Positions 1 through 45,771 of a DNA stretch of 45,771 nucleotides are shown here, piece after piece; the first letter of the stretch is position 1; each line of letters opens with the position of its first letter. The stretch comes from Candidatus Firestoneibacteriota bacterium (GTDB taxonomy: Bacteria > Oederibacteriota > D2-FULL-39-29), in the NCBI GenBank assembly GCA_903928075.1, contig CAIYPD010000009.1, forward strand, positions 1-45,771. Direction: 5' to 3'. A program made the position numbers and the translations under genes. The notes under the pieces are model-generated. The model did no database searches. It had not been told where the DNA came from and saw only the letters and a list, made by a program, of their open reading frames with translations.

Positions 1-1198
1 CAACTTCTGTATATTTGTGCAGCCTTTTCCATCTGCTAGCCGCTTTCTGTAACAGCTTAACAACCATCATCTCGGTCTTCTTGCTGGACCAGTTTCCACG
101 AGTCTTTGCGCTCCTCAATCTAGCCGTAGCAAATGTTGATTCTATTGGATTTGTTGTCCTGATATGTATCCAATGTGCCGCCGGAAAATCATAGAACGTC
201 AACAGATGCTCCTGGTCTTTGACCAAGCACTCTACCGCCTTCGGATACTTATCCTCATAGGTCTTGACAAAATAGTCAATTTTACACACTGCTTCTTTTT
301 TTGATTCCGCCATGTATATAGCGTCTATCATTGTGTTTGCCTGTGTATGCTGCGATCTCGGAAGTTTGTCTAAAATATTAACTTTCTTGTGTATCCAACA
401 CCTTTGTTCTTTAACTCCAGGAAATACCTGTCTTGCTGCTGCCCAAAATCCAAGGGCGCCGTCTCCGATAAATAGCTTCGGGCTTCTTAATCCTTGCGCT
501 TTTAGTCTCCTCAGAAGAGATGACCATGATTCTGTGCTTTCCCGGTACCCGGCCTCTGTCATTATCAGTTCTTTTCTTCCATCTTTCGTGGCTCCTAAAA
601 GTACAAGTACACACAGATCTTCTTCGCTGTTCCTAGACCCAAAATATATACCATCTACCCATACATAACAATATTCTTTCTCTGACAAATCACGGCTCTT
701 CCATAACTTAACTTCTTCATCCCAGTCGTTTAACATCCTTGCTATTGTGTTTGATGAGATTCCAGCCGCTTTTTCTCCGTAAATTTTCTCCAATGCTGGC
801 CCAAAGTCATTTGTCGATAGTCCGTGAAGATAAAGAAGCGGAATGGTTTGCTCCATCTTTAGTGTTTTTCTGGCATACGGAGGAAGGAGCTCACTACTGA
901 AATTCTCAAGACCTCCGTTTTCTCCCAAAATATTACCTCTATTTCTTGTCCGAGGTATTTTCACGGGCACATATCCCACTGTGCTCATTACCATGCGCTC
1001 TTTGATATATCCGTTCCCGACTATAGCAGGACTTCCGTCTGACAATTTTAGCCGAGCCATTGCCTTTAAATAGTTGCCTCTTTCCAGCTCCAAAGCCATC
1101 CTTACATTTTCTTCTGCCCCTGCAAGGATTATTTCTTCAATCGAAAGTATCCGTTTTTCCTCTTGCGTTGATTCATTTACCTTTCTATACTTTTTCAT
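1..1198 (-). CDS. IS256-family (mutator-type) transposase, C-terminus beyond window edge
   Basis: The reverse strand is open from an ATG at 1198 to the window edge with no stop, about 399 codons. That is close to the usual length of the family (about 400 residues), so probably only the last few residues are missing. DDE-type hallmarks are visible in order: a VDGIYFG motif (first Asp), an IGDGALGFW motif (second Asp) and an RTTNPIEST motif (catalytic Glu), followed by the basic stretch typical of IS256 transposases. The start is supported by a GGAGGAACGTCGCT leader just upstream. The protein would cut and join the ends of its own insertion sequence. It lies at the left end of an island and appears intact within the window, so the element could be active. 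Its far terminal repeat is not visible. Confidence 0.9.
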   Translation of the reverse strand, partial: MKKYRKVNESTQEEKRILSIEEIILAGAEENVRMALELERGNYLKAMARLKLSDGSPAIVGNGYIKERMVMSTVGYVPVKIPRTRNRGNILGENGGLENFSSELLPPYARKTLKMEQTIPLLYLHGLSTNDFGPALEKIYGEKAAGISSNTIARMLNDWDEEVKLWKSRDLSEKEYCYVWVDGIYFGSRNSEEDLCVLVLLGATKDGRKELIMTEAGYRESTESWSSLLRRLKAQGLRSPKLFIGDGALGFWAAARQVFPGVKEQRCWIHKKVNILDKLPRSQHTQANTMIDAIYMAESKKEAVCKIDYFVKTYEDKYPKAVECLVKDQEHLLTFYDFPAAHWIHIRTTNPIESTFATARLRSAKTRGNWSSKKTEMMVVKLLQKAASRWKRLHKYTEV

Positions 1199-1260
1199 AG
1201 CGACGTTCCTCCTTTTCTGCGTTTTAATCGAAAGCACATTATACAGGATACGTCGCTTAT

Positions 1261-1356
1261 TTACCTCATACACAACAATTGATTATAACTCTTAAAATAT
1301 GCCATTACATTGTCGGCAAAATTGAGCTTAAAACAGCGTTTTTTGGCTTCACCCAC
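1261..1356 (-). pseudogene. 5' fragment of a second transposase gene (possibly IS1380-type), cut by the IS256 insertion
   Basis: On the reverse strand an AAGGAGG ribosome site sits 8 nt before a GTG at 1356. It opens a frame of only 31 codons beginning MGEAKKRCFKLNF. A strong ribosome site on so short a frame, running straight into the presumed IS256 end, suggests a gene truncated by that insertion. The lysine-rich start followed by F-x-L-x-F resembles the N-terminus of IS1380-family transposases. That assignment is inference from a dozen residues. A TATAAT-like -10 on the same strand (1405-1400) fits a former promoter. Confidence 0.35.
1267..1294. repeat. Possible terminal inverted repeat of the IS256-type element
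   Basis: About 70 bp upstream of the transposase start there is an AT-rich stretch containing CACAACAATTG and TTATAACTCT. Its position and TTGTGTA-like content fit an IS256-family end. Only one end of the element is in the window, so the repeat cannot be confirmed by matching. The open reading frame of the neighbouring transposase fragment runs into this segment, consistent with an insertion junction here. Confidence 0.3.
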
Positions 1357-1453
1357 TTGGTGTCCTCCTTTTTACTGCTTAAAACCCTCTATTAGCCTTA
1401 TTATACAACACTTTTAGCTATTTTGCATGCTCTATTTATTTTTTGATATGACG

Positions 1454-1486
1454 GATACAGGCTAATGGTAAAGTAACTCCTGTATC
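1454..1486. repeat. Perfect 8-bp inverted repeat GATACAGG / CCTGTATC
   Basis: GATACAGG at 1454-1461 and CCTGTATC at 1479-1486 are exact inverted copies separated by 17 bp. They lie upstream of the truncated transposase fragment. They could be an operator, or paired ends of a decayed mobile element. Apart from this repeat, the transposase fragment and a GTAAC at 1473, I see nothing else in the interval 1360-1530. Confidence 0.45.
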
Positions 1487-1538
1487 ACATTTATTATATG
1501 AAATCTTAAGTAATTAATGACAATAGTACAAAGTATAA

Positions 1539-1588
1539 GTTACTATTATGTTACTATGAATTCACGGTTGATTATGTGTAACTGGTAC
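1539..1588. promoter_or_regulatory. Composite operator A (GTTAC direct repeats plus 9-bp periodic GT triplets)
   Basis: GTTAC occurs at 1539-1543 and again at 1550-1554, an 11-bp period. It is followed by GTT, GTG and GTA at 1567, 1576 and 1585, a 9-bp period, containing GTGTAACTGGTA. The same arrangement recurs before the restriction operon (2918-2964) and the regulator gene (10243-10287). Direct repeats spaced one helical turn apart are the usual target of OmpR/PhoB-type winged-helix proteins, and such a protein is encoded at 10340-11323. The link between protein and site is inference. Confidence 0.6.
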
Positions 1589-1601
1589 GACTAAAATACT
1601 G

Positions 1602-1630
1602 TTGCAACAATAAATAACATATGGTAGTAT
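1602..1630 (+). promoter_or_regulatory. Candidate promoter of the lipoprotein gene leader
   Basis: TTGCAA at 1602-1607 and TAGTAT at 1625-1630 are separated by 17 bp; each matches four of six consensus bases. Transcription would start near 1637, just before the structured leader. The weak boxes and the upstream composite operator fit an activator-dependent promoter. Confidence 0.4.
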
Positions 1631-1639
1631 ACGACTGAA

Positions 1640-1876
1640 ATTAGTTTGGGGTGAAAGTTCAAACGAAAATCATATAAAACGGGCTGCCTTTGCAATTCCC
1701 TATCAGCCGTCTCCGTTTCACCCCTTGATGTACCGAATAGGAGCCGGCGGGCAGCCCTGAAATAATTGTCTCTTGTGGGCTATTCGTTTTTAGATTGTGC
1801 TCTTTCCCCTTGAGGGAGCACAATCCCGGGTAGCCTATAAGGGAAAGTTCACGTAATAGGGAGCGGTTAAGAGAAC
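1640..1876 (+). ncRNA. Structured 5' leader with interlocking stems (unidentified RNA; possible group II intron remnant)
   Basis: About 235 nt before the lipoprotein start are dense in complementary segments. They are GTTTG/CAAAC (1644-1648 with 1660-1664), GGGGTGAAA/TTTCACCCC (1648-1656 with 1716-1724), GGGCTGCC/GGCAGCCC (1681-1688 with 1750-1757), CGAATAG/CTATTCG (1734-1740 with 1780-1786) and a 10-bp hairpin GATTGTGCTC/GAGCACAATC (1793-1802 with 1816-1825). Several pairs cross one another, so they are pseudoknots or alternative folds. GAAAGTTCA occurs near both ends. The segment 1831-1862 (AGCC, GAAAGTTCACGTA, ATAGG) loosely resembles domain V of a group II intron, and GGTTAAGAGAACC at the end could be a domain VI-like hairpin. 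The region is too short for a whole intron and has no reverse transcriptase. A riboswitch or attenuator is equally possible. Confidence 0.4.
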
Positions 1877-1878
1877 CT

Positions 1879-2877
1879 ATGTTTATGAAACTAAGATTTA
1901 AATCAATATTTATTCTGTTGGCCGTATTCATTGTTTTTGGCTGTCAACCAGCATCCCGCAACCTTTCCGAATCAAGCAAACCCATTAGTAAAGATACAAT
2001 TACTATAGCCACTTTGAATTGTGAATTCCTTTTCGATGGCAAAGAACCCGAAGGCCGAGCCGACTTCCCATGGAAAGACAACCCAACCTTAGCTGAACAG
2101 CATATGGAAAAGATTTCCAGTGTTATTCGCAAAATCAACGCAGATATTATTAACTTGGTCGAAGTAGAGAACCTTGACGTCCTTAAGCATATTAACAAGA
2201 CCTATCTCAAAGACATGGGTTATAAAGAATACCTAATCAATGGCAAGGACACTTTTACTTTACAAAACGTGGGGCTTTTATCCCGCTTAAACATAGAAAG
2301 TATTCAACGCACCGATAACCGAGTTCTCGTGGAAGGTAAATCCAAAGGAGTTAGTAAGAACTATTATGCACGGTTGCACTTAGACGGTTTAAAGCTAACA
2401 ATTATTGGGCTGCATTTCGAGTCTGGACCAACCAATAGACTACGCAAGTCAACTAGAGAAGCTCAAGCCGAGGTAATCAGACAGTTAGCCGTTTCCGAAT
2501 TCAAAGGCGGACGATCTATTATTGTAATGGGGGATTTTAACGACTACGATGAAGGAGAGTTTTTAGACCACGTTGATAGTAAACCTATTACAGACGTCCT
2601 TAAAAGAATCAGAATAATGGATCCCAGCGATCCCAATGATGACCTTTACAACATTGCTGGCAAGATTCCTAAGCAGGACCGGTACACCTGTTGGTGGGAT
2701 AAGAACGACAACGGTAAGGTTGACCTTCCAAAAGAAGTTACCTCTATTGACCATATATTAATTTCCAAGTACTTGACGAATAAAATTGAATCTGCAACGA
2801 TCCTGAACCACGAATATAATCCTGCCGAAGTGACTGACCATTTTCCGGTGATACTCAAGCTTAGGGTTAATCAATAA
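1879..2877 (+). CDS. Lipoprotein of the endonuclease/exonuclease/phosphatase (EEP) superfamily
   Basis: A 332-residue protein with a lipoprotein-type signal: a basic start, a hydrophobic stretch and a VFGC lipobox with Cys22, so it is probably exported and lipid-anchored. Phe at -2 makes the lipobox imperfect. The rest shows the DNase I/exonuclease III-like fold in order: TLNCEF near 46, LVEVEN (metal-binding Glu), GLHFES, the catalytic VMGDFND, SIDHILIS and the terminal TDHFPV. The family cleaves phosphodiester bonds in nucleic acids, lipids or inositol phosphates; the substrate here is unknown. An ATG two codons downstream (1885) is an alternative start. The gene lies alone behind a long structured leader and composite operator A, so it may share regulation with the restriction operon. 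An anti-DNA role at the cell surface is possible but unproven. Confidence 0.8.
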   Translation: MFMKLRFKSIFILLAVFIVFGCQPASRNLSESSKPISKDTITIATLNCEFLFDGKEPEGRADFPWKDNPTLAEQHMEKISSVIRKINADIINLVEVENLDVLKHINKTYLKDMGYKEYLINGKDTFTLQNVGLLSRLNIESIQRTDNRVLVEGKSKGVSKNYYARLHLDGLKLTIIGLHFESGPTNRLRKSTREAQAEVIRQLAVSEFKGGRSIIVMGDFNDYDEGEFLDHVDSKPITDVLKRIRIMDPSDPNDDLYNIAGKIPKQDRYTCWWDKNDNGKVDLPKEVTSIDHILISKYLTNKIESATILNHEYNPAEVTDHFPVILKLRVNQ

Positions 2878-2917
2878 AGAATCTGCGTTACCGGCCTACT
2901 TTATGCTGATGTAATAA

Positions 2918-2964
2918 GTTACTTATATGTTACCTGTCCCATTGTGCTCCTTGTGCAGCTAGTG
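2918..2964. promoter_or_regulatory. Composite operator B, upstream of the restriction operon
   Basis: GTTAC at 2918-2922 and 2929-2933 (11-bp period) is followed by GTG at 2944, 2953 and 2962 (9-bp period), ending AGTGTAGCTT. A further single GTTAC lies at 2887. The block sits about 65-110 bp before the likely hsdR transcription start, where an activator would bind. It closely matches the site before the regulator gene: both contain TTGTGC and GTGTAGCTT in the same order. Confidence 0.65.
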
Positions 2965-2992
2965 TAGCTTCTACTGAATTGATGTATTTTGC

Positions 2993-3021
2993 TTTAACGA
3001 CCCCCATCAGAGTGTTATAAT
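2993..3021 (+). promoter_or_regulatory. Candidate hsd operon promoter
   Basis: A perfect -10 box, TATAAT at 3016-3021, has only a poor -35 (TTTAAC, 2993-2998) 17 bp upstream. A good -10 without a good -35, behind repeat operator B, is the usual form of an activator-dependent promoter. Confidence 0.5.
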
Positions 3022-3112
3022 ATATTTTATCCATATGTCTAAATCTCTGTTATTCAAGACTGAAGGTTAATTTTCAATGAATAAGTAATGAGTGTTGACC
3101 AAAGGGTGGACA

Positions 3113-5518
3113 ATGGGCAGTAAAAAGGACTTATCTGAAAGAGATATTTGTACGCAATTCATTCTCCCAGCTTTAACTAAAGCTGGATGGAATGTTGAGA
3201 AACAGATTCGAGAGGAAGTCTACTTTACCAATGGGCGCATTTTCGTAAAGGGAAATAAAACAGCTAGGGGCGAAAGAAAGCGAGCTGATTTCATTCTATA
3301 TATAAAACCAAATATCCCAATCGCAGTTATTGAAGCCAAAGATAATAACCATTCTGTAGGTGCCGGTCTCCAACAAGCCTTAGACTATGCCGAAATTCTT
3401 GATGTTCCTGTCGCATTCAGTTCTAACGGTGATGGTTTTGTCCAGCATGACCGTTCAGGTTTATCATCCCAGATAGAGTCAAACCTTTCGTTAGAGAATT
3501 TCCCATCCCCGGAAGCCTTATGGAAGATGTACACGAAATACAAAAAGATAGACTCTCCTGAGCAGGAAGAAGTGGCAAAATACGACTACTTTTTTGATGG
3601 TTCGGGTTATTCGCCAAGATATTATCAACAAATAGCCATCAATAGGACTGTTGAAGCCATTGCCAGAGGCCAGAATAGGATATTGCTTGTAATGGCTACC
3701 GGTACTGGAAAGACGTATACCGCTTTCCAAGTAATTTATCGCCTTTGGAAGAACAAACGAAAGAAGAGGATACTTTTCCTGGCTGACCGGAATATCTTAA
3801 TCGGGCAAGCTAGGCGCAATGATTTTAGGTACTTTAAGAAGCAGTTAACCGTAATCAAGAAGAAGAAAATTGATAAAGCCTACGAAATATACCTTGCACT
3901 GTATCAGGGACTAACCAACTACAATGAAGACAAAGATGCTTATAAGGAATTCAGTCGCGATTTCTTCGACCTCGTTATTGTTGACGAGTGCCACCGGGGA
4001 AGTGCAGCTGCCGACAGTGCTTGGCGTGCAATCCTAGAATATTTCAGCTCTGCAACACAGATAGGGCTTACTGCAACACCGAGAGAAACCGATGAGGTAT
4101 CCAATATAGAATACTTTGGAGACCCTATTTATACTTATACCCTTAAGCAGGGCATTGAAGACGGATTTTTAGCTCCATATAAAGTAATACGCGTAGGTCT
4201 CAACACCGATTTAGAAGGTTGGCGCCCTGAACTCGGAAAGTTAGACAAGGATGGTAACGAGATAGATGATCGGATCTATAACACAACGGATTTTGATAGG
4301 AATCTTGTCATAGATGAACGCACTGGTGCTGTTGCAAAGAAAGTATCCGAGTATCTCCGCAAGACCAACAGGTTTGATAAGACAATAATTTTCTGCGTGG
4401 ACATTGAACATGCCGAACGTATGCGCCAAGCTTTAGCCAACGAGAATTCCGATTTGGTACGAAATAATCACAAATATGTAATGCGCATTACAGGTGATGA
4501 TGTCCAAGGTAAGCGAGAAGTCGACAACTTTATTAATCCAGAAGAACGCTATCCGGTTATTGCCACAACCTCGAAACTAATGACTACTGGTGTAGACGCC
4601 CAAACCTGTAAGGTTATAGTTCTTGAATCCAATATCAAATCGATGACAGAGTTTAAACAGATAATCGGTCGTGGCACCAGGATAAGAGAAGATTACGGCA
4701 AGACTTTTTTTACTATTATGGACTTCAGAAATGTAACTGACCTTTTTGCCGACCCTGCTTTCGATGGCGAACCGGTAATGATTAAAACTGTTAAAGGTGA
4801 TGAAGAATTAACGGATCAGGATCTCAATACAGGCGAAGACCAAGAAATAATAGACTCAGAAACCGGCAAAATTGTTGATTTTGAACAAGAGGAAACAACA
4901 GAAGATTCTACCCAACCAAAGATTATCGATGGAGGCATTATTGTTCCCGATCCGCAAAAGAAAGTGTATGTGGCTGGCGTCGATGTATCGATCTTAATTG
5001 AGCGGGTTCAATATCTTGACGGTAACGGCAAACTTATAACCGAAAGCATTAAAGACTACACTAAGAAGAATATCCTTAAGGAGTTCCGTTCTCTGAATGA
5101 TTTTCTTTCCCATTGGAACAGTGCTACCAAGAAGAAAGCTGTCATTGAAGAACTGGAAAGCCACGGTGTTATTTTGGAAAACCTTATGGAAGTGGTGAAG
5201 AAAGACCTGGATGTATTTGATATTGTCTGTCATATTGCATGGGACAAGCCTGCACTTACTAGACGTGAACGGGCAAATAATGTTAAGAAACGCAATTACT
5301 TTACTAAGTATGGAGACCAAGCCCGTAAAGTCATGGAAGCTCTTTTAGATAAGTATGCAGATGAGGGAATCGAGAATATAGAGGATCTGGATGTGTTAAG
5401 AATAGAGCCATTTAACCAGATAGGTACCCCTGCTGAAATCGTAAAGGTTTTTGGAGGTAAAGAAAAGTATTTACTCGCTATCGAAGAATTGGAAAATCAA
5501 ATCTACGCAGTTGCTTAA
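3113..5518 (+). CDS. hsdR: Type I restriction enzyme, R (restriction/translocase) subunit
   Basis: The motor and nuclease subunit of a type I restriction-modification complex, which translocates and cuts unmodified DNA. From the chosen start the protein has about 801 residues. The N-terminal nuclease domain shows a PD-(D/E)xK arrangement: Asp59 in RADFILY and Glu74-Ala-Lys76 in VIEAK. The SF2 helicase motor follows with Walker A ATGTGKT (about 195-201), DECH (from 291), GLTATPRE and IIGRGTRIRED. The C-terminal part fits the EcoEI-type HsdR tail that contacts the methylase. I chose ATG 3113 because AAGGGTGGA lies just upstream; the frame also opens at a GTG at 3092. It is first in an R-M-S-helicase operon, 9 bp before hsdM. 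Nothing indicates damage. Confidence 0.93.
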   Translation: MGSKKDLSERDICTQFILPALTKAGWNVEKQIREEVYFTNGRIFVKGNKTARGERKRADFILYIKPNIPIAVIEAKDNNHSVGAGLQQALDYAEILDVPVAFSSNGDGFVQHDRSGLSSQIESNLSLENFPSPEALWKMYTKYKKIDSPEQEEVAKYDYFFDGSGYSPRYYQQIAINRTVEAIARGQNRILLVMATGTGKTYTAFQVIYRLWKNKRKKRILFLADRNILIGQARRNDFRYFKKQLTVIKKKKIDKAYEIYLALYQGLTNYNEDKDAYKEFSRDFFDLVIVDECHRGSAAADSAWRAILEYFSSATQIGLTATPRETDEVSNIEYFGDPIYTYTLKQGIEDGFLAPYKVIRVGLNTDLEGWRPELGKLDKDGNEIDDRIYNTTDFDRNLVIDERTGAVAKKVSEYLRKTNRFDKTIIFCVDIEHAERMRQALANENSDLVRNNHKYVMRITGDDVQGKREVDNFINPEERYPVIATTSKLMTTGVDAQTCKVIVLESNIKSMTEFKQIIGRGTRIREDYGKTFFTIMDFRNVTDLFADPAFDGEPVMIKTVKGDEELTDQDLNTGEDQEIIDSETGKIVDFEQEETTEDSTQPKIIDGGIIVPDPQKKVYVAGVDVSILIERVQYLDGNGKLITESIKDYTKKNILKEFRSLNDFLSHWNSATKKKAVIEELESHGVILENLMEVVKKDLDVFDIVCHIAWDKPALTRRERANNVKKRNYFTKYGDQARKVMEALLDKYADEGIENIEDLDVLRIEPFNQIGTPAEIVKVFGGKEKYLLAIEELENQIYAVA

Positions 5519-5527
5519 GGAGTAGGA

Positions 5528-6958
5528 ATGAAGAACATTGGCAATATTATTGACAGTTTGAGAAAGAAAATGCGTAAGGATCCTGGTGTTTCAGGAGATG
5601 CTCAACGTATTGAGCAATTAGGTTGGATGATAAGTCTTAAGATACTTGACGATAAAGACAAAGAGATTGAGCTCATTAATGATAAATATGTGTCCCCTAT
5701 ACCAAAGAAACTCCAATGGCGTAATTGGGCTGCCGATGATGAAGGAATGACAGGTGACGAGCTTAAGAACTTTATTGACGACAAGCTAATCTCTGGGTTA
5801 AAGAATCTCGATGTTAGTTCTGGTAATAAACGCGCTCTAATTATAAGGGAAATATTTGAGGGTACCAATAATTATATGAAGAATGGAATAGTTATTCGGC
5901 AGGTGCTCAACAAATTAAATCAAATAGATTTTAACACCTCAGAAGATCGGCATGTTTTTGGTGATATCTATGAAACCATCTTGAAAGATCTTCAAAGCGC
6001 TGGAGATTATGGTGAGTTTTACACTCCAAGAGCTTTAACAGAATTTATTACCGAGATGATTAATCCTCGTTTAGGTGAAGCTGTGCTTGACCCATCCTGT
6101 GGTACTGGAGGATTTTTAACAAGTGCGATAGAGAATATCCGAAAACAGGATGTCAAAGGTGTAGAAGATCTCAAAACTCTTGAAAGAACTATCCACGGAA
6201 TGGAACTAAAACCACTTCCATTTATGCTTAGTGTTACAAATCTTATACTCCATGATATTGAAGTTCCAAATATTGATTATGTCGACAGTTTGAACCGTGA
6301 GTATACCTCTATTGGACAAAAAGATAAAGTTGATGTCATTCTTGCAAATCCTCCGTTCGGTGCCTCTGTTACTGATGGAGCAGAAACCAATTATCCTCAG
6401 AATTTCCGTACAACTGAAAGTGCCGATCTTTTTCTTGTACTAATGGTCAGATATCTTAAAGACGGAGGACGTGCTGGTATCATATTACCTGATCCACTTG
6501 CCGGTGGTGGAGTGAAACAAAGGATTAGACAGCATTTCCTCGAGTCCTGTAATTTACACACTATAGTTAAATTACCGAATTCTGTTTTTCAACCTTACGC
6601 GGGTTCTGCAACAAATATGTTATTTTTTGAAAAAGGCAAGCCAACAAAAGAAGTATGGTACTGGGAACACAAACTACCAGAAGGAGTAAAGGCATATAGT
6701 AAGACAAAACCAATCAAAAAGAGCGAATTCACTGGGTTAGCAAAATGGTGGAGGAAGCGCAAAGAAAACGATCAGGCATGGAAAGTCTCCATTGATACTA
6801 TTATCGCAAATGAATATAGCCTGGACATTAAAAACCCTTGTGCTCAAGAACTGGAACGTGAATATTCAAGTAAGGAATTGGTTAAAATGCTGCACGATTC
6901 ATTCCACAAAAGTGATGAGTTGCTGGAGAAGCTAAGGGTAGAGATGAAGAATGATTAA
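5528..6958 (+). CDS. hsdM: Type I restriction-modification system, M (N6-adenine methyltransferase) subunit
   Basis: This subunit methylates adenine in the recognition sequence, using S-adenosylmethionine and guided by HsdS. The 476-residue protein has the HsdM N-terminal helical domain (about 1-150), then the catalytic domain: DYGEFYTPR, the SAM-binding LDPSCGTGG motif (Asp188 onward) and the catalytic NPPF (274-277). Its length and motif order are normal for the family. AAGGAG 5 nt upstream supports the start. It follows hsdR by 9 bp and overlaps hsdS by 8 bp, implying translational coupling and balanced amounts of M and S. Confidence 0.94.
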   Translation: MKNIGNIIDSLRKKMRKDPGVSGDAQRIEQLGWMISLKILDDKDKEIELINDKYVSPIPKKLQWRNWAADDEGMTGDELKNFIDDKLISGLKNLDVSSGNKRALIIREIFEGTNNYMKNGIVIRQVLNKLNQIDFNTSEDRHVFGDIYETILKDLQSAGDYGEFYTPRALTEFITEMINPRLGEAVLDPSCGTGGFLTSAIENIRKQDVKGVEDLKTLERTIHGMELKPLPFMLSVTNLILHDIEVPNIDYVDSLNREYTSIGQKDKVDVILANPPFGASVTDGAETNYPQNFRTTESADLFLVLMVRYLKDGGRAGIILPDPLAGGGVKQRIRQHFLESCNLHTIVKLPNSVFQPYAGSATNMLFFEKGKPTKEVWYWEHKLPEGVKAYSKTKPIKKSEFTGLAKWWRKRKENDQAWKVSIDTIIANEYSLDIKNPCAQELEREYSSKELVKMLHDSFHKSDELLEKLRVEMKND

Positions 6959-8291
6959 TGGGAAAAGGGTAAAGATAGGTCAATTTTTAAAAGAACGTGA
7001 AGGGAGATATGCTCCTCACGATCCTGCCGTTAAATCTTTAAAACGGTTGAACAAGATAGATTTCTCAGGAGAAATACATCTATCAGACAAAGGGTCGAAA
7101 ACCAATATGATTATTGTTAAACCCGGGGATCTTGTTATTTCCGGAATCAATGTCTCAAAAGGGGCATTAGCTGTATATCATGGGGACAAGCCAATTACTG
7201 CAACCATCCATTACTCGTCATACATTTTTGACCACGGACATATTGATATTGAGTACTTCAAACGATTTGTAAAAAGCCAGTCCTTTATACAAATTCTTAA
7301 AGACCAAGTAAAAGGTGGCATTAAAACTGAAATCAAACCAAAGCATATGCTTCATCTCGAAATTCATCTGCCGGATATAGATTCTCAGAAAGAAATTGTT
7401 GCATTCTTTAATTGCATAGAGAATGAGATGTCCGAACTAAGTGGTGAGATCGGACATCAGAAAGTGTTTTTGAAGAAACTACGTCAACAGATATTACAAG
7501 AAGCCATTGAAGGTAAACTTACAGCTGGATGGCGTAAAGTTAATTCGAAACTTATAAATGGCGATAATCATGCCTCCAAACTGCTTGAGAAAATTAAACC
7601 AGAGAAAACCAGACTTTTAAGCGAAGGCAAGATTAGGCAAGAGAAAGACATATCTCCTATTAATGGCGATATGCCTTTTACTTTACCAGATAGTTGGGTA
7701 TGGTGTAGGCTAGGAGAAATTATTTATGATCCACCGAGAAATGGATATTCTCCAAAAGCGGTTTCAAATGAGACTGCTACCAAGAGTCTTAAATTAGGCG
7801 CTACAACTTATGGTGTGTTTGACCCGAGCGCGTACAAATATGTGGCGGATACTATCCCAAAAGATTCTGTTTTTTGGTTAGAACCAGGAGACATTTTAAT
7901 TCAGAGAAGCAATTCAATTGATTACGTGGGTGTAAGCGCTACTTATACGGGTCAGTCTAAAGAGTTCATTTACCCGGATCTAATGATGAAAATTCGCATT
8001 GTGAAGCCATTATCTATAAAGCTATTTCAGATGTTTCTCTCATCTCCAGAAGTAAGAAGTTATTTTCGAGCCAAAGCCAAAGGAGCTCAGCAGACCATGC
8101 CTAAAATTAATCAAGGTGTAGTTATTAATACGCTAATTCCATTACCACCGCTTTCTGAGCAACTTGATATTGTGGAACGAGTGGAAAATATGATGATTAT
8201 GGTTGATGAGTTGGAAAAGCAGGTTTCCGAACGAAAAGAAAAATCAGAAATGCTTATGCAATCCGTATTACGCGAAGCTTTTGTAAGGTAA
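6951..8291 (+). CDS. hsdS: Type I restriction-modification system, S (specificity) subunit
   Basis: A 446-residue specificity subunit that sets which split DNA sequence the complex recognises. It has the two-fold layout of the family. The first target-recognition domain (about 1-150) is followed by a helical spacer with QQILQEAIEGKLT. The second target-recognition domain (about 235-400) opens with LPDSWVWCRLGEI and ends in the conserved PLPPLSEQ helix start and a C-terminal coiled coil. The first half is less canonical, lacking the usual aromatic opening motif, so the recognition sequence cannot be guessed. The start codon lies inside the end of hsdM. I see no inverted repeats or second partial hsdS in the window, so there is no sign of phase-variable shuffling. 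Confidence 0.92.
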   Translation: MINGKRVKIGQFLKEREGRYAPHDPAVKSLKRLNKIDFSGEIHLSDKGSKTNMIIVKPGDLVISGINVSKGALAVYHGDKPITATIHYSSYIFDHGHIDIEYFKRFVKSQSFIQILKDQVKGGIKTEIKPKHMLHLEIHLPDIDSQKEIVAFFNCIENEMSELSGEIGHQKVFLKKLRQQILQEAIEGKLTAGWRKVNSKLINGDNHASKLLEKIKPEKTRLLSEGKIRQEKDISPINGDMPFTLPDSWVWCRLGEIIYDPPRNGYSPKAVSNETATKSLKLGATTYGVFDPSAYKYVADTIPKDSVFWLEPGDILIQRSNSIDYVGVSATYTGQSKEFIYPDLMMKIRIVKPLSIKLFQMFLSSPEVRSYFRAKAKGAQQTMPKINQGVVINTLIPLPPLSEQLDIVERVENMMIMVDELEKQVSERKEKSEMLMQSVLREAFVR

Positions 8292-8315
8292 TACATAAGC
8301 TTAGGAGATTGACAG

Positions 8316-10223
8316 ATGAGTGATATAGAAGATATTATTCATGGTGATGCGACTCCAGATCAAATTAAGGCCATTGATCATATTGGCAGTCATGGTCGTC
8401 TTTTAGCTGGTCCAGGAACAGGCAAGACAAAGACTTTAACTCACAGAGTGCTTTCTTTAGTGTTAAAGCACAGTCAGTCGCCTGAAAATATTTTACTTCT
8501 TACTTTTACGCGTTTAGCTGCTGGTCAATTGCGTGCCGAGATTAATAACGCACTTAACCCTCATAGCAGTACCATGCCTTATATTTCAACGCTTCATTCT
8601 TTTGCCTTGCATCAAATATTGTTTAATAGTCGAACAGTTGATGCTTTGCCGCGGCCTATTAGAATTGCTGATGATTGGGAGGAGAGAAATATTATTGATG
8701 AGGATTTAAAAAGGTATTTGAACTTAAAGAATATAGGAGAAGTTAAAACCCTTATAAATCAATTATCGACAGATTGGGAGACTCTTAGAATTGATGAGGC
8801 TGGCTGGGAAAAGCAATTTCCAAATCCACAGTTTCTTGGAGCTTGGAAACAGCATAGGAATATTTATGGTGAGACACTTCGCTCCGAGCTTGTTTATCAG
8901 CTGAAGAAGCAACTAAACCAGAAAAGAGATTTTGCATTAGCTGGAGATTATAAGCACGTCTTGATTGACGAATATCAGGATCTTAATTCGTGTGATTTAG
9001 CAATTATTAAGGAACTATCAGAAAGGGGAGCTGAGATATTTGTTGCCGGTGATGATGATCAAAGCATTTATGGATTCAGATATGCTAATCCCGCAGGGAT
9101 TAAAGACTTTCCACAGATTTACAGCGGGACCAGTAAGATGGCTTTAGAAATATGTTTTCGATGTGATAAATCTATTTATTCCGCAGCAGAGTTTGTTGCA
9201 GGATTAGATCACACAAGATTGCCAAAACCTACTAGACCAAGAGATGAAGCGGAAGATGGGGAAGTGATCATTCTAAATTTTAGAGATCAAGATCACGAAG
9301 CGGAAGCGATTGCAAAGAAAATAAAGGAATTGATCGATAGTGGAATCGCACAAGAAAAGATAACTATTCTTTTACGAAATGATCGGCATAGTACTATGTC
9401 TAAACCTTTAATTGATGCTATTAGAAAAGAAGGTGTAAATGCGTCTTTGCCGGAAGAAACATCACTAGATGCAATCCGGGAATACAGGATTGTGCTTTCA
9501 ATTTTTAGATTAATCGCAAGTAATAAAGAGGATAGTTTAGCATGGAGGACTATCCTAACGACTCTTAAAGTTGGAATAGGTACAGAGTGTGTTTCAGAAA
9601 TAGAAAAGATAGCATCTGGTAAGAACATACGCTTTAGTCAAGCTGTAATGAATATTAAAGATGATCCAAATTCTTTACGAAGGTTTGGCCAGAAGCTAAA
9701 GATGGAAGTGGAGAAGGTAATAGCCGCGATTGACCAATGTGCCCAAGTCCAAGAGATAAAAGCAAATGTTGATACTGTTATTGACTGTTTCGTAAAAGAA
9801 GATGTTATGCGTACAGCTATAAAGGCATATTTGTATAAGATTATTGATGAGCAGGCTATTCAGGATATTAATGGGCTTCTAAGAGAGTTAACTATTGCGT
9901 CAGGAATGATAGAACAAGAAACTGTTGCAGGATCTGTCAATATCCTGACAATGCATCAAGCCAAAGGGTTGACATTTGATGTTTGTTTTATAGTTGGAGC
10001 CGAAGATGAATTAATTCCAGGCAGAAACGAAGGTGAAAAGGAAGGCGATGAGCGTCGGTTACTTTATGTTTCCATGACCCGCGCAAGACACAAGCTGTAT
10101 ATTACATATTGTTCCAAGAGAACTGGGCAACAAACATTCTCAGGACGAAACAGTGGAAATCCTAATAGAACACTAACGCGATTTCTTGCAGACTCCAAAA
10201 TCAAGATTCTCAAAATTAAGTAA
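8316..10223 (+). CDS. UvrD/PcrA-like SF1A DNA helicase, fourth gene of the hsd operon
   Basis: A 635-residue ATP-dependent helicase. Motifs appear in the family order: Q-motif region (TPDQIKAI), Walker A GPGTGKT (32-38), LLTFTRLAAGQL, Walker B IDEYQD (Asp218-Asp222), GDDDQSIYGFR, VNILTMHQAKGL and RRLLYVSMTRA. It is a little shorter than housekeeping UvrD (about 700 residues) and has no nuclease domain. TTAGGAG supports the start, 24 bp after hsdS on the same strand with no terminator between. It is therefore probably cotranscribed with the restriction genes. Possible roles are clearing or degrading cut invader DNA, or repairing self-cleavage; both are inference. Composite operator C begins 20 bp after its stop. 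Confidence 0.88.
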   Translation: MSDIEDIIHGDATPDQIKAIDHIGSHGRLLAGPGTGKTKTLTHRVLSLVLKHSQSPENILLLTFTRLAAGQLRAEINNALNPHSSTMPYISTLHSFALHQILFNSRTVDALPRPIRIADDWEERNIIDEDLKRYLNLKNIGEVKTLINQLSTDWETLRIDEAGWEKQFPNPQFLGAWKQHRNIYGETLRSELVYQLKKQLNQKRDFALAGDYKHVLIDEYQDLNSCDLAIIKELSERGAEIFVAGDDDQSIYGFRYANPAGIKDFPQIYSGTSKMALEICFRCDKSIYSAAEFVAGLDHTRLPKPTRPRDEAEDGEVIILNFRDQDHEAEAIAKKIKELIDSGIAQEKITILLRNDRHSTMSKPLIDAIRKEGVNASLPEETSLDAIREYRIVLSIFRLIASNKEDSLAWRTILTTLKVGIGTECVSEIEKIASGKNIRFSQAVMNIKDDPNSLRRFGQKLKMEVEKVIAAIDQCAQVQEIKANVDTVIDCFVKEDVMRTAIKAYLYKIIDEQAIQDINGLLRELTIASGMIEQETVAGSVNILTMHQAKGLTFDVCFIVGAEDELIPGRNEGEKEGDERRLLYVSMTRARHKLYITYCSKRTGQQTFSGRNSGNPNRTLTRFLADSKIKILKIK

Positions 10224-10242
10224 TCATGAATAGGCTCTATAA

Positions 10243-10287
10243 GTTACTATATGTTATTTAGGCGTTGTGCAGCTTGTGTAACTGGTG
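10243..10287. promoter_or_regulatory. Composite operator C, upstream of the winged-helix regulator gene
   Basis: GTTAC (10243-10247) and GTTAT (10253-10257), a 10-bp period, are followed by GTG at 10267, 10276 and 10285, a 9-bp period. The block contains GTGTAACTGGTGTAGC. A possible -10 (TATGAT, 10302-10307) would place the repeats over and upstream of the -35 position. The location suggests autoregulation by the protein encoded next. Confidence 0.6.
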
Positions 10288-10339
10288 TAGCTTTATATAG
10301 ATATGATCACTTCTACTGGAAGCTTTAATAGGATGGCAG

Positions 10340-11323
10340 ATGCAGACAATTGTACTTTCAAATAATTTTCCTAAAGTCAAAGAAAAGAATCTGTGCGTAC
10401 TTAAATGGAAGGATTATGACTGGTCTTTAGAGTCCAATAATATCGTCTTAGATTTGGAAATAGCCCAAGAAGATATAGACCAGTCTATGGCTCCAGTAGA
10501 TCTTAAAATCTTTCAAAGGTACGTTGACGAAGGGCATACTATAATATTTCTGATTCCAAAAGCGGAAATTAAACGACCTTCATTTCAATATTTTTCAAAA
10601 GATCAATTTGGCTGTGAGCTTGAGCCATTTAATGAGCAGAAGTATTATTTGCTGGGTGATGAATATGGTATCAACAAACTTAAAAGTTATGTTTCTGTTA
10701 AGACACTAATATTTGCTGATTTCAAATTTCAAACGAGTAACAAAGATGTAATTCAATATTTTAAATCTGGCGTAGTTTTGTCTCGATATCTAACTTTTGC
10801 AGATTTAAAGCAGTTGAGTTATGCTGATTATTATGTGTCGTGTTTAAATAAAGATATTGTTTGTTTGTGCTGTAGGTACAGCAGGAGTCGATTCTTTTAT
10901 TTTCCATCACCACAAAATTATACTAAAGAAACAGGATGTCTCTTAGGCAACTTTAACATAAAAAGCAAAGAGGCTTCTATATATATAACATTGCACGAAA
11001 GAAATCCAGACAATGTCATCGTTAATTATAACGGCAATGATATTAAAGTACAATTGAATAAACAAGCTTTTCAGGTATTGTTAACTTTGGCTAAAAGTTC
11101 TGAGATAGCAGTATCTTATGATGAAATATTTAAGAGGTGCTGGCCAGATGATCAAAAATTAGAGGCTGCTGATGTACTTGGCAGAATTAGGAAACAAAAG
11201 AGTATTCTTAGTAAGAAATTGGCTGCCACTGTTGACAAGTCTCTGTTAAATCTTATAGAAAATGTTCCTACAGAAAAGTACCGTCTAAACTTACCTGAGA
11301 GCAACATTACCATAATAGAATAG
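10340..11323 (+). CDS. Transcription regulator: unrecognised N-terminal domain plus OmpR/PhoB-type winged helix
   Basis: The last 95 or so residues of this 327-residue protein match the OmpR/PhoB winged-helix fold: a QLNKQAFQVLLTLAKS helix, then SYDEIFKRCWPD, then the recognition-helix region ADVLGRIRKQKSILSKKL and a terminal beta wing (EKYRLNL). The first 225 residues are not a response-regulator receiver. They alternate hydrophobic strands and helices (IVLDLEI, FQRYVDEGHTIIFLIP), faintly like a glutamine-amidotransferase or ThuA-type Rossmann fold, but I do not recognise a family. Such proteins bind direct repeats 10-11 bp apart. Repeats of this kind lie before this gene, before hsdR and before the EEP lipoprotein gene, so it is the best candidate regulator of the island's defence genes. 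No kinase gene is nearby. Confidence 0.75.
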   Translation: MQTIVLSNNFPKVKEKNLCVLKWKDYDWSLESNNIVLDLEIAQEDIDQSMAPVDLKIFQRYVDEGHTIIFLIPKAEIKRPSFQYFSKDQFGCELEPFNEQKYYLLGDEYGINKLKSYVSVKTLIFADFKFQTSNKDVIQYFKSGVVLSRYLTFADLKQLSYADYYVSCLNKDIVCLCCRYSRSRFFYFPSPQNYTKETGCLLGNFNIKSKEASIYITLHERNPDNVIVNYNGNDIKVQLNKQAFQVLLTLAKSSEIAVSYDEIFKRCWPDDQKLEAADVLGRIRKQKSILSKKLAATVDKSLLNLIENVPTEKYRLNLPESNITIIE

Positions 11324-11404
11324 GGATTCCCGCCTGTTTTACTTACCAATAACTGCCTGTTATTAGTGCATATCACTATTCTCTTATCATTTCCATGTTT
11401 TTCC

Positions 11405-11432
11405 AATTCATACGAATTCATGAAGAATTCAT
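11405..11432. promoter_or_regulatory. Triple AATTCAT direct repeat before the island core operon
   Basis: AATTCAT occurs at 11405, 11415 and 11426, spaced 10 and 11 bp. A candidate -10 (TATACT, 11452-11457) places the third copy over the -35 position. The geometry is that of an OmpR-type site, but the sequence differs from the GTTAC sites, so a different protein or none may be involved. The rest of 11324-11512 shows nothing else clear. Confidence 0.4.
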
Positions 11433-11512
11433 ATTGCCAGAATTTACTCTCTATACTATTTTCTATAAACTCTAGGCAGTAGAAATTCTAAAACTAAAGA
11501 AGGTGAGGCACT

Positions 11513-11707
11513 ATGATGAATTCAGAAAAAGACAGCAACGAAATAAAGCCCTGTCCATATTTGATTTATGTTCCAAATATGTGTGGAGCATTCAAATTCG
11601 CATGTGAGTGTGGGTGCAAGCTTGAAGGAAGTATTGGGAGCTGCACAGCTCAATCGGAGTGCAAAGTCAAGATGATGGCAGAAAGAACACCTAAAGTAAA
11701 TCTTTAG
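11513..11707 (+). CDS. Small cysteine-rich protein of unknown function
   Basis: A 64-residue protein with a good ribosome site (AAGAAGGTGAGG) before ATGATG. It has seven cysteines, clustered as CECGC in the middle with others on both sides, suggesting metal binding or disulfides. There is no signal peptide or membrane segment. I do not recognise the family. It is the first gene of the island core, 53 bp before the next gene on the same strand. Confidence 0.6.
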   Translation: MMNSEKDSNEIKPCPYLIYVPNMCGAFKFACECGCKLEGSIGSCTAQSECKVKMMAERTPKVNL

Positions 11708-11760
11708 GAAAATCAAAATGAAAGGGAGGAAACCTGGAAAGGTTCCTCCCAGGAGGGGCG

Positions 11761-12534
11761 ATGAAAAGCAGCGAAGATAAACAGCAGCAGAAGTTGAGCT
11801 TTTATTCAATTCCGATGCATCTTATCGGAAATACACCCGGCTTTGTTAACTTTACGGGTGGACGAACAGGGGAAGGCAGAATCAGCAATGCCGCTTTGTT
11901 GACCCTGATGAAGCTGTACTGGATTTGGCGTCAGTACGGGAATGGTGCCAAGTTTATTTTATCGGAGGAACAGATACAAGAACTTGGTCCGGATAATCTA
12001 AAGGAACTTTCGGAGACACAGGTCGGCTGGAAGTATAACCGTTTTGTCATCCAGAAGGATCTGTACAGCTACCCCGACAATAAAGAGGAGATTTTCGAAG
12101 GCACACTTATTGATACAGAACCAGCGAGAGATGGAGGCTTGTCTGTTGTGCTGAATGTGACTGACGGGTGTCTTAAGGGGCAAAACTATTTTATCATGTT
12201 GTCAAAGAACGCCTTCAGTATTTACAACGCTCTATCCCCGCTGGAGACCATGTTGCTGCTGTGGTTCTACTATTATTATCGAATGCACTACAAGAAGTTC
12301 GCGCATATGGAAATCAGTGTTGGTGTCGAAGCTTTCGTCAATATGCGTTACTTTAACGGCTTGTTGGTGAACAATCCGGATGCAAGGTATTTGCTCGAAT
12401 TGGCTTTCGAAAAGTTTACCAAATACAATATTCTGCTCAAAGGAATTTTGGGACGGGAGGAAGTTTTTATCAAATTATCACCGCTGTTTTTCTATAGCTT
12501 GGATTACCTGAAGCGTAGAGGCAGGGGCTGGTAA
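11761..12534 (+). CDS. Unknown protein of the island core (possible replication or mobilisation accessory)
   Basis: A 257-residue soluble protein with a strong ribosome site (AGGAGGGGCG) directly before the ATG. No catalytic motif or known domain is evident to me. Visible traits are a GGRTGEGRIS segment near 33, an aromatic stretch LLLWFYYYYRMHYKK near 165-180 and a basic C-terminus. It precedes a P-loop ATPase and a ParB-like gene, as plasmid- or phage-type replication accessory proteins often do. That role is a guess from position only. Confidence 0.6.
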   Translation: MKSSEDKQQQKLSFYSIPMHLIGNTPGFVNFTGGRTGEGRISNAALLTLMKLYWIWRQYGNGAKFILSEEQIQELGPDNLKELSETQVGWKYNRFVIQKDLYSYPDNKEEIFEGTLIDTEPARDGGLSVVLNVTDGCLKGQNYFIMLSKNAFSIYNALSPLETMLLLWFYYYYRMHYKKFAHMEISVGVEAFVNMRYFNGLLVNNPDARYLLELAFEKFTKYNILLKGILGREEVFIKLSPLFFYSLDYLKRRGRGW

Positions 12535-12560
12535 CTATATTAAGTTAACTATAGGTTACC
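12531..12560. promoter_or_regulatory. Weaker GTTAC-type site D at the end of the unknown core gene
   Basis: GTTAA at 12544 and GTTAC at 12555-12559 repeat at 11 bp, followed by CTGT as in site B. GGTAACTATA and TATAGGTTACC also form an inverted repeat around them. The site is 27 bp before the ATPase start and overlaps the previous stop codon. It lacks the GTG triplets of sites A to C. Confidence 0.35.
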
Positions 12561-12586
12561 TGTGAACGGGAACCGAAGGAGGAGCA

Positions 12587-13708
12587 ATGAGTTTAAATAT
12601 TGTTACTGAAGAATATTTTAGAAGATATGTCCAATGCGTGCGTACTTTACAGGATAAATATCTATATTATCATGATGACAGGTATTACAAGGCGGTACTG
12701 ATCTGGTGCAACCATGTCGATATTTTTAAAATGTTTCACTTCACCCCCATTCTTAAGATGGAGGGCGAACATGGGACAGGCAAGTCTCAAACAATAATGT
12801 TTTGCGCAGGGATGGTAAACAGGTACGCTTATCTGACTGGTTATACTGTAGCCTCATTGAGAAATGATATAGATCATAACAACGACAGAGGCTTTTTTCT
12901 CGATGAACAGAAGATTAAATTAAAAGAGGATGTTTTAACCCTCCTCAGGGTTGGAGCGTATAGAACTGGCGGATGTATTCAAATAGCCGGAAAACACCCG
13001 GGGGAACGTATAAAATTTAAAGTTTTTGCCCCAAAAGCGTTTGGAACATATTTTCCACTCACGGACGCTGCCTTAGAAAGCCGATGTTTTACTTTATATA
13101 CGAAAAGAAAGCCCGATAATATTTTCAGAGAGGATGCTGTAGTTGATATCATTAGGGTAGAAGCGACGCCACTACGAGAAATGCAGAGCATTATCCTCAA
13201 AGAAACCAGGGGGCGAATTTCAGAAATCTACGCAGGCCTTAGGGTTCCGGAATTGGGAAGTAACCGCATTTTCCAAATTTATCGGGTATTGTTGTCAATC
13301 GCCAAAGCCTACGACGAAATTTGTCCTGATTTTGGATTTTACGATGCTATTCTTAAAATCGGAATCAGCCAAAAAGACAGAGAGAACGCCGAGCGGGATC
13401 TATCAAACATCGAAAGAACAGCTTTTGCTGAAGCCTTGCTTTGGTATGTACGTACTTACCCAATGGATAGGGACGGCAGTTTTTATCGTCTAGATAAGAT
13501 AGCTTCGGTTTTAAGAGGGTCTGACTCCAGGTACTCGGGTTGGCGGATTGAAGATTTATCCAAGGGCTTAAAGAAGCATAAATTTGTAATAAAGTCTTCC
13601 CGCCCTAGGTTTGAAGACCCCAACGATTCAAATAAAGTTTTTCAAGCAACGTGCGTAGTTTTTGATGTTGATAAGTTAAACACAATAGCCCATAGCGGGC
13701 AAAATTAA
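12587..13708 (+). CDS. P-loop ATPase of the island core, related to phage/plasmid helicase-like proteins
   Basis: A 373-residue protein with Walker A GEHGTGKS (60-67), a Walker B-like GFFLDEQ near 105-111 and a sensor-like stretch APKAFGTYF followed by ALESRC, where the Arg could act as an arginine finger. This is the layout of the ATPase modules found beside primases and in SF3/AAA-type plasmid and phage replication proteins. No primase domain is fused. GAAGGAGGAGCA directly precedes the ATG. It sits between an unknown protein and a ParB-like gene on the same strand, suggesting replication, maintenance or excision-linked amplification of the island. The exact family is unresolved. Confidence 0.6.
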   Translation: MSLNIVTEEYFRRYVQCVRTLQDKYLYYHDDRYYKAVLIWCNHVDIFKMFHFTPILKMEGEHGTGKSQTIMFCAGMVNRYAYLTGYTVASLRNDIDHNNDRGFFLDEQKIKLKEDVLTLLRVGAYRTGGCIQIAGKHPGERIKFKVFAPKAFGTYFPLTDAALESRCFTLYTKRKPDNIFREDAVVDIIRVEATPLREMQSIILKETRGRISEIYAGLRVPELGSNRIFQIYRVLLSIAKAYDEICPDFGFYDAILKIGISQKDRENAERDLSNIERTAFAEALLWYVRTYPMDRDGSFYRLDKIASVLRGSDSRYSGWRIEDLSKGLKKHKFVIKSSRPRFEDPNDSNKVFQATCVVFDVDKLNTIAHSGQN

Positions 13709-13722
13709 ACCGGAGGTTTGCC

Positions 13723-14577
13723 ATGGAAATACGCAGTATAGAAACAGAGAAGATTGATGTTGTCCCAGGCAGGAACCCGCGACTGATTTTCAGTCCGGGG
13801 TATATTGAATCACTTGGCCAGAGCCTACTTACCGATGGACAGGAGACACCAATAGTAGTTTTGCGCAGGGGAGAGCGCTTCGAGCTGATACATGGGGAAA
13901 ACCGATTACGCGCTGCCAGGTTGAAAAGAATTAGAACCCTGACGGCAAAAGTTTTTAATGCACTATCGGAGCCGGAGATCATCTGTAAGGCCTTAAAACC
14001 CAACCTAGCGCAAAGCAAGCTTGGACTTTTGGAAGTTGCCTTAAAGGTTGTAGAACTTAAGAATTGTTCGGGATGGTCTCACGGGCGCATTGCTCAACAA
14101 CTGTGCTGGTCCCAACGCTGGGTGACGGACAGAATAAGGATTGCTGAAGGCTTGACTCCAAATATTCGTCGCTTAATCAGCACCTCGTGCTTAAAACACA
14201 CTCAGGCAAGGCTACTAACAAAGTTACCCCTAGAGGAACAGGACGGGGCTGCTATAGAGATTATGAGAAGAAGGATGACCGGGAAACAAACTGCGTTATA
14301 TGTCGCCCAGCTCTTAGGAAATCGCCTAGGTGTCGGTTCTGATGCCACCAGGCTGATAACTGAAAGCAAACACCTACTTTTAATATTACATGTGGTAGCC
14401 GATAGTTGCTGCACCAAGCTTGCATCTATTTCTGAAAACAGCCTAAGCGAAATTGGCGATATTTATCACTTACTGGTGCGCTTGCTTGGGAAAATCAGTG
14501 CAATTGTCCACAGATCTGACGCACAAAAAGCAAATGCACAAAAGGCAAACGGAGAAAATAAAGGCGTTTCGGAGTAA
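13723..14577 (+). CDS. ParB-like partition/regulatory protein of the island
   Basis: A 284-residue protein with the ParB/Srx N-terminal fold: IDVVPGRNPR, a YIESLGQSLLTDGQETPIVV segment and the nucleotide-contacting GENRLRAA motif (58-65, GERR-like). A helix-turn-helix KorB-type segment follows (HGRIAQQLCWSQRWVTDRIRIAE, about 120-142). ParB proteins bind parS-like DNA and, as CTP-dependent clamps, spread along it. In mobile islands they aid stability or regulate transfer genes. CCGGAGG supports the start. No parA is present, so it may work alone or with the upstream ATPase. The C-terminus is low complexity (AQKANAQKAN). Confidence 0.78.
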   Translation: MEIRSIETEKIDVVPGRNPRLIFSPGYIESLGQSLLTDGQETPIVVLRRGERFELIHGENRLRAARLKRIRTLTAKVFNALSEPEIICKALKPNLAQSKLGLLEVALKVVELKNCSGWSHGRIAQQLCWSQRWVTDRIRIAEGLTPNIRRLISTSCLKHTQARLLTKLPLEEQDGAAIEIMRRRMTGKQTALYVAQLLGNRLGVGSDATRLITESKHLLLILHVVADSCCTKLASISENSLSEIGDIYHLLVRLLGKISAIVHRSDAQKANAQKANGENKGVSE

Positions 14578-14635
14578 TGCCCGGGTACCGAACATGCCGT
14601 GGTTGCCAAAATTAAAGAAAAGGGAGGTGAGTAAA

Positions 14636-14905
14636 ATGTTAGAAAATGAATCTAACCGCGTGGAATTCGGAACCAGAGTTCCTGAGAACGTCCCTGTTCG
14701 GGTTGACAACGACGAACTTTCACCTGACGAACTTACGTCAGATGTAACAAAAGTGAAAGCTGTAATGTCGCCAACTGAAATTCGGGACGGCTTAGTTGTC
14801 GTTAAGTTTTTCAAAGACACTGAAGCCATGGACGCAGAAGAGTATTCCGTCAATATCCATCGCTTGCTGAAGTTTTGGCGCAGGCTAATGAAGTTGAGGA
14901 AGTAA
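14636..14905 (+). CDS. Small acidic protein of unknown function
   Basis: An 89-residue protein. I chose ATG 14636 because a near-perfect ribosome site (AGGGAGGTGA) lies just upstream; the same frame is open earlier but overlaps the ParB-like gene. The middle is acidic (DNDELSPDELTSD) and the C-terminus basic and helical (HRLLKFWRRLMKLRK). No family is recognised. It is in line with the preceding core genes. Confidence 0.55.
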   Translation: MLENESNRVEFGTRVPENVPVRVDNDELSPDELTSDVTKVKAVMSPTEIRDGLVVVKFFKDTEAMDAEEYSVNIHRLLKFWRRLMKLRK

Positions 14906-14915
14906 GTTGCTGGCG

Positions 14916-14944
14916 GGTGCGTACACCTAGGGTACGCCCTCGCT
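14916..14944. terminator. Hairpin after the core genes (terminator-like, no T-tract)
   Basis: GCGTAC and GTACGC, extended by flanking G and C runs, form a stem around ACCTAG. No T run follows, so it may be a factor-dependent terminator or a processing or protein-binding site rather than an intrinsic terminator. Confidence 0.35.
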
Positions 14945-14980
14945 GGTTGGTTTCGTATTTATTACATTATGGAGAAAATT

Positions 14981-15286
14981 ATGAAGATCGGATACAGGGC
15001 ACCGGACAAGCTTGACGACGTTGTTAATGTACTCCAGCAAATCAATCAGAAGCTCACTCGGCCTATGGCTGAAAAGCTCCCAACGGTCGATAAACGGCTG
15101 CTAAATGTCCGAGAGGCATCTATTCTAACAGGGTTTGCTGTTGGGACACTTTATAACCTGGCAAGCTGTAAAAAGATTCCCGTTGTTAGGATTAACCGTA
15201 AACTGCTATTTGACCGTATAAAAATAGAGGGGTGGATTAGCAACAATAGTATACAAGCCAGAGATAGGAATAGGGGCTATATTTGA
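14981..15286 (+). CDS. Excisionase-like helix-turn-helix protein (AlpA/Xis type)
   Basis: About 101 residues from ATG 14981, chosen because GGAG lies 6 nt upstream; an in-frame ATG at 14969 lacks a site. The C-terminal half is a MerR-like HTH_17 fold: LLNVREASILTGFAVGTLYNL, then KKIPVVRINRKLLF and a final GWI. Proteins of this type bend DNA at att sites and favour excision by the partner recombinase. It sits 29 bp before the integrase gene, the usual pairing. Confidence 0.75.
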   Translation: MKIGYRAPDKLDDVVNVLQQINQKLTRPMAEKLPTVDKRLLNVREASILTGFAVGTLYNLASCKKIPVVRINRKLLFDRIKIEGWISNNSIQARDRNRGYI

Positions 15287-15315
15287 AAAGTCAGGAATAT
15301 AATGGGTGAAGAATT

Positions 15316-16458
15316 ATGAGAGCATGCGTAAGAATATACAAGATTAAAAACAAGAAGAAGACTATGTATGGTGTTGATTATAGAAATACTTTAACCGGCA
15401 AGAGAGTACGGGAAATCGTCGGTACAAATATAAAAGAGGCCAGAGATGTTGAAGGGAAGATCCGAACAGAAATAAACGAGAAAGGGTATTTTGAGAACAA
15501 GAAGATAGTACCAAAGGCTGTATTTGACGCCAAAGAAGAATATCTGGCCAAGGAAAGAAGAAATACTAAAAAGAAATACCCCGAGTCGGATGAGTTTGCC
15601 CTTAAGAAATTCATGGATTTTGTTTCCCAATCTACTCGAAATAGGAAAATAAGAGACCTATCGATGTCTGAGATTAACAACGAGGTTATCGAAGAGTATA
15701 AGGCCTACAGGGCTACTTTGGTTAAGCATTCAACCGTAGACAGAGAATTGAATGTAATAAGACATTTTTTATATTTTGCAAAAGCAAAGAGATATATTAT
15801 TAAGAATCCTTTCCCTGAAGTTGAACTATTCAAAGAAGATTTGGGACGAATAATATATTTTGAGCGGGAGGAAATTGACAGGCTATTGGAAGCTTGTGGA
15901 AAAGTAAGTAGTCGAGCGAAACATTTAAAGCCAATAGTAGTGGTCTCCCTCAATACGGGGCTAAGGCCCATAACACTATTTAGTCTTAGGTGGAAAGACA
16001 TTGATTTTATAGATAATTTTATATATACTAATGTAACTAAGAGTGGGTATAGATTAACGGTAACATTGAATACAGATGCCAAAAACGCTTTAGAGGACTG
16101 GAAAACACAGTCTGTTGGAGATAGAAAAGATTACCTCGACGAGTATATTTTCAAAAACAAAGACGGCAAACCATTTAACCATGTAAGAAAATCTTTTTAT
16201 AGGGCACTTAAGATAGCTGGATTAAATAATAAGGGTGCAAATTTTTACTCATTAAGGCATTCGTTTATTTCGCATTTATCTATGACGACAAAAGACTTAA
16301 ATTTGGTTCGGGAAGCCGCTGGACATTCGCGGTTGGATATGACTACGAGATACATCCACCTGACGGATAAGTATAAGAAAGAGGCAATGGAAGGCATATA
16401 CAAGAAAGAAAATGGCAGAAATTTGGCAGAAGTCAACAAAGCCAAAGACGAGAAATAA
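15316..16458 (+). CDS. Tyrosine recombinase (integrase) of the island
   Basis: A 380-residue site-specific recombinase. An N-terminal AP2-like arm-binding region and a SAM-like core-binding domain (about 60-170) precede the catalytic domain. Visible catalytic residues are Arg217 in NTGLRP, Arg314 in YSLRHS, His337 in AAGHS and the nucleophile Tyr346 in TTRYIH. The first position of the HxxR box is Tyr311 instead of His, a substitution seen in active members. It reads toward a tRNA-Ala 3' fragment 50 bp after its stop, which fits integration at a tRNA 3' end. Nothing indicates inactivation. Confidence 0.92.
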   Translation: MRACVRIYKIKNKKKTMYGVDYRNTLTGKRVREIVGTNIKEARDVEGKIRTEINEKGYFENKKIVPKAVFDAKEEYLAKERRNTKKKYPESDEFALKKFMDFVSQSTRNRKIRDLSMSEINNEVIEEYKAYRATLVKHSTVDRELNVIRHFLYFAKAKRYIIKNPFPEVELFKEDLGRIIYFEREEIDRLLEACGKVSSRAKHLKPIVVVSLNTGLRPITLFSLRWKDIDFIDNFIYTNVTKSGYRLTVTLNTDAKNALEDWKTQSVGDRKDYLDEYIFKNKDGKPFNHVRKSFYRALKIAGLNNKGANFYSLRHSFISHLSMTTKDLNLVREAAGHSRLDMTTRYIHLTDKYKKEAMEGIYKKENGRNLAEVNKAKDEK

Positions 16459-16506
16459 AGGAAAGCATTGTAAGTAAAAGATTATTGAGATGATTTAAAC
16501 GAGGGT

Positions 16507-16559
16507 GGGTTACCTTCGCAAGGCAGAGGCCGTCGGTCCGATCCCGATCATCTCCACCA
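16507..16559 (+). other. 3' fragment of a tRNA-Ala gene (candidate attR, right end of the island)
   Basis: This segment reads as the 3' part of a tRNA: a 7-nt anticodon loop TTCGCAA (16515-16521, anticodon CGC, alanine), variable AGGCC, T-stem GTCGG/CCGAT with loop TCCGATC (16532-16548), acceptor strand CATCTCC (16549-16555), discriminator A and an encoded CCA (16557-16559). The 5' half has no D-arm, so it is not a working tRNA. An eight-base match to the acceptor strand, GAGATGAT at 16487, may be a relic or chance. A tRNA 3' end without its 5' half, just after an integrase, is the normal signature of an attachment site. The intact gene should be at the far left end of the island. Confidence 0.7.
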
Positions 16560-16617
16560 AAATTCGTGACCTCGAATTTTGGTAGAGCAATAGAGCAATA
16601 GAAATTAGACAATAGGC
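16557..16617. repeat. Hairpin plus AGAGCAAT/CAATAG dispersed repeat at the tRNA-Ala CCA end
   Basis: CCAAAATTCG and CGAATTTTGG form a 10-bp hairpin starting at the tRNA CCA. It is followed by TAGAGCAATAGAGCAATAG and further CAATAG-like units. The same hairpin-plus-AGAGCAAT arrangement follows a tRNA-Asn 3' end at 25609, and related repeats lie at 38297-38402 and after 45671. Confidence 0.6.
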
Positions 16618-16693
16618 CAACCAAGCTGGGCGGTTGGATTGTTTGCATAAGCTATTAGTAATAAACAATAAGAAATTGTTCTTACGGAGTCCG

Positions 16694-18376
16694 ATGTCTT
16701 ATTTAGTTTTAGCGCGTAAATACAGGCCCCAGGCTTTTGACGAGGTAATAGGTCAGGAGTTTATTACCAAAACCTTAAAAAATTCTATTGAGGCGAAAAG
16801 GGTTGCGCATTCTTTTCTTTTTTTCGGTCCCCGGGGTGTAGGTAAGACCAGTATAGCCAGAATTCTTGCAAAAGCGCTTAACTGCGAAAACGGTCCCACT
16901 CCGAATCCCTGCAACAAATGCCGTCATTGTACCGAAATTACAGAAGGCAATTCCCCTGCAATTATTGAGATAGACGGTGCGTCCAACCGGGGTATTGATG
17001 AAATAAGAGAACTGAGAGAAAAAATCAGGTACATGCCTTCTACCGGCAGGTATAAGATATATATAATAGATGAAGTGCATATGCTGACAAACGAAGCTTT
17101 CAATGCCCTTCTTAAAACCCTCGAAGAACCTCCTGAGTTTGTGAAATTTATCTTTGCTACGACCGAAATGGATAAAGTCCCGGCGACTATCGCTTCGAGA
17201 TGTCAGAAATATAATTTTAGAAAGCTAACTGTTACCGAGATAGTGGGACTGCTTTCCTCTATTTTGAAAAAAGAAAAAGTCAATGTAAACCCCCAGGTGC
17301 TTTCGCTCATAGCACGAAACGCTGACGGAGCTTTGCGCGATGCGGAATCCATACTTGATCAGGTGCTCTCTTATTCTGAAGGCGAGGTAAAACTTGAAGA
17401 TGTTGAAAAACTTCTCGAAGCCGTAAACAGAGAACTGCTTTTTCTGTTTGCAAAGACCCTTCTGGATAAGAATACGCAGGGCGCGCTTAAAACTGTGGAT
17501 GAAATTTTCCGCTCGGGTTATGACCCTGTGCTTTTTGTCAAACATCTCGCCGAATACTTTAGAAATCTGCTTATCGTAAAGGTTACAAAGACACCCGAAG
17601 ATTTCATGGAGATGATAGACCCGGAGGAGATTAAAACTCTTAAAGAAGCAGCGCCGCTCGTGACAGAGACCCGCGTAATGAATACAATAAAGGTCCTGAC
17701 AGATCTTCTGGAACGGATTAAACACAGTTCCTATCCGAGAGCCCTGATAGAAGTTGCCTGCTTAAAAATAACAAGAATGGACAGTTTGATTTCCTTACCC
17801 GAAATAATTAACCGGCTGGAAAGCCTTTCTGCCGGAGAAATAAATATTTCCCCGGAAAATCCGGTGCCTTCTTTGAATAGTGCGGTTCCCGCAAAAGCGG
17901 CCTTGTCGGCGCCTTTGGAAAGAGCCCCGGCGGCGGTCTACAGTTTTACAGACATAGAGGAAGCGGATCTTACCGGCGATGATTCAAAAAATCTTGAGAG
18001 GATAATAAAAAATTGGCAGGGGCTTGTTGATACCGTAAATCAAAAAAGCAGGTCTTTGGGACCGGTCGTGGCTTCTGTGACGCCTTTCAAATTTGAAGAA
18101 AATAAGATTTTTGTGAGGGTGCCAAGCGAGTATCTGGCCGACAATATAAATAATAATTCCGACAAAATAAAAGAAGCATTAAAAGAAATATTCAAAAAGC
18201 CGCTTGCTCTTGTTACGGTACTCAAAGAAATAAAACCCGCCGCCGCGCAATATGAAAAAGCGCCGGCAGTTAAAGTTCAAAACGAGAAGAGAGAACCCTC
18301 TGACCCGGCCGTAAAAACTGCCCTTAAACTGTTTGGCGGCTGTGTTGTAAAAAAAGATGAGCATGGAAAGATTTAG
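16694..18376 (+). CDS. dnaX: DNA polymerase III tau (and possibly gamma) subunit
   Basis: The clamp-loader ATPase of the replication machinery; about 560 residues from the chosen start MSYLVLARKYRP. The N-terminal AAA+ module has Walker A GPRGVGKTS, a four-cysteine zinc module (CENG, CNKCRHC), Walker B IIDEVHML, sensor 1 FATTE and the SRC motif (ASRCQKY). The C-terminal third is a less conserved tau-like tail. The frame is open upstream to 16634, but the family start and GGAG at 16686 favour ATG 16694. A possible -1 slip site at 17986 would give a 434-residue gamma-like product. It overlaps recR by 20 bp. Confidence 0.95.
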   Translation: MSYLVLARKYRPQAFDEVIGQEFITKTLKNSIEAKRVAHSFLFFGPRGVGKTSIARILAKALNCENGPTPNPCNKCRHCTEITEGNSPAIIEIDGASNRGIDEIRELREKIRYMPSTGRYKIYIIDEVHMLTNEAFNALLKTLEEPPEFVKFIFATTEMDKVPATIASRCQKYNFRKLTVTEIVGLLSSILKKEKVNVNPQVLSLIARNADGALRDAESILDQVLSYSEGEVKLEDVEKLLEAVNRELLFLFAKTLLDKNTQGALKTVDEIFRSGYDPVLFVKHLAEYFRNLLIVKVTKTPEDFMEMIDPEEIKTLKEAAPLVTETRVMNTIKVLTDLLERIKHSSYPRALIEVACLKITRMDSLISLPEIINRLESLSAGEINISPENPVPSLNSAVPAKAALSAPLERAPAAVYSFTDIEEADLTGDDSKNLERIIKNWQGLVDTVNQKSRSLGPVVASVTPFKFEENKIFVRVPSEYLADNINNNSDKIKEALKEIFKKPLALVTVLKEIKPAAAQYEKAPAVKVQNEKREPSDPAVKTALKLFGGCVVKKDEHGKI

Positions 18377-18965
18377 CGCCGGCGCGCTCGAAAAACTTAT
18401 AAATGAACTCGGAAGAATGCCCGGGGTCGGGCCGAAATCCGCACAGCGGCTCGCTTATTATATTCTAAAATCCGGTAAAGAAGATATTGAATTACTTGTG
18501 AAGGCAATTACCGAAGTTAAAGAAAAAGTAAGATACTGCTCTAAATGTTTCAATATCACTGAATCCGATCCCTGCCCCATTTGCATTTCAAACAAAAGGA
18601 ATAAAACAAGCATCTGCGTCGTGGAAGAGCCATTGGATATTATGGCAATAGAGAAGACCGGCGCTTTTCATGGCGTTTATCATGTTCTTATGGGCAGCAT
18701 TTCTCCTCTTGACGGCATAGGCCCGGAAGATCTAAAAATCAAAGAACTTCTGGTACGACTAATCCCTGAAAAAGTAACCGAGATAATAATTGCCACTAAC
18801 CCTGATGTTGAAGGTGAGGCAACGGCTTTATTTCTAAGTAAACTTATAAAACCTCTGGATGTGAAAGTCTACCGGCTGGCGCTTGGAATTCCTATGGGCG
18901 CTTCACTGGAATATGCAGATGAAGTAACTCTGGCCAGAGCGCTAGAAGGAAAAAGGGAGATTTAA
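18357..18965 (+). CDS. recR: Recombination mediator RecR
   Basis: A 202-residue protein that, with RecO/RecF, helps load RecA at single-strand gaps. It has the N-terminal HhH region (LGRMPGVGPKSAQRLAYY), a C4 zinc finger (CSKC and CPIC), a Toprim domain (VVEEPLDIMAIE, then the HVLMGSISPLDGIGPE motif) and the C-terminal GASLEYADEVTLARAL segment. Length and order are normal. It overlaps the end of dnaX, so it is probably translationally coupled. The ybaB/ebfC gene often found between dnaX and recR is absent. An alternative ATG lies two codons downstream. Confidence 0.95.
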   Translation: MSMERFSAGALEKLINELGRMPGVGPKSAQRLAYYILKSGKEDIELLVKAITEVKEKVRYCSKCFNITESDPCPICISNKRNKTSICVVEEPLDIMAIEKTGAFHGVYHVLMGSISPLDGIGPEDLKIKELLVRLIPEKVTEIIIATNPDVEGEATALFLSKLIKPLDVKVYRLALGIPMGASLEYADEVTLARALEGKREI

Positions 18966-18966
18966 A

Positions 18967-20037
18967 ATGGGCATAAGCATTTCAAATATAAAAATAAAAC
19001 CAAAACCGGACTTTCAAAGGGTACTGAAAACGTTGAAACGCGATATGACCACAGACCGTGTGCCGCTTTATGAGATTTTCAGCAATATTCAAGAAACCGT
19101 TATGGCTGATATTGTCAAAAAGGGCGATTTTGAAGATGAAGCTTCTTATTTGAGAAAACTTAATGTTGAACATCAATACCGCCTGGGCTATGATTTTGTA
19201 ATGGAACGCTCCGATGTCGGTTTTCCCAGTCCCTCGGCTCACCAGGGCAGCACCAAAGAGGGAAAAATAAATTATAGACAGGCCGGGGATTCTATGATAA
19301 AAAATATGGAGGATTTCGAAAAATATAAATGGCCGGATATTTCAAAAGCAGACTTTTCCAGCATGGAAAAAACCGCAAAGATTCTTCCCGAAGGCATGAA
19401 AATACTTCCGCTGGGGCCGGGCGGTGTTCTTGAGAATGCGATGTGGATAATGGGCTATGAATCGATGAGTTATGCTTTTGTTGAAGACCCCGCGCTTGTA
19501 AGGGCAGTTTTTGACAATGTGGGTTCGCGGCTGGTGGAACTGGCAGGCATCTACGCCGGTATGGATGTCGTGGGCGGGATGACCATCGGCGATGACATGG
19601 GTTTTAAAACCCAGACCCTTATTTCTCCGGAAATGATGCGGGAGTTTGTATTCCCCTGGCATAAAAAAATAGTAGAAGCGGTCCACGCGCATGGAAAACC
19701 GGTAATACTCCACTCCTGCGGGCAGCTGGAAAGAGTTTATGAGGATATAATTGATTGCGGCTGGGAAGGAAAACATTCTTTTGAGGATACGATAACACCG
19801 GTCTGGGACATAAAAGCTAAATACGGCAAAAGAATAGCGCTTTTAGGCGGATTTGATATGGTCAAGATTTGCAGAATGAATCCGGCGGAAATAAGAAAGC
19901 ATACAAGATATATTCTCGATAGATGCGCGCCGGGCGGCGGCTATTTCTTTGGCACCGGTAATTCGGTCGCCAAATATGTCCCGGCGGAGAATTACCTTAC
20001 AGCTATTGAAGAAGCTTTTAATTACGGAAAGTATTAA
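18967..20037 (+). CDS. Uroporphyrinogen decarboxylase-like (MtaA/CmuA-type) methyltransferase family protein
   Basis: A 356-residue TIM-barrel protein of the URO-D superfamily. The stretch ILPLGPGGVLENAMWIMGYE, the MTIGDDMGFKTQ motif, the zinc-ligand-like HSCG (about residues 243-246) and the C-terminal GYFFGTGNS are typical of the corrinoid-dependent methyltransferase branch rather than heme-pathway HemE. It lacks the N-terminal Arg-rich signature of HemE. The methyl donor and acceptor are unknown. It starts 1 bp after recR and is followed within 4 bp by another gene, so it is part of the dnaX-recR operon. Members of this branch are abundant in anaerobes. Confidence 0.8.
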   Translation: MGISISNIKIKPKPDFQRVLKTLKRDMTTDRVPLYEIFSNIQETVMADIVKKGDFEDEASYLRKLNVEHQYRLGYDFVMERSDVGFPSPSAHQGSTKEGKINYRQAGDSMIKNMEDFEKYKWPDISKADFSSMEKTAKILPEGMKILPLGPGGVLENAMWIMGYESMSYAFVEDPALVRAVFDNVGSRLVELAGIYAGMDVVGGMTIGDDMGFKTQTLISPEMMREFVFPWHKKIVEAVHAHGKPVILHSCGQLERVYEDIIDCGWEGKHSFEDTITPVWDIKAKYGKRIALLGGFDMVKICRMNPAEIRKHTRYILDRCAPGGGYFFGTGNSVAKYVPAENYLTAIEEAFNYGKY

Positions 20038-20040
20038 ACA

Positions 20041-20379
20041 ATGGAAATTTTAAAAGAAAAAATATCGAAATTACAGCTTAAAGAAAAGTACTCAAGTGTT
20101 TTTGAAACAATGACCAAGGGCGTTGCTGATTTAAAAAAGGGGCTCATTGCGCTTGATGCTGAAATGCATTCCGATCTTGAGCAACTACTGCTTGAAGAAG
20201 GTTCAGAGCAAGAGGATCTGTGGGGATTTAACTTGTTTGCCGATAAAGAAAACGACGGCTTTATAGAATACACCTCTTTTATTAATATCCGGCCCCGGCA
20301 AGGCAATAAATCAATGGAAATAGCCGATCCTAAGATTAGAGACAGCGTAAAAAAACTTGTGGAGAAATTTATAGTATGA
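20041..20379 (+). CDS. Small conserved-looking protein of unknown function
   Basis: A 112-residue, mostly helical, acidic protein (LKEKISKLQLKEKYSS, SDLEQLLLEEGSEQEDLWG) with no recognised domain, signal or membrane segment. It begins 3 bp after the URO-D-like gene and shares an ATGA overlap with the next gene, so it is cotranscribed and probably coupled. Its partner in action may be the adjacent small protein. Confidence 0.65.
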   Translation: MEILKEKISKLQLKEKYSSVFETMTKGVADLKKGLIALDAEMHSDLEQLLLEEGSEQEDLWGFNLFADKENDGFIEYTSFINIRPRQGNKSMEIADPKIRDSVKKLVEKFIV

Positions 20380-20714
20380 CTTTTATACATCATAAAACCC
20401 TTACAAAAGAAAAATGGAGCAAATACCCGTTCTATAAACAATTACTGATGATAGCAAATGAATTAAATAGGGCTAAAAACATGATAGCCGCAGAGGATTT
20501 CAAGGAAACCGGTAATTGCTATGAAAGAGCATTTGAGTTGATAGATGTTACGGTTGCGCTTTTACCGCGCAGGAACATTTTAAGGGAATTATTAAGATTG
20601 AGGGATGTTATGGCCGGAATGTACTCTGAAAATAAATATATTCAGGAAACAAACACTTGTATTTATAACTCCATCTTGAGCTTTACTCCGCAAAGCTATT
20701 TGATGCTCAATTAG
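20376..20714 (+). CDS. Small helical protein of unknown function
   Basis: A 112-residue helical protein, possibly with one tetratricopeptide-like helix pair (ANELNRAKNMIAAEDFKETGNCYERAFELI). It overlaps the previous gene by 4 bp (ATGA) and ends the operon at a terminator that begins inside its stop codon. No family is recognised. Confidence 0.65.
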   Translation: MTFIHHKTLTKEKWSKYPFYKQLLMIANELNRAKNMIAAEDFKETGNCYERAFELIDVTVALLPRRNILRELLRLRDVMAGMYSENKYIQETNTCIYNSILSFTPQSYLMLN

Positions 20715-20757
20715 CCGATAAAATATTAGTCTATGTTGACTTTATCGGCTATTTCTT
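20713..20757 (+). terminator. Intrinsic terminator of the dnaX operon
   Basis: AGCCGATAAA (20713-20722) and TTTATCGGCT (20741-20750) form a perfect 10-bp stem followed by ATTTCTT. The stem starts in the stop codon of the last gene. Confidence 0.8.
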
Positions 20758-20781
20758 GTATATTAGAACTCATTGTAAATT

Positions 20782-20840
20782 CCTTGGTAGCTCTCCGCCT
20801 CAGGCGGACGACTGTTTTAACAAGCTACCGAGGAATATAA
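20782..20840 (+). repeat. Partial tRNA-Asn-derived repeat with a hairpin in the D-loop position
   Basis: TTCCTTGGTAGCTC matches the tRNA-Asn 5' end, followed by the palindrome TCCGCCTCAGGCGGA in place of the D-loop, then CGACTGTT from the anticodon arm. The copy then breaks off, and AGCTACCGAGGAA, the inverse of the tRNA 5' end, follows. The structure is related to the array at 24.7-25.3 kb and lies directly before the intact gene. Confidence 0.65.
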
Positions 20841-20841
20841 T

Positions 20842-20916
20842 TCCTCGGTAGCTCAATGGTGGAGCATTCGACTGTTAATCGAAGGGTTCCTGGTTCGAGT
20901 CCAGGCCGGGGAGCCA
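20842..20916 (+). tRNA. tRNA-Asn (anticodon GTT)
   Basis: A complete cloverleaf: acceptor TCCTCGG/CCGGGGA, D-stem GCTC/GAGC, anticodon stem TTCGA/TCGAA with loop CTGTTAA (anticodon GTT), variable GGGTT, T-stem CCTGG/CCAGG with loop TTCGAGT, discriminator G and encoded CCA. It is the intact founder of the tRNA-Asn-derived repeats downstream and probably the target of accessory insertions between here and 28.8 kb. Confidence 0.95.
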
Positions 20917-20925
20917 GCACTCATA

Positions 20926-20949
20926 AGCCCGCAGAAATGCGGGCTTTTT
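20926..20949 (+). terminator. Intrinsic terminator of tRNA-Asn
   Basis: AGCCCGCA, loop GAAA, TGCGGGCT and then TTTT: an 8-bp GC-rich stem with a T-tract 10 bp after the tRNA. Confidence 0.9.
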
Positions 20950-21160
20950 ATTTGTTATACAAAACTTATTGTTTTAAAATGATTTTCTATTTTCAAAATA
21001 TTCCATATTGTTTCACTACGTTTCATTCTCATCTGATTTCCTTTCTTATCATACACAAAAAATAATATTTTATTGTTTCAGGATGTTTCAAGATAATTTA
21101 ACTCTATTGCTGCAGAATTTAAATATGTAATCTGTTAATAATAGAAAGGAGGTTGTGACA

Positions 21161-21535
21161 ATGGAAGATTATCATAATATTACACCACAAGAAAGAGTAG
21201 AAAAGATTGCAAGGATTATAACCAAAGGTATTTATGTGATTGCTTTAAAAGAAGGTTGTTTCAATGATGTTATTAAACCCATCGTAAGGAATGAGATACA
21301 AATTAAAAAGGAAAAATCAAAGGAGAGACTTAAAATAGAACATAAAAAAAATATTGGCGATAGAATTCTTACTGCAAATGAGGCTATGGAATTATTGAAA
21401 ATTTCCAGAACTACCTTTTGGAGAATAAGAAAACAATGCGAGATACCTTATAGCATGATTGGTAAAAGACTCATTCGGTTTAGATTGTCGGATATTTTAG
21501 ATCATTTGGAAAAGCAAATATTGAAACATAATTAG
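21161..21535 (+). CDS. Helix-turn-helix (HTH_17/excisionase-like) protein
   Basis: A 124-residue protein from ATG 21161, chosen because AAAGGAGG lies 8 nt upstream. The C-terminal half is a MerR/Xis-type helix-turn-helix: ILTANEAMELLKISRTTFWRIRK, then IPYSMIGKRLIRFRLSDIL. The N-terminal half is helical and unrecognised. Such proteins can be excisionases or small regulators. It is the first gene after tRNA-Asn, which suits a mobile insertion, but no integrase is nearby, so the mobility function may be lost. Confidence 0.65.
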   Translation: MEDYHNITPQERVEKIARIITKGIYVIALKEGCFNDVIKPIVRNEIQIKKEKSKERLKIEHKKNIGDRILTANEAMELLKISRTTFWRIRKQCEIPYSMIGKRLIRFRLSDILDHLEKQILKHN

Positions 21536-21537
21536 CA

Positions 21538-21566
21538 TTGACCTTGCATAGGGTGGGGGGTATACT
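21538..21566 (+). promoter_or_regulatory. Promoter with G-tract operator for the CsoR-like operon
   Basis: TTGACC (21538-21543), a 17-bp spacer and TATACT (21561-21566) form a near-consensus promoter. The spacer contains GGGTGGGGGG abutting TATACTATA, the G-tract/TATA arrangement of CsoR-family operators. A repressor bound here would block RNA polymerase directly, consistent with autoregulation. Confidence 0.65.
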
Positions 21567-21595
21567 ATAAGTAATCTATCCTGGAGGTGAAAACT

Positions 21596-21853
21596 ATGAG
21601 GGGAAGAAGGAAAGAAACACTTATTCATATTAGGCGTATACAAGGACAGATAGATACGCTTGTAAAATATATAGAACAAGGTAAAGATTGTTTGGATATT
21701 GCAATGCTTACGACATCAATTGCAAAATCGTTTGATGCATTGAGATTCAGAACTTTTGAGGGTTTTATTCTAAATCATGTCTTGAAAGGGAAAAAAATCC
21801 CTAAAAAACGGATCAAAACTTTAAATTCCTTAATATCGCTTTACAAAAAATAA
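21596..21853 (+). CDS. CsoR/RcnR/FrmR-family transcriptional repressor
   Basis: An 85-residue all-helical repressor from ATG 21596 (GGAGG 8 nt upstream). The family signature RRIQGQIDTLVKYIEQGKDCLDI is clear. Sensing residues by position are Cys32 and His61, but the second cysteine of copper-sensing CsoR (position 65) is Gly. The sensor site is therefore closer to nickel/cobalt or formaldehyde branches, or altered. The effector cannot be assigned. It precedes a membrane methyltransferase and ChrA on the same strand and probably controls them. Confidence 0.8.
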   Translation: MRGRRKETLIHIRRIQGQIDTLVKYIEQGKDCLDIAMLTTSIAKSFDALRFRTFEGFILNHVLKGKKIPKKRIKTLNSLISLYKK

Positions 21854-21906
21854 GCAAAGCTTTTTCTGATAGGAAGCTATATCATACGGGATATGGAGGG
21901 GTATTT

Positions 21907-23169
21907 ATGCGAAAGGCTGTGTATAATTTAATAAAAGTAATTTCTGCCCGGGCAGGTGTTCTTGTTTTCTTTATAATGGCTTTTGAAGTAATGATAATGG
22001 TCAGTCCTTTTGCTTTCTTCTTTTATTCCGTGTTTAGCCCGTTCTTTAATTTTTTGAATAGGTTTTCCTCAACAGCTTGGCTTACTAACTTTTTCCTGCC
22101 TCATATGATACTTCCGCCGACATTATTTTTAAAATCAGTAAGGATTTTAGGTTCAATATTATTTGTAATAGGAGTAGTTACATTTATTGTCTGTGCTTGC
22201 CAGGTTTATATCGGGAAATTATTTAAATGGGGCATTGCAAACAAAGGACTATATACTTACATTCGGCATCCGCAGTATCTGGCGCTTGGTATCTGGGGTG
22301 CAGGGATGGCGATACTGTGGGCAAGGTTTATTGTTCTTGTCACGCTGGGCATAATGTTTGTTTTATATTACTTTCTTGCTCTGGATGAAGAAAGCAGAAT
22401 GAACAACTTATATAGCAAGTCTTATAAAGAATACATGAAAAAAACCGGAATGTTTTTTCCTAAAGCGATTGAAAATATTATTCACTTAAATGCTCTTCAA
22501 AATACATGGGTTAAAAAACTAGCTGTTTCTTCGGGTCTATTCATTATTGTTCTTTTAGCCGGAGTAATATTAAGGTACATTACTTTAAGTTCTATTGAGT
22601 ATTTTGCGTCTCAAAATGTAACGCTGTTATCAATATTGCCGGAAGATAATAAAATAATTTCCAATGTGATAAAAGTCATTGGACAAAACAAGAATAAAAT
22701 TAATTTTATTTCAAATGATAAGAGTTATTTGGGATATTTAATGCCTGTGGATTACATAATGCAGGGAATGATAGCAGATACGGGCGAAAAATCACAACTG
22801 CACAAACATCATAATACATTTGTTTTGATTTTTGACTGGGTTTTTCATCCGTTCCGGCACTTAAGAAACCCACCCTCTGCTCAAATGGCAAAAATGCATG
22901 GAATTGACCCAATATTTGCGAGAAGGTATCATTGCCCGTTAAATATTGATAATCCGAATATGGCTTGCGATACTTGCCCGTATAGAAGAGTGATATTGGT
23001 GGAAATAGTTAATGGGAATAGTGTCTCGGGATCAGATTCTTTATCTGTTAAATATAAAAGGATCCCTGCAGGATATATTGATATTAACACTACTACGGGA
23101 GAGATAATTAGCGTGAATAGGGTTGAAGAATCTACAGCATGGAAAGATGTCCCAACACCCTCAATTTAA
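21907..23169 (+). CDS. Membrane methyltransferase (isoprenylcysteine/phospholipid type) with an extra C-terminal domain
   Basis: A 420-residue protein. The first 220 residues contain several membrane helices and the ICMT/PEMT signature GLYTYIRHPQYLALGIWGAG, with ALDEESRMNNLYSKSYKEY after it. This is the SAM-binding core of the family, which methylates lipids, isoprenylated cysteines or small substrates. After another helix (about 205-225) comes a roughly 190-residue soluble part rich in His and Cys (HKHHNTFVLIFDWVFHPFRH, CDTCPYRR) that I do not recognise and that could bind metal or heme. GATATGGAGGGG precedes the ATG. It is cotranscribed with the CsoR-like repressor and chrA. Confidence 0.7.
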   Translation: MRKAVYNLIKVISARAGVLVFFIMAFEVMIMVSPFAFFFYSVFSPFFNFLNRFSSTAWLTNFFLPHMILPPTLFLKSVRILGSILFVIGVVTFIVCACQVYIGKLFKWGIANKGLYTYIRHPQYLALGIWGAGMAILWARFIVLVTLGIMFVLYYFLALDEESRMNNLYSKSYKEYMKKTGMFFPKAIENIIHLNALQNTWVKKLAVSSGLFIIVLLAGVILRYITLSSIEYFASQNVTLLSILPEDNKIISNVIKVIGQNKNKINFISNDKSYLGYLMPVDYIMQGMIADTGEKSQLHKHHNTFVLIFDWVFHPFRHLRNPPSAQMAKMHGIDPIFARRYHCPLNIDNPNMACDTCPYRRVILVEIVNGNSVSGSDSLSVKYKRIPAGYIDINTTTGEIISVNRVEESTAWKDVPTPSI

Positions 23170-23182
23170 GGACAGTCCGTAT

Positions 23183-24343
23183 ATGAAGAATGAACAAAAG
23201 CCCTCAATAAATAATTTGTTTTTATCGTTTTTAAAATTAGGAGCAACCGCATTTGGCGGACCTGCTATGGTTTCCTATATCCGCAAGATGGCAGTTGAAC
23301 AAAAAAAGTGGCTTGATGAAGATTCATTTAAGGATGGGGTTGCCCTTTGTCAGACAGTGCCGGGAGCAACGGCTATGCAAACCGCTGCCTATGTCGGGCT
23401 AAGATCACGAGGGATATTTGGTGCTGTAGCAAGTTTTGTCGGATTCGGTCTGCCTGCATTTATTATAATGATGATCCTTTCTGTGGTATACTCGCAAACA
23501 CACAGCCTATCAAAAGTAATTTCAGCATTTAATGGACTTCAAATTATTGTTATAGCTATTGTTGCTAATGCTACTATTTCATTTAGTAAAACTTCTTTGA
23601 AAAACTTGAAAGATGCAATTATATTAATTATTTCGATAGGGATGTTTGCTGTGGGAGCAAGCCCGATTTCCGTTATTTTTATAGCTGCTCTTTCAGGATA
23701 TATTCTCTATAAAAATATGCCTATTCAGAAAAAATCAGTAGAAAATGAAGAAATACTAGAAACTTCTAAAACATTTATATTTCTATTAGTAATTATTGTA
23801 TTTTTGGGTTTGTTGCTTTTTGTTTTCCAGCGGAAATATTTTGATATAGCAATTCTAATGAGTAAAATAGACTTGATGGCTTTTGGCGGTGGCTTTGCTT
23901 CTGTTCCGCTCATGTATCATGAGATTGTTAGTGTTAGGGGATGGATTGATAATGCTGTTTTCTTGGATGGTATTGCCCTCGGTCAGATTACTCCGGGTCC
24001 AATCGTAATTACTGCAACATTTATAGGGTATCTGGTTTATGGACTAATTGGTGGATTAATAACAACCATAGGTGTATTTCTACCTTCTTTTCTTGTTGTC
24101 GTAGGTATAACTCCTTATTTTGACAGAATAAGAAAGTTATCTTTTTTTGATAAAGCTATAAAAGGAATTTTATGCTCTTTTGTTGCACTTTTATTTACAG
24201 TCACTTTAAAATTTGCTTTTAATATGCACTGGGATATTTTGCGCATTTCCCTTGCAATTGCGTCCTTTATAACATTATATCTAAAAGTGGAAATTTATTG
24301 GGTGGTTTTAATTGGTGTTGTTTTTTCTTTAATAGTTCTTTAA
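23183..24343 (+). CDS. chrA: ChrA-family chromate transporter (two-domain form)
   Basis: A polytopic membrane protein of about 386 residues from ATG 23183 (AAGGAC 9 nt upstream); earlier in-frame starts would overlap the preceding gene. It has two homologous ChrA domains. The N-terminal one shows LGATAFGGPAMVSYIRKM and QTVPGATAMQTAAYVG; the C-terminal one shows MAFGGGFASVPLM and QITPGPIVITATFIGY. ChrA proteins export chromate in some bacteria, but many members have unknown substrates. The CsoR-like repressor upstream suggests a metal or stress response. Confidence 0.88.
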   Translation: MKNEQKPSINNLFLSFLKLGATAFGGPAMVSYIRKMAVEQKKWLDEDSFKDGVALCQTVPGATAMQTAAYVGLRSRGIFGAVASFVGFGLPAFIIMMILSVVYSQTHSLSKVISAFNGLQIIVIAIVANATISFSKTSLKNLKDAIILIISIGMFAVGASPISVIFIAALSGYILYKNMPIQKKSVENEEILETSKTFIFLLVIIVFLGLLLFVFQRKYFDIAILMSKIDLMAFGGGFASVPLMYHEIVSVRGWIDNAVFLDGIALGQITPGPIVITATFIGYLVYGLIGGLITTIGVFLPSFLVVVGITPYFDRIRKLSFFDKAIKGILCSFVALLFTVTLKFAFNMHWDILRISLAIASFITLYLKVEIYWVVLIGVVFSLIVL

Positions 24344-24401
24344 GTAACAATCTATTGCAAAACAACCATTAAGCGCCTTGCTTTTCAAGGCTAAATTTCC
24401 A

Positions 24402-24500
24402 ATGTGCATAAAACTCAAAAATGTGCATAAATTTAGAGGTCAAAATCCTAGAAAATGACCTAAAATAACGTTCCAAATGTGCATAAACAATGTGCATAAA
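24402..24500 (+). repeat. Four direct copies of ATGTGCATAAA
   Basis: The 11-mer ATGTGCATAAA occurs at 24402, 24421, 24477 and 24490, all in the same direction, in the otherwise gene-free stretch 24344-24660. Spacings are 19, 56 and 13 bp. The arrangement resembles iterons or a multi-copy operator. No replication gene is adjacent. The rest of this stretch is AT-rich with no other signal I can support. Confidence 0.6.
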
Positions 24501-24662
24501 TTAGATTGCTATACTCTTTGGGATTTTTGTAAGAGTAACATTTTCGCTTTTCTCTTTGTTTTCAATAGGGAATACTAATTTGTATCTTTGAGAGTTTCTT
24601 AAGTTGTTAAGCCCAAAGTAGAAGATTATTGTGCAATAATTTCGTACACGTATATTTTTCGT

Positions 24663-24714
24663 GGAGCCAAAAAATCAGAACCGCCGGTGCTAACGTCGGC
24701 GGTTTTTCTTTATG
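24663..24714 (+). terminator. tRNA-Asn 3' end remnant with terminator
   Basis: GGAGCCA (24663-24669), the last bases of tRNA-Asn, is followed by an A-rich spacer and a terminator hairpin ACCGCCG/CGGCGGT with a T-tract. The same module is repeated after the next tRNA-like copy almost base for base. Confidence 0.6.
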
Positions 24715-24725
24715 CAAGCATAAAG

Positions 24726-24858
24726 TCCTCGGTGGCTCTCCGCCAGAGGCGGACGACTGTGTATCCCAGCGAAGCTGGCCCGCCTCCGGCGGGGAAGGGT
24801 TCCTGGTGAGTTGAGCTGAAAGCGAAATGCGCCTAGGCGTATCCAGGCCGGGGAGCCA
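24726..24858 (+). pseudogene. tRNA-Asn pseudogene with hairpins inserted in three loops
   Basis: Blocks of tRNA-Asn appear in order: TCCTCGGTGGCTC (5' acceptor and D-stem), CGACTGTGTATC (anticodon arm), GAAGGGTTCCTGGT (variable and T-stem), TCCAGGCCGGGGAGCCA (T-stem, acceptor, CCA). Between them are self-complementary inserts: TCCGCCAGAGGCGGA at the D-loop, CCAGCGAAGCTGG plus CCCGCCTCCGGCGGG in the anticodon/variable region, and about 34 nt in the T-loop. The intact gene at 20842 lacks all of these. The acceptor and T stems are still able to pair. It cannot be a normal tRNA. A terminator follows. Confidence 0.75.
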
Positions 24859-24905
24859 AAAAATCAGAACCGCCGGTGCTAACGTCGGCGGTTTTTCTTT
24901 ATGCA
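24858..24905 (+). terminator. Terminator after the tRNA-Asn pseudogene
   Basis: After CCA comes an A-rich spacer, then ACCGCCG and CGGCGGT pairing around GTGCTAA-type loop bases, then TTTTCTTT. It is the second copy of the hairpin at 24680-24713. Confidence 0.7.
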
Positions 24906-24915
24906 GGCATAAAGT

Positions 24916-25315
24916 GCTCGGTAGCTCTCCGCCTCCGGCGGACGACTGTGTATCCCAACCTTTGGTTGGTCCGCCAGGATTTATGGTGGGGAAGGGTTCT
25001 AAGCGGGGAATCAAGAAATAATTAGGCGGTTTTTTCTTTATGCAAGCATAAAGTCCCTCGGTAGCTCTCCGCCTCCGGCGGACGACTGTGTATCCCAACC
25101 TTTGGTTGGTCCGCCAGAATTTATTGCGGGGAAGGGTTCTAAGCGGGGAATCAAGAAATAATTAGGCGGTTTTTTCTTTACGCAGGCATAAGGTCTCCCG
25201 GTAGCTCTCCGCCTCCGGCGGACGACTGTGTATCCCAACCGTTGGTTGGTCCGCCAGGTTTTAAGGCGGAGAAGGGTTCTAAGCCGGGGAATCAATAAGT
25301 CTTTTATGCAAGGGG
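24916..25315 (+). repeat. Three further tandem tRNA-Asn-derived copies (about 140-bp units)
   Basis: Units start at 24916, 25056 and 25196. Each has the tRNA 5' block (CTCGGTAGCTC), the D-loop palindrome TCCGCCTCCGGCGGA, CGACTGTGTATC, a second hairpin CCAACC-GGTTGG followed by CCGCC/GCGG pairing, GAAGGGTTC, then a degenerate 3' end (GCGGGGAATCA in two units, GCCGGGGAATCA in the third). The first two end in a GGCGG-TTTTTT tail; the third has only a short TCTTTTATG tail. The first two are nearly identical, implying recent tandem duplication. No protein-coding signal supports the open reading frames that cross them. Confidence 0.75.
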
Positions 25316-25320
25316 CATAA

Positions 25321-25576
25321 ATGTATACCGTTTATATAATTCAATCTGCAACTACATCTAAAAACTATGTTGGTTATACAAGCGACCTGAAAAAAAGACT
25401 CCTCGGTCATAATGGTGCTTTCGGAATTTCCTCCAAGCACACCAAAAATAAACAGCGGGCCTTGGAAACTTATTTATAGAGAAGAACTTACTTCAAAAAC
25501 TGAGGCCATTATGCGAGAGAAGTTTCTAAAATCCGGTCAAGGCAGAGAGTGGCGAAAGAATAATATACAGATATGA
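25321..25576 (+). pseudogene. Frameshifted GIY-YIG nuclease-domain gene
   Basis: From ATG 25321 the frame reads MYTVYIIQSATTSKNYVGYT and continues to about 25450 with a normal UvrC/YhbQ-like GIY-YIG start (V-Y-I, then Y-V-G-Y-T). It then stops early at 25477. A shift of frame near 25450 restores the family sequence (PWKLIYREEL, AIMREKFLKSGQGREW) to a stop at 25576. One small indel has broken the gene. A related intact gene is at 45286. It starts directly after the tRNA-derived array. Confidence 0.75.
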
Positions 25577-25608
25577 AATGCTTTATTTGCTCTTCTTCCA
25601 AAGAAGAA

Positions 25609-25624
25609 TCCAGGCCGGGGAGCC
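25609..25624 (+). repeat. tRNA-Asn 3' end copy (TCCAGGCCGGGGAGCC)
   Basis: Sixteen bases identical to the T-stem and acceptor end of tRNA-Asn, without the 5' part. It follows the decayed GIY-YIG gene and precedes a hairpin and repeat block. Confidence 0.8.
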
Positions 25625-25625
25625 G

Positions 25626-25720
25626 GTAAAAAATTGCTTTAGCAATATTTTACAGAGCAATCGACAATAGAAAATAGATAATAGGTAATAGAAGATTGCG
25701 GTCTATTCTCGATTGCTCTA
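25626..25720. repeat. Hairpin plus palindromic AGAGCAATCGA repeat
   Basis: GTAAAAAATTGC and GCAATATTTTAC form a hairpin, then AGAGCAATCGA and its exact inverse TCGATTGCTCT flank several AATAG/ATAG units. The order tRNA end, hairpin, AGAGCAAT repeat matches the arrangement at 16557-16617. Confidence 0.65.
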
Positions 25721-25726
25721 TTGTTC

Positions 25727-25770
25727 AAAACCAGAACCGCAGATTGCGTATAGCGATCTGCGGTTTTTAT
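25727..25770 (+). terminator. Intrinsic terminator of the tRNA-end module
   Basis: ACCGCAGAT and ATCTGCGGT pair around a short loop and are followed by TTTTT. The AACCGC start matches the other tRNA-Asn-end modules. Confidence 0.8.
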
Positions 25771-25829
25771 TATTAAAAAGTTATTTTAATGGTATAATTC
25801 AATAAGTTTAAAAAGGAAGTGAGGGTTTA

Positions 25830-26705
25830 ATGTTCAAAATAGAAATAGTTGATACATTTCCGAATTTTATTGACTACTGGAAAAACAATAAAAATAAACC
25901 AATAGATACTCAAATTAGTAGTTGGTCCAGCGAGTATATGGGTAGTTACCCTGAATTACTTGAAAAACAGATTAAGAGCTATAAGGCAGATAAAGCTAAC
26001 TGGGTAAATATCGCAAGGGAAAAGGTATTTCCGTTTATACCAAACCGCTTTAATCAAATGGTAAAAGCAAGGAACAATCTGATAGCAATTATTCCGGATA
26101 TCTCTAAAAAGGCAAAACAACTGGGATTGAATTTTAAGGTTGTTTATGTGATTTATGTGGGAATTGGATGTGGAGCCGGCTGGGCCTCTACATTCAAAAA
26201 AAACTCCGCTTGTTTATTAGGATTGGAAAATATTGTTGAATTAAACTGGATGGATAAAAAAACTCTTGAGGGATTGTGTGCTCATGAACTTGCACATTTA
26301 ATGCATTTAAGTTGGAGAAAAAAAGCAAGAAAAAAATCTGGAGAAGGTTCATTTTGGAACCTCTATGAAGAAGGATTTGCGTCTCGTTTTGAGCAGCTAA
26401 TCACGGGTAAAAATATATTGCACGAACAGAAATACAATAAGAATTGGTTGTTATGGTGTAAAAATAATAAAAATTGGCTGGCCGCAAAGTTTTTAAAGGA
26501 ACATAATAACAAGAAAAAAATAAAGAAGTTTTTCGGTTCTTGGTTTAATATTAAGGGATATAAACAATGCGGATACTTTCTCGGGTGTGAGTTTATAAAG
26601 GATCTGGAAAAAACTCATAATATTAAATCTATTAGTTTATTATCTTCAAAAGAAGTTGAATTGCTGGCAAGAAAATACCTCCAGAGAATTAGTATTGATT
26701 CTTAA
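25830..26705 (+). CDS. Predicted zinc metalloprotease (HExxH, gluzincin-like)
   Basis: A 291-residue soluble protein with the zinc-binding motif HELAH (in CAHELAHLMHL, about 152-156) and a downstream EEGFASRFEQL segment that could supply the third ligand Glu. The layout resembles DUF2268-type predicted Zn-dependent proteases, though I cannot fix the family. No signal peptide or membrane segment is seen; the protein is lysine-rich. GGAAGTGAGG and a TATAAT upstream give it its own promoter and ribosome site. It lies alone between two tRNA-Asn-end/terminator modules, like a cassette. The substrate is unknown. Confidence 0.65.
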   Translation: MFKIEIVDTFPNFIDYWKNNKNKPIDTQISSWSSEYMGSYPELLEKQIKSYKADKANWVNIAREKVFPFIPNRFNQMVKARNNLIAIIPDISKKAKQLGLNFKVVYVIYVGIGCGAGWASTFKKNSACLLGLENIVELNWMDKKTLEGLCAHELAHLMHLSWRKKARKKSGEGSFWNLYEEGFASRFEQLITGKNILHEQKYNKNWLLWCKNNKNWLAAKFLKEHNNKKKIKKFFGSWFNIKGYKQCGYFLGCEFIKDLEKTHNIKSISLLSSKEVELLARKYLQRISIDS

Positions 26706-26787
26706 ATGCTGGTTCTGTTGCATTTCCCCATTTGGAATTCTTAAAATGGATTCAGGTCTATTATATATTAGCCAGTTGCGAAACTCG

Positions 26788-26848
26788 TCCCGGCCGGGAG
26801 CCAAAATTCCCAAACCGCAGGTTGTATAAAGCAATCTGCGGTTTTTTT
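26788..26848 (+). terminator. tRNA-Asn 3' end remnant with terminator
   Basis: CCGGCCGGGAGCCA matches the tRNA-Asn acceptor end with one difference, followed by AACCGCAG...CTGCGGTT and seven Ts. It closes the metalloprotease gene and has the same layout as the modules at 25609-25770 and 28704. Confidence 0.75.
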
Positions 26849-26935
26849 ATTTTTAAAAGAACTATTTTATGTTAAAATATTACAAAATAATCATCGCTTT
26901 ATAAGGAGTAAGCGCTACAAAATGGAAATTTCAAT

Positions 26936-27781
26936 ATGAATTTGTTGACAAAATCAGTTATATTAAAAATATCTTTGGGTATTATTGTTACTGTATTGAT
27001 TGCAATAATCTGTTTTTCCCTTTGGGGATTTCTTGCTCCATTTTCTCCGGTCATTGTTGGTTTTGAAAAGAAAGAAACTGGCAGAGCAGTAATTTATTTT
27101 CAAAAAGGAGCAGATATTTCAATTTTTGATAAATTAGATGTTGACCGGATAGTAACCGAAAATGAAGATTTTCATGAGCTAAAATATAAAGAAAAAGTTG
27201 AGATCTTTGTTTGCGGTTCTGATGCAGAAAAGCGCAGATTTACTCTTTCAAATGCAAGATTTACTTCAATGCCGATATATGGCAGGATCTATGTTGCTTT
27301 TAGAGCGAAGAAGGAATCAGAAGAAGGTAAGATACATTTGAGAACATATATAAAGCACGAACTCTCTCATACGCTTTTGTTTCATAATATGTCCCTGTTT
27401 GCTGCTGTTAAATACCCCGCCTGGCTAATGGAGGGTATAGCTGTTTATAATGCCGATCAGATGGGAATAGATAATTACTTCTCAAAAAAGGAAGTTTTCA
27501 AATCCATAAAAAGTGGCATTTTTCTTTCACCAAATGATTTTGGAACGATATTAGGGCATAATCAAAAAGCTGTTGATTTACTTGCCATTGATAATAAATG
27601 GTGGTTCGTTTATTCTGAGTTTGCGTGTATGGTTGATGACCTAATAATCAGATACGGAAAAGGGAAGTTTATTCTATTTATGAAAACATTGCTTAACGGG
27701 CACGATTCTGGAAAAGCGTTTAACGATACCTATGGAATAGAGTTGAAAGAATATATTGAAATTATTAAAAATCAAAACTAA
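26936..27781 (+). CDS. Membrane-anchored putative zinc peptidase (peptidase MA-like)
   Basis: A 281-residue protein with one N-terminal membrane helix (about 7-33) and an extracytoplasmic domain. It carries HELSH (in YIKHELSHTLLFHN, about 141-145) and MEGIAVYNA about 25 residues later, the HExxH plus EGxA arrangement of MA-clan peptidases. The ribosome site is weak. It is followed 15 bp later by the Tam-like gene. It shares no clear overall similarity with the upstream metalloprotease beyond the zinc motif. Confidence 0.65.
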   Translation: MNLLTKSVILKISLGIIVTVLIAIICFSLWGFLAPFSPVIVGFEKKETGRAVIYFQKGADISIFDKLDVDRIVTENEDFHELKYKEKVEIFVCGSDAEKRRFTLSNARFTSMPIYGRIYVAFRAKKESEEGKIHLRTYIKHELSHTLLFHNMSLFAAVKYPAWLMEGIAVYNADQMGIDNYFSKKEVFKSIKSGIFLSPNDFGTILGHNQKAVDLLAIDNKWWFVYSEFACMVDDLIIRYGKGKFILFMKTLLNGHDSGKAFNDTYGIELKEYIEIIKNQN

Positions 27782-27795
27782 GTCAGGAGGAGTAA

Positions 27796-28563
27796 GTGGA
27801 TTGGAATCCCAAACTTTATATGAAATATGGAAATGAAAGAACCCAGCCTTCGATTGATCTTGTTTCCAGAATTGCTTTAGATTATCCAAAAAGCATTATA
27901 GATATCGGATGTGGACCAGGAAATAGTACCCAAATTCTCGTTAAAAGATGGCCTAAAAGCGAGATTGCGGGATTAGATAATTCACCAAATATGATAGAAA
28001 AAGCCGGAAAGGATTTTCCGAAGCAAGAGTGGATGCTTGCCAACGCCGCCAATATTAATATTTCCAGAAAATATGATATTGTATTTTCCAATGCCACAAT
28101 TCAATGGATACCTGATCATGAAAAACTTTTATCAAGATTATTTTCTATAGTTAATACCGGCGGTGCTCTTGCAATACAAATTCCCATGTTTAAAGACTTG
28201 GCAATCTGGAAAGCTATTGAGTTTGTTTCATTGGGTTCAAAATGGAAATCTTCTTTATCAAGTTGCGGATCGGTCTTTACATATCATTCGTCCGGATATT
28301 ATTATGACTTATTGGCCCTTGTTTCTCAAAAAATAGAGATGTGGGAAACAACTTATATGCATATAATGGATTCGCATGAAGCTATTTTTGAATGGTCAAA
28401 AAGCACGGCATTAAGACCTTATTTTGACGAACTCAAAGATGAGAATGCTCGTAATGATTTTAAAAATGATATTATTGCGAGACTAAAGATCGAATATCCA
28501 ATCCAAAAGTCCGGTAAAGTAATTTTCCCTTTTAAAAGATTATTCTTTATTGCGTATAAATGA
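27796..28563 (+). CDS. tam: Trans-aconitate 2-methyltransferase-like SAM methyltransferase
   Basis: A 255-residue class I methyltransferase closely following the Tam pattern: an MDWNPKLYMKYGNERTQP start, SAM motif IDIGCGPGNST, acidic GLDNSP, a DIVFSNATIQWIPDH motif and a C-terminal YPIQKSGKVIFPFKRLF. Tam methylates trans-aconitate, an inhibitor of the citric acid cycle. I chose the GTG at 27796, preceded by AGGAGGAG, because the protein then begins like known Tam proteins. The gene sits 15 bp after the putative peptidase and may be cotranscribed. Its location among tRNA-end modules suggests acquisition by transfer. Confidence 0.82.
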   Translation: MDWNPKLYMKYGNERTQPSIDLVSRIALDYPKSIIDIGCGPGNSTQILVKRWPKSEIAGLDNSPNMIEKAGKDFPKQEWMLANAANINISRKYDIVFSNATIQWIPDHEKLLSRLFSIVNTGGALAIQIPMFKDLAIWKAIEFVSLGSKWKSSLSSCGSVFTYHSSGYYYDLLALVSQKIEMWETTYMHIMDSHEAIFEWSKSTALRPYFDELKDENARNDFKNDIIARLKIEYPIQKSGKVIFPFKRLFFIAYK

Positions 28564-28703
28564 ATAGTTTAGTGAAATTATTGTTCTAGGTTTTGTTTTT
28601 TCATTAAAATTTTTTTAGAACCTTTTGCCCATGTTTTACTCTTAAAATCTTGAATTTAAAGTCATCTTTTACGGTAGGGCTATTTTGATGGGAGTATACA
28701 TCA

Positions 28704-28762
28704 GGGAGCCAATAAATTCCAAACCGTAGGTTGCATGAGGCTATTTGCTGGTGTTTATTGTT
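28704..28762 (+). repeat. Degenerate tRNA-Asn-end/terminator module
   Basis: GGGAGCCA followed by TTCCAAACCGTAGGTTGCAT aligns with the module at 26796-26825, but the downstream half of the terminator stem is decayed. It is the last clear copy. The rest of 28564-28843 is AT-rich with no gene I can support. Confidence 0.55.
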
Positions 28763-28843
28763 TCAATAAAGTTAATAGTATCGAATCACAGTAAATAGTT
28801 TGGAAATCAGAGACATTATTAAAACTCTTAAAGGGAGAACCAA

Positions 28844-29536
28844 TTGAAGGAATACAATTCGGAAATATCAGCATTTTTGGAGAACAAGGAAGTTGGTCTT
28901 TATGGTTTTGCCGATCTGAGTAATATTCCATCAGAGCAAAGGTATGATTTGCCGCGTTCCATATCTTTCGCATTTCCGGTTAGAAAAGAAATAGTAAGGC
29001 AAATAGTAGAAGGTCCTACCTTGGAGTACTATTCTGAATATGCGAGATTAAATGAGTTATTGCTTAAAATCGGCAAAGAAATAGAAGAATATATCAGATC
29101 CAAAGGTTTTAAGGCGACTGCACTTGAAGCAACAGTCAGAAAATTAGATTTGAAAACCCTTGCGGTTATGCTGCCGCATAAAACTTCTGCTACACTTGCC
29201 GGACTTGGTTGGATAGGCAAATCAGATCTGCTTGTTACCGGTAAATTTGGCTCCGCGATGAGGTTAAGCACAGTACTGACTGATCTACCACTTACAACGG
29301 GTAAGGCTATAGAAGAATCAAAATGTGGAGACTGTAATATTTGTGTTGCAAAATGTCCGGCTAAAGCCATTAATGGAGTTAATTGGAAATGCGGTATGAA
29401 AAGAGAAGAGATTTACAATGCTTATTCCTGCAGAAATAAAGCAGGTGAACTAAGCAAAGCAGCCGGCATTAAGCATACAATATGCGGTATCTGCATAGCC
29501 AATTGTCCTTATACTATTAAATATTTAGAAAATTAA
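28844..29536 (+). CDS. QueG-like (epoxyqueuosine reductase-related) iron-sulfur protein
   Basis: A 230-residue protein with two 4Fe-4S cluster motifs near the C-terminus (CGDCNICVAKCP and CGICIANCP). The N-terminal part resembles the QueG family: AFPVRKEIV, KTLAVMLPHKTSATLAGLGWIGKSDLLVT. QueG itself reduces epoxyqueuosine in tRNA modification, but it is longer (about 350-380 residues), so this is a short relative of uncertain substrate. The start is a TTG preceded by AAGGGAG at suitable spacing; no ATG fits. It stands just after the last tRNA-Asn-end module. Confidence 0.75.
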   Translation: MKEYNSEISAFLENKEVGLYGFADLSNIPSEQRYDLPRSISFAFPVRKEIVRQIVEGPTLEYYSEYARLNELLLKIGKEIEEYIRSKGFKATALEATVRKLDLKTLAVMLPHKTSATLAGLGWIGKSDLLVTGKFGSAMRLSTVLTDLPLTTGKAIEESKCGDCNICVAKCPAKAINGVNWKCGMKREEIYNAYSCRNKAGELSKAAGIKHTICGICIANCPYTIKYLEN

Positions 29537-29668
29537 ATATGATAGTGAAAAAATGGTATACCAAATGCAAGTTATTTTTATACACCAACCTGTTGTGAAA
29601 ACTGTCAGGATTGTGGAGACATACAAATCAAAGTCTGCCAAAATATTTAAAAGGATGAGGAATTAAAT

Positions 29669-30943
29669 ATGAAACCATTGTATAGCTTGACATGTGTGGA
29701 GGCTGCTTCGGGTATAGCTTCCGGCAACATAACCAGTGAGGCGCTGGTTGAATCCTGCCTCGAACGGATATTTTCCCGGGAGAGCCAAATCAAAGCATGG
29801 GAGTATCTTGATCCTGAAAAGGCCCTAAAAGAAGCGCGTATTCTTGACAGAAGCCCTAGGAAGGGACTTTTGCACGGTGTACCTGTCGGCATTAAGGATA
29901 TAATAGATACCTGTGATATGCCTACAAGCTACGGATCTAAGATCTATGCCGGTTACCGGTCAAAATGGGATGCCGCATGTGTGGCCATGTTACGCGAAGC
30001 CGGCGCTGTAATTTTAGGTAAGACGGTAACTACGGAGTTAGCGCTATTCACTCCCGGTAAAACTGTCAATCCTCACAATCCTGCTCATACACCGGGAGGT
30101 TCCTCCAGCGGTTCGGCGGCGGCTGTTGCCGATATGATGGTGCCGATTGCGCTTGGCACGCAGACAGCCGGCTCGACAATTCGTCCGGCATCTTATTGCG
30201 GGGTTTTAGGTTATAAGCCAACCTATGGTCAGTTTCCGGTTGCCGGTATTAAAATATTTTCTCAAACTCTTGATACCTTAGGTATTTTTTCGCGCAGTAT
30301 AGAAGATTTAGCGTTATTGCGTGCTGTTTTTGTAGGAAGCCCGGCTAGCCTCAAAGAATTGGAAAATGCTCCCAGTATTGGTTTTTGCCGGACTCCGCAA
30401 TGGCCGTATGCTACTTCTGCGACATCTGAGGCCCTGGAAAATACCTGCAAACAAATGGAAAAAGCCGGGGCGAAAGTATCTGAATTTGAACTTCCCGGAA
30501 TTTTTACTGATTTAGCGGAAGTGCAGGAAACAATTCAACTATTTGAAGGGAGACGCTGTTATTCTTATGAGTTGACACAGCATCGCGACCGGCTTAGCAA
30601 GAAATTTTTAGAGATTTTTCTTCCTGAAAAGGAAAAAACATACAATGAATATATAAAAGCTCTTGACCTGGCTGCAAAGTGCCGGGCTCAACTGGATGCT
30701 TTATTTAAGTCCTATGATATTCTTTTAGTGCCAAGTACTCCCGGAGAAGCCCCCTACGGCTTGGAATCAACAGGTAATCCTATCTTTAGCCGGATGTGGA
30801 CACTGCTTCATACACCTTGTATAACCCTGCCGGGTTATTCCGGGCCCAACGGTCTTCCCGTAGGAGTGCAGGTAATCGGGGCCACGGGTAAGGATGATAA
30901 GCTGCTTTCAGCCGCGGCATGGATACAACGGCGCCGGAAATAG
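29669..30943 (+). CDS. Amidase-signature hydrolase
   Basis: A 424-residue amidase with the full Ser-cisSer-Lys catalytic triad: Lys76 in VGIKDIID, Ser145 in GGSSSGSAA and the nucleophile Ser169 in TAGSTIRP. The spacings (69 and 24 residues) are exactly those usual in the family. No gatB or gatC is adjacent, so it is probably a stand-alone amidase of unknown substrate rather than the GatA subunit. AAGGATGAGG precedes the ATG. The 130 bp before it contain a small Cys-rich reading frame without a start (CENCQDCGD), perhaps a gene relic. Confidence 0.87.
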   Translation: MKPLYSLTCVEAASGIASGNITSEALVESCLERIFSRESQIKAWEYLDPEKALKEARILDRSPRKGLLHGVPVGIKDIIDTCDMPTSYGSKIYAGYRSKWDAACVAMLREAGAVILGKTVTTELALFTPGKTVNPHNPAHTPGGSSSGSAAAVADMMVPIALGTQTAGSTIRPASYCGVLGYKPTYGQFPVAGIKIFSQTLDTLGIFSRSIEDLALLRAVFVGSPASLKELENAPSIGFCRTPQWPYATSATSEALENTCKQMEKAGAKVSEFELPGIFTDLAEVQETIQLFEGRRCYSYELTQHRDRLSKKFLEIFLPEKEKTYNEYIKALDLAAKCRAQLDALFKSYDILLVPSTPGEAPYGLESTGNPIFSRMWTLLHTPCITLPGYSGPNGLPVGVQVIGATGKDDKLLSAAAWIQRRRK

Positions 30944-31090
30944 ACTTAGGTGGTTCTCAAAAGTTAAATTTTGAATTGTGACACCTTACCTGCAACCTTG
31001 AGGGAGGAATGAAAGTGTTCGCGAAAAATAAAAATATTTATTTACCTGAGGCGGTGAAGGCTTCTAACCGGAGAATAATTTTTAAAATAC

Positions 31091-32746
31091 TTAATTGTTC
31101 TTTCCGCGAATTTCCACCCTTCTTATCTTTCCGCTTATGGTTTTAGGCAGTTCGGCCACAAATTCAACTATGCGCGGGTATTTGTAGGGAGCGGTAACTT
31201 TTTTGACATGTTCCTGTAATTCTTTTACAAGAGTATCGCTTGCGTGATATTTTTTTGCCAATACTACGGTTGCTTTAACGATTTGACCGCGGGTCGGGTC
31301 GGGGACTGCCGTAATGGCGCATTCAAGCACTGCCGGATGTTCAAGCAGGGCGCTTTCCACCTCGAAGGGGCCGATGCGGTAGCCCGAACTTTTAAAGCAA
31401 TCATCGGCGCGGCCTACAAACCAGAAATAACCATCTTCGTCCCGGTAAGCGATGTCGCCGGTAAAATACAGGTTGTCATGCCAGACCTTTTTAGTCAATT
31501 CCTCATCACGGTAATATCCCCTGAACATCCCGGCAGGTTTTTCTTTATCGACATGGAGCACAATCTGTCCTTCTTCCCCTGCCTCGCAGGATTTTCCGTT
31601 CTCATCAATAATATCGACATCATAACACGGCATAGGTTTGCCCATGGAACCCGGTTTTGGTTTTATCCAGCGACAGTTCGCAACCAGGACCACGGTCTCG
31701 GTCTGGCCGTACCCTTCCATAAGTTTATGGCCGGTCATTTTGAGAAACTGGTTGTATATCTCGGCGTTTAGCGGCTCCCCGGCAGTAAAACAATATTTAA
31801 GTTTTGAAAAATCATAACCGGAAAGGTCTTCTTTTATTAAATAACGGTAAATAGTGGGCGGAGCGCAAAAAGCGGTAACTCCATGACGGATCATCACTTC
31901 AATAAGGTTTTTCGGAACAAATTTTTCGTAATCGTAAACAAAAACCGCGGAGCCAATTATCCATTGACCGTAAATCTTGCCCCAGGCAGCTTTTGCCCAG
32001 CCGGTATCGGCGACGGTCAGGTGCAGTCCGTTATCCTCTCCGTTCAACCAGTATTTCGCGGTCAGGATGTGGCCGAGAGGATAAGTAAAATCATGATAGA
32101 CCATCTTGGGCATCCCGGTAGTACCCGAGGTAAAATACAGGAGGAAAATATCCTCATTCTTTGTAGTCTGATTGCCGGTTGGCCGGTCAAATTTCTCTGA
32201 AGCCTTCTCGATTGCTTCGGTAAAACCGTTCCAGCCCGGGAAATTTTCCCGGACTACTAACTTATGTTTCAGGGTGGGCGAATCTTTCTCTGCTTTATCA
32301 ACATTCTCAATGACTTTTTTATCAGGGCAACAGATTATCATCTTTATGCTGGCTGCGTTACTCCGGTATGCAATATCTTTGGGGGTCAGCAGATGAGTTG
32401 CCGGTATACAGATGGCCCCTAATTTATGAAGAGCAATGCAGGCAAACCAGAACTCGTAATGCCGCTTCAAGATAAGCATGACGGCATCGCCTTTTTTTAT
32501 TCCCAGGGACTTTAAATAATTTGCTGTTTTGTCGCTATAGCGTTTAAGTTCGTGAAAGGTAAATATTGCTTCCTTGCTGTTTTCATCGCACCAGACAAGC
32601 GCGGTCTTTTTTGGAGTCAGCCGGGCATGTTCATCCACTATATCATAGGCAAAATTAAAAGAAGGGGGCAGGTTGATCTTGAAGTTATTCTTAAAATCTT
32701 CATAGGAGGTAAATTCTGTTTTTTCGACATATTTATTTAATAACAT
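31091..32746 (-). CDS. AMP-forming acyl-CoA synthetase (medium-chain/benzoate-CoA ligase type)
   Basis: A 551-residue ANL-superfamily enzyme that activates a carboxylic acid to its acyl-CoA through an acyl-adenylate. It shows the P-loop [12 protein letters not shown], the A5 motif GYGQTET, the A7 motif YFTGDIA, the hinge [20 protein letters not shown] and the catalytic lysine in [10 protein letters not shown]. Architecture and length match medium-chain and aromatic acyl-CoA ligases. The gene lies 15 bp downstream of a cupin-HTH regulator on the same strand, a common pairing, and is probably controlled by it. It converges with the amidase gene; the 150 bp between hold an AT-rich stretch but no clear terminator. 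Confidence 0.9.
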
Positions 32747-32761
32747 TATTCCTCCTTGTAT

Positions 32762-33316
32762 TTAAATTATTACTGCAAGGAATTTTGCCGGCGCACCGTT
32801 CAAAGCCACCATGGCATGCTTGCTCGCTGAATCGAAGAATAAAGAATCCCCGCGGTTCAAAGTTATTTCATGTCCGTCAAGCAGGACATTAAGAGTTCCT
32901 TCCAGCACATAGGTAAATTCCTGTCCCGGGTGGCTGTTTAAATGAACTTTTTGTTTGCCGGGCCCTTGATCAGCATTTACCAGAAATATCTCTGCTTTTT
33001 TATGGATAAAGTTGTAAGCAAGGTCCTGATAGGAATAAATCTTACTGCGATCTACGGTGGGCCCTTTACCTGCACGCACAAGGGAGTACAGGCGCATTCT
33101 TGGTTCTTCTCCTGTCAGAAGCGCTGTCAACTCGACCTTGTATTTTTGAGCTACTTCGTAAAGAAAGCTCACCGGGATATCGGTCTTGCCGCTTTCATAT
33201 TTTTTATACTCGGCTGCCGGTATCTTGAGTTCCGTAGCAACGGCTTCAGGTGTAAGTCCTACTATCTCCCGCAGGTCTTTGATACGCATAGCTATTTGCT
33301 TTAACTCTTTGGACAT
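32762..33316 (-). CDS. XRE-family regulator with C-terminal cupin domain
   Basis: A 184-residue protein: an XRE helix-turn-helix at about 8-65 (IKDLREIVGLTPEAVATEL, then YKKYESGKTDIP), a linker, and a cupin barrel at about 110-180 (HSHPG-like HLNSHPGQEFTYVLEGTL, then GDSLFFDSASKHA). The cupin probably senses a small ligand, perhaps the substrate or product of the downstream synthetase. It is the first gene of the two-gene operon on the reverse strand. GGAGGT precedes the start. Confidence 0.88.
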   Translation of the reverse strand: MSKELKQIAMRIKDLREIVGLTPEAVATELKIPAAEYKKYESGKTDIPVSFLYEVAQKYKVELTALLTGEEPRMRLYSLVRAGKGPTVDRSKIYSYQDLAYNFIHKKAEIFLVNADQGPGKQKVHLNSHPGQEFTYVLEGTLNVLLDGHEITLNRGDSLFFDSASKHAMVALNGAPAKFLAVII

Positions 33317-33487
33317 ATAACCTCCGCTTTATAACGGCATGTTCTGTATTTTACAGTAAAAATATTAATAAGGGAAGTTAGTTTTAATATGTTCTTAAAT
33401 TGAATAAATAAGAAAAATCCCGGTCTGTCCGGCCTGGGATTACCTGTTTACATTAAAAAGCAAGTCCGGATAATCTGCGGTTTTTTA

Positions 33488-33516
33488 TTGAACAACAACT
33501 TTTTTGTCTTTATAAT
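33488..33516 (+). promoter_or_regulatory. Promoter of the serine hydrolase gene, apparently leaderless
   Basis: TTGAAC (33488-33493), a 17-bp spacer and TATAAT (33511-33516). The ATG is at 33524, where transcription should start, and there is no Shine-Dalgarno site. A half-terminator relic (TCTGCGG-TTTTTT) just upstream looks like the tail of a tRNA-Asn-end module. Confidence 0.7.
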
Positions 33517-33523
33517 GTAAAAT

Positions 33524-34582
33524 ATGAATAAAGCATTATCTGAACAATTGCAGGACCGCTTGAATAACTGGCAAAGCCTAAACCTTTCTATAGGAGCTAA
33601 TGTAACCATAGAAGATAATAAAATCGGGGTTATTAACCTGTCCAGCGGGTATTCGGATCTTAAAAAAGAAAATAGTATGCCAGTTAACAGCAAAATGTAT
33701 ATTTATAGCATTACCAAAACATTTACTGCAATTCGTATTCTTCAGCTCGTTGAGCAGTCTGCAGTTAATTTAGATGAGCCGATAAGCAAATATATTCCTG
33801 CTTTACCTTTTCCCAAGGAGGTGACAATAAGAAGGCTATTGAATCATACTGCGGGGATTCCAAATTATACGGAAGTTAAAGATTATTTAAGTTCTGTGAA
33901 AGAAAAGCCGGCAGAGCCGTGGTCTGATGAATATGTTATATCAAGGTTCTGCTCCGGCAAATTAGATTTTGCGCCGGGGACAGATTGGAACTATTCTAAT
34001 ACCGGCTATCTGCTATTAAAGATACTCATAGAGCAAATAACTTCCGATAGTTATTCTAATAATATAAATAATGGCATCATAATGCCCCTGAAACTTAAAA
34101 ATACATATGTCGTAGAACAGTTTCGCAGAGCGGCTCTGCTTCCGGGCTTTTGCGAATACCTGAATGCTGAAAACAGAATTGAAGACATTTCTAATATTTA
34201 TAACCCGCTATGGTGTAAAACCGGTGTTTTGGTCTCTACCACAAATGAAATCAGCAATTTGTATCAAAATTTGTTTTCGGGGACTCTATTAAAGCCTTCC
34301 TCTCTTTCAAAAATGTTGAATTGTGTTTTTGTAAAAAAAGAGGAAACGGAAGGTTTTTTCAAAAAACCGGGATATGGTTTGGGGTTAATGATTGACCCTG
34401 AATGGGGTTTTGGAGGCCTATTCGGCCATGGCGGGGATGGTCCCGGTTATAATACCTGGGCAATGTATTTGCCGGAGCCAAAAGGTCGAAAGCTCAGCAT
34501 AGTAATTTTCTGTAATAGAAATATTAAGAGACACCCTTTCGATCTGGCCACGAACCTTTTTGATTCAATAACCAATTATTAA
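33524..34582 (+). CDS. Serine beta-lactamase-like hydrolase (class C / D-alanyl peptidase family)
   Basis: A 352-residue enzyme with the three motifs of the family: Ser62-x-x-Lys65 in YSITKTFT, YSN in WNYSNTGY and HGG in FGHGGDGPGY. LLNHTAGIPNY after the first motif is also typical. There is no signal peptide, so it is probably cytoplasmic, which argues against a periplasmic antibiotic-resistance role. Esterase or aminopeptidase activity is more likely. The mRNA seems leaderless. Confidence 0.85.
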   Translation: MNKALSEQLQDRLNNWQSLNLSIGANVTIEDNKIGVINLSSGYSDLKKENSMPVNSKMYIYSITKTFTAIRILQLVEQSAVNLDEPISKYIPALPFPKEVTIRRLLNHTAGIPNYTEVKDYLSSVKEKPAEPWSDEYVISRFCSGKLDFAPGTDWNYSNTGYLLLKILIEQITSDSYSNNINNGIIMPLKLKNTYVVEQFRRAALLPGFCEYLNAENRIEDISNIYNPLWCKTGVLVSTTNEISNLYQNLFSGTLLKPSSLSKMLNCVFVKKEETEGFFKKPGYGLGLMIDPEWGFGGLFGHGGDGPGYNTWAMYLPEPKGRKLSIVIFCNRNIKRHPFDLATNLFDSITNY

Positions 34583-34732
34583 AGTAGTTTTATCATTTTA
34601 TACTTGCGGCGTTTTCAATCGGGGCGCAGGCATAAAGAACTTAACCGATAGGATTTAGGAGATTATTTATTTTACAAGAAATATGAAGTTTGTTATAATT
34701 TACTATATACTTGAGGGTATGGAGGAATATAT

Positions 34733-35365
34733 ATGAACGGGCCGTCTCCGCACGAAATACATCCCATGCAAGGTTTTCCCAGAGTTTGTTTTATTAAAAA
34801 CACCGTCAAGAATCCTAATATAATCATAGGAGACTATACTTATTATGATGACCCTGCAAACTCAGAAGACTTTGAAAGAAATGTTCTTTATCATTACCCT
34901 TTTCTCGGAGATAAACTGATAATAGGCAAGTTCTGCGCGCTTGCGACCGGCGTGAAGTTTATCATGAACGGCGCATTTCATAAAATGAGCGGGATTTCAG
35001 CCTATCCTTTCTCTATCTTTGGCAACGGCTGGGAAAAAATTATACCCAAAAAAGGCGAACTGCCCTATAAAGGTGATACGGTTGTCGGCAATGATGTTTG
35101 GATAGGTTATGAAGCCCTGATAATGGCCGGAGTAAAAATCGGCGATGGGGCGATAATCGGCGCAAAAGCGCTGGTAACAAAAGATGTTCCGCCTTATGCC
35201 GTAGCCGGCGGGAATCCTGCTAAAGTCATAAAAATGAGATTTAAAGAGAAGGAAGTTGAAAGGCTTCTTAAGCTAAAATGGTGGGACTGGAAAGTAGAAA
35301 AAATATCAGAGAATCTGAAAATAATAACTTCCGGAGATATAAAAGCGCTGGAAGCAATAAAGTAA
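34733..35365 (+). CDS. CatB/Vat-type hexapeptide-repeat acetyltransferase
   Basis: A 210-residue left-handed beta-helix acetyltransferase. The N-terminal MQGFPRVCFIKN and YTYYDDP, the KLIIGKFCALATGVKFIMNGA block, the hexapeptide run VVGNDVWIGYEALIMAGV and the PYAVAGGNPAKVI end are those of the xenobiotic acetyltransferase (streptogramin/chloramphenicol) group. In this group the catalytic His lies in a loop like NGAFHKMSG. The natural substrate may not be an antibiotic; many chromosomal homologues are uncharacterised. TATGGAGGA precedes the ATG and a TATAAT lies about 35 bp further up. Confidence 0.87.
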   Translation: MNGPSPHEIHPMQGFPRVCFIKNTVKNPNIIIGDYTYYDDPANSEDFERNVLYHYPFLGDKLIIGKFCALATGVKFIMNGAFHKMSGISAYPFSIFGNGWEKIIPKKGELPYKGDTVVGNDVWIGYEALIMAGVKIGDGAIIGAKALVTKDVPPYAVAGGNPAKVIKMRFKEKEVERLLKLKWWDWKVEKISENLKIITSGDIKALEAIK

Positions 35366-35397
35366 CGCTACCCTGTCAGCCTATCCGTTCTTTTTGA

Positions 35398-35426
35398 TTG
35401 AAAAACACCATCCGGGATTCTATAAT
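35398..35426 (+). promoter_or_regulatory. Promoter of the nucleoside phosphorylase gene, apparently leaderless
   Basis: TTGAAA (35398-35403), a 17-bp spacer and TATAAT (35421-35426). The ATG at 35435 is 9 bp after the -10 box, at the expected transcription start, and no ribosome site is present. It is the second gene of this type in the region. Confidence 0.7.
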
Positions 35427-35434
35427 CAACCATA

Positions 35435-36199
35435 ATGAAAAAACAAAAATATCCTATTTTAGAATATGATAATTCAAAGACCGCCCTCATTAATCCGGAT
35501 TCTTTCTATAAAAAAGGAGAACTTCCGCAGTATTGTGTTATTTGTTTTTTTAAAGATGTTTTAACGAAATTAAGACGAACGGGAGAAGCGAAATATACCG
35601 GGTACTTATCAAGCGAAATGGGCAAGCAGCCAATCCTGAAAATGGTGAAGAACGGTAAAAGTTTTGTGGTTTTCCAGTCGGCAGTCGGAGCCCCTTTAGC
35701 AGCAGGTTTTCTTGAGGAGCTGATTGCAAAAGGCTGTAAAAATATAATTGCCTGCGGAGGCGCCGGAGCACTGAGCAAAGAAATAACTGTCGGCAAGATA
35801 ATAGTCCCGACTTCTGCCGTAAGGGATGAAGGAACCTCTTATCATTATCTTCCTCCGGGCAGAGAGGTTAGCGCGAGCAAAAAAGGCGTTACAGCTATTA
35901 TTAAAGTGCTGAAAAAATACAAGTTTAAGCATATAGCCGGAAAAACCTGGACTACGGACGGTTTTTACAGGGAAACTTTATCAAAAATAAAAGCCCGGAA
36001 AAAAGCAGGTTGCATAACCGTAGAAATGGAAGCCGCCGCTTTTTTTGCAGTGGCAAAGTATAGAAAGGTCACTTTTGCGCAGTTGCTCTATGCCGGCGAT
36101 GACTGTAGCGGCTATAAATGGGATTCGAGAAAGTGGAATAGACATTCTATAAGAGAAAAAATATTCCGGCTGGCGTGTGAGGCCTGTCTTTCTTTATAA
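35435..36199 (+). CDS. Nucleoside phosphorylase-family protein
   Basis: A 254-residue member of the PNP/UDP phosphorylase superfamily, which splits nucleosides with phosphate. Visible hallmarks are the phosphate-site region AVGAPLAAGFLEELIAKG, the CGGAGALS turn, the IIVPTSAVRDEGTSYHY segment and the purine/ribose contact TVEMEAAAFFAVA. The usual N-terminal phosphate loop is less clear, so substrate class is uncertain; uridine-type enzymes have similar DEGTS and EMEA motifs. It begins directly at its promoter. Confidence 0.85.
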   Translation: MKKQKYPILEYDNSKTALINPDSFYKKGELPQYCVICFFKDVLTKLRRTGEAKYTGYLSSEMGKQPILKMVKNGKSFVVFQSAVGAPLAAGFLEELIAKGCKNIIACGGAGALSKEITVGKIIVPTSAVRDEGTSYHYLPPGREVSASKKGVTAIIKVLKKYKFKHIAGKTWTTDGFYRETLSKIKARKKAGCITVEMEAAAFFAVAKYRKVTFAQLLYAGDDCSGYKWDSRKWNRHSIREKIFRLACEACLSL

Positions 36200-36248
36200 A
36201 AACCAACTAAAAAATCAAGTAAATTGTAAAAGCAGATAAAAAGGTACG

Positions 36249-37856
36249 GTGATTCCTATGGAAAAGAAATTTCAGGAATTTATAAAAAATTATGAAGATA
36301 AAATAATTCCTTTAAGAAAAAGCGTTTGTCTTGCGTATTTTGAAGCTTCGGTCACGGGTAAGCCGGAGCTATATAAAAAAGCGGCGGATTATGAGATACA
36401 GTTATCTAAAATATTCTCCAATAAAAATGATTTTGCCTTTATTAAAGCAGTCAAAGATGGCGGGGAGATAAAGGAGGCCTTGCTTAAGAGGCAACTGGAT
36501 ATTTTATATTTTTCGTACCTTGGTTATCAGGTCGACGAAACCAGGCTGGAAACTATAATTAAGAAAGAAACGGAGGTTGCGCAAAAATATTCGACCTTTA
36601 GAGCAGAATATAAAGGAAAAAAGATTACGGATAACGAAATTAATAAAATACTCAGGGAATCGACAAACTCAGCAGATTTGGAAGAAGTATGGCGGGCTCA
36701 TAAAAAGATAGGAAATATCGTGGCGGCAGAGGTAAAGGAACTTGTCGGATTGAGGAATGAAATAGCAGGCAGTCTTGGTTTTAAAAATTATTATGAGATG
36801 CAGTTGTTACTTAGCGAACAGGAACCTTTGGAAATAGAAAGGCTCTTTGATGAATTAGATACTCTTACGGGCGATATTTTTATAAAAGAGAAAAAGGAGA
36901 TAGACAGATTTTTGTCTGTAAAGCACGGGGTTCCTGAGCAGGAGCTGAAACCCTGGCATTACGGGGACAGGTATTTCCAGGAGGCGCCTGAAATATTCAA
37001 ACTCGATTTAAGTAAATATTTTAAAACCGCGGATCCGGTCAAAATCACAATAGAATTCTTTGAAAGGCTGGGCTTGCCTATAAAAGATATGGTTTTAAAA
37101 AGCGATCTTTATGAAAAACCCGGAAAAAACCAGCATGCTTTTTGTATTGATATTGATAAAGAAGGGGATATCCGGGTCTTATGCAATGTGAAGCCGGATT
37201 TTTATTGGATGAATACCTTAATGCACGAATATGGCCATGCTGTTTATGATAAAAACATAGCAGGAGAACTTCCGTATATTCTAAGGAGTCCTGCCCATAC
37301 CTTTGTAACGGAGGCGGTGGCAATGTTTTTTGGCCGGCTGGCTTCAAATCCAAAGTGGCTCAAAGAAGTTATGAAAATATCGGAAGAAGAAGAGAAACGG
37401 ATAAAACCCGCATGCTTTAATCATTTAAAATTGAACCAGCTGGTGTTTTGCCGCTGGGTCCAGGTAATGTTCCGGTTTGAAAAAGCTCTGTACGAGGATC
37501 CAAAACAGGATTTGAACGGCTTATGGTGGAAGCTGGTGGAAAAATACCAGTTAATAAAAAAGCCCGGGGGCAGGAATGAGCCGGACTGGGCCTCCAAGAT
37601 ACATATTGCCACCTCTCCCTGTTATTATCATAATTACCAGCTGGGGGAGCTATTTGCTTCGCAGATACTGCATTATGTTACGGGGAATAATAATTTTGGA
37701 GAAAAAAGTTTTTGCGGAGATACCCGGCTCGGAGAGTATTTAAAAGAGAATATTTTTAAACCCGGCGCCGGATATAACTGGAGCGAATTAGCGGAGAAAG
37801 CAACAAAGGAAAAACTATCTCCAAAATATTATGCGAAACAATTTGTTGATAAGTAG
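36249..37856 (+). CDS. Zinc peptidase of the M2/M3 type (peptidyl-dipeptidase/oligopeptidase-like)
   Basis: A 535-residue, mostly helical protein with zinc motif HEYGH (in MNTLMHEYGHAVYD) and FVTEAVAMFFGRL about 28 residues later supplying the third ligand. A helical N-terminal half forming the lid, and a C-terminal HIATSPCYYHNYQLGELFA segment, are as in M2 (ACE-like) and M3 families. There is no signal peptide, so it probably trims peptides in the cytoplasm. A GTG at 36249 has AAGG at good spacing; an ATG three codons on is the alternative. Confidence 0.82.
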   Translation: MIPMEKKFQEFIKNYEDKIIPLRKSVCLAYFEASVTGKPELYKKAADYEIQLSKIFSNKNDFAFIKAVKDGGEIKEALLKRQLDILYFSYLGYQVDETRLETIIKKETEVAQKYSTFRAEYKGKKITDNEINKILRESTNSADLEEVWRAHKKIGNIVAAEVKELVGLRNEIAGSLGFKNYYEMQLLLSEQEPLEIERLFDELDTLTGDIFIKEKKEIDRFLSVKHGVPEQELKPWHYGDRYFQEAPEIFKLDLSKYFKTADPVKITIEFFERLGLPIKDMVLKSDLYEKPGKNQHAFCIDIDKEGDIRVLCNVKPDFYWMNTLMHEYGHAVYDKNIAGELPYILRSPAHTFVTEAVAMFFGRLASNPKWLKEVMKISEEEEKRIKPACFNHLKLNQLVFCRWVQVMFRFEKALYEDPKQDLNGLWWKLVEKYQLIKKPGGRNEPDWASKIHIATSPCYYHNYQLGELFASQILHYVTGNNNFGEKSFCGDTRLGEYLKENIFKPGAGYNWSELAEKATKEKLSPKYYAKQFVDK

Positions 37857-37922
37857 GGACGGGAATATTTTGCGGGTTAAAAAGCTCGAGGTAAATGAAT
37901 GTCCGCAGGTCAGGAATTGTTT

Positions 37923-38282
37923 TTACTTCTTTTTTTGTTTTGGCGGCAAAGCAGCCGCATAAGCCAGAGAAAGTCTAAGTAATCCGCTAAACTCCTTTTT
38001 ATTCCTATAGATGATTTCAGGTATAACCAGATACTCCTTCATTACACGGCCGGGCATAGGCGAAAAGCTGCCGGTCTCTTTATGTTTTTTTAGTATTTCC
38101 GGTATTTTATCCCGGGAAAATCTCAGGAATAGGTTATTTCCAAAAGTGCCGATAAACATATTCCCGTTTATAAAATATACAGGAAAGCCAAACATCTTTT
38201 TTGGTTCAGCAACCACATCTTTCATTGTTTCGTGAAGAAAGTTAACAAGTTCAGGGGGAGTTTTCTGCCATTTCTGCTTCAT
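37923..38282 (-). CDS. TfoX N-terminal-domain protein
   Basis: A 119-residue protein matching the TfoX N-terminal domain: VAEPKKMFGFPVYFINGNMFIGTFGNNLFLRF. The competence regulator TfoX/Sxy has this domain plus a C-terminal one. Stand-alone N-domain proteins like this are widespread and their role is unknown. It is on the reverse strand, convergent with the peptidase gene, and its start abuts a dispersed repeat. Confidence 0.8.
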   Translation of the reverse strand: MKQKWQKTPPELVNFLHETMKDVVAEPKKMFGFPVYFINGNMFIGTFGNNLFLRFSRDKIPEILKKHKETGSFSPMPGRVMKEYLVIPEIIYRNKKEFSGLLRLSLAYAAALPPKQKKK

Positions 38283-38296
38283 AATTTCTCCATTTC

Positions 38297-38402
38297 CTCA
38301 GCTTCTCCGCCACAAAGCGTTGGCGGATTTCGCTATGCTCAACTTCTCATAATTCATCTTTTTTTTCTTCTATCTATTTTCTATTGTTCCATTGCTCTAC
38401 CC
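38297..38402. repeat. About 105-bp dispersed repeat, inverted copy of 45671-45771
   Basis: Read on the reverse strand this begins TAGAGCAATGGAACAATAG, continues through AAGATGAATTATGAGAAG and TTGAGCATAGCGAAATCCGC, and ends GCTTTGTGGCGGAGAAGCTG. The same order, with few changes, is found on the forward strand at the right edge of the window. Confidence 0.85.
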
Positions 38403-38569
38403 CGGGAGGAGAGTATGGCTGAGGGTCATTGGCTTTGGTTTTCGCTCACGAGGATATTATCATAGAAAATATAAAATAACAATATGACCTCCATCATAAG
38501 AAAAAACCGGAAGACTGATATAATGAACACAATAAAATGATGCGCAAAGCAGAAAAAGGAGAAAGGAAA

Positions 38570-38758
38570 ATGGCTAATATTGTTCAGATAAATGAAGCAA
38601 CATGTACCGGCTGTAAGAATTGTGTTAATTTGTGCCCCCGGGAGATACTCTACATAGATGAAGCAACCGGGAAATGCAAGGTAACAGACGAAACGAAGTG
38701 CGACAGGATGAAGGGATGCGAGAGAGTTTGTAAAAGTAAATCAATAAAAATAATCTAA
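38570..38758 (+). CDS. Small ferredoxin-like iron-sulfur protein
   Basis: A 62-residue protein from ATG 38570 (AAAGGAGAAAGG upstream); an earlier in-frame ATG lacks a good site. One classical 4Fe-4S motif, CTGCKNCVNLCP, is present. The second is non-standard (CDRMKGCERVC), with C-x5-C-x3-C spacing, so a second cluster may be altered or absent. Likely an electron carrier. A MITE is inserted exactly after its stop codon. Confidence 0.8.
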   Translation: MANIVQINEATCTGCKNCVNLCPREILYIDEATGKCKVTDETKCDRMKGCERVCKSKSIKII

Positions 38759-38937
38759 CAGGCTGCTGAAAAACCGAAAAAAAGGACATTAAGTCCGTCT
38801 TTTAGGCGAGATCTCACCATTCGATTATCGAATGGTGGACAGCCTGTTACCCCCCCCCATTTGATCTCAAATAGCGGGTAAAATGATCAGAATTGCAGCT
38901 GAAAAAGTCTTAAAAAGAGTTTTCAGCAACCTGCTAA
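38755..38937. mobile_element. MITE with CAGGCTGCTGAAAAAC ends and CTAA target duplication (IS5-like)
   Basis: Terminal inverted repeats CAGGCTGCTGAAAAAC (from 38759) and its near-inverse GTTTTCAGCAACCTG (38919-38933) bound a 175-bp element with no gene. CTAA flanks both sides (38755-38758 and 38934-38937), a 4-bp duplication of the YTAR type used by IS5-family elements. Inside are an 11-bp perfect palindrome (CACCATTCGAT, inverse at 38827-38837) and a run of nine Cs. The left duplication contains the ferredoxin stop codon, so the gene is intact. The remaining part of the gap to 39150 shows only AT-rich sequence. Confidence 0.8.
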
Positions 38938-39150
38938 AATGTAAACGAATACGCCACCGGATATATTCCTACCATGATAAGTTTTTTTTCCTGTAAAAGG
39001 TATTTGTTGTAAGCTGTTACATAATTCCCTTAAAAAATAAAGCAGCTTAAAATATTTACAATAATACGGTTTTCTGTTAGTATATACAGGTTCGTAGTAT
39101 TGTAGGCATTGCCGGAAAATACCGTAAAAGTGCAAAAGGAGAATCTTCTA

Positions 39151-39774
39151 ATGTTCAACTTCCTGCCCAAAGAATTCAATTTTTTCGACCTTCTGGAAAA
39201 ACAGGTTGGTTTGGCGGCTGACGCTGCAAAAGCTTTTAAAGAAGTGGTTGCAAAAGGGGCGGTTAGCGAAGAAAACATGAAAATATTGCAGGATATTGAA
39301 CACGACGGAGATGATGTTACCCACACAATTCTGGAACAATTAGACAAAACCTTTATTACTCCGATAGACCGTGAAGATATTCACGCACTGGCAAAAGAAC
39401 TGGATGATATCATAGATATGACCTGTACTATTGCAAGCAGGATGAAAATATATAGAGTTGATCATGTTGATAAATACCTCGTTGAATTTGCAAACATCAT
39501 AGAGGAATCGGTGTTGGGTGTTACCCGGGCTGTTAAAGGCATGCGCAATATGAAGAATGTTAAACAGATCTATATGGCCTGCGTGGAAGTGAACCGCCTG
39601 GAAAATGTCGGCGATAGATTGAGAGACTCCGCGCTGAGCGACCTTTTTGATAATCAGAAAGACCCTATAGAGATAATAAAATGGAAAGAAATTTATCAAG
39701 AAGCAGAAACTGTTCTGGATATCTGCGAAGATGTTACCAATGTTGTAGAATCTATCGTCGTAAAGAATGCATAG
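39151..39774 (+). CDS. DUF47/PhoU-like phosphate transport accessory protein
   Basis: A 207-residue helical protein from ATG 39151 (AAAGGAG 9 nt upstream). It has the DUF47 pattern EFNFFDLLEKQVGLA, IEHDGDDVTHTILEQLDKTFITPIDREDI and DDIIDM. These Pit accessory proteins resemble PhoU and are thought to modulate the low-affinity phosphate permease. It lies 3 bp before the permease gene and is certainly cotranscribed. Confidence 0.9.
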   Translation: MFNFLPKEFNFFDLLEKQVGLAADAAKAFKEVVAKGAVSEENMKILQDIEHDGDDVTHTILEQLDKTFITPIDREDIHALAKELDDIIDMTCTIASRMKIYRVDHVDKYLVEFANIIEESVLGVTRAVKGMRNMKNVKQIYMACVEVNRLENVGDRLRDSALSDLFDNQKDPIEIIKWKEIYQEAETVLDICEDVTNVVESIVVKNA

Positions 39775-39777
39775 AAG

Positions 39778-40764
39778 ATGACACCATATATTATTTTCCT
39801 GATAATTCTGGCCTTGACCTTTGATTTCCTGAATGGTTTTCATGATTCTGCAAACTCTATTGCCACGGTCGTATCCACGCGAGTACTTTCCCCTAAATAT
39901 GCGGTCATTTGGGCCGCTTTTTTTAATTTTATTGCTTTTCTTTTCTTTGGCCTCCATGTAGCAAATACTATAGGGAAAGGTATTGTTGACATAAATGTTT
40001 TGGATAAGAATGTTATATTTGGCGCGCTCACGGGTGCTTGCGGCTGGAATATAATTACCTGGTACTTTGGCCTGCCTACCAGCTCTTCGCATTCACTGAT
40101 AGGGGGGCTTATCGGAGCAGCAATTATTAAAGCCGGGCCGGACGCTCTGGTAATGAGCGGAATTTTTAAGACAGTTTTGTTTATTTTTGTTTCGCCGCTT
40201 GTAGGCCTTATTCTGGGTGTGGTTATAGGTTTTATTGTTTACTGGAGTTTCAGGAGAGCGATTCCTTCAAAGGTTGACAATGTTTTCAGAAGGGGTCAGC
40301 TAGTTTCTGCGGCTCTCTACAGCCTCGGTCACGGAGGCAATGACGCCCAGAAAACTATGGGAATAATAGCAGGTTTACTTTTTTCTGTCGGCTGGTTGAA
40401 GGGGGCATTTTATATACCTTTATGGGTTATTATTTCCTGTAACGGCGCTATTGCGCTCGGAACAATGTTTGGCGGCTGGCGGATTGTTAAGACAATGGGG
40501 CAGAAGATATCAAAGCTCAAACCGGTTGATGGTTTTTGCGCGGAAAGCGGGGCCGCCGTTACTTTGTTTATTTCTTCAGCCTTTGGAATCCCCGTAAGCA
40601 CTACGCATACCATAACCGGCGCTATCATGGGCGTGGGTTCTCTCAAACGCATGAGTGCAGTGCGCTGGGGTGTTGCCGGAACGATAATCTGGGCATGGAT
40701 TCTAACAATTCCATGCTCGGCTTTAATTTCCATAGTTGCATATTTGTGCGTCAGTAAATTTTAA
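39778..40764 (+). CDS. pit: PiT-family inorganic phosphate permease
   Basis: A 328-residue polytopic membrane protein with the duplicated PiT signatures: FLNGFHDSANSIATVVSTR in the first half and SLGHGGNDAQKTMGIIAG in the second, plus the paired LPTSSSHSLIGGLIG and IPVSTTHTITGAIMG loops. It transports phosphate or metal-phosphate with protons or sodium. The length is that of compact bacterial members. It follows the DUF47 gene by 3 bp. Confidence 0.93.
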   Translation: MTPYIIFLIILALTFDFLNGFHDSANSIATVVSTRVLSPKYAVIWAAFFNFIAFLFFGLHVANTIGKGIVDINVLDKNVIFGALTGACGWNIITWYFGLPTSSSHSLIGGLIGAAIIKAGPDALVMSGIFKTVLFIFVSPLVGLILGVVIGFIVYWSFRRAIPSKVDNVFRRGQLVSAALYSLGHGGNDAQKTMGIIAGLLFSVGWLKGAFYIPLWVIISCNGAIALGTMFGGWRIVKTMGQKISKLKPVDGFCAESGAAVTLFISSAFGIPVSTTHTITGAIMGVGSLKRMSAVRWGVAGTIIWAWILTIPCSALISIVAYLCVSKF

Positions 40765-40920
40765 AACTCTTTAGAGTAAAACCTTTTGCACTTTTCCGTA
40801 AAAGTGGAATAGCGTTAGTGTCTTATCAAGAGGGTAGAAACAGATATTTGATTTTCATAATTTTGATGATAAGGGGTATAAGTAAGGACATTTTTAAATA
40901 TTAGCAGGGAGGAATAAGCT

Positions 40921-41784
40921 ATGGCAAAATTTCCAAGAACTCAAGTTGGCAGTCAGTCTGTTTCCAGAATGGTGGTCGGGACCAACTGGTTTTTAGGCTG
41001 GAGCCATGCATCGCGCGCTAAGGATAGTTATATTAAGCAAAATGTTGCCGAAAGAAAAAAAATAGCCGATATTCTTGAAGTTTTCTTTAAGGCAGGCGTA
41101 GACACAATAATGGGTCAGATAACCTGCGACCCGCTGGCCGAAGCCATCAAAGAAGCTGAGGACCGTACGGGGGTGAAAGCGATAGTTATGACGACGCCGT
41201 TACTGACCATCTCCCCGGCCGTCCCGATTACCGGCTTTGATATGGACGAAGCCAAAAGAGTACTTGATACTCAGGCCAAGCTCGGAGCCCAAATATGCAT
41301 GCCTCATTCCTGCACAACTGATGCGGTCGTGGATAAATGCACACGGACTATAAGGAAGATGGATTCAATTTGCAAGATGATAAGGGAACGGGGAATGATT
41401 CCCGGGTTAAGCACGCATATGCCGGAAACAATTATTTTTGCCGATGAGTCGGGGCTTGATGTAGAAACCTATATTTCGATATACAATCCCGCAGGCTATC
41501 TTATGCAGGTGGAAGTTGACTGGACTGCAAAAGTAATCAACAACGCCAAGAAGCCGGTGGTAACCATAAAACCCATGGCTGCCGGACAGTTAAGGCCGTT
41601 CCAGGGACTTACTTTTGTCTGGAATACTATTCGCGAATGCGACATGGTTACGCTGGGTACGATGTCGCCGGATGAAGCCTCGGAATGTATAGAACTGTCT
41701 CTTAGCATTCTTGAACACAGGCAGTCCGATGTGCAATTGCAGGAAACCAGGTCTAAGGCTTCTCTAAAGAGCCCGGGCAGATAA
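40921..41784 (+). CDS. Aldo/keto reductase-like TIM-barrel protein of unknown substrate
   Basis: A 287-residue protein with an AKR-like shape. The GSQSVSRMVVGTNWFLGW start, ADILEVFFKAGVDTIMG and the C-terminal CDMVTLGTMSPDEASECIEL resemble the family's barrel start and cofactor end. I do not see a clear catalytic Asp-Tyr-Lys-His tetrad, so it may not be a redox enzyme. TTAGCAGGGAGGAA gives a good ribosome site. It is 22 bp before an aldolase gene, suggesting a joint catabolic role. Confidence 0.6.
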   Translation: MAKFPRTQVGSQSVSRMVVGTNWFLGWSHASRAKDSYIKQNVAERKKIADILEVFFKAGVDTIMGQITCDPLAEAIKEAEDRTGVKAIVMTTPLLTISPAVPITGFDMDEAKRVLDTQAKLGAQICMPHSCTTDAVVDKCTRTIRKMDSICKMIRERGMIPGLSTHMPETIIFADESGLDVETYISIYNPAGYLMQVEVDWTAKVINNAKKPVVTIKPMAAGQLRPFQGLTFVWNTIRECDMVTLGTMSPDEASECIELSLSILEHRQSDVQLQETRSKASLKSPGR

Positions 41785-41806
41785 ATCAAAATATTCCGGA
41801 GGCAAG

Positions 41807-42763
41807 GTGGCAGGTAATAATATAAAAGTCCTGGACTGCACTATCAGAGACGGCGGGCTTATGAATAATCACAAGTTTGACCTGAAATTTGTGAGGGCGG
41901 TCTATAAGGCACTTTCTGAAGCGAATATCGATTATATGGAGATTGGTTATAAAAATTCCAGAAAACTTTTCTCCGCTTCTGAATTTGGCTCCTGGAAATT
42001 CTGTGCGGATGAGGATATTTTAAAAGTAATAAAAGGGGTACGATCCAAAACAAAAATAGCCGTAATGGTCGATGTGGACCGGGTCGAGCCGGCTGAGGTA
42101 AAACCCAAAAAGGAAAGCCCGGTTTCGATGATCCGGGTGGCTACCTATATAAAAGATATTGAGAAAGCGGTCTTGCTTTGCAATCAGATGGCAGATAAGG
42201 GCTACGAGACCGCGGTGAATATTATGGCGGTTTCGAAGGCGCCGGCTGAAGAACTTAGTAAAATTCTCTCTCTTTTAGATAATAAAAGTAAAGCTGATGT
42301 TATTTTTATATCCGACAGCAACGGCTCCCTGTATCACGAGACCTTAGCGGCGCTGTTTAAGAAAGCAAAAAAATATATTATAAGTAAAGAAACGGGAATC
42401 CACGCCCACAATAATCTCCAGCTGGCTTTTTCGAATACCATTGAAGCCATACAGCAGGGAGCCAGTTATCTTGACTGTTCCATCTACGGTTTGGGAAGAG
42501 CCGCAGGAAATTGCCCTACAGAGCTTTTACTCGGGTTTTTAAAAAACCCGAAATACGACATCCGGCCTGTTTTGGATGTGATTGCCAAAGAGTTCATACC
42601 TTTAAGAAAAAAATTGGAATGGGGTTATATTATTCCCTATGCTATAGCAGGTATACTGGATGAACATCCGAAAGCGGCGATGGCATTAAGAGACAGCGCT
42701 CAAAAAGATAATTTCCGGGAATTTTACGAGAGTCTGACTACGACTAAGAAAAAGAAAGTTTGA
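41807..42763 (+). CDS. DRE-TIM metallolyase family aldolase (4-hydroxy-2-oxovalerate aldolase-like)
   Basis: A 318-residue HMGL-like protein. It has LDCTIRDGG (the D-x-T-x-R-D-G metal/catalytic motif near residue 9), MEIGYKN, ISDSNGSLY and the metal-binding HAHNN. The IYGLGRAAGNCPTELLLG end is typical of the MhpE/DmpG aldolases and relatives. Such enzymes split 4-hydroxy-2-oxoacids or join acyl groups with pyruvate. No partner aldehyde dehydrogenase is present. The start is a GTG preceded by CCGGAGG; the first residues fit the family. Confidence 0.82.
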   Translation: MAGNNIKVLDCTIRDGGLMNNHKFDLKFVRAVYKALSEANIDYMEIGYKNSRKLFSASEFGSWKFCADEDILKVIKGVRSKTKIAVMVDVDRVEPAEVKPKKESPVSMIRVATYIKDIEKAVLLCNQMADKGYETAVNIMAVSKAPAEELSKILSLLDNKSKADVIFISDSNGSLYHETLAALFKKAKKYIISKETGIHAHNNLQLAFSNTIEAIQQGASYLDCSIYGLGRAAGNCPTELLLGFLKNPKYDIRPVLDVIAKEFIPLRKKLEWGYIIPYAIAGILDEHPKAAMALRDSAQKDNFREFYESLTTTKKKKV

Positions 42764-42778
42764 TATTAGTTGATAGAA

Positions 42779-42830
42779 ACCGGTAAAGCAACAAAGCGCA
42801 ATGCGGAATTACTTTCCGGTCTAAAAAAAC
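42779..42830 (+). other. Imperfect hairpin between aldolase and speD-like genes
   Basis: ACCGGTAAAG and CTTTCCGGT can pair (nine pairs with one bulge) around a 33-nt loop, 15 bp after the aldolase stop. There is no T-tract, so the function is unclear; it could slow transcription or belong to the leader of the next gene. Confidence 0.3.
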
Positions 42831-42967
42831 TATTAAACAGAAATATCCTCTCTAAATAATAATTCATAGCTGAAAAATCCTGAAATTTCCGGACAGGTTT
42901 TGAGTGGCAAAGCCCGCCTAAAAATGCTAATATATTGTCGAACTAATTTCAAAAAAGGAGAATTGAG

Positions 42968-43738
42968 ATGGCAGAGGAATATTCTACTGAAGGCACGCAT
43001 TTAATAGCGGATCTTTACGATTGCGAGAAAGTAGCTTTACTTGACAATGAGGAAGAACTAAGGACACTTATTGCTGACGCTATCAAGGCCTCCAAAGCTC
43101 ATATGGTCAGCATGAATTCCCATAAGTATAAGCCCCAGGGCGTTACCGTGACAGCTATTATAGAGGAAAGCGATGCCTCTATTCACACCTATCCCGAAAG
43201 CAAGTATGCCACAGTTAATTTTTACACCTGCGGAACCCAGACGATACCCGCGAAAGGTTTGGAACTGATAGTAAACAGTCTTAAACCAAAAAAAGTTGAA
43301 TCTTATGAAATTAAAAGAGGCAATAAGAAGGATATGATCATCTCCCAGATTCCTACAAAAAGGAAAGCAACGCCTTTCGGCTATTCTCTGCTCCTGGATC
43401 TTTATGATTGCCGGCCCAAAAAGCCGTTTACAGACCTGGGGATGGCCTATGATTTTCTTGAGACCCTGCCGGGGAAAATAAATATGGAAAAACAGGCCCC
43501 GCCGTTTATTTTCAGAAGCGACAGCTGCAAATATCCGGAACTGGCGGGTTTTTCCGGCTGGGTGCCGCTTATCGAGAGCGGTATTCAATTTCATACCATT
43601 GATCCCAAGAGATTTGTTACGGTGGATGTTTACTCCTGCAAAGAATTTTCACCCGAGATTGTTATTAAAGAAATCAAAAAAATATACAATCCCAGGGATA
43701 TTGATGACCAGTTCCTCTATAGGGGAGTGGATCTCTAA
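42968..43738 (+). CDS. speD: Tandem-domain S-adenosylmethionine decarboxylase-like protein
   Basis: A 256-residue protein made of two SpeD-like domains. The first (about 8-118) has the pyruvoyl-forming Glu67-Ser68, His73 in SIHTYPE and Cys88 in YTCG, with the family spacing Ser-x4-His-x14-Cys. The second (about 137-250) repeats that spacing: Glu203-Ser204, His209 in IQFHT and Cys224 in VYSC. Both begin with a similar LYDCE/LYDCR strand. Bacterial SpeD is normally about 120-140 residues, acts as a dimer and makes decarboxylated SAM for spermidine synthesis. No speE is nearby. The second domain is diverged and may have another decarboxylase activity or mainly structural use. AAGGAG precedes the ATG. 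Confidence 0.85.
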   Translation: MAEEYSTEGTHLIADLYDCEKVALLDNEEELRTLIADAIKASKAHMVSMNSHKYKPQGVTVTAIIEESDASIHTYPESKYATVNFYTCGTQTIPAKGLELIVNSLKPKKVESYEIKRGNKKDMIISQIPTKRKATPFGYSLLLDLYDCRPKKPFTDLGMAYDFLETLPGKINMEKQAPPFIFRSDSCKYPELAGFSGWVPLIESGIQFHTIDPKRFVTVDVYSCKEFSPEIVIKEIKKIYNPRDIDDQFLYRGVDL

Positions 43739-43796
43739 AATTTAAGTCCGCGCTTTTCGCAAGACGGGAAAAACGCCTAATAATCAGGAGAAGCAG

Positions 43797-44561
43797 ATGG
43801 GCTTAGAGGGCAAGAAGATAATTGTAACGGGCGGGGCTTTTGGTATAGGGTCAGATATTGTCGAAAGTTTTGCGAAAGCCGGCGCGCGGGTAATAATTGC
43901 GGACATAGAGAAAAACGCGGGTTTAAAATTAGCAAAAAAAATAAGAGCAAAGTATGGTTCGGCTGATTTTTTTTTGGTAGATGTAGGAAAAGAAGAAAGT
44001 GTAAAGAAATTCTTCAGAGCCCTGGCCAAAAATACCAAAACAATAGATATTCTAATAAATAACGCCGGAATCGGCGATTGGCAAAATATCGAAAAAAGAA
44101 GCCTGCCCGAATGGCAAAAAGTCCTGGATGTTAACCTTACCGGTCCTTATATGTGCGTAAAATATGCCCTGCCTTATCTTTTGGAAGGCAGTGCCATAAT
44201 AAATATTGCCTCCACCCGGGCTCTTATGTCCGAAAAAAATACAGAACCCTATTCCGCCTCCAAAGGCGGACTGCTCGCGCTTACCCATTCACTCGCCGTC
44301 AGTCTGGCTGAAAAAAAGATAAGAGTAAACGCCGTCAGTCCCGGCTGGATAGATACTTCCGCTTTCGGAAAAAAAGGACCCGCCGCACGGATAAAACTTA
44401 AAAAAAGCGATCTTCTCCAGCATCCCGCCGGCAGAGTCGGCGTACCCCGGGATATTTCCGAGGCCTGCCTTTTTCTTGCCGATAATGAAAAATCAGGATT
44501 TATTACGGGCCAGAATCTGGTAATTGACGGGGGAATGGTAAAGAAGATGATTTATTCTTAA
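43797..44561 (+). CDS. Short-chain dehydrogenase/reductase (SDR)
   Basis: A 254-residue classical SDR with cofactor motif TGGAFGIG (about 11-18), an acidic Asp at the end of strand 2 (IIADIE) favouring NAD, NNAG, and the catalytic Ser, Tyr and Lys (INIASTRA, YSASK). The C-terminal GFITGQNLVIDGGM is typical. The substrate is unknown; it resembles 3-oxoacyl-ACP reductase and sugar dehydrogenases. TCAGGAGAAG precedes the ATG. It may be cotranscribed with the speD-like gene 58 bp upstream. Confidence 0.9.
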   Translation: MGLEGKKIIVTGGAFGIGSDIVESFAKAGARVIIADIEKNAGLKLAKKIRAKYGSADFFLVDVGKEESVKKFFRALAKNTKTIDILINNAGIGDWQNIEKRSLPEWQKVLDVNLTGPYMCVKYALPYLLEGSAIINIASTRALMSEKNTEPYSASKGGLLALTHSLAVSLAEKKIRVNAVSPGWIDTSAFGKKGPAARIKLKKSDLLQHPAGRVGVPRDISEACLFLADNEKSGFITGQNLVIDGGMVKKMIYS

Positions 44562-44566
44562 TTAAA

Positions 44567-44742
44567 GTTTATAAGGTTTGTAAAGTTTTTAAAGTTTGTA
44601 ATGTCTAAAATCTTTGAAGGATTTTTTTTAAGAAAATCTCTAAAGTTAGATATTAATCAGGTTTAAAAATTAAATACTACAATAGTGTAAGACTTTATGG
44701 ACCTTATAGACATTACAGACCTTACGGACTTACGCTGTATTT
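44567..44742. repeat. Low-complexity inverted repeat of TAAGGTCTGTAATGT-like units
   Basis: The left part (44567-44612) repeats AAGTTTATAAGGTTTGTAAAG-like units. The right part (44690-44735) carries TTATGGACCTTATAGACATT and further units that are inverse copies. Units are about 10-11 bp. It fills the gap between the SDR and GNAT genes; no gene is supported here. Confidence 0.6.
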
Positions 44743-44771
44743 TCTACAAATCTAAATAACTAAGGATAACT

Positions 44772-45293
44772 TTGGAACTCAATGAAAATGAAGTTGATAT
44801 AGTGATTGCGGCGGATGCCGGGTCGATTTTGAAAATAGAAGGGCTTGCAAAAGAGATCTGGACGGAGCATTATAACGGGATTGTTTCAAAAGAGCAGATA
44901 GAGTATATGCTGTCTACCCTGCAATCCGCTAAAGCCATAGAAAAACAGATAGAGGGCGGGTATATGTACTATCTGGTTATGGACCGGGCAGGCAGAGATT
45001 TGGGTTACCTGGCTTTTTTACGGAAAGAAGAGGAGTTTTTGCTCAGTAAGATATATTTAAAAAAAGAATGCAGAAGGAAAGGGTACGGGCGCCAGATTGT
45101 AGAGTTTGTTTTGCATGTGGCAAAGATGAATAAAGCAAAAAAGATAACGCTTTTTGTTAACAAGAAAAACGCCGGCTCCATTGAGGCTTATAAAAAATAC
45201 GGTTTTACAATCGCAGCCGCGCTGGTCACGGAGGCGGGGAACGGTTATATTTTAGACGATTTTAAAATGGAAAAAGAAATTATTTATGCTTAA
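44772..45293 (+). CDS. GNAT-family N-acetyltransferase
   Basis: A 173-residue GNAT protein. The acetyl-CoA-binding motif A is visible in LSKIYLKKECRRKGYGRQIVEF, and motif B in LFVNKKNAGSIEAYKKYGF. GNAT enzymes acetylate amines on proteins, antibiotics or metabolites; the target is unknown. The start is taken as TTG 44772 with AAGGA upstream, since no in-frame ATG covers the conserved N-terminus. It overlaps the GIY-YIG gene by 8 bp. Confidence 0.85.
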   Translation: MELNENEVDIVIAADAGSILKIEGLAKEIWTEHYNGIVSKEQIEYMLSTLQSAKAIEKQIEGGYMYYLVMDRAGRDLGYLAFLRKEEEFLLSKIYLKKECRRKGYGRQIVEFVLHVAKMNKAKKITLFVNKKNAGSIEAYKKYGFTIAAALVTEAGNGYILDDFKMEKEIIYA

Positions 45294-45573
45294 GAAGAAA
45301 AATAAATCTGCCTGGTATATTTATATCGTAAAGTGCGCGGATAAGACCCTGTATACCGGGATAGCCAAAGATGTTCCTAAAAGGATTGAAGCCCATAATA
45401 AGGGGAAGGGTGCAAAATATACCGCTTCACGCGGGCCCGTAAAACTTGTTTATCAGGAAAAAACAAAAAACCGCTCCACCGCCACCAAGAGGGAAATTAA
45501 AATTAAAAAATTAACAAGAACCGAAAAATTAAAACTCATTAAAAGCCGCAGCAAACAGAAAAAGATAAATTAG
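45286..45573 (+). CDS. GIY-YIG nuclease-domain protein (YhbQ/UPF0213-like)
   Basis: A 95-residue protein with the GIY-YIG signature in WYIYIVKCADKTLYTGIAKD, the catalytic Arg in KRIEAHNKGKGAKYT, and the KREIKIKKL segment that supplies the metal-binding Glu. The UPF0213 branch is small like this one and has poorly known roles in DNA or RNA cleavage. The lysine-rich tail suggests nucleic-acid binding. It is intact, unlike the relative at 25321, and is coupled to the GNAT gene by overlap. Confidence 0.88.
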   Translation: MLKKKNKSAWYIYIVKCADKTLYTGIAKDVPKRIEAHNKGKGAKYTASRGPVKLVYQEKTKNRSTATKREIKIKKLTRTEKLKLIKSRSKQKKIN

Positions 45574-45597
45574 CCTCATCCATACCTTCTCCCGGGG

Positions 45598-45668
45598 TAG
45601 ACCATGAACCATTCAAGATTTCAGGTTCATGGCCCTGCACCTGAACATAGTGAATGTTACAGGGGCAA
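45598..45668. repeat. Hairpins after the last gene
   Basis: CCATGAACC and GGTTCATGG form a 9-bp stem, followed by CCCTG and CAGGG around AACATAGTGAATGTT. There is no T-tract directly after, so a terminator role is uncertain. They lie between the GIY-YIG gene and the dispersed repeat. Confidence 0.45.
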
Positions 45669-45670
45669 TT

Positions 45671-45771
45671 GAGCAATGGACAATAGAAAATAGTGAGAAG
45701 AAAAACAAGATGAATTATGAGAAGTTGAGCATAGCGAAATCCGCCAGCGCTTTGTGGCGGGGAAGCTGATG
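45671..45771. repeat. Dispersed repeat, inverse of 38297-38402, reaching the window edge
   Basis: TGAGCAATGGACAATAGAAA, then AAGATGAATTATGAGAAG, TTGAGCATAGCGAAATCCGC and GCTTTGTGGCGGGGAAGCTG appear in the same order as the reverse strand of 38402-38297. The repeat may extend beyond the window. Confidence 0.85.

Follow-up and report, generated by a model that had tools for sequence, protein, structure and literature searches.

Four tandem tRNA-Asn-derived units, each bearing GC-rich hairpins, occupy positions 24726-25294 of the 45,771-nucleotide stretch of DNA analysed here (the window), and they raise the question of how a tRNA gene came to be multiplied and filled with palindromes. Comparison of this locus with its relatives and with similar loci in other phyla suggests, with a probability of about 0.72, that the array represents the amplified and decayed remains of a GIY-YIG tRNA-invader at tRNA-Asn, whose dead half would have collected the palindromes.

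Structure of the array and its surroundings

The features that bear on this question are as follows.

20736-20764, + strand: sigma-70-like promoter match (TTGACT-17-TATATT), 5′ of the remnant and tRNA-Asn; consensus match only
20780-20837, + strand: 5′ tRNA-Asn remnant, TTCCTTGGTAGCTC + TCCGCCTCAGGCGGA + CGACTGTT, followed by the tRNA 5′ end in inverted form (AGCTACCGAGGAAT); fold z = -5.86
20842-20916, + strand: intact tRNA-Asn (GTT); no other full copy was found in the genome
24663-24706, + strand: tRNA 3′ tail (GGAGCCA) followed by a terminator hairpin, a scar at the left edge of the array
24726-24858, + strand: unit 1, derived from tRNA-Asn over its full length; hairpins at the D-arm, in the T-loop and 3′ of the anticodon loop
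24866-24895, + strand: copy of the terminator, 3′ of unit 1
24915-25012, + strand: unit 2, T-arm lost
25055-25152, + strand: unit 3, near-identical to unit 2
25196-25294, + strand: unit 4, tRNA-Asn-derived, following unit 3
25321-25576, + strand: gene for a small GIY-YIG nuclease, interrupted by a frameshift; an intact relative lies in genome G004 (L081:2737-3000)
25606-25624, + strand: 3′ fragment of tRNA-Asn that runs from the T-loop to the acceptor, 3′ of the GIY-YIG gene

With the intact tRNA-Asn as the reference, the acceptor and the start of the D-stem lead each unit, and the D-loop and 3′ D-stem are replaced by the palindrome TCCGCC-N3-GGCGGA, with GACTGTGTATC standing where the intact gene has GACTGTTAATC. 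The second and third hairpins are insertions placed precisely at the junction of ATC with GAAGGG, ahead of the variable and T-arm region. This comparison confirms a preliminary description of the locus, in which tRNA-Asn blocks were said to keep their order in four units. The same description held the hairpins to be perfect and their insertion into the loops to be precise, and both points stand in part. The D-site hairpin is perfect in all four units, as is hairpin 2, whose stems are CCAGC/GCTGG in unit 1 and CCAACC/GGTTGG in units 2-4, but in hairpin 3 pairing is perfect only for units 1 and 4, while units 2 and 3 have an imperfect version. Precise insertion applies to the ATC^GAAGGG site, where no base is lost, but not to the D-site, where the hairpin replaces about 14 tRNA bases. 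Unit 1 retains the T-arm and acceptor and, as had been noticed, is alone in having a T-loop insert (about 35 bases); most of the T-arm and part of the acceptor are gone from units 2-4. The spacing of units 2-4 is 140 bp, and the near-identity of copies 2 and 3 reported earlier amounts to 95% across this repeat. When the units and their relatives are taken together, 97.8% of cells in the three hairpins remain paired and six hairpin pairs show double changes, with none of 500 shuffles as high, so that pairing has been preserved despite variation among the units, as the earlier account implied.

A search of the genome with the array unit gave nothing else above background, and the structure recurs in four relatives, which argues that the array did not arise by chance. 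DNA-pattern scans of a collection of contigs from genomes and of one of viral contigs for the exact array unit produced no match, and in a scan of the phylum the anticodon-loop/insert/variable-arm pattern was matched only in G002 and G007, which are described below. The array abuts the frameshifted GIY-YIG gene, which is followed by the tRNA-Asn 3′ fragment, and the intact tRNA-Asn lies 3.8 kb upstream. Adjoining the intact gene on its upstream side is the 20780-20837 remnant, which carries a palindrome of the array's kind. This piece, the abutting GIY-YIG pseudogene, the 3′ fragment and the link to the intact tRNA-Asn were all absent from the preliminary description. Just 5′ of the array, at 24400-24500, there are also four copies of AATGTGCATAAA, with a weaker fifth match at 25309.

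Relatives in Candidatus Firestonebacteria

The same components occur in other arrangements in related genomes of Candidatus Firestonebacteria, the phylum of the window's own genome. In G002 the promoter is followed by a 5′ remnant that bears a hairpin, the GIY-YIG gene, the intact tRNA-Asn and two units with hairpins. In G004 a GIY-YIG remnant and tRNA-Asn precede a single unit, another GIY-YIG gene and a 3′ fragment. G007, which belongs to another family, has a tRNA-Asn flanked by remnants on both sides, plus a GIY-YIG gene. The copy number and arrangement of the units are different in every relative; all of these are metagenome assemblies in which arrays may be mis-assembled, and the G002 array includes a run of N. 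Behind the same promoter region, G003 has a tRNA-Asn with no remnant and nothing inserted, and neither of the two palindrome types was found when G003 was searched for them. G003 thus appears to be an empty site, and it provides, with the occupied site in G002, one comparison of the two states.

A GIY-YIG subfamily located beside tRNA genes

The proteins of this subfamily have about 80-110 residues and comprise the catalytic GIY-YIG domain alone. The Pfam GIY-YIG match has E = 4e-17, the invariant residues of the family (Y5, Y16, G18, R27, H31 and E63) are present, and a Pfam search of the subfamily proteins returned GIY-YIG only, with no separate DNA-binding domain as in I-TevI. Conserved catalytic residues and a gene placed next to its presumed target gene, two characteristics of free-standing GIY-YIG homing endonucleases, are both found here. 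The closest solved structures by sequence profile are UPF0213/SLX1 GIY-YIG proteins (PDB 1ywl, 1zg2 and 7wme). SLX1 is a structure-specific nuclease that acts as a DNA-repair subunit in eukaryotes, a role that distinguishes it from the present proteins, and we know of no linkage between SLX1/UPF0213 proteins and tRNA genes.

Loci were sampled from many phyla using a profile of tRNA-linked GIY-YIG proteins (A1) with a motif around FKSGxGR; the contig scan for the subfamily used a two-sequence alignment rather than this profile. The sampling favours strong profile matches and draws mostly on metagenome assemblies, and a held-out set was fetched later under identical rules, from a single phylum and the same ranked list. 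A tRNA gene is observed within 500 bp of the nuclease gene at 104 of the 161 sampled loci (67/99 in the first set and 37/62 in the held-out set), always on the same strand (104/104), while about a third of the subfamily members lack a neighbouring tRNA. Across the nuclease gene from the tRNA, a partial copy of that tRNA is present at 35/104 loci, compared to 3/533 controls with swapped tRNAs (26/67 against 1/368 in the first set, 9/37 against 2/165 in the held-out set); at the strict cut-off used, about two thirds of the tRNA-linked loci have no remnant. The remnants follow a half rule that can be read directly from the loci: a tRNA downstream is accompanied by a 5′-half remnant and a tRNA upstream by a 3′-half remnant (24/26 in the first set and 7/9 in the held-out set), which is the leftover expected of insertion into a tRNA gene with the tRNA rebuilt on one side. 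Nucleases that are nearest neighbours share the tRNA amino acid in 36/104 cases, against 6.9 after shuffling (maximum 17). Strong matches to the subfamily were found in 170/380 sampled genomes of Patescibacteria, and members also occur in other phyla; in the open-licence literature we found no report for Patescibacteria of a link between bacterial tRNA genes and GIY-YIG genes.

Hairpins in the loops of tRNA remnants

Perfect GC-rich hairpins were observed in 27 of the 35 remnants, where about 4.5 would be expected. The first set contributes 18/26, compared to 2.9 expected from shuffles, and the held-out set 9/9, compared to 1.6 expected and 1/9 in the flanking control. A colinear tRNA-insert-tRNA arrangement is readable at 24/104 loci and 1/289 controls, and 12 of the 16 insertions that were judged readable and counted by eye fall within a D-, anticodon or T-loop, where about 29% would be expected to do so (p about 2e-4). 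Insertions into loops in other phyla often remove no tRNA base, and the hairpin sequences differ between phyla. A tight hairpin takes the place of the anticodon arm at L186, L187, L188, L189, L193, L201, L207 and L219. At L290, from Patescibacteria, two tandem tRNA-Gln units have CCCCGCCTTGGCGGGG replacing the anticodon arm, and judging from this layout the locus is an independent analogue of the window array. Possible 2-base target duplications at L232, L288, L261 and L175 are inseparable from the palindrome ends. The suggestion made earlier that palindromic mini-elements end up in tRNA structure gains support from these data, as different hairpins are seen in the remnant loops of other phyla.

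The palindromes are not confined to tRNAs. Five of the eight perfect TCCGCCNNNGGCGGA sites in the window's genome lie within the tRNA-derived sequence described here and three elsewhere; in most of the other genomes searched the copies are mostly elsewhere, and similar palindromes are also present away from tRNAs. Because of this five-to-three division, the proposed preference for tRNA-derived sequence stands as a strong bias toward the array region within a dispersed distribution. The palindromes are best described, from where their copies fall, as a dispersed family with tRNA remnants as a hotspot, biased to tRNAs but not specific for them.

A model for the origin of the array

We propose that a tiny GIY-YIG gene would sit inside a tRNA gene, where a complete tRNA copy on one side would preserve function. 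The nuclease would cut the tRNA gene and repair would copy the element in, in a homing-like manner; we infer this cutting and homing, as well as the manner in which the palindromes move, from the arrangement of the loci. The broken half would remain as a remnant, either a 5′ half upstream or a 3′ half downstream of the nuclease gene, and, freed from function, this dead half would gather short GC-rich dispersed palindromes, for the most part in the D-, anticodon and T-loops. Tandem duplication by unequal crossing-over, possibly aided by nuclease breaks, would then have turned the tRNA copy with its palindromes and terminator into the 140-bp direct repeats of the window, and the nuclease gene would have decayed. 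The combination of nuclease, broken tRNA and loop hairpins across many uncultured phyla looks like an undescribed and widespread parasite of essential tRNA genes, common in Patescibacteria, which would be organized by tRNA identity and would leave its host a complete tRNA copy. The loop hairpins could then serve as a natural and testable record of the points at which tRNA genes open, and they may account for odd tRNA pseudogenes and hairpins in uncultured bacteria.

Alternative explanations

As most of the detected remnants have a palindrome, the hairpins could instead be a working part of the element, which would either destroy the target in the remnant and prevent recutting, or stop the remnant RNA from pairing with the tRNA. 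The presence of hairpins in most detected remnants across phyla, often exactly at the former anticodon arm, and stems that keep their pairing through double changes are consistent with such a role. However, when transcripts spanning the remnant, GIY-YIG gene and tRNA were folded with and without the hairpin, the hairpin did not consistently protect the tRNA cloverleaf (p = 0.33) and lowered the predicted cross-pairing only weakly (p = 0.08), so that RNA insulation by the hairpins was not supported. The presumed nuclease target is also still present in the neighbouring intact tRNA, and palindromes of this kind are found away from tRNAs. We consider a working role unlikely, though it deserves to be weighed.

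It is also conceivable, if rather doubtful, that the SLX1-like nuclease opens the D-, anticodon and T-loops of folded tRNA-gene DNA (a cruciform or single-stranded cloverleaf) and that its own gene and the palindromes insert there, which would make this a structure-targeted system with non-autonomous hairpin elements.

The 3.7-kb stretch between the tRNA-Asn and the array (20917-24662) encodes an excisionase-like HTH_17 protein and has copies of the tRNA 3′ tail at both ends, and it may be a separate tRNA-integrated island; it includes a chromate-transporter-like gene at 23123-24343, assigned by inspection of the sequence. Such a stretch would fit a reading in which the tRNA fragments are attachment-site scars of ordinary tyrosine-integrase islands and the GIY-YIG genes are their cargo. 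This is very improbable, because each GIY-YIG gene is placed directly between a tRNA and its remnant, as a rule tens of bases from them and with no integrase in the gap, the remnants are 5′ halves where the tRNA is downstream, and the nuclease lineage follows the tRNA type.

Two further candidates were rejected: the array units are not functional tRNA genes, as neither ARAGORN nor Rfam found a cloverleaf in them, and no Rfam intron match supports a group I intron in a tRNA in the window. Least probable of all is the folded RNA on a tRNA scaffold that the preliminary description had offered. In its favour are the compensatory changes that keep the stems paired, the terminators on the left of the array and after unit 1, and better folding than shuffles in units 1 and 4 (z -1.96 and -3.23). 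Against it, the + strand has no promoter match within the array or ahead of it, Rfam gives no match, units 2 and 3 show no folding advantage over shuffled sequence (z -0.99 and -0.26), the T-arm and acceptor are lost in units, and copy number and arrangement vary in every relative.

Comparison with known systems

The proposed invader can be compared with SegB of phages T4 and T6, a free-standing GIY-YIG homing endonuclease located at a cluster of tRNA genes on which it acts; in phage T6 its breaks lead to tandem repeats of a tRNA and truncated segB (PMC13096335). Both have a GIY-YIG nuclease beside tRNA genes, and the SegB repeats of a tRNA with a truncated nuclease gene match the layout of the window. 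SegB is, however, phage-borne, the portion of the report available describes no tRNA halves with loop palindromes for it (PMC13096335), and the proteins here have the catalytic domain alone. The present system may be a cellular counterpart of SegB, whose amplification of a tRNA region is a recent finding. The double-hairpin elements DHE/RHE of fungal and sponge mitochondria are short dispersed hairpins, frequently GC-rich and paired in tandem, whose stems are conserved and whose loops vary (PMC2800124). The palindromes here are likewise short, GC-rich and dispersed, with conserved stems and variable loops, but they are bacterial, whereas DHE/RHE are organellar and are tied neither to a nuclease gene nor to halves of tRNAs. 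Insertion sequences with homing endonucleases have been reported in the rRNA genes of CPR bacteria (PMC11270868). Like the proposed element, they are invaders of genes for structural RNAs, carry homing endonucleases and occur in the same radiation of bacteria, but they target rRNA genes, whereas here the targets are tRNA genes and a complete tRNA copy is kept.

Further observations

Several other sequences were recorded during this analysis. A second GIY-YIG gene, of a different subfamily and with no tRNA nearby, lies at the end of the window (45313-45531). In the same genome, L112:1186-1360, between tRNA-Gln and its GIY-YIG gene, contains two copies of a repeat that carries the palindrome ATGGCGCGCCAT. 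At L162, from an Alphaproteobacterium, the insert of a His-tRNA remnant downstream of the GIY-YIG gene (2244-2322) holds GAGCAAAGCGAAATC, which resembles GAGCTGAAAGCGAAATGC in the T-loop insert of unit 1. Copies of TCCGCCTCCGGCGGA in the sister family f2 were considered as tRNA remnants and rejected, as most belong to a different repeat with its own stem. This dispersed repeat (L307-L326) is at least 100 bp long and has the paired palindromes TCCGCCAAAGGCGGA TCCGCCTCCGGCGGA inside an outer stem, the arms of which covary (ATGCCGAA/TTCGGCAT, ATGCCGGA/TCCGGCAT and GTGCCAAA/TTTGGCAC).
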